Assembly: GCA_026419785.1 (NCBI GenBank)
Contig: JAODTK010005745.1
Coordinates: 1-64,000, forward strand
DNA from: Sclerodactyla briareus
Taxonomy: Eukaryota > Echinodermata > Holothuroidea > Dendrochirotida > Sclerodactylidae
Direction: 5' to 3'
DNA length: 64,000 nucleotides
The translations under genes and the position numbers were made by a program. Of the stretch, positions 1 to 64,000 are shown one piece after another. The notes below the pieces were generated by a model that did no database searches, was not told the DNA's origin, and saw only the letters and a list, made by a program, of their open reading frames with translations. How positions within the stretch are numbered: the first letter of the stretch is position 1; each line of letters begins with the position of its first letter.

Positions 1-775
1 TCACCAGGCTTGCCACACAGGGGTTTACCTTGAGGGTGTTGTTTTACAAGAGTAGGGGAGAACGGTGAAAAGTATAATGTTTTTAATGTGCCTATCAGTT
101 ACTGCACCATTCACCTCAGCTCTTGTATTGCTAAGAACAAGGTTTTAGGTAGCAATACATTACCGTCGCAAAACCTAGCGACAAAACAACCAAAAAGCAC
201 AGAGGCCTTAGCGATTCTTGACTGCCTTGAAGTTCATTGACCTCAGATTACCTTTGATATGACCCCAAAACATAGGGATCATGTATTCACTATGGGGCAC
301 CAACTACCAAGTATGACCTTGGATGCCACCAACTCACCAGGTGGGGTTCGAGTATGGGTTAACGGCCAGGCGTCACACAAAACCCACACAAATGTCAGAC
401 TGCATAGATTCCTCGACAGTCACGGAATAAAAAATAATTTTGGTTGTGATTTCTGTCAGATGAAGGTAGCGGTTACGACTAACAGTGTCGGTTGGGTAAT
501 TTGAAGATCATACAACTAGTGTTTAAATAATTTTTTGAATACAGAATTGACAGCATTCAGCATTTGATGACGCATGATTAGGCCTAGGACTCTGCAAAGT
601 CCCCGCAAGAATAAAGGTCTATTAAATTAATGAATTACTGTCCACGATCACGCAGTCCAGACCATCCTTTTGTATATTAGAGTCCAGATTTAGGAACAGT
701 TTAGCACACCTCGATCTCCTACTACGCATACAAAGGACGATCACCTTTCATCATCAGGTACTACCACCCCCTACC
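1..775. other. Non-coding; contains a family 1 repeat fragment at 180-350
   Basis: No supportable exon is visible. Positions 180-350 read on the minus strand match the end of the family 1 repeat: a 'catacttgg' core and 'cactaagcc'-like end. The rest is AT-rich unique-looking DNA. Confidence 0.5.
180..350 (-). repeat. Family 1 (308-bp unit) repeat fragment, reverse orientation
   Basis: Reverse-complemented, this stretch contains the family 1 phrases for 'cat acttggtag', 'cccat...gtacatg.cccta' and 'ggggtca', followed by the family right end (GTCAAGAATC.CTAAGGCC). It is a truncated copy with the terminal hairpin degraded. It is the only minus-strand family 1 copy noticed in the window. Confidence 0.5.
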
Positions 776-990
776 ATCCCGCCAAAATTGCTGCGCACAA
801 ATATTCCCCGAAACTACCGTATTTGGAGTTGGTAGGTACCCTGTGGCAGGAGGCCATGGCAACGCCCCCCGCCCCCGTTCAATGTTGGGGATTGTTATGG
901 CACGGAATGGCATACTAACATTCAAAATTGCACGGAGAGCGCGGGGGCTTTTCAGAACGTGCGGTTTTGTTCCAATAATCTTGGCGGGGG
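776..990. mobile_element. Diverged MITE copy with CCCGCCAAAATT inverted ends
   Basis: The left end CCCGCCAAAATT (about 778-789) is mirrored by AATCTTGGCGGGGG at 977-990. The interior has CCCCCGTTCAATGTTGG near 872-888, which also occurs in inverted pairs inside the clearer copies at 21.8 and 23.2 kb. Length (about 215 bp) fits the same family. Divergence is high, so the exact ends and any target duplication are uncertain. Confidence 0.45.
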
Positions 991-1349
991 TCGGCCTCTG
1001 CCTTCCAGGGAATAAGGATGGCCATCCATGAGTGAGTGTTCACATGTGTCCGCGCCGTTGCAGGATTCACTGTTGTAAAAGATTGCACATATGCGTATGT
1101 CTGCACTGTGCCGTGAATACATCGACTGTAAGTGTCTAGGGAGCTAGCTCATAGGCAGCCAGCACTCTAGCCACCTGCACTGGGGACCGTTTGTATGGCG
1201 AACGACGGGCCGGGCCGAGTGCAGCGTTAGTACAGCTCGGCACAGTCTTTCGGTGTAACGAGTATGCTATGTTAGTTAAAAAATTCCAAAACAAACGTAT
1301 CATTCTGTGACATAGATTTTTTATTTTATTTTCAATGGCCAAAAAATAT

Positions 1350-1462
1350 GTCCGGCCTCGACCTGGCCTCGGCCCAAAACCAAGGCCGGAAGATACGAGG
1401 CCGAGGCCGCCAGCATCGAGGCCGAGGCCGGCAAAAACTGGCCTCAGAGGCGGCTCTGAGGA
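1350..1462 (+). repeat. GAGGCC-rich short repeat cluster
   Basis: The motif GAGGCCGAGGCC and close variants (GGCCTCGG, CAAGGCCGG) recur at least six times in about 110 bp, in both orientations. This is an imperfect GC-rich block inside AT-rich DNA. One frame reads as Arg-Gly-rich, but there is no evidence that it is translated. Confidence 0.5.
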
Positions 1463-1497
1463 CCTCCAACACTGGCTATGACCATGAAACAACGGTT

Positions 1498-1562
1498 GAT
1501 GGCATGATTTCTAAGCAGAATCATATGACATTTAAATATTTTTGGCTGGACGTGCCCTCAAT
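1498..1562 (+). mobile_element. Right-end fragment of the TTAA palindromic MITE
   Basis: The stretch 'ggcatgattt...aatcatatgacatttaaatatt' followed by 'ggctggacgtgccct' matches the last about 65 bp of the complete MITEs at 11.6, 29.9 and 37.6 kb. The left part of the element is missing here. Confidence 0.55.
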
Positions 1563-1874
1563 GCCCTCTATATCAGGTGTTCAGTGGTTTACAATTTTGT
1601 AGTGTTACTTACAGACATGTAACATCCTGATTGGCCTTGGTGGGTAGAGCTGCAGTTGATGCAGGAAAAGTAGCATAGTTTAGCGAGAAATACGACGGGG
1701 GAGCTCTAGGTACATGGGACCTCACAGCGGAATTGGCAAAACATTTTTAGAGGTAACCTGTGTTCGGCATTCCCATAAGAATGTTACACACCTGGAATCC
1801 AAACACATTCTATCATCCAAATGATCATCCAGGACATTGTGATTATCTTGTTTCATAAGTTGAGAGCATTACAA

Positions 1875-1902
1875 ACACACACACACCCAACACAACACAC
1901 AG

Positions 1903-1934
<32 letters not shown>
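1875..1934. repeat. (CA)n microsatellite
   Basis: About 60 bp of CA dinucleotides interrupted by 'cccaacacaacacacagt'. It lies just upstream of the acceptor of the candidate exon at 1,972, within the presumed intron. Confidence 0.9.
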
Positions 1935-1935
<1 letters not shown>

Positions 1936-1971
1936 CGTGCATGATATATTTGGATCTTTCTGCTTTTACAG

Positions 1972-2134
1972 TCAACTTCAGCATTCCGTTGCCCCAGGCC
2001 CAGGCTCGCGAAGTGACTTCCTGCCTCCAGAAGTCTTGAACGAGAGGGATCACTGACGTCCTGAGTGAGGACAGGTCGTCCCTCAAGATTCAGGAGGAGA
2101 CCCTCGCCACCATCTGTGACTCATGCCGATTCAG
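1972..2134 (+). CDS. Candidate internal exon, unidentified protein
   Basis: A pyrimidine-rich tract ending 'tgcttttacag' precedes the block, and 'TTCAG|gtgaga' closes it. With one base shift near 2,036-2,048 it reads through as a charged, helix-like segment containing REVTSCLQK, then ITDVLSEDRSSLKIQEETL, then ATICDSCRF. It ends in phase 2. A large tandem duplication begins inside it at 2,054, so its 3' half recurs at 4,081 in a degraded form. I do not recognise the family. It could belong to a gene separate from the exons after 22 kb, since no linking exon was found over 19 kb. The frameshift is more likely a sequence error than a real lesion, but that is inference. Confidence 0.45.
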
Positions 2135-4080
2135 GTGAGAAACCCAGGGACGTGTAGATTTACCCACCGCCGGAACGAGTCCCTATCCTGAAAAGGACAG
2201 AGGGGTTAGACTCAGACGCTGTGGTTCATTTCACTGAACCACTCGGGCAAAAGGATAGGAAGTGGTATCAGTGACACTGGCAAAGCAACATTCCGGGTTC
2301 AAAAATCCAGCAGTCACCGGACGTTTTTCCCTAGGTGGCTTACTTGCAGTTACGATGGCGAGGGTCTTGTCTCTCCTTCATGGTTCCGCCGTAATGCAGT
2401 GGCGGTTACTGGGTTTGTTACAGAGTATTTGCAATAAGTCGTCTGCCTGTGAGCAGTCATGTTAAAATTGAACTTTCGCTCTCCAGGTTCCGGATAGTGG
2501 TCCGGTCCGGAGGTTCGCGCGTCTTTTCGAAGGGACATGAAATGATGGGTCCGGGCATCAGGTTGCGATTGGGGTACACCCCTAGCTGCCTCAATTATCA
2601 TCTGACCACAGGCTCATTCATGATCTATAGGGCAAGGGTGCCGTGATGAGCCTAATGGCTGCTGGACCGGTATAATCCAAATCAAATCATCAGGGAAGTA
2701 ACCACAAAAGATTAACATCACTCACCAAATCACTACAATAGTCACGAAATGGATTATTTTCTTCAAAATTCACAGATTGTTGTGTATGGCCCATTATTGC
2801 CTCCCACCCAACGAAATCAGTTTGATTCATGATAAGGCTGCGGTTAAACCTTGAAAACCGGTCACCGGTCTCGGTGAGACTGGGTAGTAATTTACAGATA
2901 ACCGACAGTGAAACCGAAAAAAAACCGGTCATCAGTTAATTAAACATGGAAAAAACCAAGTCTTAAGAAGAAAAAAATCTGGGCATGCCCGTGGCACAGC
3001 TCACGGCGGGCACAGAGCCCCTGAGAGGAAATTGAAATATCATCATTTATCGCCGCAGCGCACAATTCACGCAACTCTTGCGTGCATGCAAATCACCACG
3101 AATAACTGTCATGAAGTATTCGTTCGTGTGTACATTATTTTCTGACTATCCAAGGCCACTCGCCGCGGACATCACGCAGCTTATCGTACCCATAATAATA
3201 AAACATGCAGCGCTAGCTCGCGCTGCCAATGCTGCGCACTACGTTCAGACCTATACACATAGCCCTGCTTGGAACCACCAGTGGTCTCGATTCCACTGAC
3301 AATGATGGACAGTACACTAGCAACGATCCGTGACCGGCCCGGAAGGACTCCTTACCTTTTTTACGCCAGCGGACTTAACGTGTCAACCAGGGCATGCTCC
3401 ATTTGACTCTGTGATTAAGGATCGGACAGAATGTTTATGCACGATAGTCGATCCCAGATACTGCGATATGATTCCGTGGCCTACAAGCTAAGTGATGAAT
3501 GAAACGTGGATTAATTAGGCACAATTGGTGATGTAAACGATATACATAAAGATTTAGCATTGATTGGTCTGGCTTTTCGGCTAATTTTACGATTTGCCTG
3601 CTTCCTTTTTTCTTGCTAAAATAATCACCAGGTTTACGTTGGGATTAATGCTAATTGCACTAGTGATCTGGTTGCGTTACTGTGGCGGGGCGGGCGTAAC
3701 ATACATAGGTAGGTATGGAAGAAGTAGTAGTTGTAATTTATTCTGCCTGCCTACTACCAGCATGACAGGGGCGCATGCATGGGCTGTGACCATACGTACG
3801 TTGTCATGAATTTGTTTAACATTGAGTATCGATACAACCAAAAAATAAAAATTTTATTCACAATTTCCTTTTTTAGGAATCTTCTTACTAATGAAAGCGA
3901 TGTAGGCTAAAAAGAGAACATGGTGAAAATAGAACATCTCAAAAAGTGAGCTGGAAGTAGGCAATGTAGTATAGTAGGTTTTGTGAATGTCTCGGTGCCT
4001 TTCCTGACACAGTCGGGCCGACCAGGAATGAAATTGACGACAGTTTGTGGGACGCGAAAATAACTGGAAAAAACCGGGTT
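2054..4080 (+). repeat. First unit of a 2.0-kb direct tandem duplication
   Basis: The unit starts at TGACGTCCTGAGTGAGGACA and is followed head-to-tail by a second unit starting with the same string at 4,081. Similarity runs the whole length: SINE-like block, the 'gggcatgcccg' block, 'tttatcgtacc', and the end 'gacgcgaaaataact'. Differences are mostly one- to few-base indels. It includes the 3' half of the candidate exon at 1,972-2,134. Confidence 0.9.
2222..2692 (+). mobile_element. S1 repeat, tRNA-derived SINE-like (copy 1)
   Basis: It begins near a 7-bp inverted repeat (TGGTTCA/TGAACCA, 2,222-2,241). A tRNA-like head follows, containing 'atcagtgacact..caaagcaaca' and the B-box-like 'GGGTTCAAAAATCCAGCAGTC'-type motif near 2,296. 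It ends in an A-rich 'ccaaatcaaatcat' tail. The same block recurs at 4,233, 15,271 and in part at 42,960. Promoter boxes are degraded, so a tRNA origin is likely but not proven. Confidence 0.5.
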
Positions 4081-6122
4081 TGACGTCCTGAGTGAGGACA
4101 GCGTTTCCCCGTCAAGATTCGAGGATGACCCTAGCCACCAATTGTGACTTCATGTCCGATTCAGGGGGAGACCCCAGGGCGTGTATAGATTTACCCACCG
4201 CCGTGAACGAGTCACTATCGAAGACAGAGGGGTTAAGCTCCGACGCGTTGGTTCATTTCACTGAACCACTCGGGCAAAAGGATAGTATAGATGGATCAGT
4301 GACACTTTGCAAGCAAACATTCCTGGTTCAAAATCCAGCAGTCAACGGACGTTTTTCCCTAGGGGCTGTACGGCAGTTATACGATGGGCGAGGTCTTGGT
4401 CTATCTTCATGGTTCCGCCGTTATGCAGGGGGTTACTGGGGATTGTTACAGCAACAATGTTGCGATAAGTCGTCTGTGAGCAGTCAGTAAACTTCAATTC
4501 CGCTCCTCCAGGTTCCGTGATAGTGGTCAGGTCCTGAGTTCGGCTGATCGTTTTTCGAATGGGGACATGAAATGATGGGACGGGATCAGGTTGCGATGGG
4601 TACACCTCTAGCCTGCCCTTCAATATCCATCTGGCACTAGCCTCATCCATGATTAATAGGGCCAGGGTTCCTGATGAGCCTTTAATTGCTTGCTGGACAT
4701 GGATAAGGCCAAATATCAATCACTAAGGGGAAGTAACCACAAAAGATTACACTCACCAAATCACTACAATAGTCACGAAATGGATTTTCTTCAAAATTCA
4801 CAGATTGGTGTGTATGTCCCATATTCCTTCAACCAAGAAATCAGTTTGATTCAGATAAGGATGCGGTTATTAAAACTTGAAAACCGGTTCAAACGCGGTT
4901 CGCGGGTGTGCGACTGGTACGTAATTAAGATAACGAGGTGAACCGGAAAAAAACCGAGTCCATCCGTTAATATAAAACCATGGACAACCAATCAAGTCTT
5001 TAAGAAGAAAAAAATCTGGGCATGCCCGCTGGCACAGCGACGGACGGGAACAGAGCCCTGAGAGGAATTAAATATCATCATTTATCGCAGCAAGGCCATA
5101 TTCACGGAAAATCGTGCGTGCATGAAATCACCACTGAATAACTGTCATGAAGTAGTATCGTTCAGGTTTACATTATTTATGAATATTCCCAGGGCCACTC
5201 GCTGCGGAACATCGCAGTTTATCGTACCATAATAATAAAACTGCATGTCGCTTAGCTTCGCGCTCAAGGCTGTGCACTACGTTCAGACTTATAAAACATA
5301 GCCCTGCTTGGAACCAAGTGGTCTCATTCCCACTGACAAGGTACAGTACAATCGCACACGCTACGTGACAGGACCGAAGACATTTTCTTACCTTTTGACC
5401 GCATGTACTTAACTCAACAGGAATTCTCCATGACTACGTGATTAAGGATCGGACTGAATTTATGCACGATAGTAGTCGATCCCAGATACTGCAATATGTT
5501 CCCGGGGCTCCCAATTCTATGAATGATGAAGTGATTAATTAGGAAAATGGTGGATTGGTGTTGTAACGAATTATACATAAAGATTTAGCATGAGTTGGTG
5601 GCTTTACGGCTAATTGTAGATTGTGCATTGCTTCCTTTTTTCTTGCCTTAAAATAATCACAGTTACGTTTGGGATTCTGGGTAATTGCACAGTGATTGTT
5701 GTACTGTGCGGGGGCCGGGCGTTACAGACATAGGTAGGTATGGAAGAATGTAGTAGTTACATTTTTATTTCTGCCTGCCTAGCTACCAGCATGACAGTGG
5801 TCGCTGCATGTGTGTTTGCATATGTACGTTTCATGAATTGTTTTAAATATGAGACGATACAAACCAAAAAATATAAACATTATCACCAATTTCTTTTTTG
5901 GGAATTTTTTGACATAATGAAAGGATGTAGGCTATAAAAGACGAACATGGTGGGGTGAAAATAGGACATCTCATAAAAGTGAGCTGGAAGTATGCAAGGT
6001 AGTATAGTAGGTTTTGTGAATGTCTCGGTGCCTTTCTTGACATCGTACGGGCCTACCAGGAATGAAATTGACGACAGTTTGTGGGACGCGAAAATAACTG
6101 AGGAAAAAAAAAAAACGGTTTG
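4081..6122 (+). repeat. Second unit of the 2.0-kb direct tandem duplication
   Basis: It parallels 2,054-4,080 from TGACGTCCTGAGTGAGGACA to the shared end 'gacgcgaaaataact' followed by an A-run and 'cggtttgact'. The mismatches are dominated by indels in or near homopolymers and short repeats. Beyond 6,123 similarity to the first unit stops. Confidence 0.9.
4233..4726 (+). mobile_element. S1 repeat, tRNA-derived SINE-like (copy 2)
   Basis: Copy within the second duplicated unit. The internal string 'cctggttcaaaatccagcag' (about 4,323-4,342) resembles an RNA polymerase III B box. The body and 3' 'catggataaggcc' end match copy 1 apart from indels. It has been duplicated with its surroundings and is not an independent insertion. 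Confidence 0.5.
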
Positions 6123-7585
6123 ACTCGTTATCAAATTGATAACCCTAATTCATGATTCTTCTGCATTTCATTGACCATAGTATTTCACAAATAATACACT
6201 GGCCAGAATACCACACCATTGATATTCTAGAAAAGCACCAAACGGTAGCGAGAAAAGTTTTTTTTCAAATGAAAATCTTCTTATTCACCAGCCATTGACC
6301 ATTGAACATATGACCTACACCGCCAGGAGCAGTAGAAGTCGGGCGACAGACGTCGTCGGTCAAAATTGTTGGAACCACTGCTTGGCACACCCTGTGCAAT
6401 GTTGAATACGACCAACAATGTTGAATACGGACAGTGTTGGGGTCAGATCCAACATTGTGTTGGGGAGCAGGGGTTCTATCCATCACTTCAGGTCGGAGCA
6501 GGGTGTTCCAGTGAATTTTGTCTAAGATTGTAGGTGTTAGATTTGTGCAAGACCCTCTCTGAATCAGGGTTGTGGATGGGGGGGCGTATGGACCTTCCTG
6601 ACACAAGCCAACCACCAATCACCAATAACCCAATGCCCAAAAATCTAATGCAAATACATTCTCCTGGAACAAGCGATATCAACGCCAGCCTGCATAGAAT
6701 AGGAATTTCAATCAGAGGCAGTACGACTTCATGAGAACACAGTCCGCGATCCCACATAAATATGGCTTGCCAGAAGGGCAATTTTGGTGATTAGACCAGT
6801 CTTGCCTACAGCAAGCCAGAGGGACAATTGCAATGGGATAAGATGATAAAAACATTGAATCACGACAAAATTCCCTGCATGAAATATAATATTTGGCTTG
6901 ATTATAACATAACCGGTTGCTCGGTATAAAAAAAATTTATGTTCCAAAAAAATGCTACGGCCACCAGAGAAATCAACTCACTGAGGTCGATAAGGTCCTA
7001 ACATTGCCAGGAATATTCAATTTGGGTGTGGACTCAATAGAAGTGTGATAGCAATTGTTTTGAATTTTTTTCATTCAATTTTCTCCCAGTCCCCAACAAA
7101 GATGTCCTCATTGGCACCTTGCCCCGGGATCATCTCGACATGCGTCAGATTGGTCAACGAGAGCAAAAACAAGGAATCATCAGAGACAGACGTACTGCTG
7201 CCTATTCCAGTTGATGGGTTGGGTATTGTATCTCTCTTTCACCACTCATGAGTATGCAGGGACAAGTACAGGGAATCTGAAGACACGGGAGGCCTGCTGC
7301 CCAAACTATTTGCAAAAAATACAAAATACATAGAAATTTTAGGATGTTTCAGCCTAAATTCCGGTTTAAAACCCTTGTTTTAATTACTTGTAACTGTTTT
7401 GAATATGGATAAATAAATATCATATATTGGAAAAAGAAAATTATAAAAAATTGGCCAAAAATAATGTTTCAACCCATTACGTAAAATCCACATTATCTGG
7501 TAATTTTTGGCTGGTTGCATGAAAAAGTGTTAATTGGTGCTTTTTTAGCTCAAACCAGGCTATGCCTGTTGAGCTTATTGGAATC
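6123..7585. other. Non-coding, no supportable gene
   Basis: No exon with convincing splice signals on either strand. The only structure noted is a cluster of 'caatgttgaatacg' repeats at about 6,397-6,460 with the inverted 'caacattg'. The rest appears unique and AT-rich. Confidence 0.5.
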
Positions 7586-7589
7586 TGAA

Positions 7590-7682
7590 ATGTCAATCTA
7601 TCTATCTATCTATCTATTCTATCCATCCAATCCCATCTCCCAATTCCAATCCAATCCAAGCCAATCCAATCCAATCCAATCC
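7590..7682. repeat. (TCTA)n and (CCAAT)n simple repeats
   Basis: Seven or so TCTA/CTAT units (about 7,595-7,622) are followed by CCATCC and then repeated CCAATCCAAT units up to 7,682. The tract lies directly before the 428-bp tandem units, where microsatellites sit in some Helitron-like elements. Confidence 0.85.
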
Positions 7683-7689
7683 AGTGTGT

Positions 7690-9321
7690 CAACAGGTGCC
7701 TTTTTCGGCCCCCAAACAGTCATTCTGTTGAGGGATGTCGACCAAAACTTGGACACAATGTTCATTTTGACCCATGGACTTTGTTGAAGGTTCAAGGTCA
7801 TTTTTAAAGGGCAGTATAGGCCATTATGTGAAATTTCAAAAGTCTCTCCTCCTACAAATTTTAATGCACAGTGCTGATGTTCTGTACTAATGATGGTCCA
7901 ACAGCCGTACCTTGGGTGTTCAGAAATTTGATTCAAAGGTCGCACCCTTGGGCCAGAGGGCACATCAGGTATGAAATTTCACACAATAGTACTTGAAATG
8001 CATTTCCTCACAAGCTTCAATTGATTTTCTTAAAGGTAAGTTAATGATTCCCTTGGGGTAGTGGGCCATCAGAAGGGGGTTGGGCAGGATTGGGGATATG
8101 GCCAGTTGGGCCCTAGGCCAATATATGAATTACTGCAAAATTTTGTACTCCTACAAACTTAGTTGCACAGTAGAGTTCAGTCATAATGTTGGTCCGTAGC
8201 CATACACCCTTTAGGATGTAGGTCCAGGGCCAGTGTGGGCCAGTGGGGCTCTTATGTGAATTAGCATAAATGCTTCTCCTCTTCTAGAAAGTTTAGTGCT
8301 TCGTTCATAATGATGGTTGAACAGCTATACCTTAGGGTGTTCAGAATTTTGGTCCAAGTTCCCACTTGAGCCAGTGGCCCATTTTATGAAATTTCAACAC
8401 AATGGTACTTGAAATTGCATTCTCCTCCTCCCCACCAGCTTCCATTGATTTTCTTCAAGTAATTGTAATGGTCTTGGGTAGAGGGGCCACTTGGAACCCG
8501 GTGTTGGAGAATTTTGAGCCCAGGGGTCCAGTTTGGGGCCCTAGAGCCCAATTATGAAATACTGCAAATCGGATCTCCTACAAATTTGAATGCACAGTGC
8601 TGATGTTCAGTCATATGGTGGGTCCGATAGCCAACCTTAGGATTTAGGTCCCAGGGCCAGTGTTGGGCCATGGGGCTCATATGTGGAAATTATGAATGCT
8701 TCTTCCTCTCTTAGAAAGTAGTTTAGTGCATCCATTCGTTCATAATGATGGTCTGACAGCCCTACCTTCAGGGTGTTCAGGAATTTTTTGGTCAAGTTCC
8801 CACTTGAGCCCGTAGGCCCATTTTATGACATTCACACAATGGTACTTGAAATGCAATCTCCTCTCACAAAGGCTTCCATTGATTGTCTCAAAGTTACATG
8901 GACTGGTCCTTGGGTAGACGGGCATTGGAGGTGTTGGAGAATTTGAGCCCAGGGCCCAGTTGGGCCCTAGGGACTCATGTTATGAAATACTGCAAAATCT
9001 TGTATCTCCTACGAAATTCTGTTGCACATGCTGATGTTCAGTTAACTGATGCGCAATAGCCGTACCTTCAGGTGCCCAAGGGTTTTGGACCAGAGGCCCA
9101 GTGTCCACTGTGGGGCCTGGGCCCATTATGTGGACTGTTTATTGACTGCTAAGACATCTTTGGCATATGAAGTTCTGGTCAAAAATCGTTACAGGGGCAA
9201 ACTAGGCCTGTTGAAACTGCCTACTTGGCTTCATGATCTTGAATATTTTGCAAATAATTGTACATTTCGTCGTGGTTCAGTTGTGCGGTTGAGCAGCTTA
9301 CCGCACCATGGGTGCTCTAGT
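7690..9321 (+). mobile_element. Family 2 element: 428-bp tandem units ending in hairpin-CTAG
   Basis: Anchor phrases recur at a regular distance: 'tgatggt...cagc.gtaccttagggtgttcag' at about 7,884, 8,313 and 8,742, a period of about 428 bp. Each unit carries 'gggccca' blocks and 'ttgcacagtgctgatgttca'. The right end has a perfect stem GCACC-ATG-GGTGC (9,303-9,315), then T and CTAG (9,317-9,320), followed by T. A second, shorter copy at 26.3 kb ends identically. Hairpin plus CTRR-T is the Helitron 3' signature. No Rep/helicase gene is present, so the element would be non-autonomous. Confidence 0.6.
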
Positions 9322-9354
9322 TACTCCTTGTTGACAGTCCAAGAATTCACGCAG

Positions 9355-9625
9355 TCATGACAATGTATGTGGTGTGTGTATGTGATTGTCTGGCTGGTGG
9401 AAGAAACCGACCCCATCCTTGATGGATTGAGCCAATACTTGGTATGGGTTCCCCCTGTATAGTACATAATCCCTATTGTTCCTAGTTCAGGTAAAAAAAA
9501 ATCTAAGGTCAGCAGAAGGTTCAATGTCTGAAAATCTTATGGACATAATAAGTATGAACCACTTGGTCTGATCAAGCTGTGAGATTTGTTTACTTGCTTC
9601 TTGGGAAGGACGAAAAAACTCCATT
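9355..9625 (+). repeat. Family 1 repeat fragment
   Basis: It starts with the TG-rich left end ('atgtatgtggtgtgtgtatg') followed by 'accccatccttgatggattgagc', 'atacttggtatgggttcccc', 'ccctattgtt' and 'tggtctgatcaagct', in the family 1 order. It is a single truncated unit without the terminal hairpin. It sits immediately after the family 2 terminus. Confidence 0.55.
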
Positions 9626-10575
9626 GATGGTGTCTAGCAGGGTCAGTTTTGGTGTGTGAAAATTTTGGGAATTCGGAGGAAAAGGAAAACGATAATTTGG
9701 TCAAAGTGGGTTGAGTGAGCTTGTGCGGGACCGATTACTGACCTCACTCTCAATATAATATCTATAGTTCCCATAAACCTGACGATAGGATGAAGTGATC
9801 GTGTTTGGTTTCTTACACCAGTTGTCTGAAACTTAACCTCAAAAATGTTGTTGTTGGTTAATGCCTCCAATTGAGTATCTGCTTGTGTAAAATATCCGGG
9901 TGCCTGGTTGGAACCCGGGTCATCTATGACTGAGCAATCAATCGTAAATGTAGGACTGCCTACTATCATCTTATACACATCGGGACCAGTGTGCCAAGTT
10001 TCCTAAATAGGGATGCTATCATAGCTCCTGTGAACGCAAAATGCAGCAAGTGCGAAACTACGTTGCCAGATGAGAGTAGGGTAACCCCGTCATGGGACTT
10101 GCTTAATGATTTGCACCGGCTTCTGTTATCTCAGAGAATTAGAAGCAAAAGCCCAGCATAACATCGGGCCCTATCTATCTTCCTGACATATCCAATACAA
10201 GACAAACCAGATTACAACCTTAAGCGTCCAAATCTACCCCAATCTAAACTTTCCCAACTATGATCCACGTTCGGCGAGTGTGCGGTCTCCACACATGACC
10301 CCAAACTGTGGACAATGAGCTTCCTCTGTCGTTTAAATCGACACACTCTTAGGGCATTTCCCAGTCATTGTAAAAACTGTCCTCTCCAGCTGTGCTCTCG
10401 GCAAGACCTCGGCTTTTGTTGGAGACACATCAGAATAATTTCTTTAAATAGTGCACCATATGAATTTCTTAAACTTGGAGTTTATATACTTCCGAGGAGT
10501 ATATATGGAATTTTAGGACGTTGTCATATGTCATGTGCTGTTGTTTAGTCTGACTGAAATAAGGAAAAGCACCAG
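9626..10575. other. Non-coding, nothing recognised
   Basis: Short chance reading frames only. No repeat family, splice-framed exon or RNA gene was recognised on either strand. Confidence 0.45.
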
Positions 10576-10579
10576 AATG

Positions 10580-11105
10580 TTGAGGAGTCAATGAATGCTA
10601 TCCAATAAACTAACATTCTCTTTGTTCTATATTGTTCTTCATATCATCTCTATCTAGACACCCTATGAATGATATCCAATAAACAACATTCGTCTGGTTC
10701 TCTATTGTTCTTCAATTTGGTCACTGCTCCTATCTAGAAACCCTAATGAATGCTATCCAATAAACTAACATCTCTTTGTTCTCTATTGTTCTTCATGTCA
10801 CGCTCCTATCTAGGCCCTAATGAATGCTATCCAATAAAAACATCTTTTTGTTCTAGATTGTTCTCCATAACAATGCTCAGATCTAGTATCCACCTAATGA
10901 ATGCCCTATCCAATAAACTAACATTCTCTTGTTCTCTATTGTTCTTCATGTCCACTGCTCCTATCTAGACACCTATGAATGATATCCAATAAACTAACAT
11001 TCTCTTTGTTCTCTATTGGTCTCATGTCAATGCTCCGATCTAGACACCTAATGAAGGCTATCCAATAAACTAACATTCTCTTTGTTCTTCTATGGTTCTG
11101 CACAT
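10580..11105 (+). repeat. 77-bp tandem array, seven copies
   Basis: 'atgaatgctatccaataaac' recurs at 10,591, 10,665, 10,746, 10,820, 10,897, 10,975 and 11,051, giving intervals of 74-81 bp. Between them lies 'taacattctctttgttct', 'attgttcttcatgtca' and 'gctcctatctagacacc'. The copies differ mainly by small indels. No open frame is maintained through the array. Confidence 0.9.
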
Positions 11106-11586
11106 CTTGCTCCAAATCCAGACACCTTTGGTGGACAGTTGTCCGCCTCGGTACCACCCGGGCGTCCGAGATATATGGTGCAGTCACCCGGCTCTGGCCC
11201 ATAGGGGATTATCACTTTCCATAGTGAAGAGATTATGCAGAGGATACACTGCAGACCATCGTCTCCTCATCGGTTCGGTCGGATGGTGAGTTGGGGCGTG
11301 CTGATGATTTGGGAGATAGGCTACAAGCGCCATAGGATTAGTGAAAATAGATGATGAGGGAGTTTGGTCTCCAAGAGAGGGAACAGAAGAGACCTAGGTG
11401 ACTAAAAGTGAATATTGAGTGATTGCTGGCAATAGGGGCAGGGAAGGCCAAAAGTATTTTGAATAAGGTTCTACGGAGGAGGGATTCACAAGAGAGCAGT
11501 ATGAGTCGGGCGATTCTCGCTGTTTGGATGTGAGAACTCAGCGGCGAGAGTTCAGCCAATGCAATACCTCTTGTGATGTTATAATG
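11106..11586. other. Non-coding, nothing recognised
   Basis: Between the 77-bp array and a MITE. Reading frames here are short and lack splice-site context. Confidence 0.4.
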
Positions 11587-11972
11587 TTAAGGAATAAAAA
11601 AAAATCATTAAAAATCACTTTGTTCCAGGTGTATAGCATGATCGGGTGGGAAGATATGGATCACTCAAATTTCATTATAAATTAGTGGATCTGGGCAAAC
11701 TGGGCAACCTTTTTATGATGTCATATCTACTACTTATAAGGAAAGTTCAAAATATTTTCTTTTTCATAAAAACTGGTGATATGATGTCATCAAATGTTGC
11801 ATTTGCAAAATTGCCCCAAATTAGCAGTAGCTGATAAATTAATAATTCTTTAAAAATTTGTTAAAATTCATAACCGAGATGCTAGAAAATGGAAACCAAA
11901 ATTTGGTTGGCATGATTTTCAATACACAATCATATGACATGTGAATATTTTTTGGCTGGAGTTGCACCTTAA
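11587..11972 (+). mobile_element. TTAA-flanked palindromic MITE (copy 1)
   Basis: TTAA at 11,587 and TTAA at 11,969 bound a 386-bp element that aligns with 29,877-30,254 and 37,629-38,014. The inner part has inverted blocks around 'gatgatgtcatatcta' and 'gatatgatgtcatca'. The right end reads 'ggctggagttgcacctTAA'. The left terminus is diverged from its partner. TTAA target choice is typical of piggyBac-type transposases, none of which is encoded here. Confidence 0.7.
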
Positions 11973-12265
11973 CGATGTTAACAGAGTAACAGAAGAGTTA
12001 AAACCAAAAATGGTGTTGAATATGATGTTCAAGTTTGATAGTGTCAACTCACAGCTGGGACCACCCTTCCTACTGTTTTCTTCTGAACTCACCCCTTCCC
12101 CATATGCACCCCCTACTTTCTTCCCATGGGTGGAAGCACTTACTGGGAGCATAACAGGAATGAGAGCAAAACCTTCACAGGCTAACTAAAGTCATCTCCT
12201 CCTAGTTTTGAACCGGCAGAGTCAGCATTATCATTACAGGCATCAATGAATATTGAGTGATGTGG
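11973..12265. other. Spacer between MITE and LINE
   Basis: No feature beyond an open stretch on the plus strand without splice support. Confidence 0.4.
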
Positions 12266-14115
12266 GTACAATCTAATATAATAATAATAATAAAACGGCT
12301 CTTATATAGCGCGCCAAATGCCAGCTCGACTGGCGCTTAACAGAAGAAAGTCCCAAAAGGTAGAAACCGAAACATGCTAAAATTGAACAGAAATTACTAT
12401 GACAATCCAAAACAAGAAGAAAAATACAATCCTAAAAAACAACTCCAGATAAAAAACATGTCAAAAAATATACCAATTCAATAACTATATACAAGATATG
12501 CATGAGTAAGACGTTGGATTAATAAAAGATAGTTTTCAAAAGCCTCTTAAAAAATGCAAAGAGATCACATGTCTGCTATTATATGTAGTTGTTCCAGAGA
12601 TGAGGTGCGTCGACAGAGAACGCACGTTCACCGTAATTTGTTGCAACGCGTGTGGGATATCGAGAAAGTGCTGTGACGAAGACCGAAAGTGAGCGCCAGG
12701 GTGCGTAGCTTGAGTAGGCTGACAGTATACCGGGGCGATCCATTGAGTGATTATACGTGAGCATGCCATTAACTTGAATCAATACAATCTTTCATCGGTA
12801 ACCAGTGAAGCTCATCGAGTAGGGCATTGATGTACGTGATGCCCGCTGATACCAAGGACTAGACGAGCTGCGATGTGTTGGACAGTGGAGGCCTATCGAT
12901 CGCAGAAACTCGGTAACCCGTAGAGGAGACTTGTTCGCATCAAGCCGGATGTTACAAGGGGCATGAATTAGCCGCTCCGCTGTGGCACGATCTATAAACT
13001 TGCGAATACGTCCAATTCGAGATGGCATGATTGGCAGAGCGACACACGGTGTTGAATAGTGAGGTGAGAGTAAACATGCTGGTCCATGCCACACCTAGGT
13101 TTCTGCCCTCAGCAGATGCATTAGCCTCGAGGTCACCAACGTGAACCCCACAACAAAAAAAAAAAACAGGAATTGGGGTAATGGGCTCTTAGTAAACGTT
13201 GATGAAAAATGCAACATCCAGTCGTGGGCATCGTTAAAAAGTTAGCTTATTCGATGTTAAGTCCACGCCTTCACCCCATAATGCTCTTCTAATTGAGAAG
13301 TTGATCGGATCGACGAGTCGAGTGTGATGTATAGCTGGGAGCGCGGCATTAAATCATTGATTGTTCTCCATAAGATTTTATGAGATTTTCAAAGGAGCAC
13401 CATACATCGTAACGGAGAGGGCCAGTGAAGATCCTGTGGAACAGAACAATCCAATTTATGCTCGGTTGAGGAACAGTTCCCAATTTCAACAGACTGCTTT
13501 CGATCGGAGAGGTACGATGTAAAACACTGCAGAGCATTGCCAGTCCCCCCCCAAACCATATAGATGATTCAGCGCTGTAGTAGAATGGGTGGTCAACCAT
13601 ATCAAACTGCGCGACCGAGAGGTCGAGAAGAACGAGGATTACTTTCGGAACGTTGGTCAAGGGCACGAGGGGTTCGTTCTGTACTCGCAAAGGGCAGTCT
13701 CTGTACTGTAGTATTTACGGTATACAGATTGTCGAATGCCGTATAGTCCATTCTCAAGGAAGTAATCTTGGATCTGTGCGGTGGTTGCGCTCTCTCTATA
13801 ACTTTAGAGGTGAAGGTAAGATTAGAGAGGGTCTATAAATGCTCATGGATTCGGAATCCATTCCGGTTTCTTCAGCAACGGGGTGACGTTAGAAAATCTG
13901 TATGCGGTAGGGAGAAGTCACACGAGAGAAGGAGGGTTGAGATTACGAGTGCTCGGAGGAAGTAGCTCCGGTAGGGCATTCATTCAGAAGCGAGGTAGGA
14001 GATCGGATCCAGGAGCATGAAGAGAGGGTGACTTAATATGATGCCGGCGTACGGCTCTTAGGACACTTCACAGAACTTAGCGAAGGTTGTCAAAAAACAT
14101 GTGCGTAGGCAGTTT
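12266..14115 (-). mobile_element. 5'-truncated CR1/L2-type LINE remnant
   Basis: The element reads right to left. Its 3' end is an ATT/TAA trinucleotide tail (about 12,275-12,295), preceded by a short UTR with 'tggcgcgctatataagagcc', a motif of this kind of LINE tail. Upstream the reverse-transcriptase reading frame is recoverable in pieces from about 12,540 to 14,110. The apurinic endonuclease region expected upstream was not found, so the copy is 5' truncated. Its many frame breaks make it inactive. Confidence 0.8.
12540..14110 (-). pseudogene. Degenerate non-LTR reverse transcriptase
   Basis: Known non-LTR RT segments are visible in order along the minus strand, in shifting frames. Near 13,790-13,880 is a 'LKKP...RPLSNLTFTSKVIE' motif. 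Near 13,600-13,640 is 'VLLDLS-A-FD-VDH', the catalytic-core strand that carries the first Asp. A 'GVPQGS'-like region is blurred near 13,440. Near 12,800-13,060 is 'IRKFIDRATAERLIHA' with 'RLDANKSPL'. The C-terminal block 'APWRSL...YGERAFSVDAPHLWN' is at about 12,585-12,730. At least four frameshifts are needed, so the gene is broken. Family assignment to the CR1/L2 group rests on these motifs from memory of the family. A database alignment was not run. Confidence 0.8.
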
Positions 14116-14675
14116 GAGGACTCAGCCGTGGTGATGGAATGCCGTCTAGTTTATCTTGACCATCCGAATCTTGCACGAAAAAACACATATATTATATTGG
14201 CACTGAAACTTGGTGATACGGTTTGTTCATCTATTAAAATATGCATATGAACACTGTATAGCAACGGTAGGACATTCTGACATAACAATACATTAGGCCT
14301 TACGTAAGCCATACTATGTATATAAACTTCATCAGTGCACCTTCTGGAAGTTTTTTGCAAAAAGTGCCCGGGCAGTGTTTAGAATCAGAACGATAGGTTC
14401 ACAGGTCCAGTCGACGTCGTTGCCCACCTCACATGTGGGTTTTTCTCCACCTGATACCCACTTATCCCACTGTGACCTTCCTCAACCCAAAACTGTGATA
14501 CCTGAATGGGGGAGTACAAAGCAGAAGCAGAGGTCCCTCTTCTGAGAAAAGGTGATGTCTCCCACTCTTCATCCTGTTAACTTGACATTCTCATATCACA
14601 AACAACCACTCGTTAATTAGATTCCTTTTATCTCGCCTGAATGGAATTCAGTAGGAGACTTAATGGTCACTATGG
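14116..14675. other. Non-coding, nothing recognised
   Basis: The stretch upstream of the LINE on its own strand shows no endonuclease motifs. No other feature was seen. Confidence 0.4.
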
Positions 14676-15207
14676 CGTGTACGTGTGGGGTGTGTGTGTG
14701 TGTCACACTGTCTCATTAGCAGGATTCCACAAACCGTGAGGACGATCATGAGGAAATTGGTGTGTAGTACAGGGTGGAGGTACACGATTGATTAGATTTT
14801 GGGCAGCAAAGTCATTTAATTAGTTGGGTAATTAGTTTTTATGTAAATTATTGTAAGCTCGTTAGCAAAGATAAAGCAAGAACCGTATGTGCTGCAGTTA
14901 TGTAGTTAGCATGTGCGGACGGGATGAAGGTAGATTAACTGATTAGATGACCTAAAAATATGCTATTAAGTTTTCTAATAGCCCAATTATGTAATTGTTC
15001 AGTTGTCAGATTTCACGAACTTGGTGGATGTGGATTACCATGTTCCGGAAATTGGAAAGTGAAGTCAGGTCACTGAAGGTCATTATGTGTTAATTAGCAT
15101 AATATTTTGCAATTTCGGAAGTTGGTCTGCTGAACTAGTTGGTTGTTCGTGTAGTGAACAATACGAACCACCGATCGCACAAACAGGCGAGACACTTTTT
15201 GGCGATG
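14676..15207 (+). mobile_element. Family 3 repeat (TG tract, 'ttagcaggatt' head, hairpin end), copy 1
   Basis: The copy starts in a TG tract (14,689-14,703), then 'cattagcaggattccacaaaccg', 'gattagattttgggcagcaaag', 'ttaattagttgggtaattag' and 'cgttagcaaga'. Later it has 'gatttcacgaacttggtggatgtgg'. It ends near 'ccgatcgcac..caggcgagacactttttggcgatgcc'. Related copies are at 32.0, 48.3 and 56.5 kb, all on the plus strand. The end can fold through AGGCGA and TCGCCT in the best-preserved copy (57.8 kb). Confidence 0.6.
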
Positions 15208-15270
15208 CCTTTTTTTTTCCATCTTCGATTGTTGATCAGCTGCATCGTTGCTGCGGAATTGTGCATCAGA

Positions 15271-15690
15271 ATAGGCGAAGTGGTATCAGGATGCTTGCGA
15301 GCAAACATTCCGGGTCAAATTCAGCAGTAAGGAACGTTTTTCCTAGGGCTGTACTCACAGTTGCAATGGGCGAGGTCTGTCTTCATATCATGATCCGCCT
15401 GTAATGCCAGTGAACATTCTCAAGTTACGGATATTGGCAAATGAATTTTCGTGAGTCGGTGAGTGAACTTGGACTCCATCCTCCAGTTCTGAGAAATGGT
15501 GGGTCTGGGTTCACTGATAATTGTCCAGGTGGGGCATAAAGTGACAGTCTCGGGAGAAGGTTGGGATTGCTTAACCACATGGCCTCGATATCATATGAGC
15601 CATCAACGATCATATGGCCAGGGTCCTCTGATCGCCTTACTGGCTTCCTGAACCCGTAGAATTCAAATCAAATTCAAACCAAATCATCTG
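15271..15690 (+). mobile_element. S1 repeat, tRNA-derived SINE-like (copy 3)
   Basis: 'gcgagcaaacattccgggtcaaattcagcagt' near 15,297 corresponds to the S1 B-box region, followed by 'acgtttttcctagggctgtac', 'ttgcaatgggcgaggtct' and the 'gccagggtcctctgatcgcc' body. It ends with a run of AATCAAATTCAAACCAAATC (15,661-15,687), a SINE-like tail. It lies next to the family 3 copy. Confidence 0.55.
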
Positions 15691-18600
15691 TTTGCGAGGT
15701 GTACTTGGGCTATTTCCGGGACATCCACATTCACACAAGCTAGCTCTTCCTGTGAGCTTTTAGCCGGTGGGAGGCTTTATCTGATGGAATAAGAGATGAT
15801 AAAGAGACCTGTGCTAATAAATAGATGGAGTGTACAGGGCAAATCAGGGTGTGGTATAGTTACAGTGTGTAGAGTAATGTGACAACCTCGTTTTCATTAC
15901 CGGCCAGGCTGTATATTTAGTGGTCATTTAGGTTCCACTAGGCTCATTCATTTATTCCCGCATAGGCTTTTAGAATCGTGGGCACACGTAATTAGAATTG
16001 TAAATGAGCGGCAAAGAGTTTTGTGTCGCACTATACTTGATCATCCATGCCTATTGACCTAAAACAGCATTTTGCCAAGTTTTCCCGAATCCCATTGTTC
16101 GCTAGCCGAGCATACTCCCTGGGTAGTATATTCATCTCAACTGTGAACGTTTACTAATTAGCTATGGGGCAAGAACCCCATTCTCATTGGGTTGTGTGCT
16201 GGTGTGCAGTGGTAGTCCTGGTGTTGCAGTGTAGTCGGGCCTCCCATACATTTGTACCTCATATGAACAGTGGTTAGAGAGTTATTATGCGAACAGAACG
16301 CTAGCAAGCACCTCGTAGTAAAAGTTCTTTGGATCGGTCATGGCGTGAGGTGCTCTGTGGTCAGTTTAGGGTGATGCTGGTTTTGCATGTCGGTATTACA
16401 CTCAGTGGTGTTATTGGTTCAACACTCGCTGTGCCAGAAACTTGAGGCGGGCTTAAGGGAGACTAGAGCCTTCTCAAACATACACAAGGCTATTGTGATG
16501 CAGAGATCGAGGCTCTGTGTGTGGAGTAGTAAACTAGTGGAAGTCGAGCGATAGAATATTGAAGCTGATCAGAGAGAAGTTGGACAGAGTTGACAAAGTT
16601 GCAATAAGGGGGCGGGGATTTTTATAGGGTATCATTATTATTAATCAGAAGAAAATTTGTGAGAAGAATCAAGAACCAATGAACGTCCTACAAGTCTACA
16701 GACTCATTTCAGTTCCGACGTTGTATTTTATGGGAGGACACGATTATGTACAGTCCTGGATGATTCTTTCACCTGGGGTGAACTGGCTCAATATGAACCT
16801 GGTGAGCTCATCCAGTGGTGAACTCCCAAAATCGCTGGATCACAAAAGGAGAAAACTACATGACCATGGCTTCAAAACTACACGACATGGGGCCCAACTG
16901 ACACGGACAATAAGATCTTTTTGATGAATCTCATCCACTTTTCCATTTCCGTTTCCCTTTCAAGTGACTAATAAACATGTGATTCTAGTGTCTATATTTA
17001 CTTATATTCTTTATGCTGCTCTGGTGTCTCTTAAGACTTTGGATGCCTTGGTCGCCAACTCCATTCTATATTACGCTTTTTCTTGCAGTATTCTCCTATG
17101 CAGGCTTTGTTCTAACATCTCCAAGTTTCATGATAAAAAACTCTTGCCATTTTCATGCATACCGATTCTGGTCACATGCGGTGAACAACATCAGACTGTA
17201 TTCCCTCAATTCGCTGATGCTGTTTGCTTCCACCATAATGTGCCGTTAACTGAGGTCTTTCTCATCAATATCCATACGGCAATCTCATAACATGCTTATG
17301 GTTTGTAGCATATGGGCACGTCCTGTCCAATTTCCAGAGTATTCATATATTGAATAATTCATCTATTTCATATGACTATTGCCAGTCATATTGAACTGCT
17401 GTCATATAGTCAAGTAATTTTTTCGTTCGAGCTTTTTTCATTGTGTTGACATTATTGACTCTGTAAAATGCCAATAATAGTTAATCAGCGACGCCATTAA
17501 AATCAATGCGACATCAACCAACATGACTAATTCTTCAATCTTTCCCATTTTCTCTGCAATATGATTCAAACATACATCATTTTAGGGCACGAGAAGGTGA
17601 TCCTGTTGGTCGTATACCTTTCCGAATATGGGTCCTTATGAAGAAAATATCACAGTTAAAAAAGTTTGGTGTAGTGATTGATAACGATATACAAACAACA
17701 CATAGAAACTCTGTCATAGTCTATATTTTTAGAGGATTCATTCATGTTGAATAACCTTCCATAATATTCTTCCGCTCACGATTCAAAGCTTCTGTACCCA
17801 GAGATCGCACACATGTGTACTGATGCCCCTATAAGTTCCGCAGCCTGACGATGTAGAAATCCAGTTCGGGCACTAGCGCTGCATTCAAGACTTTGTCAGA
17901 ATGGTGAGATCTCTTATACAGTGTTCTGGTTTTACCTTACTCGTTTACCATTGCTAGATAATGTTGTAGCCTACATCCTTATACAATCTGTATCAGAAGT
18001 AGGCCAGTCGTCATAACAGGGGAATCTAACTTCTTCGTTGCCTGTTGTGAGGTCTCTTTGTCCCAGCTATCAGTAACTAGAACTTATACTCCTACTCCTA
18101 GCACTCCACCCCCCCCCAAAAAACCTATTGTTATTGACCAGAAATGTATTTGCTAGGCAAACCGCCCCCCAAATCCCTCACCCCAGAGTACCTTCAATGA
18201 CTCTCACTTTTGTCAGAAGAAAATATATACCACATGCACTTAGTGTTATTAAAATCTGACAATCTTAGGGTACAATGGTCACGAACTGAATTTTCTTTCA
18301 AAATTCATTAGGACTGATTCTATACATCACGGAATGCATCCACCAAAAAATCAATTTGATTATGGTGTTTACTGCGCTTTATTGGCCAAAGTAGTTCATA
18401 AAGAATGCATTGCCAGAACACCGCACATGAAATATTTAGAAAAGCAATAAAGGGGCAGGCAGGCGTTTCTACATCCACGCGCAAACAAATGTTGCACCAA
18501 AACGTGGTTTCCGAGAAAAAGAAGCGGTGAGTGTTGTTCTGTACAGATCCCCGTAGCTACTTTAGCTGTGCGTGAAATCGACACATCCGTACTCTCGCGT

Positions 18601-20419
18601 CAGTGCTCCATTCGGGCGTCTATGTTCAACATATCTTTTGGATGAGGCATGTTGGAAGGAACAGTTCATTGGCACAATCTAGCAGGAAGGCCGCTTTGAC
18701 TTCATGAGGGGACCTCTGCACCGTAAACAATCCATTTTGACTTAAAGTCTTTTGATAACATTCCCAACAAAAGTATGAAAAGTTGTTTTTCCGTGACCCA
18801 TTGTACTTTAAAGAAAATGCATAAATCAAACAAAAATTGACTCCTCCATTTTGTCGGGACCCAATTGAAGTCACTTAACCAGGCTTTGTTTGAATCCATC
18901 CAAGTCTGGTAAAATAAATACACATAAATTTTCAGATGTGATATCACAAACCTCGAAATGACCTCCATTTCGTCAGACCCAGGTCTGCATACACTAAGAT
19001 TGTCGAGGAAGAGAAAATTATGTGAGTCAGAATCATGTGGCATCACCCACTTTCACAACCCATCCAAGACATCTCTATGATGGACACGTGTGACCAGATA
19101 CCAAGTCAGTTGGACAAAGCGGTGGAGAGTTTTGATGCATTTAAGCTTTTGGAGCAGCTACACACCCACAACCATTAGATCCCCGGATACGTGTTGGATT
19201 GCAGGGGTATAGTAAGATACATATGTGTCTTGTTATCAGGCTGTGCCAGTTGGCTTGGCTTGGAATCTCTCTTGTTCCTGAAATGAGGTTGATGCTCCAG
19301 CTTGTCAGGAACCATATGCACCCTACTTACCTCCCTCCCCCCCCCACCCCCCTCCCTGTCCTCTCACGAATAAAAAAAATTGACTGTGCTCAGTGTTGTG
19401 GTTCGCATGGGCCGGTTTGCAGCTGCGAGTCGACTGAAATAGATGTGTTGTCAAAGGCTATGCGTGTATGCATGCATTCTTTTCAGGCCACAACAATTCA
19501 CCACACGATGTGAGAATGGTTTCAAATAACCCCGACATATCCAACCGGTACCAGACTTTACCATACACTTCCCCCACACCATGCTAGTCCACATGAACAC
19601 AGTAAAAAGTTGGCAGGTATGAACCAGTTTGTTTGAAAGCCTGGGCCAGTTGCCTAGTGACATTGCACATGAAGATAAGATAACTTGGCCTATTCCGAGG
19701 ATGGCTCAGTTCTGAGCATGCACATTTACAAACCATGACCTGCATCAGCTATGTCATCTCTGTGATATCTCGCCTGTTTACACCCAGATAGTGCACTGAT
19801 GAGATGGCATCCATGTCCCACTGAGGCAAGGATTTCCTGTGCGATATGATACAGAGAGGGCGTCTCAAAGAGCGTTGTGATGAAGATACGGAGTGCACTT
19901 GCCTGCGTCGAGAAGCCTTCTTCGTAGGGTAGACTATTCTTGAGATGTGAGAGATTAGAGGTGTGTCAACGCATATAAATACATACTTTAGGTGGTATTG
20001 CGGCCAGAAACGTTTCCAATAGATAAAAGACTAACGGCGCATCCGTTCATCTTGTCTTTCTCAAATTTACCTGTTCAACATCATTCAACTGATTTCTCCT
20101 TTTGATGCTTCTGTTAGTAGGCTGCAACATAGTAGAAGATACAGGCTAATGGCTTAAATGGTACAACCATTCAATAATCCTCACTCCTAAAACTAGACAT
20201 GCCTGGGGTTAACCGCTAAAATTATATCCCACTTCCAAACAATGGAGGCGGGGGAGGGTATTAAGGATCTAGATATCAACAAAGGAGGACATCAAGACCA
20301 AAAGAAGGGTTATATATAGCTGTGCTTTTGGGAACAATAACACGTACACACCCGCCAGGTGCCTTTAAAATACAACAAGTTAGTTAGTCTACGGAATGAC
20401 TTTTCATGTATTTGGAACA
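15691..20419. other. Long non-coding stretch without recognised features
   Basis: I found no exon with paired splice signals and coherent protein, and no member of the repeat families described elsewhere. Polypyrimidine tracts (for example 19,335-19,358) and C-runs (18,109-18,117) occur. A low-level similarity to the 115-bp array of 20.4 kb may exist at 18,740-18,980, but it is too weak to call. Confidence 0.4.
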
Positions 20420-20835
20420 AACGGTAGTTACATTCAAAAGTTTCGGTGGGAATGTGGCAGGTTTGAAAAAATCAAAATTTTTTCAGACTTGACCTTTGTG
20501 ACCATGAAACATATCATGGCCATGTTTTTGGGGAACCACTAAAGTCCACATTCTACCAAGTTGCATGTTAATCGACAAAGTAAGAAAAATTGCAAAACAT
20601 TTCTCAAAGTTGACCTTCGGTGAACTTGAAATCATGGCCATATTTCTCAGAACCATCTGAAGTTCCCACCCACCTAGTTTCGTGTATGGAAATATGAAAA
20701 ACTTCATTTTTTCTGCAATTGTACCATGGTGAACTTGGAAATCCTATTTTTTGGAACAATATAAAGTCCAGCCTAGAAAGTTTTGTGCTAAATGAACAAA
20801 CTTCATTTTTTGTCTGAAAATCGTGCAAAATAGAG
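20420..20835 (+). repeat. Diverged tandem repeat, period about 115 bp
   Basis: The phrase 'gacctttgtgaccatgaaa' (20,493), 'gaccttcggtgaacttgaaat' (20,611) and 'accatggtgaacttggaaat' (20,724) recurs every 112-118 bp. In between are 'aaagtccacattctaccaag' / 'agaaccatctgaagttccca' / 'ataaagtccagcctagaaag' and a 'ttcattttt' block. The copies are old and diverged. Confidence 0.7.
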
Positions 20836-21191
20836 GGACAAACAGTCATGGAACACTGTCGCTTCGGAACCCATCCAAGATTACTTGGGCAGAAAATGTG
20901 TGCCAGAAATGGGGTGTGCCAGAAGTGTGCCCAAGACTTTTGCACTAACAAGAAAAGCTTCCGCAGCGATGCGGATGTGGCGGTCACAGCGAATAATATC
21001 CTGTGGGGGTGATTACTCGAAATATTCCTCAGGACTAATCTCTCAGACAGTACGATTCACAAAGCAGACCCAATTGCAATTTTATCTAGTCTATTCCCAA
21101 TACCGAGTCAAGAGCCACTGAAAAAATATTACCAGAAGTTGCATTGTCAGTAATCAAGCATCTTGTGCTCGTTTCGCATATTTTTTTCTAG

Positions 21192-21320
21192 AGAAAATTC
21201 CCTCGAGAGTAAGAGATAATAAGCACATTCCTCAACACTGTGTGTGTGCTGCCCTCAAGGACCAAAACGATCTGGTCGTAAACTACGCCCTCAGGGTCCT
21301 GAAAGTCCTGCTACAGCATG
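21192..21320 (+). CDS. Candidate exon, helical-repeat-like
   Basis: The block follows 'tttttttctag' and ends at 'CAGCATG|gtatgt', a good donor. One frame is open throughout and gives a segment ending CAALKDQNDLVVNYALRVLK then VLLQHG, the spacing of hydrophobic residues being typical of a HEAT/armadillo-type helix pair. It ends in phase 1. An alternative acceptor at 'gccctcaag' (21,258) would leave only the last 62 bp. No family could be named. It may belong to the gene at 1,972 or to the exons downstream; the phase does not fit either cleanly. Confidence 0.45.
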
Positions 21321-21811
21321 GTATGTTTGTGAGAATGCTGACGAACTTGATAGTCACTTGGAATATGCACTCGGTCCATTGAAGAGGAAATCATGCAGTG
21401 TGCTATAGATCTCACAGTGCTTCAAATCCCCACTCCAGGGGCAGTGTTAATGTTCCACCTGCCATTCCTGGACATTACAATGAAGCTTGGAGGCACCCTT
21501 GAAGAGGTGATATCTGTGAAGCAATTTGATCATATCGAAAAAGCGCTATATAAGCACGAGATGATGGAAAATTCACTCTGAGCGTATTATAGACGATTGC
21601 ATTGTAACTTTCATCCCAAAGTGCTCTACAAAAAGTTTTTTTTGAAATGCACCAAAGAGAATCAGCTTGATAACATATAATCCCCTCATCGCAAAAATGT
21701 TGTTGTGGCAAGAATCTGCCAGTATTGTGGAATTTCCGACCATTCAAAATGATCATCTGATTGTCATAAATCTTAGGCTACTTGTATGGTGCAGGTAGTA
21801 TAGGTAAAAAA

Positions 21812-22008
21812 TACAATCCCGCCAAAATTAGTTGGCAACCCCTCCCCGCCACCCCGATTCAATGTTGTTTCTTCAAACTTGCAGGAGTTTCGATTACGGA
21901 CCAACATTGAACGGGGGGTGGGGGGGGGGGGGAGAGGTACCATGGACTGACAGACATCCTCCTGCTGGAAGCTATGCCAGTTGTTTCAACACATTTGGCG
22001 GGGATTGT
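21812..22008. mobile_element. Hairpin MITE with CAATCCCCGCCAAA ends (copy 1)
   Basis: Ends CAATCCCGCCAAAATTAG and ...ACATTTGGCGGGGATTG are inverted, flanked on both sides by TA. Inside, CCCCGATTCAATGTTG and CCAACATTGAACGGGG form a second inverted pair, so the whole 197 bp can fold back. A G-run (21,911-21,931) lies after the inner arm. A TA target duplication suggests a Tc1/mariner-like mover. No transposase is present. Confidence 0.75.
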
Positions 22009-22143
22009 AGATCCCCTATACAAAGCGTGCATGTAGCAGGGAACATCGGGGAAGTGGTGTGACGGACACGTGCTCCAACTTCAATCTGTAGGACACGTGT
22101 TGAGGTCAGTATATTAATACACGTCACGATAGTGTCGAAACCT

Positions 22144-22151
22144 ATATAAGT
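22144..22151 (+). promoter_or_regulatory. TATA-like box
   Basis: CTATATAAG lies 44-50 bp before the ATG at 22,194, which would leave a very short 5' UTR if transcription began about 30 bp downstream. No initiator or CpG cluster was identified, so this is a weak call. Confidence 0.3.
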
Positions 22152-22193
22152 GGACATATTACAGCCAACTTTCTATAAGCACGCTACGTCAAC

Positions 22194-22408
22194 ATGGCGA
22201 CGAAGGAAGGGGCCCAGACTTACGCCGTTCGCAGTGTCCGAAATCATTGAGAAAAGGGAATAAAGTCGCGCCCGGAACTACTGGCTAACGCCAACGCGCA
22301 GAAGAGCCATGGCAACGGACTGGCGAAGTTCAACACCAATGACATGGAAATGTCAAACCACGAAATGATTTACCTTTACCGCTATATCTCATATGTATCG
22401 AATTCATG
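22194..22408 (+). CDS. Candidate first coding exon, unidentified protein
   Basis: The ATG has a favourable context (aacATGG). One frame stays open for 71 codons except for a TGA at codon 19, to a donor at 'TTCATG|gtaaac'. The protein starts MATKEGAQTYAVRSV; after the stop it includes KSRPELLANANAQKSHGNG and NTNDMEMSNHEMIYLYRYI. Two nearby missing bases would instead give a smoother SEIIEK segment across the stop, so I read the stop as a sequence error, not a real termination. That is inference. A TATA-like box lies upstream. No family is recognised. It could be the start of the gene whose later exons follow from 25 kb. Confidence 0.42.
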
Positions 22409-23190
22409 GTAAACCTAAATGCAACTTGAGTTAACTAAGTAAAACTATATCAGAACTCTGGCTTTTGAAATGGTGGACCGTAGTTACCATAGGCATAGGA
22501 ACAAAAAAATAAAACCAACCAAAGAGACCATATAAAAAAATTCAAATAGAGCCTACAGCATTCGTGTGCCAAAAGTGCCATAGAACCTACAGCACAAACC
22601 AATGAATACTGTGCAGTGAATCTCATACCAAACAGGACACCGTTCCTGGCGTCACATAAATGTTACCCGGTAAAACCATTAGTCAATCACAGAATGTGAC
22701 GGGTGAGAGATTACCGTTCCAATAGCGCCGCCACAAAAGCTCCACTTTCATTGTACATAGCCAGTACTATTCCCCGGCGCCCCTCCAGGCGCGAATAGAT
22801 TGCAAGCTCTGGGCATTGATGCCATAATATTGTCAATTGTGTCTATGGGTGTGCTCTCAGAGTGCGCATGAAGAGCTTCCGAAACGCAACGAAAAGCAAA
22901 TTGCAGCATTGTGTCATATTTTAACAATACACCACTAGCAATTGAACGATGTCACGTCGTCCCAAGTTGATAAACACGGCATGGAATCACTACGCCGCGT
23001 TGCGTTTCGTGGTCACAAGTCGCTAGTCCAAAAAAACAAAACAATAATCTGTCCTTTCTTGGCTGCTAAGGAATGGTGACTCAAAGTTAAGATACACACA
23101 AAGGTACAACCAAAATGACAAACACAAGCTGCGCGGTAAAGTAAGTCGGCGTCTTCCCACATATAAGCATACATAGCATGCATGGGATTT
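22409..23190. other. Presumed intron or spacer, nothing recognised
   Basis: No repeat family or exon seen between the candidate first exon and the second MITE copy. Confidence 0.4.
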
Positions 23191-23191
23191 C

Positions 23192-23493
<302 letters not shown>

Positions 23494-25042
23494 AGGCGCA
23501 CATCAGGGCATATCCAATGGATTAGAATATCAGTTGCTGGTCGAATACATGATCGCCTAATCATGCACTAGTTGATTAGCATCTTCTGTGAATGAACAAT
23601 ACGCACCAAGCTTGGGAAATCCCCATCTTCAAAGATGCTAATCGAAACATTTTGCCCAAAGTATGCCCGGCTGCACATGGATAGGCTTGGCCTAATTTTG
23701 AGGTACAACAAGGTAGGACAGAGATGGAGGCCATGTAACTTTTCATTCATTTCACAGACCAGATGCCACATTTTTAGCTGCGGGATAGCAGATCTACAAT
23801 ATCATGTCTCTCCGTCCGTTCGTTCGTTCGTGAGTTCTTCTTGTGTCACGTATTCATAACTTTAAAACATACATGCGATAGGTTGAAACTTGGGGCGTGG
23901 ATGAGCTTGCACAGCTAGCCTTAGTCTTATGTTCGCATAGTGTTATTAGATTTTTAATTAAATCCAATTAATGACCCCAATTTCCAAATTTATTTTGAGC
24001 TCTACCGGTACTGCCCGACAGGTGTTACAGTACTCCATCTCTGCTGAGCAGATGTTTACCTGATCTGTAAGAAGGTCTGTTCTTCAAAACAGTTGACAAT
24101 AAAAACCTATTGTCCAGGGGGAGAGGATTTGTCTTCATCACATCTTGCCATAGTGCCATTAGCTCCTGGCTCCACAGGATTTGTTTACATTACATCTCGT
24201 CCAATCTAAGGATGACTAGAAATGGGGGCTTGCGGCCTCCCCCCTCCTAAATGCGTTTAAGGGTAACTGGTGAGTGGTTCAAACGTATAACTATGAGTGT
24301 CAACGAATGTCAGAGATTTGTTCATTTCTGTGGGAAGTGTGTTTCACTGCTTCACTGCCACAGACTTAGGAATGGGAATGATAGCAAATATTGGCCAATG
24401 TGGTGCCATGTACCAAGTCATTCCATGGTTATGGACAGATGTCAGTGGAGGTCAGTTAAATGTGACCGCAACAATAAAGATGAAATGGCGAAAAACATGC
24501 CGTGTATTCGCCTCGGGAATTTTGCTGTCCGCAGCTACCAAGAGCTTCCGACTTGCACTTGTTGGGTATCAAAACAAAAGCTTATTCAAGTCTGATGGAT
24601 CAAGTAACTTGTCATTATGTGTGGAGGATTCTGTAAATAGGACAGGACAATGAGGTAGCTAATAGGTAAAATTCACGATGGGGATAATAGGCTTAAATAG
24701 AGGGAGCCCTGTGCAAGTATAAGCATTCACTGCTCATAGACCGAAAACCGGTGAGTGTTTGGGGATCATCCCAGCCGCTTCAACAATGTCAGCTTCAGCT
24801 TTGTAACAATACCCCAACGACCAATAACCGGGTTTTCAAGAACCTTGTGTACTCGCGGGCTCGGTCCATTAGGAGGGTATCCCATGGCGGTGCATGCAAC
24901 ACCCAATTTGAATAGCCAAGCTACTGTAACTTTTCATTGCTATACTTGACTCACTATTCATTTTATGCGTGTTGTGTTATGATCAGTGTGATGAGGTCTC
25001 CTGGTATCAGCTATTCCAACTTGTTTGCTCATTATATTACAG
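23494..25042. other. Presumed intron, no firm feature
   Basis: Contains a short (CGTT)n run near 23,815-23,832. Open frames at 24,250-24,650 lack a recognisable domain and good flanking splice sites. Confidence 0.4.
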
Positions 25043-25175
25043 GCCCCGGCCACCATTAAGAAGCTACTGGACCTGGATGATCCCGTCCCTAATTGAACCC
25101 TGTCATGTGACCAAGGGGGTCAGAAGGAGAAATCGCTTCTCCCTGACCTAGCGCCTCACAGAGCTAGTTTCATAG
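25043..25175 (+). CDS. Candidate exon, unidentified protein
   Basis: Acceptor 'attatattacag' and donor 'CATAG|gtacgt' enclose 133 bp. From the first base one frame gives APATIKKLLDLDDPVPN, a stop, then TLSCDQGGQKEKSLLPDLA and PHRASFI. The stop (AATTGAACC) is a single codon in otherwise coherent charged sequence and may be an error. A second frame is also open for most of the block but is rich in Arg, Trp and Pro and less protein-like. Start phase 0 and end phase 1 do not match the next exon without an additional correction, so its place in the gene is provisional. Confidence 0.4.
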
Positions 25176-26270
25176 GTACGTATATTCATGTGAAATGGAA
25201 CGACTCGATGCTGAATAGACCGTTTCTCCGCAATCCATTGCCGTGCACTGTGGGATTGTTTGATGCATTTGGGGACATCCCAGTGGTATTTTGTGTTAGC
25301 GCGTATTGGAAAACTTGTAAATTTCAATTATCTTCTCCATTCTCTTGTGCATATCCTCTCAAAATTTAGTATGTGTTCCCAATAATTTTTCTCTATTTTT
25401 TTTTTATTTTTCTTCATGTGCAAATCCGACTAAACGTACTATTTCTCGCAACATAATATTTTATTCGCTGGTTCCTGTTTGGTTGGTCCAATAATTGCAT
25501 TGTTGCCCCCTGAGCTAGAACACAATGCATTGCGAGAAACTATTTGCAAAAAGGCTAATTAAGCCCGTCTCAATGGGATCCATGGCATTATGGAACTGTG
25601 GCAGCCGGTCCACCTCTGGATATGAACAAATTTGAGAACATAGACTAGTACATTCTGAATTTTCCCAAACAGGAGTTGTGGAGTGGGGTGGCAATGGATG
25701 GTAGAGGAGATCCTGATATCTGTGTTTGCCTTCACAGCATTTGTGTTTGTTGTTGGGTCCCGGGTATTATGAGAGTACAAAAAAGCGTTTCTGGGAATAG
25801 AGAAGCTGGCCTCGACAGGTACCTTGAGGCTAATCTCTCTCCCTTTTAACAGAAGGTTATTAAACTTGAGGGGGAAAAAACAACTCAAATCAATATCAGA
25901 GTATAATTTAAAAGTTTTTTCCAACTTGAATTTGAATTGTAGGACTTCTAGTAGAGATCGCATATGGGCTCGGACGACTTTTGTAGGCAGTGACCTTGCG
26001 ACTGGGGGCATCGACTGTACCTTTGCCACAGAATAGAGTATTGCAAGAGCAATATTGGTTGGAGTGTCCAATGAAACTTGCAAAAGACTAACCTAATGGT
26101 CATTGTGCCCGGTAACCACATTATTAATGGAGTAAAGAGAACAATGGAGTGCCTCACCACTGAAAAATTCACCTGTCAGCCCCTCACGTCGTAAGAGGCC
26201 CCCAAAGGGATACTTGTTTTAAAAAACTGGAAGCAACCAATGAAAAACACTACTTAGTATGTCACCTTAA
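25176..26270. other. Presumed intron; 174-codon minus-strand frame of unknown meaning
   Basis: A 174-codon minus-strand frame at 25,559-26,083 is the longest non-low-complexity one nearby. It has no domain I recognise and no splice or promoter support. It is mentioned for completeness and not called as a gene. Confidence 0.3.
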
Positions 26271-26289
26271 TGGTCAATCAAATATAGGT

Positions 26290-26806
26290 GGACTTGATTC
26301 AGGATTTTTTGGTCTCAGGTCCCCATTTTATGAAATTTCCTTTTTCCCCCCCCCCCTCCACAATGGGTAATTGAAATGCATCTCCTCTCACAAGCTTCAA
26401 TTGATTTCCTTCAAAGTTACAGTAATGGTCCTAGAGTAGGGGGTCGTTGGGGTGTTCGGGAATTTTGGGCCCAGGGCCCAGTTTGGGCCTAGGGCCCATT
26501 ATATGAAATACTGCCAAATCTTGTAACTCCCACATATTCTGTTGCACAGTTCTGATGTTCAGTTATAATGATGGATGGGTGTCAGGATTTAGGATTTAGG
26601 CCAATCATGTGGATTAGGTATTGACTGCTAAAACATTTTTGGCCATATGAATATCAAGGTTTTAAAAGTGTTACAGGGGCCAATAGGCAAGGTTTGAAAA
26701 AGCCTTTCTTGGCCTCGTGATCTTGAACATTCATCACATAAATTGTACATTCGTCTTGGTACGTATATTTGTGTGGGTTGAGCTATAGCACCATTGGTGC
26801 TCTAGT
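26290..26806 (+). mobile_element. Family 2 element, short 5'-truncated copy
   Basis: About one 428-bp unit is present ('cttcaattgatttccttcaaagttac', 'gggcccagggcccagtttggg', 'tgttgcacagttctgatgttca'), then the same right part as at 9.1-9.3 kb ('ctaaaacatttttggccatatgaa', 'aattgtacattcgtc'). It terminates in AGCACC-ATT-GGTGCT (26,787-26,801, a 6-bp stem) directly followed by CTAG and T. The hairpin has compensating changes relative to the other copy (GCACC-ATG-GGTGC), so the structure is kept. Confidence 0.6.
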
Positions 26807-27087
26807 TTTCTTCCCAGAATTGCCTCAAATAACTAGCCTCGACCTGCGTTCTCTGTGGAAACGTTTAAATCCAGCAAGCTGATAGAACTGTGATCAACTA
26901 ATGTTCATAAGAATTGCATGGTATGTGCGGATTTTCATCTGAAAAATTTGGCCTTACCGACTCGGAATTTGCATCAGACCCCTCACTCCTAAAATGGAAT
27001 GCACAAGATCTCTGTAATAGATTTCAGATGATATCAGCTTCACTACTGTCTCATTGCTGATCACCAACAGAGAGGCTTGTGTTGCAG

Positions 27088-27198
27088 ATTGTCAAGGGTG
27101 GCATCATGGACATCGTGGAGGAGCTGGCCAAGTACGAGGACGACGAGACCCTCACGTTTTTCAGCTCTGCCTTGTTAAGGACATGGCCATGGTGTCAG
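27088..27198 (+). CDS. Candidate exon, HEAT/armadillo-like helix pair
   Basis: The acceptor is 'cttgtgttgcag' and the donor 'GTGTCAG|gtaaca'. The frame from the first base gives IVKGGIMDIVEELAKYEDDE, TLTFFSSALL and then, after one missing base in 'ttaagg', KDMAMVS. Alternating hydrophobic residues with Gly-Gly and acidic turns are as in armadillo-type repeats. With the corrected base it ends in phase 1, which fits the next exon at 28,158 (phase 1). GC content is higher than in the flanks. This is one of the best coding blocks in the window, although the protein is not identified. Confidence 0.65.
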
Positions 27199-27384
27199 GT
27201 AACACTGTCTTAATTTCTTGAGATATAATCCAGCGTGAAAAATGCAATGGCTACAGTATGTGAGTCAAACTCAAATGACGTACAGTGGGTGTGGAATCAC
27301 TCAAGCACATACAGACATGAAAATCACAACACTGGAAATACAATGGATGAGTAACTTTATATTGTTCACTTCAGTTACTTTCAC

Positions 27385-27895
27385 TGCACTCTCTTTTGTA
27401 TTCAGGCATGCTGCAGCAGTGATGCTTGAATTAACAAGGCTCCTATTCTAGAGTAGCGCCATATAACATTCTTGCCACACCGCCCCCCACCCCCCCCCCC
27501 CCCCCCCCCCACCCCCCCCCCCCCCCTCCCCCACTGCTCTGTAGTGAGGCATGCAGCAGGATTGATGACTAAGGCTGTCCTTTTATCTACTGTAGTAGTG
27601 TAGCTGCTGTACTAACATTCTACTGCACCCTCTCTGTAGTGTGGCATGCAGCAGTGATGAGGCTTGAATTACCAAGGCTGTCCTGTTACCTAGTACTCAG
27701 CTACTGTCGAACAGTCCAATGCACTCTCTCTGTAGTGTGGCATGCAGCAGTGATGAGGCTTGAATTACCAAGGCTGTCCTGTTACCTAGTTACCGAGATA
27801 TGTACAACATTCCACTGCACCATCTCTGTATGTGGCATGCAGCAGTGATGAGGCTTGAATTACCAAGGCTGTCCTGTTACCTAGTACTGTATAGT
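27385..27895 (+). repeat. 96-bp tandem array with an interrupting poly(C) tract
   Basis: 'gtggcatgcagcagtgatga' recurs at 27,641, 27,737 and 27,832. Two diverged copies ('ggcatgctgcagcagtgatg' at 27,405; 'gaggcatgcagcaggattga' at 27,547) lie upstream. Each copy continues 'ggcttgaattaccaaggctg', 'tcctgttacctag'. One frame stays open through the last three copies, but splice phases of the flanking exons join without it, so I read it as intronic. Confidence 0.9.
27482..27535. repeat. Poly(C) tract
   Basis: About 54 bp of C broken by single A and T residues, inside the 96-bp array between its first two copies. Confidence 0.9.
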
Positions 27896-28157
27896 AGCTG
27901 CCACAATACCCATAAGCTTCATTCACTCATTCAATGTTATATCCCATTTGATATTGGTAGTTTGACAGGCTTGTCAAGTGGGTATCCAGCCCCCAATGCA
28001 TGCCATCTGTGTTGGTGTTACAGGCCGTCAATGATACACCGTCTGCCAGCTGGGAAGGCCCTTGAACTAAAAGAATCTTACCAAAATTCATTTTCTAAGT
28101 TGAAGATTCAAGTATTTGTTCAATGTTTGATGTTTCTAATTCCCTTAATTCATCCAG

Positions 28158-28280
28158 ATGCAATCAAGGCTGAGATGGTGGATTCTGATCCTTCAGCCCA
28201 TTTCAATGGGATCCAAGCCCGCTAAAGTTGAGAAGGTCGCTGTTTTGCAGCTAAAGCTCTAGTTATGTTTCATCTGATCG
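28158..28280 (+). CDS. Candidate exon, helical-repeat-like
   Basis: The acceptor 'ttaattcatccag' and donor 'CTGATCG|gtgagt' are both strong. The frame entered in phase 1 reads DAIKAEMVDSDPSAHFNGIQ, then after two one-base corrections KVEKVAVLQLKL and LVMFHLI, ending in phase 1. The Leu/Val-rich amphipathic stretch fits a continuing HEAT-like solenoid. Joining to 27,198 and to 36,105 keeps one frame, which is the main evidence that these exons are a single gene. Confidence 0.6.
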
Positions 28281-28394
28281 GTGAGTTGCCATATCACTTA
28301 ATCTTTCTTTTGTCATTATTCATGCCACAATTCCACAGTTACAAAATAACTTTGCAATTCACATGTTCCCTTTTGTTTATTCCTTGCAAGTCCA

Positions 28395-28785
28395 GGCATC
28401 ATGCAGTCATGCCAGGCGTCTTTGTGTATGTGTGTATGTATGTGACGCCCAACTTGTACAGATTAACTCACCCCACTTGATGGGATGAAGCTCATACCTT
28501 GGTAGGTGTGTTCCCCAATGATGAGTTCATGGACCCTATTGTTTTTGGGTCATGTCAGAGGTATCGTGGTCATCCACAAGAGGTCCTAGTCTGAAAACCT
28601 TGAAAGTCTAGTGTGTAGCTTTCTTATCAAGAGGTACATGACCATATTCTTGGTTGGGAAAATGGGAAACTTGCAGACTTATGTTGGCCCATAATGGCTG
28701 GTAACAATCTCCCATTTGTCCTTGTGTCTGTCTTTAGGGTTGTCAGAAAGAGTCGAGGATCACTAGCCTTTTGGCTTTCCTGTTT
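28395..28785 (+). mobile_element. Family 1 element, single-unit copy
   Basis: The left end is a TG-rich tract 'tgtgtatgtgtgtatgtatg' followed by 'tgacgcccaacttgtac'. The body has 'gatgaagctcataccttggt', 'ccccaatgatgagttcatgg' and 'gtcatgtcagaggt'. The right end has 'aggatcactAGCCttttGGCTttcctgt' (stem at 28,765-28,776). One unit only, so it shows the ends without the array. Confidence 0.6.
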
Positions 28786-28799
28786 ATTCCTTGTACAGA

Positions 28800-30530
28800 A
28801 GTCGGGAATATATGCAGTCCTGCCAACGTTTTGTTTATGTGTGTGTGTTGTATGAAATATGTATATATGTGACGACCATCGCTTGTGAACACAATATCTC
28901 TACCCCACCTAGATGGTCAAGCGCAACTGATATTTGGGTTCTCTGTAATGAGGACAAGAACCCTTTGGTTTTGGGGTCCGGTCAAAGGTCATCTGAGGTC
29001 AACATAGGACAAAGTCCTAAAATCCATGTGAAAGGATAAATCCAGAATGCTGCTCGGATCAAGGTTAATTGGGTGAGCCAGCTTCCTTATGGGAAGTATG
29101 AGACACTCCATTATTTTTGATTTAGTTTGGGGGTGGGTCATTCCTTGAAAAATGAGAGAATTGTGAAAAAACTGATATTTTTTTGGCAAAATTTTGGCTT
29201 GTAATCAACGATACATCAACCCCACGGGTGTGTGATCAGCTCACATTGGTATGTTGGGGGGTTCCTCACAATGAGTAATAAACTTATATCTTTGGCTCGT
29301 TCAAAGTGACCTGAGTCAATAAAGTGTAAAGAAAAAATGACAAACCTTGTAATCATCAATGATCTAGAAATGCTTGTCCCATTCTGGCTGTGAAATTTGG
29401 CATGTAGCTTCCTTAAGGACAGACAGAACTTCGATGTCTTTGGTGTGGTTAGGGGGGGCAACAAAGTGGAATTGTGGAAAATCAGAATAATTTGCCAATT
29501 TTGGTTTGTGATCACAAAAACCTGAGCCCCTTTCGTGGGAGACAACTATACTTGGTTGCAATTGCTATAATGGAGTACACAATCCGATTGTTTTTGGGGT
29601 CAGGTTAAAGGTCATCTACGTTATCGAAATCGAAGTGGGAGACCTTGTGATCCATGAACTTCAAAATGAGGGTCCAATTAGGCTGGAGTTAGTTTCGTGA
29701 AATGGGTCAGGAAAGACAAAATCTCATGAAAGACCCTGATGTTGCTACATCCCAAAAGGAAGAAATTAACCCAGCATGATTAAAGAATTTGCCCACAATC
29801 TGAAAAATTATATCATATATATATATTCTTGAATGCATTCAAACCTTAGACATGAACAACATCTCAGGCAGACTCATTAAGAGGCAAAGTCCCAGCCAAA
29901 TCAGAATACCTTGTTCCAGGTTCATAGCATGGTTGGGGGAAGAATGGCTTCCTCAATTTAATCGGAATTTGTGATTTTGGCCGAATGGCAACCTTTTGAT
30001 GATGTCATATCTAACAATTATAAAAAAAAAAGTTAAGACATTTCTTAGCGTTTCTAAAATTGTAGATATGACGTCATCAAAATGTTGCCAATTTGCCAAA
30101 ATTGCCAACTTAGCAGTGATAAATTATAATCTTTAAAAATTCGTAACTTATAAACCGAAATGCTATGAACATGAAAAACAGAGTGTTTGACTGGCATGAT
30201 TTTCAATGCACAATCATATGACATTTAAATATTTTGGCTGGACTTGCCCTTTAAGAAATTCTTAAGTCTTAAGTACAATTAAGCGATGTTAAGGCAGTTG
30301 GGCGGTTATTTTGGTGGTGAATGGGAAATTGTGGAGAAAAAAATTGATATTTGGCAAACTGGTGAGCATGATAATTGGATTCTACATGGATCAAGCTCCA
30401 CGCAGTATGGTGGCTCTCTATAACGAGTATTTGGTCCCAATTATTCTGGATCATGCAAAGGTCATCTGAGGACATGAAACCTAAGGCATCACAAAGCCTC
30501 TGGAATTTCGGTCAAAAATTCATTCTGTTA
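28800..30530 (+). mobile_element. Family 1 element, diverged array interrupted by a MITE
   Basis: A second left end (TG tract 28,838-28,852, then 'gtgacgaccatcgcttgtgaacac') begins a diverged array. Core units are near 28,905, 29,219, 29,522 and 30,370 ('gatcaagctcc...tatggtggctc'), giving spacing near 300 bp once the MITE at 29,877-30,254 is removed. The right terminus was not found. Confidence 0.55.
29877..30254 (+). mobile_element. TTAA-flanked palindromic MITE (copy 2, best ends)
   Basis: TTAA-GAGGCAAAGTCCCAGCC at the left mirrors GGCTGGACTTGCCCT-TTAA at the right. Inside, 'gatgatgtcatatcta' (about 29,999) and 'tagatatgacgtcatca' (about 30,064) form a further inverted pair. Length 378 bp. 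It lies inside the diverged family 1 array, so it inserted later than that array formed. Confidence 0.8.
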
Positions 30531-30939
30531 AATAGTTCCATTAAAACAATTATTGATTTGACAATTCAAAACCAGCATATTTTATGCCGAATGTGGAAAA
30601 TTTAGGGGCAGGTGTATGCTGGAAGGGTTCCAAGACTGACGTCACTGGGCCAGTCGCAGCAAACAGACAGAATAATGATGCACACATCATAGAGTCACAC
30701 ATTATAGAGGAGCATAAGGGGTCATTGTGTAGAAAACTGCAAAATGTTCTGATTAATATCTGTCAGTGTTGTCATGGACAGTGTCGCCTGGAAATGTTCA
30801 GGATTTGAAGGGGGGTGAAAGGTAATGCTAAGGGGATAATATAAATATGTCAAAACAAAATGCAAAAAATTTAAAGATTGCAAATCAAAATCTTCTACAG
30901 ATGAAATTGAACTTCCATGGAACATAGTACAGTGTTATC

Positions 30940-31400
30940 ATGGGCTGGTAGTACTTATGGGGGGTGTTCAAGGATTAAGGTCATTAAAGGGGACCACACA
31001 ATGAACCATTATTTGAAAAATTAAAGGGGCACCACACAATGAAACATATTTGAAAAACTGCAACAAAAAAAAAATCTACCACAAACTGCTTCACCCCCTA
31101 CAGATTGGGTTGGGTACCCATTATACTCAGTCAGTGTCATTAATTACTAGTGTACTACGAGATAGTCAAGATTCAAGGTCAAAGGAAATAGGAGCAGCAT
31201 AATGAGCTATTATGTGGAATGACCAGAGAATGCAAAATCCTTCTTTGCCCAACCCAAATTAGGTTGGTCAGTGTTACCATGGGCTAGTGGGTATTGATCC
31301 TATCAGCTAGTGTTCAGACGTTAAGGATCAAAAGTCAATGAATGGTCACTCGAGATTATTTAGGTGTAAAAAGGGTTAAATAGAGAGTTTGAAAACATGA
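30940..31400 (+). repeat. Diverged tandem-like repeat, about 150-170 bp
   Basis: 'accacacaatgaaccattatttg' / 'accacacaatgaaacatatttg' recur within 60 bp. 'gatagtcaagattcaaggtcaaagg', 'gttaaggatcaaaagtcaatg' and 'ccatgggctagtgggta' / 'catgggctggtagtactta' recur over the stretch. It resembles family 2 in style ('gtgttcaaggattaaggtca') but no terminus is recognised. A similar block is at 38,630-38,820. Confidence 0.45.
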
Positions 31401-31689
31401 AATGTTCTTGGGCAGAAAATTTACTGTTCCACTTCAAGGCCCAAGAATGAGAGAGAAAAAAAAAAATACCCAAAAGAAGGAAATAAGGAATGCCATGCGT
31501 TATGTCATTACTTCATAAATCAGCCCTTGTGTTCTGGGTGGCTTCCCCTGTCATGGCTGTTTTTGTTTTTATATTAATTGTTTTTAAGGTGATTGCCATG
31601 CAGCAAGGGGGTGCACACCTGCAGACTGCACCTATAGTCAGCGCGAATCCGTCACCAGAATACACGGGATAAGGTAAGCCTTTTTGGTG

Positions 31690-31856
31690 GTACCGTAATG
31701 TGGGGGTGGGGGGTAAGCACATGCCAGACGGCGTGGTCCCTTGTGCTGAGCACCCAGCGAGAAGGCAACAAGTACCATTTTTTGAAGTCTTTGTTTATAC
31801 CGGACCGGTCGCCCGGGGGGAAGGCCGCCGCTCTAACCAACTTTGGCCACCCCTCA
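31690..31856 (-). mobile_element. tRNA-derived SINE (S2), reverse orientation
   Basis: Reverse-complemented, 31,853 downward reads GGGTGGCCAAAGTTGGTTAG-AGCGGCGGCCTTCC, an A-box-like tRNA head, followed by a degraded B-box region. The body is 'aaatggtacttgttgcc' and 'gggtgctcagcaca'. The same head and 'aaaatggtacctgttgg' body occur in the plus-strand copy at 51,342, which supports a dispersed family. Confidence 0.65.
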
Positions 31857-32029
31857 GTTTACAGCAGGCGATTGGTGAAAAGTGACAGTTTTGAGGCTCC
31901 ATTCTGAATGGTCACGGTATGATGGGATGCCTACAGGGATGTTTATTTATCACCTTTATTTTGCTGACCAAACTCCTAAATGATTGGAAGGAATGCTTAA
32001 ATCAGCTGAAAGTCTGTGCAAAGGAAAAT

Positions 32030-32570
32030 TGGTTTTTGTTTGCCTGAACGAAGTTCAGGGAAGGACTTAGCGCCAGGTCGGCGTATGTGTGTGTGTGTAT
32101 GAATGTGGTGTGTCATTTTTTCTTGTAGCAGGATTTCCCCCAAACGGTATGAACCTTTTGGTGGAATTTTGTGACGAAGCACCTTGGTGGTGGGAGAGCC
32201 GATCCGGATTAGAGTTTGGGCACAGAAAAGAAGTCACTTATTAGGTAGGGGTATTCAGCCTAGTTCAATGTAGTTTATTGTTCAAGTTTGTTAGCAAGAT
32301 TAAACAATAACTTTAAGGATAGAAGGAAGATGAATATTAGATTTTTCTGTGAATATATATCTATTATTAAAGTTGATTCATTTTGTTCGTCCCAGAAACT
32401 TTTTTCACCATAACTTTTGAGGTCACTGGATGTCATGCATTTGTCTACATTCACTTTTTAAGTTTGATTGGATTTACCTTGAAACACATTGTGTTTGGTT
32501 AACCAGTGGATCCTGAATATTTTTAAAATTTAAAGAATGGGTCAACTGATGTCAAGAACTGTGTCCATTA
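32030..32570 (+). mobile_element. Family 3 repeat, copy 2
   Basis: The TG tract at 32,085-32,099 is followed by 'gtagcaggatttcccccaaacgg', 'gattagagtttgggcacag', 'gtttattgttcaagtttgttagcaaga' and 'ggtcactggatgtca'. The internal repeats are fewer and the hairpin end is not seen, so the copy is truncated on the right. Confidence 0.5.
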
Positions 32571-33149
32571 CGCTAATTCAGGTAATTCTGTCACGTATCC
32601 ACATACTTACACCCCGTTGGTAGCCTGATAAAAAGTTCAGTCGTAATGAATGTGAAATTTGTCACTGATTTGTGCCATTATAGGGGCTGGCAAACTATAT
32701 CCACATCTATATGCATTTGAGATTTTGCTCTTATTATCTGCTAATGCTGCTTTCTTATTCTTCCGTTCTCTAAAATCAGATTGGTTGGAAATACTGATGC
32801 AAATAAAACAAACAATCTGGTCCTGAATAAGTGTATACTTAGCAGGGTTATGAACTATAAGTTTATTCCTATTTCCCCTTTTTCCAATATTACCATTGCT
32901 ACCCCCATTATTAAACAATTGATCTATTGTCTATTCGATACTCCCATTGTTTGGTCAATCAATTTAGGGAGATTCTGAAACAAACAATAGGAATACCTCC
33001 AGTCCAGCAATACTATGAATCAACTTAGGGCTTGCTGGATAACTGACCACATAGTATCCTGAAAACCTAACTGTGGGAGAGAGATGTAATTGGGGGGGGC
33101 TGGGAATGGAGGCCCAGTTGCCCGTTCATTTGATCTATAGCGTTGTTCG

Positions 33150-35653
33150 TTGTTTTGATTCCTTGACGAAGTCAGCGGAATCTATCAGTCACGTCGTGTG
33201 TGTTGTGTGTGTGTGTGTGTGTGTAAATGTGTGTGTGACGCCCATCTTGTAAACACGATGAAACTTTGATCAGGTCTGGGTAGGTCCGGCTCATACTTGG
33301 TATGTGTGTTCCCCCATGATCAGCCTGAACCCTACCCATCGATTTGGGTGTCAGTAGAGGGTCATCTGAGGTCACCAGAGGTCACGTCTGAACAACCTTG
33401 AAACACGATAAGTCCTATTGGTGGATCTTATCATTTAATTAGGTGTATCTTTCGTATGGGGAGTACAGAACCCTAATGTTTTCGGTTCAGGACGGGAGTG
33501 ATTTTTGTCGAAAAATAGAAAATTTGTGAAATTTTGATATTTTGCCACTTTTGGGCTTTGTAAATACACGATACTCGACTCACCCCACCCGGATGGATGA
33601 GCTAGCTCATACTTGGATGTGTGTCCCCATGAATTAGTTCATGGACCCTATTGATTTGGGTGTCAGGTTCAAGGTCATCTGAGGTCACCAAGGACAAAGT
33701 CTGAAAAGCCTTGTAAACACGATGACTCCCAGAATGGTTGGTCTGATCAAGTTGAATTAATGTGTAGCTTTCTTATGGGGAGTACAGGAACCCTATTGTT
33801 TTTTGTTGCTGTGGGGTTAATTTTTGTCGAAATAAGGAAATTTGTGAAAATTTGATATTTTGGCAAATTTTTTGGCTTGTAAACACGATAACGTCGACCC
33901 CACTAGATGGATGATCTCATACTTCGTATGTGTGGTTCCCCCTGTAGTCCTGAACCCTATTAGTTTTTGGGGTCGGTCAGAGTCTCTGAGGTCACAAGGT
34001 CCAAGTCTGAAACCTTTGTAAACACAATTAGTCCGAAAGGTTGGTGTGAGCAAGTTAAAATTAGGTGTATAAGCTTTCTTCATGGGGAGTACAGAACCCT
34101 ATTGTTTTCGGTTCACCGGACGTGAGTGAATTTTGGTCGAAAATAAAAATTTGTGAAAATTTGATATTTTGGCCAATTTTTGCTTGTAAACGCGATAACT
34201 CGACCCCACCTGGATGGATGAAGCTCAGTACTTGGTATGTGTGGTCCCCATGATGAGGTCCTGCACCCTATTGATTTGGGGTCAGGTCAAGGTCATCTGT
34301 GGTCCCCCACAGAGGTCAAGTCTGAAACACCTGTAAACACGCTAAGTCCTATGGGTTGGTCTGAATCACGTTTAATATGTGAGTAGCTTTCTTAGTGGAG
34401 TACCAGGAACCCTATTGTTTTTGGTTCAGTATGGTGATTGTGGTCGAAAATAGAAATTGGTGAAAATTCGATATTGGCAAATTTTGGCTTGTAAAACACG
34501 ATACGCGCCCCCCCTAGATGGCGGAAGCTCAGAAACAAAAAAAAAAAAAAAAAACCTTAGTATGTGTTCCCCATGATATTACTGAACCCTATGTTTGGGA
34601 TCAGTCAGAGTTCTATCTGAGGGTCACCCGAAGTTCAAGTCTGAAAACCGTTAAACACGATAAGTCCAGAATGGTTGGTCTGATCAAGTTAAAATTAGGT
34701 GTCTAGCTTTCTTATGGGGAGTACAGAACCCTATTGTTTTTTGGTCAGGACGTGAGTTAATTTTGGCGAATAGAAACTTTGTGAAAATTTGATATTTTGG
34801 CCATTTTTGGCTTGTAAACACGATAACTCAAACCCCACCGGATGGTTGAAGCTCATTCTTGGTAGTTGTGTTCCCCATGATGAGTAACATGAACCCTATT
34901 GAATTTGGGTCAGGTCAGATGTCCCTCGTCAAAGTCCAGGGAAACCTTGTAACCGATAAGTCCAGAATGTTGGTGCTGACAGTTCAAATTAGGTGTATAG
35001 CTTTTTTATGGGGAGTACAGTACCCTATTGTTTTTTAGTTTCAGGGCCGGAGTGATTTGGTCGAAAATAGAAAATTTGTGAAAATTTGATATTTTGGCCA
35101 CTTTTCGCTTGACAACACCATAATCGACCCACCTTGATGGATGCAGCTCATACTTGGTATGTTTGTTCCCCATGATAGTACATGAACCCATTGATTTTGG
35201 GTCAGTGTCAGAGGTCTCTGCGTCACCAGAGGTCGAAGTCTGAAAACTTGTTAACACGAAAAGTTTCAGAACGGTTGGTCTGATCAGGTTGAAATTAGGT
35301 GTGTATCTCCGTTATTTGGAGTACATGTAGCCTATTGTTTTTTGGTAAATGGCGGGTGAATGAGGCTCATACTTTTTGTGTATTCCCTGATGAGGTAAAT
35401 GAACCCTATGTTTGGTCAGGTCGGAGGTATCTCAAGGTTACCAGAGTTCAAAGTCTGTGAAAAACCATTGAAATTAGTGTGTAGCTTCCTTACCAAGCGG
35501 TACAGGGAACCATATTAGTCTTGGATTGGTAAAGATAGAAATTTGTCAGACGTATGTTGCCTATAATGAACTGGTACTATCTCCCATTTTGCCGTGTGTC
35601 TGGCTATGGGTTGACAGAATGTCAAGGAATCACTAAGCCTTTTGGCTTCTGGT
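33150..35653 (+). mobile_element. Family 1 element, eight-unit array with hairpin-CTGG terminus
   Basis: The left end is a TG tract (33,194-33,240) followed by 'gtgacgcccatcttgtaaacacgat'. Cores 'gctcatacttggtatgtgtg' recur at about 33,291, 33,605, 33,915, 34,222, 34,525, 34,849, 35,145 and 35,362, mean period near 308 bp; each unit has a second half with 'agaaccctattgttttt' and 'gaaaatttgatattttgg'. The right end is CACT-AAGCC-TTTT-GGCTT (35,635-35,648) followed by CTGG and T. The units differ mostly by indels. There is no coding capacity. Confidence 0.7.
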
Positions 35654-36104
35654 TTATTTTCATACTAAGTCTCCAAGCAATTAGTCTACTTATCAACATC
35701 ATACTATATCTATAAGACTCCTTTCAAACCAGAATCATGCATCAAGTTCCGATGCCACCTCAGGAAATGCCATCACGGTAATATGCATTTGGATGAATTT
35801 GGTGGTCACACCCAGTTTTTGAGCCAAAAAAAGGCAGTTATTGGCAATGAAGTTTTAATTTGCTTGTGGAGTGGCATACACGCATAGTCATGCAATGCCC
35901 CCATTTTTGCTGTGAAATTCCTCTCTTGAGTCACCAATTCGGTTCATGTCTTTTCAGCAATGGAGAAGCTATATAAACAAAAAATTCAAAATGTGTGTTA
36001 GAGAGCATGAATGGAAACTTCCTCCACTTAATACGGGAAAGGGGACAAATTGTTTTGCTAATCACGCTGTTCGCTAAAATGTCTTCCCAACTGTTTTCTC
36101 ACAG

Positions 36105-36195
36105 ATGACAGCATGCTATTACTGTCGTTCAGATTGATCACAACCCCAGAGCAGTGCCGGTGGGTACAGACTTCAAGGATAGTAAACACTCTGCA
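36105..36195 (+). CDS. Candidate exon, continuing the helical-repeat-like gene
   Basis: The acceptor is 'ctgttttctcacag' and the donor 'CTCTGCA|gtaagt', matching the consensus. In the frame imposed by the preceding exon (phase 1) it is fully open: DDSMLLLSFRLITTPEQCRW followed by VQTSRIVNTL. It ends in phase 2. No correction is needed, and the long-range phase match across 7.8 kb of repeats supports the join. Family unknown. Confidence 0.6.
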
Positions 36196-36645
36196 GTAAG
36201 TTACTCATATAATAGACATTTTGTTCATTAAACGTTTCGCGCTGTATGGATCCACAATTTTTAATTGATTCAATAGATTGTTTGGAGACCAATTGTTGAC
36301 CAATAAACCTGAGTTTGTTGAACAGTTTAACTTTTTCCATAGCGTATTATTCAGCATTGATAAAACTTGCAATAGGTCCGCTTGAAATTCATTTCACATA
36401 CTCTACTACCACTATCGACCATGGGTTGAGGGTTGTCAACCGGGGGGTAAGGTACTATGTGAAAAATGCCAGACACTCGGTTGGTTGGCACATGGGGGGG
36501 GGGTGCATGGTCGACAAGGGGTAAGTATTCGTAGTTCACAGATTCACAAATCGTCCTGTTTTGTGGATTATACCAATCTGTAAAACTAGCATTTTGGATA
36601 GTTGACCCTAAAATTACCTAGTGCCAATACTTGTGGTTTTTGCAG

Positions 36646-36845
36646 ATAAAAATATTCCAACTCAAGTGCCTTCTCTCTCGAGATGTCCGTTGTCTAACCA
36701 GTCCAAAAGAGGACCAATCCTTCAACATCGTTAGAGGATGACGTGGAGTTCAGTGTTGCCAGCTGGATAACCTGGAAGCTGATAGTGCTGATGATGTCAT
36801 TTTTGGTCACTTCAGGGAGAGATGGGCAAAGTCTACGCGAGGTTT
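36646..36845 (+). CDS. Possible exon, frame uncertain
   Basis: 'gtggtttttgcag' provides an acceptor. Three frames are open in parts: one with CLLSRDVRCLTSPKEDQSFN, and one further on with QLDNLEADSADDVIFGHFRE. Reading both needs at least one correction, and the frame expected from 36,195 hits an early stop. The donor ('CGCGAG|gttttt') is weak. It may be a real exon damaged by base errors. Confidence 0.3.
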
Positions 36846-37628
36846 TTAGAATGAAATTGAAATATAGACCTCTTCCCATTATTTTAGGATTCTCCTAAAT
36901 TAGTCTCATAGAACGACATCAGTTGGACCCACTGCACCTTGAAAATTATGAGGCCCAAATCTATGGCACCAAGTTTCAGAAACTCAACCACCTTTCAGAA
37001 TTTGCTAAAATTATGCAATATGCAAAATGTACCTATCATTTAACTTATATCTAAAATCTAATCAGTTGGCTAAATGTCCCCCTGCTTCATTAGCCAATCT
37101 ACATCACCACAGTTTATACATTTGGTGCCTATCTCGCTCAAACAATACATTACATAAGATTGGACTTAAATCCTACTATGCTTCTGTGCACAAAATCTAA
37201 TCAGTTTGAGATGGCAGACCATCTAGTGATATCCTGATAACTAACAAGCGTGATTTAGTGTGGTCATATTGATCATTAATATATTATATTTACTTGGCAC
37301 GTTTCCCACAAATGATTCAAAGTGCTTTAATAGAAGAGAACAAAACATGGTCAGTTTGCAAAGCCTGCACAATTCGCCTGGAATTTCTGATATCAACCCT
37401 GAAACCATCTTGGTTGATGAGGCATTCACATGTCAGGAAGTGGCTCCACCTCGGGACGCATGCCTCGCCCCCGCTCGGCACTGGCCTGATGGTAGTCCTT
37501 GGAAGCAGGAATCCTCTTCATTCACAACCTCACCTGCCTCCTCAATTATGCTCTAAGGCACTTTTTGAAGAACAAAGTTGGTACGAGACAAGTCTTCGCA
37601 AACTGAATACCTTTTTGTTGTTATAATG
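36846..37628. other. Presumed intron, nothing recognised
   Basis: Open frames at 37,260-37,620 overlap in two frames and carry no recognisable domain. Confidence 0.4.
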
Positions 37629-38014
37629 TTAAGAGAATAAAATCATTCAAATATCACTTTGATTCCAGGTCTTATTTATTCGGGACTTGGACGATATGGC
37701 TTTCCTCCCTCAATTTCATTAATATGGGGTCGATTTTGGCAACTGGCAACCTTTTTATGATGGTCAATATCCACCAATTATGAGGGAACGTTAGCCATAT
37801 TGTTAGCAATTTCACTTTAAACTGGTAGAGATGACATCAGTGCAAATGCTGCCAAATTGCAATTGCAACCAGCAGTGACAAATTAATCATCTTTAAAATT
37901 TGTAACTTTAAACCGGAACATGCTATGGACAAAAAACAAAGTTTGATTGGCATTATTTTCAATGCGTAACATTCCTATGACATTTGAATATTTTTGCTGG
38001 ACGTGTCCCTTTAA
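37629..38014 (+). mobile_element. TTAA-flanked palindromic MITE (copy 3)
   Basis: Bounded by TTAA at 37,629 and 38,011, 386 bp. The left flank 'gttataatgttaag.gaataaaa' is shared with copy 1 (11,587), and the right end reads 'gctggacgtgtccctTTAA'. The inner inverted pair is eroded. Confidence 0.7.
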
Positions 38015-40084
38015 TTAATAGGGAGGCTATCTCATATGTGAGTGTAGAAGCCTCTCTCCCCAGATCAATTTTGATGGTACAACGTGCCATGCATACCATC
38101 TCGCAAAAATGTCTCAGTTTCACATTAATTTATTGTTCTGATAACTCTTGCAGCTTAATGCTAAGCACTTTGTGTTTGATACACAACAAGATTTGATCAT
38201 CTAAACGTACCGTGAGAATTTGCCCCCAGGTTCAGTGTTTCCAGTCTGAACTTGCTCTAGGTCCTGTCTTTGATTACAAACTCTATACTTGATCTTATCA
38301 ACCACTTATGATCCACCCCGGGGAAGATTTTGTTTTTTCTCACCATATAGGCCCCTGTAGCTGCTGCCAGAGGATTTTCACACCAGTGCGGTAACTCAAA
38401 ACGCATCGCCCGATCGCCCTAGAACCTGACACATGTCGGCCATTGGGAATCAGGAAATTGATTTGAAATTTGGCCACATGACTGGGGAGGGCATGATGAA
38501 CTTGACAATGTGACTATCATTTGGTTCTGACCACAGCGGAGGTCATTTGGAGGCTCATCAACGGTCGAAATTGCAAAATTTATGCCAAAATCCTTGGGGG
38601 AGCGTTTTGGGCAATTTAGTTAAGCTCACTCAGCAGCCCAAGGCACAGTTTTAGAGTAGGCGCTAGGGCCCCTTATATGAACGACACACAATTCACTGCT
38701 TCAACCCCCAAAATTCTGGTTGGCACAGTTGGGTGGGTCATTATACTGATTGACCAGTGTTACATACAGGGTGTTCAGAGTTTGAGGCTGAAGGTCATCT
38801 AATGAACATTTTGACATATATGGTTTGTTCTGGTCAGATTCTTCTCCCACTGATCAGATTGAATGACATATAAAGTTTCTCAGTAATATTATTGACCAAT
38901 GGTAATTATGGGTCAATAAGATTTTAGATCATGGTCATTGAGGGAAAGTTTACTGTAGTTTTGTTGACATAGTTTGAGTCTTCTCTGCATGATGTAACTT
39001 GGTCATTTGCAGCAGTGTATGGTTGTTTTGAGAAATTTGAAGGGGCATGCAGTAAGTGGAGAGTGCACTTTTGGGAATTGAGTGGACAAAATTGTTCTTC
39101 TTCTCTCACAAATATCACTTGGATGATCGTTATGCTTGATCAACATTATGACCATGGTACCTTCTTGATTAGCATCAGACTATCTACAATGTATATTCGG
39201 GAATTTTAGGTGAGAGTTTCGTTCTTAAAAAAAACCGCCTCTACACTCGAGTAAAAGTGGAAATTTTGTCTCTGCCTATATTGCAATCCAATGATTAAAG
39301 AGTCATTTAGCCACAGTTACCATATTAATGGATTCAGAGAGATTGACAGGGGGAGTTACTGTGCCTTTGGCACTCTGTTCAAATCATTTTTTCCCTGCCA
39401 ATCTATGGTCATGGAAACCCTTTTACATATTCTGAAATTATAATACTTAGTCAGAAATTACTTGACTTGGGATATCATTTTGGCAGTTTCCCTTGCAGCG
39501 ATTTCACTTGTGAGATATTCTTAACATACGTCCGGATTTTGAGTGGAGAAGAGGTGATTCTGATTTCTACTATCGATTCCCCAGGACTAAACAAAGTGAC
39601 AGAAATTGAGCAAACATGACTAGATTGGCCAACCGAATAAGCAACAGATGTCACACTGTGTAGTAGCCTAGAGTGGTGTATAATAGACGATAGGACAGAT
39701 AGCATAGTGCATATGTGGTGCACCTGAGTGTGGAAGTGTGTTGGATATGCAAAGATGTCACACTCTGTGTAGCAAGCAAAAGCAAGAAGATAAATAATGG
39801 GGGGCATGATCCACTGCCAATTGAAACAAGCTATTGGAGAGCCTATTCACCGATGTAAATAGGTGAGATTGTTATGATTAGTTAACTGCAATCAGAACCC
39901 CCTTATCTATCTGGCTCTCCCGAGGGAACATTGCACTGCTGCTGGGACTGAGAAAAAAATGGGTGATTATCATCTGCAGTTTAGACTCGAGAACATGCTG
40001 GCATATAGACCTCATTGTAGGTCATGAAGATGACATGGTTCAAGAATTCTTTTCCTCTTTTTTGTGGTCTCCCTCATTTTCAAG
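38015..40084. other. Presumed intron with diverged repeat at 38,630-38,900
   Basis: 38,630-38,900 shares phrases such as 'atacagggtgttcagagtttgagg' and 'gaaggtcatct' with families 1 and 2 but no terminus. No other feature was seen. Confidence 0.4.
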
Positions 40085-40255
40085 GTTTGTCCAAGTACAT
40101 CAAGCTGAATAAACGAGAGAAGGATCAATTGTCTCATCTTTCTGAGGTTGATGTTGGGGTGATCATTGCTGTCGTGGAGGAAGATGGCTCAATCGCACCG
40201 TTGAATGTGGCTGTTGCCTCCGGAGAGGTTACTGCTGATGTGACCATACCATACA
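40085..40255 (+). CDS. Candidate exon, unidentified protein
   Basis: After 'ccctcattttcaag' the frame in phase 1 is open for 57 codons to a consensus donor 'CATACA|gtgagt'. It begins LSKYIKLNKREKDQLSHLSE, continues VDVGVIIAVVEEDGSIAPLN and ends VASGEVTADVTIPY. Basic residues at the start give way to a beta-like hydrophobic stretch, unlike the helical exons upstream. Its 171-bp length (a multiple of 3, phase 1 at both ends) and lack of frame damage make it a good exon. A faint likeness to the C-terminal part of the tRNA-splicing endonuclease subunit TSEN15 ('AIVESDSTIVYY') was considered but is not enough for a name. Confidence 0.6.
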
Positions 40256-41000
40256 GTGAGTTCAAGGCCGTCTCTAATGACTCTTCAATGTGTTCAACTA
40301 TTTTCCCATTTCCACTTCCTAATCGAATTTTTCGCGTGCAATCCCTCGCCTGTCACACGCGCCGACCGACAACTCGATAGATCCTGCTGGGATTCTCAAA
40401 TTACTCTTATAATCCCTAAAAAAACCGCCTTCCGCAGTGTCCCTCCACATGCTCTGATTGAGTCATAAGTGAGTAAAGTAAAAATTGATTGATATTCATC
40501 ATAAAATGACAATATAATGAATGGATTAGAAGCTCACATTAAAAGATGATGAAATGAAAAAAAATCATCTCTGAAGGTCAGCATTCAGCAGTTTGATACT
40601 TGGGGCAATTAACAATGTCTAACAACGTTCTGATCTCATACGTGGCAAGAGGTAGTATCTGCGTGGCTGATTATTGTAATAGTCAGAAAGAAGCTGATCA
40701 CTATCTGATGATATTCCTTGATTCACCACTCAAGTGTACACTGGTAATTTCTTATCCAGTATAGGAGGATACCTCTTTAATATCTTTCAAGCAGCCGAGC
40801 TGACGCTTTACCACAGGGATAACCAAACCGGACCACAATAAGTGATGAGGTAAACGCCAAAGCTGCTTCTCAAAATCTAATCTAAACCTGGCAAGTCTCC
40901 TAATACAATAGAACTTTTGTTTGACATTTGAAGGACAACTGCATCTGTTCTACAGGGGCTAATTTTAATATCTGGATAAAAACTGGATGGTCGTCTTCCA

Positions 41001-41027
41001 AACGGGAAGTTCATAGGACTTCCCGTT
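41001..41027. repeat. Perfect 10-bp inverted repeat (hairpin)
   Basis: AACGGGAAGT, a 7-base loop TCATAGG, then ACTTCCCGTT. No T-run follows, so it is not a Pol III terminator. Function unknown. Confidence 0.85.
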
Positions 41028-42333
41028 CGCGGAGTTAATAGTCATTTGAAGTTTGTGTTTTGTGAAGCATGTCTATTGCGCAAGATCGAAATGCATCCCA
41101 TCATGCAATAATAAGTAATGTCATACTTGCAAAACCTGCAAAATCTTGTTTTCTATTGAAATTCAAACGTTAATTCCACTTCGAAAAAAGTTATTCATGG
41201 GATAGGATTGCTCTGTAGTGGGTGGTAGGTGTTGATGGTTACTTTGGTGATTTTTTTTTTCCGAGAAAGACAACAGACTTATGATAAACATCTGACTTAA
41301 TTCAATCCCAAATGAAACAATCAAATACCTAACATAATTTCCTGCGTTGTCCATGTGTGACGTCATGCATTTTTGCGCAATTGGGATTCTCCCCATTTCT
41401 TTGCTTAATGGCAGAAACTTTGAAGGCCAATAATCCACATAGGAACATCATATTGAATGGGGTTTGGACCTATAGATAAAGTTTTCCATTGTTCACAATA
41501 TAACCTCTGGTAGTTCAAGGCTTGCAGTTGCCCTTTAAAACTATTATAACTTCCCCCTCATTGTACAAAACTTTGCATGCGAATCATCAGAATCTGCATC
41601 GAAGTAGTTGCAGTTTCGGACTGTATCAAATTTATTACATGGGCTTTGAGGCAAACGAGAAGACTATGTTTTTAAAGGGAAGTTGTTTGCCTCACATCAG
41701 CTTATTTTGCTCCAGTGTGCAGATTACATATACCCAATAGATGGTTGCTAAACAACCCCTGTAGCGGCGTCCCCACGGCTCTGCTCGCTGTCAATCTGAG
41801 TATGAGAGGTATCTATGGGCAAGGACGCTATTAGACTGTGTTCGGCATTAAAACAAAGCGATAGTCTAGCTTTCTCCAGCTACGGTTTTGGCGACCGATT
41901 CGACAGCCTATCCTTCAAAATTAGCCAATCACAACACATCAGTTTTAAAATACTGATGGTGTTTTAGTTTGTGATAAGACCATATTCTTATTTTTATATC
42001 TCCTCAAGCCATTTGGAGTTTGTAAGCCAAATGTTAGCCAAGACAGTCTTCAGGGTTCACACAATGAAGGCCCTTCAGTGATCCTAGCTGCATAACGTCA
42101 ACGTTGACTGTAATGTCAAACCTTTTCCTTTTCCAATTTCCTTGAAAAGGCTTATGCCTACAGAAAAAATTGATTTCACCAAACTGACCCACAACTGTGT
42201 TATCAACTTTGAAGTACTGTTGGCAAACTTGGAAGACCAGTCTCCCATGTTTATTTTCCAGTATAACCTAATAGGCTATAGACTTTTCAGCATAATTTTA
42301 TATTTGAACTAATTAACACTGTGTAACACATGC

Positions 42334-42351
42334 GCGAAGCTGCAGCTTCGC
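42334..42351. repeat. Perfect 18-bp palindrome
   Basis: GCGAAGCTGCAGCTTCGC reads identically on both strands, with a PstI-type CTGCAG centre. It stands in AT-rich DNA. Confidence 0.85.
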
Positions 42352-42959
42352 TCCCTGTCCATTTTAGGCAAATTATGCTTGATGAATTCACCTTTTTTTA
42401 ATACGTTCAATTGGAAAGGATTCCAATGATTCCAGAAAATTGTTCAAGGAGAGCCGATATTGGATGGACGTATTCTTTATCTTAAAGTTCAATAATCAAT
42501 ATATCTTCACGTTTATGGTGCATTCTGGGAGAAACGATCACAAATTAGACTCCTAAATTTTCTAATTTTTGTGATGTAAACGATTTCTTGCAGACATTAT
42601 GTCAGCATCCGAGAGTTAGCTCTTTCATAACGTCTGCTTTAGCAGGCTAGGGCTAGACGTGTTGTGAGTGTTGTGAGAATGTTGATATAATGTTGTGAGG
42701 TCAAGTTCCAAGGACGTATAGGCAGACCTGGAGATCAGTGGCTGTTTATCAATCAGGAACCAGGGGTCAATTGGAGGGGTTATTATTCAGGTGATGGTTC
42801 ACCAGGACACCCTCACAAGAGCGGGGTGGAAGAATTGCATAGTGGTATCAGTCAGTGAACAAATTTAGGCAATTTTGTTTGGTAGTCCGCGTCCAGAAAT
42901 CCCTTCAATGAGGACTACCTGCACACTATATTTGTAAAGTTCTGGTTCCTGTGGTATTT

Positions 42960-43150
42960 TGTATCAGTGACCCTTCGCAAGCAAACATTCCTGGTTCAAA
43001 TTCTAGCAGTCACCGTCAATTACTCTAGGTGGATTGTATTGCAGTTACAATGGGCGAGGACACTCACTAGAACTCAATGGTTTTGCTATAATGAGAAGTT
43101 ACATTGAACATGACTGTTCGCTCCTCCAGGTCTAGTGACTCACCATTTAG
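42960..43150 (+). mobile_element. S1 repeat, partial copy 4
   Basis: 'gtatcagtgacccttcgcaagc', 'attcctggttcaaattctag' (B-box-like) and 'ttgcagttacaatgggcgagg' match the S1 head at 2.2, 4.2 and 15.3 kb. Similarity fades near 43,150, so only the head and part of the body are kept. Confidence 0.55.
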
Positions 43151-43457
43151 GAGAAATGTAGGTCATTTCATATTTGACAGTGACTAATATTGATGACCAT
43201 CTCCAGAGTATTGGGGGTGCATCATGCGATTGACAACTGCATTAGAGCTATGTTTTTTTTCCCCTTGTTCAGTGAAGAATGCTTCGACAGGCACCAATAA
43301 GCACATCCTGCCAACCTTATTGGCACCACTCGCAAAGACGTCAGAGGAACTGCAGCTCAGCTGCCCCCTGGAGAGACGTGAGCTGTAGGTGTTTGAGGTG
43401 TTTCTCTGGCCTTGAAGGGTAACAATGAATGCCCTCAAAAAAAAAAACTAAAAAAAA

Positions 43458-43930
43458 CAGTCACCTACCTCAGTGTCTAATCTCCTCGCTGCAATCTTGT
43501 AAGTTAATTAGATACCTACAGTCACATGGAATGCCTGGTACAGTCACCTACTTCAGTGTCTAATCTCTTCGCTGCACTCTTGTAAGTCAATTAGATACCT
43601 ACAGCCACATGGAATGCGTCATACAGTCACCTACCTCAGTGTCTAATCTCCTCGCTGCAATCTTGTAAGTTAATTAGATACCTACAGCCACATGGAATGC
43701 CTGGTACAGTCACCTACTTCAGTGTCTAATCTCTTCGCTGCAATCTTGTAAGTTAATTAGATACCTACAGGTCACATGGAATGCGTCATACAGTCACCTA
43801 CCTCAGTGTCTAATCTCTTCGCTGCAATCTTGTAAGTTAATTAGATACCTACAGTCACATGGAATGCGTCATACAGTCACCTACCTCAGTGTCTAATCTC
43901 TTCGCTGCAATCTTGTAAGTTAGTTAGAAT
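43458..43930 (+). repeat. 83-bp tandem array with alternating variants
   Basis: Units start 'cagtcacctac' at 43,458, 43,541, 43,624, 43,707, 43,791 and 43,874 (spacing 83-84 bp). Each contains 'tgcaatcttgtaagttaatt' and 'agatacctaca.tcacatgg'. Units 1 and 3 end with 'atgcctggta', units 2, 4 and 5 with 'atgcgtcata', so the array is built partly of 166-bp dimers. Identity is very high and indels are few. Confidence 0.95.
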
Positions 43931-46484
43931 CCAGGCCATGTGAATAGATACCTTGACCTTGGCTTATTAAGTTGTGATTCTCCTTATAGTGCAAGTATCA
44001 ATCAATCATCAACCAGTTTGCCGTCAAAGTTATAGTTCACTCCATGAATAGATGGTTCGTGACAGTGACAGTTAATTTGGTTTTCACTGGTTTTAGGAGT
44101 CCCTCAGCATGTATTGAGTACTTGTAGCACTTGCATTTGGAAGGACTGGGGATCGAAACTTCGTAGAAATACCACATAATGAACTGATTAGTCACAAATT
44201 GAGTCATGGAACCCCTGTCTGAGTCAAAGGCTGAGAGGTAAGAGATTGCATACATTGTGATGTAACCACTGGATTACATCAAACTAATCAGAATGACAAA
44301 ATCATTGTTCTCGATTTACAGAGAATTATGCGTGAGTTAGTAGTTCTACCAAACTCTGGCGATGCAAACTACGTGAAGAATCGTTGTGTAATCATCCTCT
44401 ATAGTTCCAAAAACAAAATACTGTGTAAAAAATGTGATTCTGGAGACATTTGCACTATATCTTGTTGTTGGACTAATCATGGTTAGGCTTAGTGGTGGTC
44501 AAAAATAGAACCATTCCTAAAGTAAAGCCTGGCTATAGTTTTCCCAGGAAAATTAAAAATCCTCCTGCAGGAGAATACACTATAATACACTACACTATAC
44601 ACTCCTTATTGCAATATCGCATGAGAAAGTTGATACAAGTGAGGTACCTTCTAAAATTGTTAGTTACAAAAACTGTGTTTTTCCCATGCATTTAGCTTAC
44701 CAAAATGTCATCAAAGTAATCACAGTTTTACTTCTCTTTACCTATGGTCTATCATGCTACATAACCACGTTAGGCCTGACTTACACAGTAGTTTACACTG
44801 TACAGAGTTTTAAGGCAGCAGTGCTCATTCGACTGTCACTGCTTGTGGTTACACTGCAGTTGAGTCCTTGCGGCCGCTTTCAAAAATCTGTGGCCAGTTT
44901 TCACAATCAACAGTAGGGCTTTGCAAGCATGCCAGAGTGACTAGTGTTGTTGTTGGAAGCATAGCCGGAGAAACTGCAGCAGAACTTAAGATGTATGGAG
45001 ATAAGTTCCATGTAAAAGGTTATACTGGAGCCTTCCAAAAATTGAAAAGAAAGCGGGATCACTTCTGTGAAGAGAGGCTTCTTTCAGTGTCCCGGAATTC
45101 CACGTTCTCAGCTTGGTATCCCATTGCCTATCACAGGGTTTGTTTCGGGGATATTTGCAATAAGTCTCATAGATCGGCCGTGTGACATGAATCTTCCATT
45201 CTTCCGGTTACTGAGGAGGTGGTAGGATCCTGGAGTTCAGTGGTCATTCTTTTGGGGGGCTTGTTAAAATGGCCGTCCTGGGGGCAGTTTGGGTATGGTT
45301 GCACTCCTGCTCTGAAATTCCGAGCACTAGTCGAGAAGAGAAAAAGAGAATGACCCACGGGCATTTTTATCGGCCAGGGTTCCTTGATTGGCATACCTGG
45401 CCGTTCTCAGAGGGGAGCATGGAGAATACAGAGTGATTGGGGATATGTTTTCATCTCCAATCTCTCTCCAGGAATTATGAAAGGAAGATACTATCATGTT
45501 TGAGCTACTTACAATTCCCATTTGATGCCTATAAGAATTAGGATGTCATCACACAAACTATGGGGGCCTTGAGGAATTTCATGGACAAACTGGGGCTTTT
45601 AATATAGCTGTTCCAGCTCAAGCTCCACTAGTGGTGGCAGTGGTTCTGCGGTCATCGCATACACCTTGCATTCATGCAGAGACCGAGTCTGACAGGCGTA
45701 GCTACCACAAAGCCGTGGGGGATCAGATGTTCTGTACAGTGTGAGACAGTATCTGAGGTTAGGTTACCTATGCCAACAAAAAGAAAGTAATATAGTCCTT
45801 GCATCAGGACATTTGTATCTCAAAAGCCTAGTAGACTGGTTCGTTTTGATGTTTTGAGGAAGTGGTACTCGATTTTAGATTAAAGAAGTTCTGCATAATG
45901 ATTTTATGATTTTTTCAAACTTTGACAATGAAGTTAGTGAATGAAACTCCATTGTTAAGGCTTATGCATGGTTGAGACTGAGCGACGCAATTGATTCTCA
46001 GGACCTATGTCAGAAGGTGTTAAATGTCGGTGTATGTCGTTATTGACCCAGACCTTCAAAACCCGTCCTCTCAGAGTGAAAAAAATGATCGTTGAATCGG
46101 TTTCTTGTATTCTCACAGTGGTCGCCGTATTTGGTGAGTGGCCTTGCTGATATATGGGGGGGATGTCACGACATGTCTGCGACACTGGCATGAATACGTT
46201 GTCACATGGTATTGTTTCTGTGGATCCTGTCAAAACAAAACAAATCTATCATCTGTTTGTTTACAGAGTAAGATGAATTACTATGATACTCCTTCAGTGG
46301 TATCAGGCGTATCATGCTATCTTGACAAGTTTTGTGAAAATTGCAATAAACTATAAAGTTCTCTTGTAGGTTAGGTTGGATTACTAGCATGATGATGGTC
46401 ATTGATCATTGGTCATTGATCAGGCAGGCACAATATCTGTAGAAGATCTGTGGAAGATCGCTATATTAGCACAAGATATTATAG
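43931..46484. other. Presumed intron, no firm feature
   Basis: A 105-codon frame at 44,868-45,185 contains SVVVGSIAGETAAELKMYGD, which looks protein-like but has no clear splice pair. It is not called as an exon. Confidence 0.35.
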
Positions 46485-46490
46485 GTCATT

Positions 46491-47200
46491 ATATCCCCGC
46501 AACACTGGAAGTGTCGGGGATATTATGGTTTTGGGTGTGTAGCTAGCCGCCGAACGTCCCAGGCTCCGCCGCCGCCGGAAACTTTAGGCGTTAGCGCAAT
46601 AACTCTTCAACGCTTCATCGATTGCTTAAACTTGGTACACATGTCCGCCCTAGTGAAATCTCGGATGAGTTCGAAAGTGGGCATCACTGCAATACTGGGG
46701 GCGGCTAAATTTGCATAATTATGTGAAATTTTCAAGTTAGTCGGATTTGGTGGGTAGGGACTATAGTTGATCCCGAAAATGTGGAGGTCATTTCAAGGTC
46801 ATAGGAAGTTCAAATTTGCGACATTTATGCGATTTTCCAAACTTTGTCAGATTTGAGCGAAACTTGGTGGGTAGGGACTATAGTTGATCCCGAAAATGTG
46901 GAGGTCATTTCAAGGTCATCGGAGGTCAAATTGCGACATTTATGCGATTTTCCAAACTTTGTCAGATTTGAACAAAACTTGGTGGATGGGAGTTACATTT
47001 GTTTCTCACTAAGTTAGAAGTTCATTCAAGCCATTGTGGGTCATTTTTCGCATAATTCATGTGCCTATTACTTCCAGGGATTACGACAAAAACTTGGTGG
47101 ATGAAGTTTATCTTGGTTTCTGACCAAAATGGGGGTCTTTATGGGGTGTTAGGAACTTCTTCCCATAAGATTGATCAAAAGCGGGGCTATACCGTGGGTG
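46491..47200 (+). mobile_element. Repeat with terminal hairpin and about 116-bp internal units
   Basis: It starts at a hairpin: ATATCCCCG (46,491) pairs with CGGGGATAT (46,515-46,523), with an inner ACACT/AGTGT stem. Then 'tgggtaggga' or its variant 'tggatggg'/'tggatgaa' recurs at 46,751, 46,868, 46,983 and 47,098, spacing 115-117 bp, each followed by 'ggaggtcatttcaaggtcat'-type sequence. The units resemble those inside family 3 ('aacttggtgga'). The right end was not determined. Confidence 0.6.
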
Positions 47201-47949
47201 GTTCACCGCCTACACATGTCTTAGTTGAAATTGGACCTATGGTCATGCTCAAAGCGCTACGGGTGTTTCACACCTGATCATCAGTGATTATCACACCTGT
47301 ACTAAACGGCATAAACGCACATCTTACCTGTTCACACATGAACACCCCGTTTCATTGGTCCTCGGCGGAAAATTCCCAATAGGGCTGCCACATACAGCAA
47401 TCATACTAATTCACAAGTCATCACATGGATGACACCTCATGAAACATACTTGCTCGACAACAATGCATTAAAGGTCCATGGATTTGTGGAACATGACTTG
47501 GAAACCTACGATTCCTTCTGATTAGTAAATCAAGTAAACCATCCCACAAAGAGGAGAGTGAAAGTGAGGCAGACTTATTATTATGTAATGTCTTTATGAA
47601 TCCCTGGAGGAAAAAAAAGGACCTGCAAGTCAATGCAAAGGTTATTTCTTAAAAATCTTAAAGAAAAAAAGAAGAGAATGGTGATCCTGAATGGTGACCC
47701 CTGTGTTGTTCAGCCTCTCCAGTGGGCCTTGGCTATTAGATTATCCTGCAGTCCAGAAAATCTGCCTTGCGGGCCGACAGGAAGAATCAATACATGTTGC
47801 AACAGGGAAGTCCTGGTAAGCAGTGATGGGATATGAATGATTGCGATATGGTATGGAGGAATAGTAGCCTAATTATACGTGAAATCTTGAAGGAGCAATT
47901 CTGTGCCGAGCGTGAAGCTCAACTAGTTTCTACATACTCTCTCAATTAG
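47201..47949. other. Presumed intron, nothing recognised
   Basis: No repeat or coding block of note before the exon at 47,950. Confidence 0.4.
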
Positions 47950-48133
47950 ACACGGTCGGGATCTTTCCTGATACGCTGGAACCACTCTGTGACCTGGTGT
48001 CCTTCTTGAACAGCTTCCTAGAGGCAGTTCTTCAGTCTTCTGAGCCATCCACCAGCACCAGAAAAAAAAAACGAGGTCTGCTGTTTGATGCCGACCAAGT
48101 GCCGGTTCCCCCTACCGTTGCTGCGATAATCAG
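47950..48133 (+). CDS. Candidate exon with a Ser/Lys linker
   Basis: 'actctctcaattag' is the acceptor and 'ATAATCAG|gtatgt' the donor. The frame entered in phase 1 is open over all 184 bp: TVGIFPDTLEPLCDLVSFLN, SFLEAVLQSSEPSTSTRKKK, RGLLFDADQVPVPPTVAAII. A hydrophobic helix is followed by a Ser-rich, then Lys-rich linker (KKKRG, possibly a nuclear-localisation-type cluster, although the A-run is error-prone) and a Pro-rich end. It ends in phase 2. The start phase agrees with the exon ending at 40,255 and the end phase with the one beginning at 51,007. Protein not identified. Confidence 0.62.
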
Positions 48134-48269
48134 GTATGTTGCCTAGGCTCGACTGACTGGTAGGCATATATGGAGATGAGATTAGCTTACAGAGATCAGA
48201 TTAGTGCATTTGTTAGAGCTCCAGACTGGTGAATGGAGTTTAAAATCTGGTGAAGGCCAGTCAGCTTCT

Positions 48270-48600
48270 CTGCTGTGCCCTGTGACTCATCACTATATCC
48301 TGTTAGCAGGATTCCTCCAAAACCAAAGGACCAATTTTGATTAGGTCTTGTTTTCAATATGGGGGTTTGACTGAACTCTACTCGGATTGGTTTGGGGCAG
48401 ATAGTGATTGAGTAAGGTATTTCATATATATTATTGTTTTGCGCCTTGCTAGCAATATCACAGGCAATCTGTGAGAGCTATGATGATGTGGTTTAACACA
48501 AGGTACAGGATTTTAGATATGCTGAAGTGGTTATATTTGTTCAGCATGAAGTATGCTAAATATGTAGTCTAATTTGCAATGCCTATGCGAAAATGAATCA
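48270..48600 (+). mobile_element. Family 3 repeat, short copy 3
   Basis: 'tgttagcaggattcctccaaaacc', 'gattaggtcttg', 'ggtttggggcagatagtgattg', 'tattattgttttgcgccttgctagcaa' follow the family 3 order. No TG tract and no hairpin end, so both ends are lost. Confidence 0.45.
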
Positions 48601-51006
48601 AAAAGTTTTTTTTTTCTCAATTTCTAGAAAATGGTGGGATGGGTCTACTACCGTTATCTTGAGAAATTTAACATTCAAGGTCACATTAGGTCAATTGATG
48701 TGTCTAGCTGCATTATTTACCTGAGTGAATTTGGTCACCAACCTGAGTTAACATTTTCTGCCTGCGGTGACAGCCATCCAAGTCTATATTGCACCATGAA
48801 CCTTTGCAATTTCTCAGACATATCTTTGTACTTCGAAAAAGGTCACTTTGCAACACCTTTCCCATGAAGCTATATTTCATTATATTTTCTGTTATATCAA
48901 TCTTTCGGGCATTGAGCTTGTTTTTCCCAATAAGTTTTCATAATGGCGGACTGACATTTTTACCTTACCCTCCTTGAGGTTGGGAATGACCTGGAACAGA
49001 GTGGCTGCTCTAAAAAACATGCTGGCATCATCACAAATAGGAAAATTCAATGCACTGCAATGAATTTCTTGCTCAGATTCCCTCCCCCATAATTTTTGTT
49101 TTTTTTTTTTCGCGAACATGGTTCCTAGTTCGTTGTTTTGGTTCTTCTGAATGATTTAAAAGAAGATGTTCCTAACACACAAACCGTTCCTACCTGGTAA
49201 CGTACTCCCTGGTCACTCTGGTTTATGGTTCATTAATCACCTTGTTTGAGATTGAATGAGGAACGTTTATTTTCTAAATGTTCCCATCTATTTGTGCATC
49301 TTTCAACGCTGAAATACACTTGCATCAGTTGCGTGTTTATTTTGTGGACACATGTTTACGTAATGGCCAGTTCACTCTTGAGGATTAAGGAACTACTGAC
49401 AACAAAAAGGGGGAGTCAACCGTGAGGAGTGCGGCAGATAGAACAGCAGTTCATTGTTGCATCATGACTCAACAAAAGTAGGCCTCAAATAACGGTGTGA
49501 ATAGGGCATCAAAAGATGTCTAACTATGCTGTAAACAACCAAAATGAACGTTCGAAGTACAATGCTAGCACAGTTGGGACTGAAATTCAACATTCTTCAC
49601 ATGTAATTATGATATTGTAAGATTCTGAGGAGCAATCCATTAAAATTATAACAGCCAATAGAACTGGAACGATGACATTCAACGGGTTTATGGTATCCCT
49701 CAGAGACCCCACAGCCAGACAGCGATTTATGAGTCGCTGGGAAAAAGTTTATGATCGCAAGGGAAAATTCCCTCCAGTATCTTCAGTGGAGACTTTTTTT
49801 TGTAATGCTTGTCCATGTGCTGAATCATGTCATATTGTACATGCCTTGCAGGTGACAAGGTGAAAGATTAATAGTTACGATCTGAAATTGAGGTTGAAAA
49901 AAAATGGTATATCCTAATTACACACTGATGCATATGCGAAATTAACATGAGCTATTATAGCAATCCTCCAAAATTTGTGGACCATTAGTTGGTTTGAATG
50001 GGTGTCTTCAGGTTTGGTTTGGCACAACATAACCTTGAAACCTGCTCTGCGTGCTCTCATACCTTTTTGTGTGATTAATCCAAGAGGAATTCAATGATTG
50101 TATGAAATTGATATAGGGCCTCATGGGTAATTCTTTGGTAGCGAAGACATGAACAGAGGATTGATTACATGTATTGGAATATTTTCAAAATACAAAAGAA
50201 TGAGTTATTCAGGTTTTGAATCAGCGTTCATCAGCGAGGCAAGGTTTTAGTAGTATACATGCAGCAGTATGCGAGATCATTCACGATCAGCTTAGTTCCG
50301 CTGGGGATATGTATGTGTACGAGTGTGTAAGCAGCGCAGATTTGTCTGCAGTTACAGTACCTCCCGAGAATATTATTGTAATCGATGTACGTGATTACAA
50401 ATGGATAAGTGGGCTTAACAAAACGATTAGTGTTCACACAAATCGTTGTGAAATATTTCGATTGGTATTGGCCATTAAAAACCAGCGATCCGTATTGCTA
50501 GTAGGCTACCAAGGTAAATGAGACTTTGTCAGGGGCGATCTTCTCAATATTTTGACTTTCACCCCCCCCCCCCCCTACCCACCCCTTAAAATCTTGATTT
50601 TGAGAGCTCTCTGAGAACTTCCACCCCTGTGTTTTTTGGACGTGATTTAAAGAGTATTTCAAAGGTCGTTCCACAGTCAGTTTTGCAGCCGTCATCTGTG
50701 TACCCAAGTTGCCTCTGACACCATGTCCATTAATCAAACAACCATCACCATGGCCCGTAAATTTCCCCTGTTCTGAGTATTTTATCCAAGTGTTTGGTTA
50801 GCATCGGTTTCAGTCTGAATAATCCTCTCAGTGGGTTGTGTGGTTCCTCATCAGAATTCAGATTACAATTTTCATTGTGCTCTTGTTGTAGAGTTACTAG
50901 AACCAAGTCTCCTCTCGTTCTACACGGACGTGTGTTCCAGCAATCTCTATGGTCTATTGACCTCTGTTCAGTTTCTGTAGGACCATCCGCCTTTTCTTTT
51001 TGTCAG
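48601..51006. other. Presumed intron, two frames of uncertain status
   Basis: The frame near 49,660-49,800 reads protein-like (TARQRFMSRWEKVYDRKGKF) after a weak 'attataacag', and a 101-codon frame at 50,216-50,521 ends near a 'gtaaat'. Neither has a recognised domain or a supporting phase. Poly(C) is at 50,563-50,573. Confidence 0.35.
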
Positions 51007-51243
51007 CTCCCTCCCTCCACGTCCGCCGAGCGAGCAGAGCCAAGGTCGCGGGATCCAGTGACAGCTCGAGTCATCTCGGAGGAGAGTTAGAGGACGCAGA
51101 CATCCTCCTCCCCAGTGCCTGCCTGTCATCCCTAGAATGGCTCCCTCGATAGGGCAGCGGGCGGGGCGGTTTATCTCCAAAGCATCTCAAGCCTGGGGGA
51201 TGACGGTGATTGACTGCTGCTACGGGGGAGGCCGGAACCAAAG
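51007..51243 (+). CDS. Candidate exon, Ser/acidic region then conserved-looking block
   Basis: The acceptor 'gccttttctttttgtcag' is strong and the donor is 'AACCAAAG|gtgaga'. Entered in phase 2 as the previous exon requires, it is open through VRRASRAKVAGSSDSSSHLG, GELEDADILLPSACLSSLEW, LPR, then one missing base (at 'cgatag') restores IGQRAGRFISKASQAWGMTV and IDCCYGGGRNQ. GC content is clearly higher than the flanks. A serine-rich linker leads into an acidic and then a compact hydrophobic/Gly block, as at a domain boundary. It ends in phase 2. No family recognised. Confidence 0.65.
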
Positions 51244-51341
51244 GTGAGAGACCTCAAGATATGTCAGCGTGATGTTGGCTGCATGTTTTCGTTTTGTTTT
51301 GTTTTCACACCTCAGCCACTATGCTCATAATATTACCGATT

Positions 51342-51540
51342 GGTGGCACAGTTGGTAGAGCGTCGGGCCTTCCACTCAGGAGTTCAGGGTGCGATATCCG
51401 GCGGGTCATACCAATACTCCAAAAAAAAAATGGTACCTGTTGGGGTGGGAGGTGGTCGAGTGGATCGCATCTGGGTGAAACAACCAATCCCCTTCCTGGT
51501 ACATATACTATGTATACCAAGTTTGGGACAGAGGGAGGTA
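51342..51540 (+). mobile_element. tRNA-derived SINE (S2), plus-strand copy
   Basis: The head GGTGGCACAGTTGGTAGAGC is a good A box with D-loop bases. GGTGCGATATCC at 51,388-51,399 is a near-consensus B box (one base off GGTTCGANTCC-like). The body 'gtcataccaatactcc', an A-run and 'tggtacctgttgg' match the reverse copy at 31.7 kb. It lies about 100 bp after the exon at 51,007-51,243. Confidence 0.75.
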
Positions 51541-51939
51541 AACATCTCCTCTTATATTTCTCATCTTCCTGTAATCATTAGGCTCTAATCTTCTTGTTTC
51601 ACAGATACACCCCCTACAAATGAAGGAAGAAGAAGAAGAAACTCTGATTGAGGCCATCTTGCAGTAACTGCTGTCATATGTCTGACTAAAAATGTCAAAA
51701 GCTGATAAGGCTGGCCATGGAAGCGGTAGGCAAACTAACTAATCCACACCAATTTCTTCGAAGTTTCAAAATGGAATGAGCAATGTTGTACTTGAGTTCT
51801 TTACATGATTTTTTTTTTGTTGTGTATATTGTGAAGAGACCTTACCATGAGAGAATCGTGGTCCAGTTGACTCTTAGCAGAACAGTTTGTGTGTGATTAT
51901 GATTGCGGAACTCAGCAATTCCTGTATGGAATCTGAAAG

Positions 51940-52853
51940 TCAAGCAAGAATCTGTGTGTGACGCCAGCTTGTAAACACGAATATCAAACCCCACCTGGAT
52001 GGATGAAGCTCATACTTGTATGTGTGTTCCCCATGATGAGTACTGAACCCTATTGTTTTTTGGTCAAGTCCAAGGTCATTGAGGTCACCAGAGTGAAAGT
52101 CTGGAAACCTTGTAACCAAGTCCACAGTGGTGGGGCTGATCAGGTCAAATTGGTGTGTACTTTCTTATGGGAAGTACAGAACCCTATTGTTTAGTTTAGT
52201 TGGGGTGAATTTGGTCAAAAATGGAAAATTGTGAAAGTTTGATATTATGGCCAATTTTGGCTTAAACACGGTACCATCGACCCCCACATACTTGGTCTGT
52301 GGTTTCCCCATAATGGTAACATGCACCCTATTATTTTGGGTCAGTCAAAGGCTCTGAGGTCAACAAGGTGAAAGTCCGAAATGCTTGTAAACACGATAAG
52401 TCCAAATGGTTGGTCTGATCAGGTTGAATTTGGTGTTTAGCATCCTTATGGGGACTACAGTAAACCAGAAAGCCAATGGCTCATTGATTACTTTACCATT
52501 TCTGACATCTATGGCCCAGACACAAGAGCAAATGGGATCAAGCTGCATCATTTTTTGTGGAGATGGGACATTGGTCAACGTGTCATAATGTACAATTTCC
52601 GATTAGTCCTGATGTCTGCCATAGTTGTAAGAAATGAGTCAAGGAATCACTGAGCTATTGGGTTTCTGTTTGTGAACAGGATGAAGGATAACTTGACCCA
52701 CGGGATGGATCAGCCATACTCATTCTCAATTCTCATATTGAGATCAACGTTTGGTATCTTATCTCGACTTTCCATAGTAGAAACACTTGTATACCTGAAT
52801 TTCTAGAATTCTGATGATCAGTCAAGAATCTCCCAGCCCTTTGGCTTTCTAGT
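51940..52853 (+). mobile_element. Family 1 element(s), two to three units with CTAG-type end
   Basis: The left end 'tgtgtgtgacgccagcttgtaaacacg' starts at about 51,950, with cores at 52,010 and 52,285 and half-units at 52,170 and 52,440. One degraded right end lies at 52,636-52,672. A clean one at 52,814-52,853 has AGCC-CTTT-GGCT (52,835-52,846), TT, then CTAG and T. The presence of two right ends suggests two elements or an internal deletion. Confidence 0.6.
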
Positions 52854-53938
52854 TTGGCACAGAGCATTATAAAGGGCCACTCTTGTTGTGTGTGCTGTGT
52901 AGAGCTAGCTGTACAGGGCTGGTGGTCATGCAATATGTACATCACATACAGTAGCTGATTCAAGTCGTAGAGTTTCCTAATTTCGCAGGAGGGATTTCCG
53001 GCAGGTTAATGCCATAGCTTTGTAGATGTTACTGGGATGTCGTGATGGAATAGACCAATTGTGGGCAAATATCGGCATTGTGATTTCTGTATCTATGATC
53101 CACAAATAGTTGTGTTGTTTGGTCGTTCCTCAGTTTGGCATACTCTTTGGTCCCACATATTGTTTAGGCTCAAACGGCACTGAACTAAAGGCAAAAGAGT
53201 GTGTGCAGACCCACCCCCAAACATATAAGACACTACACTAACACAAATCGAAAGTTCTTCTAATTGTCTTCAAAGTTGTTTCAAACACTTGAGAATATAC
53301 CGAAAGGGAAAATAACCACTGGTCTCTGATAGCATATTTCAAATTCTCTACTGAGGGAGCATCGGTCCTTTACCACAAAATGTGGTAAATGTGGTTACCA
53401 GGAGTGCACCCAAGTGTTCCACAGTAACATGTTGTGTTCACCCATGAACTGGTTGAAACCAATCATGAAAACCCATGCCATGTCACCCCTGTAGTTGCAT
53501 ATGAACATTTCTCTTTTCGTATCATCTCGGAAATCCACGAATGTGATAGACGAAACCATACCCAGTGGTACATTGCTAGCAAGCACACAGAACCCATCAT
53601 GATAATGAAGACTAATAAAGGTATTCTGAGTTGTCACCCCCCCCCCCCCCCCAATCCGGGAGTAAGCGATGGGTCATATCCTCATAATGCCGTCGTCCTT
53701 TGGCCAATTCGCATTGTTCGCTCCTGTGGAAAAAACCCTAAACTTGAGTTGAGTTGAATGGGAGCGACTTTGCCCAACTGAAGTCCCCCCATGCCAAGTT
53801 GACCCCTGAAACACTGGTTCGACTGTATCAAGATCTGTTCTCATGGCTGTACAAATATAATATATCCTCTAAGTGTTTTCAAGATGGATCAGAATAAATA
53901 GAGAAAAGTCATCATTTCATTTATTTGTTTGCCCCCAG
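52854..53938. other. Presumed intron, nothing recognised
   Basis: Only a C-run (53,637-53,652) was noted. Confidence 0.4.
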
Positions 53939-54084
53939 TGCGAGACAGGGAACTGCAGAAACACCTCCCCGGGGGGGTGGAAGAAGGTGCTGTGTTTAAC
54001 ACTCTGGTCTTATTCCACTGGCAGTGAGGAAACAACACCAGACTCTTCCAGTGAGAAACATAAGTTCCTGGACGTCATCGTTGT
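53939..54084 (+). CDS. Candidate exon, acidic/Ser-rich end
   Basis: 'tttgtttgcccccag' precedes it and 'ATCGTTGT|gtaggt' follows. In phase 2 it reads ARQGTAETPPR, then one G too many or too few in the G-run at 53,970-53,976 leads to WKKVLCLTLWSYSTGSEETT and PDSSSEKHKFLDVIV. A fully open alternative runs from the first base in phase 0 to a TAG at 54,086-54,088, in which case the exon could be terminal. The Glu/Ser/Asp run suggests a flexible acidic linker. Joining to 51,243 is phase-consistent. Unidentified. Confidence 0.5.
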
Positions 54085-56230
54085 GTAGGTCTTCTTGATG
54101 CTGTCGGGCTGTTGAGTGTGTCTGGCTGTCTGTGTGTATGTTTTAAAGTACTTCTTGCAGATAAGGCTTCACCGATATTATCATTTAGTGTAACAGTGTC
54201 TTTAAGAAATCAGTAAAATCCACTATTCCCCTGAATTTACCCAAACTCATATGAAATTGAATAGCATTCATGTACTCATCATGGGAAGCGCACTAAGTTC
54301 GAACTTCACTGGATTAGGCATAGTGATTTACTCGAATTACAGGCAGTGTTACTACACACATACATACATACCTACACAAAGATACACACTGTACAGGCCT
54401 ATCATGGAATCTCTTGTCATGAATGATTGAATTCACATCCTCAAATAACCTGGGCGTGGTCAGGCAAAGTAGGGCATTGTCTATTCTGAAATGATCAGAT
54501 GGCCTCACTTCCCAAAGTATGGAGTAACAAGGCTGGTCTGTAGAATTTTTTTTTTTTCTGGGAGGGGGGGGGGGGGACACGTTTACGCTGACAGTGCCTG
54601 GCTGAGCCTGATACAAAGGGAAAATACAGTACATTAGGTGAACAAGAAGGGTCGCAACACTCGCTGCTCACGAATTATACAGGGAAGCCTCCCTACACCA
54701 CAGAATTGTTGATGAGGCCTTGCAAAAATTGATATAGGCTTATACGATTTTTGGAGATGGATGTATTGTGATGACAGTGGCCTATGCATGGAGGGGGGGG
54801 GGGGGACCATGGTGATCAAATACATTTTTTAAAACACAAAAAAGGAGTTTTCCAGTTCGCGTTGAAGTTTGCAGCTGTGTATTTAGCAAATATTGCAGGC
54901 AGCATGTATTAGGGGCCCATAAATTGTTATGTATTTGCAATAGGGAGGGTGGGGCCATTCATGAGGACGCACATCCTTTGGGTTCCGACCTCAACCCCCC
55001 CCCCCTCTCTCATGACAAATTTGGAATATGCTACTAGGTTGTTGAGTAGAGCTATGATGTAAGTTGTTTTGGATGCCTTGCTGCATCAGGAGTGTCGCAG
55101 CAAAGGGGAGGGGAAAAATCCCAATGTCCCCAGTTAATGGCCCGGTCCGAAGGGTTTGCAAGGGTCATGGTATGAGAAATCTGATGATTCTGCAGAAGGC
55201 AAACTGAATGAAATGGTGTTTGAAACCTGTCTTTATGGGACCACTCCGTTTGCCAGTTTATTGTACTTGAAGTGTGAGTTGAGGATCCTGTGTGTATTTC
55301 ACAATATCAAACAATCCTATTGAGATGCAACTCACCAAGTGAGTTGGAACCTTAGCTCGAAATGACGATTTTCGAGTTGAGTGAATCGAAAATCATACCC
55401 TTAAGAGAAAAAATTGAAAAATGCTGGGTAGTACTACTTCGATGTCCCTTTTCGCAGCAATGTTGCACAAAGTGCACCAATGTACTAAAAAACACAATAC
55501 TTCCAGTCAGTTTAGTCAATTGAATGTATATGAAGGATGGATGTTTGGACCAATAGGTTCAGATATTCCTTGCAAAGCCTTCAAAAATGGAGGTTTTAAT
55601 TAAATTGTGGAGGAAAAGGCTATTACTGATTTATTTTGCACAGTTATCAATATCAAAATAAAGTATGCAGGAGAGACAGAGGGATGACTAACCAAAATGT
55701 TTGTATGTATGCTTTTTTTTTTTGAGTTGCATTTTTTTTTTTTAATTCCTCAATGAAGTATTTTTACATTATTTACAATAATGGTTAATGTAATGTATGT
55801 GTACTGGGTTGTGCTTTAATGCCTACCTTTTAATTCAATAACTCGACATGCCTTGCTCCGGTGAATGTGTTTTAAACTTGTGGTGATGGTAACCTACTCA
55901 TGTGAGTACATGGATGCATGTAGTTCCTATGGTTGGGGGGTCAATCCTGGGTCAAAAGTGGATACTGTTAAAAAATCCAGTAATTTGGGTACTTCTAACT
56001 GTAATCAGTCAAGAGTCAACGTACCTGGGGGGATCAAGTTCAAACTGGTGTGAGTTGGCCCATGCTTGTATGAATTGGGTGGTCAATTGGGGAAAAAGTG
56101 TGAACTTTGCATTTGAGCTAACTCCTCACGATGAGTGTTAATGGACGCTCTTGTTCTCACTTGAGTAGTCGGGGGTGATTGAGGCGGAAAAGTAAGTAGT
56201 TCAGTACTCATGAACATGACGGGTATACGA
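54085..56230. other. Presumed intron; homopolymer runs only
   Basis: Contains G-runs at 54,563-54,575 and 54,791-54,804, a C-run at 54,996-55,005 and T-runs at 55,713-55,742. No gene or known repeat was seen. Confidence 0.4.
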
Positions 56231-56264
56231 TGCCAACATGGTCCGTGGGCCAAGTTGTCGAGCC

Positions 56265-56480
56265 AAGGGTCTAGTGGTCTGGTGATTAATGCTGGAACCC
56301 AACGGTTGTGGAGTGTCGATCCCAGAGGGGCATGTGGTTTCTTTCTAGGCAGGAAGAAGAAACTGCTGCAAGGAGCCCGAGCAATCGGAAAAGTTTTGGT
56401 TGGGCACGGAACGCTAAACTACCGTTATCGCGCCATCCACAGCGTGAGCCCCAAATTCCGGTGTTTGTATCGCCTGAAGA
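56265..56480 (+). mobile_element. Possible tRNA-derived SINE (S3)
   Basis: 'ctagtggtctggtgattaatgc' (56,271) resembles a tRNA A-box region and 'agtgtcgatcccag' (56,311-56,325) a B box, 45 bp apart as in tRNA genes. A body follows to about 56,480. Only one copy is in the window, so this is less certain than S1 and S2. Confidence 0.45.
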
Positions 56481-56504
56481 AATGAGGAAGAGACAAATAG
56501 CGAT

Positions 56505-57880
56505 ACTATGGTGTGTGGTGTGTGTCACGCTTTTCGTTAGCAGGAGTCTCACACACCGTTGAGACTGTATTTGCGAATTTTGTTGTGTAGACCGGGGTTG
56601 GGTATACACGATCTATTAGATTTTGGTCAGCAAGTCATTAATTAAGTTGGGTAACTAGGCTCATTTTCATGTAAATTATTGTTTGTGCTCGTTAGCAAGA
56701 TTACGCCAAGAACAGTAATGTGCTACTTGATTAGTTTGGTATGTAAGGCCCTGGATGATAGGTAGAATGAACTGGTTAGATTTTCAGTCTAAAATATGCT
56801 TATTAGTGGCTCTATTTGCAATAATTTATGCAAAGTTTTTCAGTTTGTCGGATTTTCATAAACTTGGTGGATGTGGTCACCAGGTTCCCGAGAAATTTAA
56901 AAGTGAAGTTGGGGTCACTGGATGTCAGTTTGATGTGTTAATTTTGCTATTTAGGCAAGTTTTGAATTCGTCGGATTTTCCACAAAACTTGGTGGAGATG
57001 GTTCACTTTTGATCCTGATCACTTTTGAAGGTACAGCAGGGGTCCGTAGAGGTCATTATATGTAATTACATATATCCATTATGTCATTGCATAATTCATT
57101 GCAATTTCCAACTTTCGCCAAACTCAGTAGGTATGGTCCGTTAACATTTTTCTTTTCTGGATCTGAATGTGTTTGATATCATGATTTGATTGAATTCCAT
57201 CTTATAATTGCCTCGGTTAGAATACAGACTGAGGAACGGGTAAGCCATAGCTCCTGTGACAATTGTCTGCACAAGAAACCCCTCTTACCCACCCAATTTT
57301 GATAAGGTTGATTCGAATTTTCAGATATACTGTAACATTTTTCTTGCTCCTTTCTTGCCTGGGGACTGGGCAAATGCGGAAGTTTTTCTTAGATATATTT
57401 TGGACATCTGCCTGCTGCATGGGGATATTTTGTTGTTTTGCTGCCTTGCTCCGAAATAAAAGGTCAATTAATAATGAAGGAAATATTTAGGAGGCAAAGA
57501 GCCCGGGCTGCTACGGGGATTCATGGAGCGATTTAGAATTTCAAGTTGGATTTGGGGTCAAGAGTGAGTTGACTGAGTGATAAATCTATTCAAATTTGGG
57601 TTTTATGGAGAGAGGAGTGGGGGTGTGGGCCATAAAGGAAGAAACAAACAATTGAGGGAACTTTTGTATTAGAAGTCAAACTTATTATTATATTAGTGTA
57701 TTATTTTAGTTTATTTCAGGAATTCAGGCATTCTTATGTGTTGTTGGGAAAATTGTGATGTTCGTTTGATTTTACAATGGTCTCAAAGACTAGTTAGTTG
57801 TTTGTGTGTGCATATAAAACACCGATCGTGTAACCAGGCGAGACACTTTTTTTGGCGATCGCCTTGTTGTAATTTTAGTC
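56505..57880 (+). mobile_element. Family 3 repeat, longest copy (4), with hairpin end
   Basis: Order: 'ggtgtgtgtcacgctt', 'gttagcaggagtctcac', 'gattagattttggtcagcaag', 'attaagttgggtaactag', 'cgttagcaaga', then internal units with 'aacttggtgga' near 56,862 and 56,988 and a diverged one at 57,120 (about 125 bp). The end at 57,820-57,873 has 'accgatcgtgtaaccAGGCGAgacac', a T-run and 'GGCGATCGCCT', where AGGCGA can pair with TCGCCT. An exon acceptor follows within 15 bp. The section 57,170-57,810 shows no clear repeat unit and may be unrelated sequence. Confidence 0.5.
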
Positions 57881-57888
57881 TTTTACAG

Positions 57889-58014
57889 CTCCCATTGGTA
57901 CACTATGACAGTCGTAGCAGGACCATCTGTCTCAACACTGACAAGAATGAGGCAAGAGTTGGTTTTGACATCGAGAAGCAAACAAGGATGGGTTTTTTGC
58001 GGGATCACCTTGAG
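57889..58014 (+). CDS. Candidate exon, unidentified protein
   Basis: The acceptor 'tagtcttttacag' and donor 'CTTGAG|gtagta' enclose 126 bp (42 codons). The phase-0 frame reads LPLVHYDSRSRTICLNTDKN, EARVGFDIEKQTRMGFLRDH, LE; its charge balance looks like real protein. A second frame is also open (Ser/Thr/Val-rich) and would fit the phase of the previous exon better. I prefer phase 0 because the next exon is coherent in the same phase. Unidentified. Confidence 0.5.
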
Positions 58015-58823
58015 GTAGTATTGAGATGGTGTAGGAATAGTTGGGGTGGGCTCAGCTACCTAAGCAGAAACTTCTTGTATAGGCAGCAATCAATAAAATC
58101 TGGGGTGACAGGCCTACAGGACAATGGTAATCTTCAGAAGCACCCAAACTTGCCCCAAAATGTGGGATATTTATGAAGAGGAAACTCCTAACAACTGTGT
58201 AGGGAAGGTTGTTCCATTTATCGGGGTATTCGCGAACGAATGTCTAAAAGTTACAACTACCACAATCGAGAAGTCGTTAGAGCACCTAATATGAATGGAA
58301 CTGGCTCGTAGTTGGTGCAGGACAGGACGTCTCACAGGAGTTAGGACTGTAAGAGCGGCCGGCGAGCGGAAAGGTGTCATTGCAATGGGCCCATTTTGTG
58401 GCTTGCGCAAATGTGTCAGATATGGGTGAATTGTCTGGACACCACTGTTCCCCTAATACTATAATGCGATGGTCATACATGAACCGTAGTTTATCCATCA
58501 GGTATCATGATCATGAAAAGAGGCTCAGGGAAAATCAGTCTCTGCATTGACATGATCTGAACTGTCCAAATTCTGCTAATTGTCTTGATCTAGCCATCGT
58601 GTGGTCTTCAGATGTATATGCTGTTGGTGGAAATTACAACATTTTGGCACTATTCCTGCTTTCTGACCAAATTACCTGTTTACCAGTCTAATTTGTTCGA
58701 TCCGGCGTCCATCTCTCAAAGCAATCAAATTACAACACTAGCCTATCTTCTATTATTGACATCTTACCGACTCGTCACATGAGAAGTAAAAAACTGTTTC
58801 CCCTGTTCCTCCACCTTGCACAG

Positions 58824-58935
58824 ATCCTCAACTTTAACTGGACCTTCGAAAGCGTTCGAGCTAGGATACAGTCGGCATTCAAAAGGCCTTGTTCTCGTCG
58901 CAACAAGAGTAGTCAGCCGAAGGCTGTTTTACCAG
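58824..58935 (+). CDS. Candidate exon, basic tail
   Basis: After 'ttcctccaccttgcacag' the phase-0 frame gives ILNFNWTFESVRARIQSAFK, RPCSRRNKSSQPKAVLP, to the donor 'TTTTACCAG|gtaaca'. It ends in phase 1. The first half looks like an amphipathic helix with Trp and Phe, the second is a basic Ser/Arg/Lys stretch. No frame repair is needed. It is the last good exon found on the plus strand; the gene may continue beyond the window or its end may be hidden. Confidence 0.55.
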
Positions 58936-59114
58936 GTAACACAATAAGGCATTATTAAAAATTTGTTATTTAAGGAACAGAAAGCTGCCCCTGGAACAAG
59001 ACGAATCATTGGAGGGCCATTGTCCAATAGCAAGGGGGCTCGCACAATGGATTGAGTCATTGTTAGTCAGTTTTTTTTTCATTCTTTGACCAGAGGAGAG
59101 GAGTCGTAGGCTGC
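58936..59114. other. Presumed intron, nothing recognised
   Basis: Short spacer between the last firm exon and a family 1 copy. Confidence 0.35.
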
Positions 59115-59966
59115 GTTATGTGGGGTGTGTGCATGCATCTGTAACGCCTGGCTTGTAGGCCTAAACAGGATGTGACCCGCCTAAATGGGTGAAGCACATA
59201 CATGGTATGGGTGTCATGATCAGTACATGGTCCCTATGTTTTGGGTAGTCAGAGCTTTGATGTCAAAGAAACAGTCTGAAAACTTGTAAAAGGATAAGTC
59301 CAGGATGCCTGGTCCTATCAAGCTGAAAGTTGGCATGTACAATGTGTCTTTCTTTTTATCGGAAGTAGAAGACTCCTAATGTATTTGGTGCTGACCGGTG
59401 GGAGGGGAAGGGAGGGGGGGGGGGGGGAGAGCGAGTGAGGGAGGGAGAATTAGTAAAATGTTGAAAATGATATTTTGTCCATGTTGGTTCGTAACAAAAT
59501 AACGTGACTCAACCTAGATGGATCTAGCTCATACTTGGGGGTTGTGGATTCACCATAATAGTTATATCATGTTTTGGGGCCGGTCAAAGTCAAAAGGTCA
59601 TATGAGGGCATTAGCGACCAAGAGAAAACTTTGAACATGATAAGTCCAGAATTCCTGTTCTGATTCAAGCTGCAAATTTGGTATGCAGCTCCTAATGGTG
59701 GTTGCAACAACTTCAAATAGTTTTTGGTGTCGACCCCATTTGTTCTTTTTTGTAAAAAATGTGGAAAATGGGGAAAAACTCATATTTTGGCAAATTTCAG
59801 CTTGTTAAAAAGATAACTCCACCCACCCCACCTGATGGATTAAGCTCATACTTGGTAGTGGGTCTAATAATGAGTAAATTATCCCGTCATTAAGGGTCAG
59901 AACCCCCCCCCGTCAAAGGTCATCAAGCATTCAAGGAATACTAAGCCTTTTGGCGTTCTGGTGCGG
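59115..59966 (+). mobile_element. Family 1 element, two to three diverged units
   Basis: The left end 'gtggggtgtgtgcatgcatc' then 'tgtaacgcctggcttgtagg' is followed by cores near 59,190, 59,525 and 59,845 (spacing about 320-335 bp). Right end 'attcaaggaatacTAAGCCttttGGCgttctggt' near 59,930-59,961 keeps the hairpin with one mismatch and CTGG. A G-rich tract (59,399-59,452) interrupts the first unit. Confidence 0.6.
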
Positions 59967-60949
59967 TTTACATTAGTCATTGCTGTTGCCATTTTCAGAT
60001 GGAGGCTCTTTACTGGTCGGTTGATTCAGCTTGGATGGGTCACTGATAGGTGTGTTTATCAACCACGTAAAAGGTAATTAATAATTCTGAAGCCCATCAA
60101 TTAATAATAATTACGCAAATAGCCCCTTAAACCGGGCGGTGGTGCCATTAGCTAAAGACCTCCTTCATGACCGGTTGCACAATTCTGAGTTCTAAAGCGG
60201 ACTGTTATTTTATCAAAATAAATGATTGAATTACGCGCATTCTCCATTTCATTTTTCGGAATTTGGATGCTGGCAATAGTAGACTGAATGAAAAGATGTT
60301 TCAACGATCCAAATCTGTTTGCATTTCGAAGTCAGAAAAGGACCAGACCGCAAGTTTATATGAAATCCGTTTTGAAATTCAAAAAGTGGGAGTGAATACG
60401 ATGGTGAATATTATCGTTTTCGGATGATGCTCGGTATTTTACGTTTCCTGGGGACATTTTCGGAAAACAAAAGATGTATCCGACACTTGCCCTTCAGACA
60501 TTTCATTTTTGTCATTTCTTAGCCACTTGCACACTTCAAGTCAAATACAGCTGCCAAGGAGATATCCACTTGGGGGAAGCATCTTTATTTTTATGACAGC
60601 AAATTGACGATCAGCCAGTTACTTGTCAACGGTTCAAGGGGTGAATATTCTACTGTTCCTCGTTGAAAACGGGATCAAATATGATCATTTCAGAGGGTAA
60701 TTTTTCAGACTTTTTTTTGTTTTTTGGTGGGGGGGAGGGGGAAGGGGCATAGTGCAGTGTGGATTGCTGGAAAGTTCATCAAAGGGATCCTATACAATTC
60801 TCAATGCAAAACAACCTAGTGCGATCTCATTATGTCTCTAATGCATTTAGGAGCATTCAGTCTGTCAATGTGGTCGGACCAAGAGACTAGGTTTTCTCTG
60901 CTTTGTTCAATGTTAGGAAGTTTAATGTCACGTGTATTAGTGCAGGGTG

Positions 60950-61320
60950 GATTTGCTACATAACTTGTATGTTGTTCCCAATGATGAGTACAGGAGCCAC
61001 AGTGTTTTGGGTCGGGTCAGAGGGACAAAAGAGTCAAAGTTGGAACAATTTCCAGAAACCAATAAGTCACAGAATGTTTGGTGTCAAGTTGGAATAATCG
61101 TGTGGGTTCCGTAGCGAGAGTTCTGGAATGCTATTGTTTTTCAGGATGGGCGTATTTTTTGTGGAAAATAAGATGTCTATGAGAAATGTATTTGTTGCCC
61201 ATAATAAAATTGTACTATTATCCATTTGTCTTGGGTCTGGAAAAAAAAAAAAGAGTTCGTGTACTGGTTATAAGAAAAGAGTTATGGCATCACGACCCTA
61301 TCAGACTTTCTGGTATGTAA
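60950..61320 (+). repeat. Family 1 repeat fragment
   Basis: 'acttgtatgttgttcccaatgatgagtacagg', 'gggtcgggtcagaggg', 'gtcaaagttggaacaa' and 'aataagtcacagaatg' match the unit order. The end 'gagttatggcatcac..ccctatcagactttctgg' is a decayed right end. Confidence 0.5.
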
Positions 61321-63950
61321 ATTACTAGTCTTTGGCAATAAAAGTAGCTATCAAAATTTGTGGAACAAAATGGACACAGGGGTAAACTACTAGCTCTGAT
61401 GGCCATGCTGCTTGAAACTGTGTTCTGTAAAATGTGACTGCATCCTCAGTACAAGGTGTGGTTCAAGCCGTGAAAACTTTGTATTATTTTCTTCAGTTAA
61501 CGGTAGTACGGAGTGGGAAGATTGACTACGATTCCTATTCCATCGATGGGTATCAGCAGGAAGAAATGGCATGGTCTGTCGCCACACAAAAACTGAGGTT
61601 TGCAGTTCAGTACATTCTCACCCAGTGTGGAAGATACCATGGAAAGATACCAATTCAATTATGAAGAAAAATAGCAACAAAAATTACAAATTTAGGGTGC
61701 AGCTACCATCTAGCGCGGACTGGGGTCACCTGTCGTCTAGGGGCCAGTCACCCACGGGTATTTGGGGAGATTCAATGCTTCTTCAGAATAACCTTGGATG
61801 ATCATGCTATGCGGTTGTCATCATTGACCAAGCTACTCTTGTGGTGGGGTGGGGGGTGTCTGAGGAATTTGAAGTCCGTGGTCCTCTGGGGGGTCAGTTT
61901 GAGTCACGAAAAGTCATTCTATCTGAAATGGAATAATTGCAGTTGTGTGGTTTGTGTGGTACAGCACCATTTGTGCTTTAGTGCCAGTGTGGAGGTGAGC
62001 CAGCCAATCTGAGTTGGAAGTCCAGACGAGTCCTCACCATCCGAGAACGAGACCTCAAAATCATTCCGAGTCCAAATTAAAAACTTGGACATTGGAGCAG
62101 AAGTCACTATGTTCATCTGGGTCATAATCAATGAGGATTGTCCCACTTCTATGTAAAAGGGAAAATAATGACAGGAACTGGCCAAGGTTAGAACCAACCT
62201 ATTAGAATGGACTATGACAGTGATATGCCTGATTCATGTAGCATTCTCTTATAGAACACATTAAAGCCAAATATCTACAAGGGGGTGGGGCAACCTTCCT
62301 CTTTGCCCAGCCTGACAAATGTCCCACTTTTGGCGCGGCGGCCAAAATGGTAACCCTAGCAGAAGAAATATGTGGTATTAGGTTCAAGAGAGCAATGAGT
62401 GGTTAGTTGTTGCATCATCCCCCACAAACAGAGTATATTGTAAACATCGTAACAGTGCCCAAAATTAAAAAAATGCTCCAAAACAACCCATGTAACCTCA
62501 CCTGAATCCCCCACATCCATGTTTGCAGACTCTGGGACCATAATAATTTTCCAAGAAGCAGTTTCAACTTTGAAGTATGTTAATTGATCTTGAGAATATC
62601 ATGCACCATATTCTCCGTCTTTGCTGACAGTTCATGTATGAGTTGTAGTCCCAAGAGAAATGCTGCAGACGTTTTGTGGCGCAGGTAGTACAGTCAAACG
62701 CACATGGATTAACGTTGCAAATTGAAATGAGCGAATTCTAATGACATCGACAAACAAGACAGTACAATCCACTAGGTTATCAATGTCGATGTCAAATTTC
62801 TTCAGTATTCTCGACCTAAGTTTCGGGGTTTTTTGGTGGATTTTTTTGGTGGTCTTTTTTTCTGGAACCTGGTCTTGGACCGACTCCCCGAGTCTGAATA
62901 GCCGAGTCGGAGTTTAGAGTCCTCAAAGCCGAGTGCGAGTCATAGGCAGATTCCTTCTCGAGACCAAGATGGACTGAAGTCCTCCAATTCTGCTGTAGTT
63001 TGGTGGATGAAAGTCAGCTGAGCGGTTACAGTTTTCTACCTGAGAAACTGTGGAACATGTTTTCTGTCGTTTGTTCATTACATTAGAATTACCGTATTAT
63101 TCGCTAAGCGGCCCATACTCCCGTAAGCGCCCACCCACTTTTTTGCAAACTCTGTAATTATAAAGCGATATGAGGGGGGCAGATAAAGCTGGAAATATTT
63201 TCCGTTTGCATCCCAGATAGCCCAGGAGCAGTATTGCTTGATTCATTGCAAGTACATACAGCCACACACCATACACAAACAAGAATGCTGAGCCGCTAGC
63301 CATAGCCGCTCCGCGATAAACGAGGTTGGTCCTGTGACCGGGAGTAGACTACGGTACTTCAAAGGCAATGAATGAATGGAGTGATGCAACAATTTCACTG
63401 GATTTTAGCACATTTCAAAATCAAACGCTGTTTCTTGGTCCGGTATATCAATGCAAATCGACGGCAAGGCAATGGGTTAGGTGGCATGCGTTATGTGTTC
63501 GTGTATTAACATAGGCCCATTGATAGTTGTGAGTGTTATGTATAGAGCAGAGCATAGCATATATACATGCGCTAAATGGGCGCGAGGATTCAACATTTCA
63601 AAATGCGGATTTATCCGGGCCCTACATATAAACAGTGCTTGTTACTGCTGAATGAACGATCATTTTTGTGAGTTTCATTCATCAGGAATAGTGGCGGTTG
63701 CGGAGGGGGGCGAGGATACACTGATGTGGAAATAGCAAGACATTGTTCGCTTTCAAACCTTGTGCGATATATGTGAATTGTGTTTACGTACACAGTGTCG
63801 TCCGATCCAGGAAAATACACCAAAAGTAATACAAAAAAAACAGTTGTCTGTAAAGTGATACTCTTGTAAGACCCATCCTGAAATTTGCAAGCGCCCTGGG
63901 GCTCTTAGCGCGAATGAATACGGTAATCCTTTCTACCTGTTTGGTTGTTG
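61321..63950. other. Non-coding or intronic, one weak open block
   Basis: 61,487-61,664 after 'tgtattattttcttcag' is open (SGKIDYDSYSIDGYQQEEMA..QYILTQCGRY) and ends in a stop. It could be a terminal exon but has no support beyond the acceptor. No repeat family was recognised. A GAGTC-rich cluster lies at 62,879-62,950. Confidence 0.35.
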
Positions 63951-63954
63951 CAGG

Positions 63955-64000
63955 AAAACACTTATGGTGAGATTGGAATGCTGGTGGTGGGGTGACATCG
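63955..64000 (+). CDS. Possible exon running into the window edge
   Basis: 'tttggttgttgcag' precedes GAAAACACTTATGG, which reads ENTYGEIGMLVV before a stop near the edge; alternatively the donor 'ATG|gtgaga' ends a 13-bp micro-exon. Too short to judge. Confidence 0.15.

Follow-up and report, generated by a model that had tools for sequence, protein, structure and literature searches.

A Probable Helentron-Associated Element with a Dimeric Satellite-Like Array in the Sea Cucumber Sclerodactyla briareus

The element and its relatives in the window

We examined a stretch of 64,000 nucleotides from Sclerodactyla briareus (assembly GCA_026419785.1, contig JAODTK010005745.1, positions 1 to 64,000 of the forward strand), hereafter the window, which contains a prominent tandem array. 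An earlier note, made from the letters of the window, had read this array as cargo of a mobile element with a Helitron-like 3′ end. Sequence, TRF, and profile mapping place the array, both of its boundaries, and three other copies in the window at the positions which that note gave. The element is composed of the following features.

33153..35655, + strand: whole element, a complete copy of about 2.5 kb, from the T-run to CTGG-TT (sequence; both ends aligned across copies)
33153..33182, + strand: 5′ end, TTTT plus GATTCCTTGAC-GAA-GTCAGCGGAATC, comprising the 5′ subTIR and an internal inverted repeat (35-row alignment, motif counts)
33196..33237, + strand: TG microsatellite, then GTGACGCCC (TRF, sequence)
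33246..33552, + strand: first A-B dimer, its A unit carrying the first-unit variant block (sequence, profile)
33559..35246, + strand: internal A and B half-units, alternating (nhmmer mapping)
35247..35532, + strand: truncated 3′ block, B(1-115)-A(30-143)-B(42-106) (nhmmer mapping)
35537..35652, + strand: unique 3′ module (E3) of about 120 bases, which holds GTCAAGGAATC, ACT, and AAGCC-TTTT-GGCTT (3′-end alignment, profile)
35621..35631, + strand: 3′ subTIR GTCAAGGAATC, inverted repeat of 33157-33167 (sequence, copy counts)
35635..35654, + strand: 3′ palindrome AAGCC-TTTT-GGCTT, then CTGG-TT (sequence, 3′-end alignment)

Read from left to right, the element presents a T-run, GATTCCTTGAC with its inverted repeat, the TG microsatellite, the array, GTCAAGGAATC, AAGCC-TTTT-GGCTT, and CTGG-TT, and the two arms, GATTCCTTGAC at the 5′ side and GTCAAGGAATC at the 3′ side, are reverse complements of each other. 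TRF assigns the array a period of 307 and 6.6 copies (33289-35342). Profile mapping finds 8 A and 8 B half-units between the element ends, the last ones truncated, so that the earlier count of eight units was a fair one. The left boundary is real, but the "TG-rich" end proposed for it is not; the true left end is TTTT|GATTCC at 33153-33157, and GTGACGCC, which had been placed near this boundary, is present after the microsatellite. The right boundary was confirmed and can be refined to CTGG-TT at 35649-35654. Between 33153 and 35655, no stop-to-stop frame reaches 110 amino acids and the body consists of A/B repeats, indicating that the element has no coding capacity. An Rfam search of the window returned no match reaching the gathering score.

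Other copies of the same family lie in the window.

28376..28785, + strand: short copy with one A unit, a B remnant, and E3 (sequence, profile)
28783..29721 (end approximate), + strand: an older copy in head-to-tail contact with the copy at 28376; right end not located
51916..52855, + strand: rearranged copy with terminus GGCTTT-CTAG-TT; left end approximate (sequence, profile)
59071..59962, + strand: copy with A/B units from which most of E3 is absent (sequence, profile)
188..434, − strand: short copy with one A unit, both ends read by eye (A and partial E5 profile matches)

More decayed copies or pieces were recognized by eye and by profile from 9325 onward, at 54.2-54.4 kb (minus strand), and at 60.9-61.3 kb. 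The copy at 51.9 kb contains an inverted fragment of the 3′ module (52466-52537). The window also holds other repeats. At 46600-47100 lies one with a 117-base period, which by eye has an A-unit-like style (AATAACTC..., CTTGGTACACATG..., and GGTCA stretches) and may be a distant relative of the A unit. A 76-base unit repeated 6.6 times in tandem at 10590-11099 appears by eye to be unrelated to the family described here, and an 83-base tandem unit at 43457-43928 (93% matches) is more uniform than the array of our element.

Shared ends, insertion sites, and element class

We searched the 319-Mb assembly (3171 contigs) for further copies of both ends. The 120-base 3′ end has at least 40 matches, itself included (the best 40 of 1716 candidates), the best other match having an E value of 1.6e-39; the 114-base 5′ end likewise has at least 40 (the best 40 of 1296 candidates; best other E value 3.3e-30). 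At these E values, the recurrence of the ends is more than chance. We aligned 45 3′ ends and 35 rows of 5′ ends, of which L009, L010, and L052 are one place. Beyond the left-hand T-run and the right-hand GGTT, the aligned copies are no longer similar. Our set of 35 complete copies consists of 32 from the 39 loci picked by their 3′ ends, L051 (the only one of 39 other 5′-end matches taken as a 5′-picked locus), L052, and the window element.

These ends can be compared with those of HINEs (noncoding, Helentron-associated interspersed elements), the nonautonomous Helentrons whose plan is described in passages of PMC4067079 and whose layout is also given in part of the Results of PMC7492417. Several features that mark a HINE recur across the 35 complete copies. 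Complementarity between the 5′ and 3′ subTIRs exceeds the 95% shuffle level in 27 copies, with GTCAAGGAATC exact in 22 and GATTCCTTGA exact in 15. The 3′ palindrome GCCTTTTGGC is exact in 26 and exceeds the 95% shuffle level in 22. The 5′ inverted repeat is represented by GGAATC after the 5′ arm, exact in 18 copies, with one mismatch in 8 and two in 9, compared with no exact occurrence, 7 with one mismatch, and 28 with two or three in 35 random stretches; the 5′ hairpin rises above its shuffle score in only 8 of 35. A feature of canonical Helitrons is also present, in that the 3′ hairpin is followed by CTRR (CTGG in most aligned rows, CTAG at 52849). The earlier note had proposed a common 3′ boundary at the hairpin and CTRR, and the aligned copies share one. 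Their 5′ terminus is a T-run followed by GATTCC or close variants, with no TC.

The array is tied to these ends. All 41 3′ ends in the 39 3′-picked loci have a unit within 120 bp upstream, and the query that picked these loci lay entirely within the 3′ module. To check this independently of the ends, we drew 10 arrays from the listed unit matches, outside the lists of 3′- and 5′-end matches, and read approximately 1 kb beyond each. A 5′ end was present in 9 of the 10, a 3′ end in 8, and both in 7; in C2561 and C2026 the array reaches the edge of the stretch examined, and in C3137 the 5′ end is absent within 900 bases. These counts bear out the proposal that the array is an internal part of a mobile element with fixed ends. 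A different explanation would be a stand-alone satellite lying by chance beside repeated boundaries, with arrays spread via recombination or circles. Tandem arrays do reach 13 A units in complete copies, and internal units are mutually close in L014, L015, and part of L017. We did not find the pattern of arrays without ends, homogenized in place, that would define such a satellite. Instead, the array lies within the same ends in the same orientation, empty sites exist for whole elements (see below), and array length is unrelated to 3′-end divergence. The earlier statement that this is not a stand-alone satellite stands on the same grounds, and we regard the satellite explanation as extremely improbable.

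To locate empty sites, we joined the flanks of the 35 complete copies and searched 20 of the joins genome-wide, a set that excludes L036, L029, L016, L013, and a third set of 11. Empty sites were obtained for 5 of the 20 copies queried: L051, L014, and L024 (of 9) and L037 and L018 (of 11). Among the matches listed, those across the join number at least 20 places for L014, at least 19 for L018, at least 3 for L024, and at least 2 for L037, and the empty site of L051 is its own minisatellite. We read the junctions at 7 of the at least 20 places for L014, 3 for L024, 2 for L037, and 4 of the at least 19 for L018. Target duplications, which the earlier note had named as evidence for another mechanism, are absent beyond Ts at all five empty sites; the Ts themselves may be duplicated. 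Joined-flank matches of L029 and L023 involve the neighboring element, and those of L013 and L042 are repeats in their own loci (72-77%); all four were excluded as empty sites.

Insertion occurred in a T-run in L024, L037, and L018 (the last read by eye) and at a single T in L014 and L051. The preceding base is C in L051, G in L024 and L037, and A in L018; for L014 it is A where the site is filled and G at the paralogous empty sites. Of the 35 copies, 26 could be anchored, and their T-runs are preceded by G in 11 cases, C in 10, and A in 5. The A|T junctions that had been predicted are not borne out by these counts; of the five empty sites, L014 and L018 alone would permit them. By eye, L037 sits in a T-run within a B unit of an older related copy, a nested insertion, and its site is uninterrupted at C639 and C3087.

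We also searched this assembly in six frames for Rep and helicase sequences. The Rep profile PF14214 matches at two loci, C2413 (two pieces in two frames) and C2926. Motif 2 reads FVRIEFQQRGSPHAH at C2413 and FYRVEFQQ*GSPHIH, with a stop, at C2926, both with S between G and P, which is the Helentron state according to a passage of PMC4067079. Going by that motif rule, both broken Rep fragments are of Helentron type. The only PIF1 helicase match in the assembly has two stops. The earlier note had suggested searching for a Rep/helicase element with the same ends; none was found by six-frame profile search of the assembly or by seeking ends around the C2413 Rep, and the Rep and PIF1 matches are all broken. 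The C2413 Rep locus was considered as an autonomous parent and rejected, as its clear ends belong to a separate downstream copy and the Rep is split over two frames; apart from that inserted copy, end-like scores in the surroundings are weak (32 at 111.87 kb, 30 at 110.46 kb). The copy in question (C2413:104755-108033, L052 256-3534) lies approximately 1.1-1.2 kb downstream of the broken Helentron-type Rep on the same strand.

Could the element instead derive from a canonical Helitron (Helitron1), one that terminates in CTRR and uses A|T insertion sites? Canonical Helitrons, as a quoted paper passage describes them, have 5′ TC, 3′ CTRR, and A|T sites. The hairpin just upstream of CTGG (of CTAG in the copy at 51.9 kb), the T that follows, the lack of duplication beyond Ts, and the A before the T-run in L014 and L018 all agree with this origin. 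The 5′ end without TC, the G and C that precede the T-run in most anchored copies and the T or T-run in L051, L024, and L037, and Rep fragments with S rather than L between G and P do not, and sub-terminal inverted repeats at both ends are foreign to the canonical plan as far as the passages at hand describe it. We therefore consider a canonical origin very unlikely. The previous Helitron assignment holds for the wider Helitron world and fails for the canonical class, given the missing 5′ TC and the failed A|T rule. Overall, the subTIRs, 3′ palindrome, microsatellite, end-tied array, T-rich insertion, whole-dimer length variation, and distinct first unit lead us to assign the element, with a probability of roughly 90%, to the HINEs, with a satellite-like array as its core.

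Structure and history of the array

The 304-308 bp unit is a dimer of half A (about 142-145 bp) and half B (about 162-166 bp). Local alignment of A with B scores 66, and the highest-scoring of 1000 shuffles reaches 32; when the leading motif common to both halves is removed, the score is still 45 compared to 32. Judged from its sequence, the 308-bp unit is an old dimer. In 68 chains with neighboring half-units less than 40 bases apart, A is followed by B 282 times and B by A 245 times, with 5 B-to-B and 3 A-to-A steps. Complete copies contain 1 to 13 A units, and copy lengths differ almost always by whole dimers. The first-unit variant comprises eight positions in columns 18-39, found at 76-90% in 29 first units versus 2-15% in 166 others. 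At the other edge, 24 of the 35 complete copies have the truncated 3′ block, in which B runs to about 105-120 and A follows from about 27-52; it is absent in 11. The terminal B-A junction is duplicated inside the array in L024 and L051, a sign of duplication reaching into the truncated block.

We compared 195 full dimers with gaps ignored. Two dimers of one copy are on average 0.176 apart, and two from different copies 0.198; because sharing a copy makes units only slightly more alike, the arrays seem to have been built before or during transposition and then frozen. A unit has its closest counterpart within its own copy in 16% of 186 cases, versus 3% expected, indicating that some private amplification occurred. 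When the closest counterpart of a first unit is sought in other copies, it is a first unit as well in 83% of 29 cases (base rate 15%), a cross-copy link that last full units lack (10% of 39; base rate 20%). Within-copy distance averages 0.83 of twice the distance to the consensus. Both within-copy distance (rho 0.60) and distance to the consensus (rho 0.57; n = 26) rise with 3′-end divergence, as expected from independent decay.

Variation in array length could alternatively have arisen in place, with arrays lengthening after insertion by unequal exchange so that the element seeds satellites, as the earlier note had it. The span of 1 to 13 A units and the second terminal B-A junction within the arrays of L024 and L051 are compatible with such growth. 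So is L014, the copy whose units are nearest to the consensus, where internal units are 0.3-2.6% apart, the first unit is 11-13% off, and 5 columns are fixed for a nonconsensus state. Against it, array length is uncorrelated with 3′-end divergence (rho 0.07, n = 35), albeit over a narrow age range, as the 3′-picked loci are best matches, and first units retain their identity across copies. We further counted columns fixed for a nonconsensus state in the 26 copies with at least three internal units, for which the 95% level under the null lies at 0-2, depending on array size. There are none in 15 copies, one or two in 7, and four or five in 4 (5 each in L014 and L023, 4 each in L034 and L035). 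Growth in place is improbable in light of these data, and the claim of satellite seeding found no support. The simplest reading seems to be that arrays are made and homogenized in the mobile lineage, are carried in complete at each transposition, and thereafter decay one unit at a time. To account for L014 and a few others, some private amplification must be assumed as well, whether it preceded or followed insertion.

Some copies are joined. Among 58 3′ ends for which the downstream sequence was long enough, 4 (window 28.78 kb, L023, L029, and L085) run directly into a 5′ end of the same orientation, and TT alone separates the two elements in L023 and L085. A separate neighbor in opposite orientation was found at none of 58 3′ ends or 49 5′ ends; a weaker reverse match at L029 traces to the palindromic arm itself. 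These pairs might be products of rolling-circle read-through or of joined-end intermediates and not of separate insertions, and there is precedent in passages of PMC5148889, which report joined ends for FoHeli1 and tandem insertions for Helitrons. However, the L023 neighbors are no more alike (0.204 apart) than either is to the rest (0.213 and 0.189), and if a T-run were a hotspot at which orientation is random, four of four pairs would share their orientation with P = 0.06. We regard such an origin as a serious possibility, with the odds slightly against it. T-run length was discarded as evidence for joined ends, because the cases were too few and the anchor fails at TG.

Comparable elements and a possible life cycle

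Among the elements closest in description is Cg_HINE of Crassostrea gigas (PMC7492417). The passages describing it include a 5′ subTIR with inverted repeat and microsatellite, a 3′ subTIR with palindrome, a satellite-like array whose orientation is fixed, insertion at T-rich sites that leaves no target duplication, and no identified autonomous partner, all shared with our element. Compared by description rather than by sequence, the Cg_HINE unit is 138-181 bp, whereas ours is a 308-bp A-B dimer, and the distinct first unit and common truncated 3′ block present here set the two apart. A word search of the main text of PMC7492417 for "dimer" and "higher order" gave no match for either. HINE-Mo and DINE-1, in the portions of PMC4067079 that treat them, share subTIRs, the 3′ palindrome, the microsatellite, T strings at the boundaries, and TT or T-rich insertion. 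Tandem repeats are present in some of those elements, whereas here the array occurs in 39 of 39 3′-end loci, and a further difference is that an autonomous partner was not found in this assembly. Canonical Helitrons (Helitron1), so far as partial descriptions go, share the 3′ hairpin near CTRR, the T after the 3′ end, and the lack of target duplication, and differ in 5′ terminus, sub-terminal inverted repeats, target rule, and Rep signature.

Sea urchin Tsp elements reportedly have their source in Cohen et al. 1985. They are DINE-1-like with tandem repeats, according to a mention in PMC4067079, and we liken them to our element by description, not by sequence. In the literature searched, from which most subscription papers were missing, we found none that describes a dimeric unit in a HINE. 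Ours is a new HINE family with a dimeric, position-structured array, within a kind of element already known.

A possible life cycle can be outlined. A Helentron Rep-helicase from a putative autonomous partner would nick at the T-rich ends, and a single strand, starting at the 5′ hairpin and finishing at the 3′ palindrome, would be peeled off and then inserted at T. Whole A-B dimers would be gained or lost in the mobile lineage, by slippage or unequal exchange between near-identical internal units; the array would then be inherited whole, and after insertion its units would mutate mostly independently. We tentatively propose that satellite building is confined to the mobile phase, with whole 308-bp A-B dimers added or lost and the array frozen by insertion, a scheme that we think will more probably fail than hold. 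Equally tentative is the idea that, in this scheme, dimer gain and loss lie between a protected first unit and the truncated 3′ block.

If satellite building is indeed confined to the mobile phase, making and homogenizing arrays would be the work of the mobile element itself. Each chromosomal copy would then be a snapshot that bears a date and decays, and the head-to-tail pairs, as joined-end or concatemeric forms, would be by-products. The diagnostic first unit, common right block, and datable ends make the two halves of satellite life separable, and these copies can be used to test directly whether array growth accompanies transposition or happens in place. We suggest that arrays of the A-B unit in this genome be annotated as transposons rather than as satellites.
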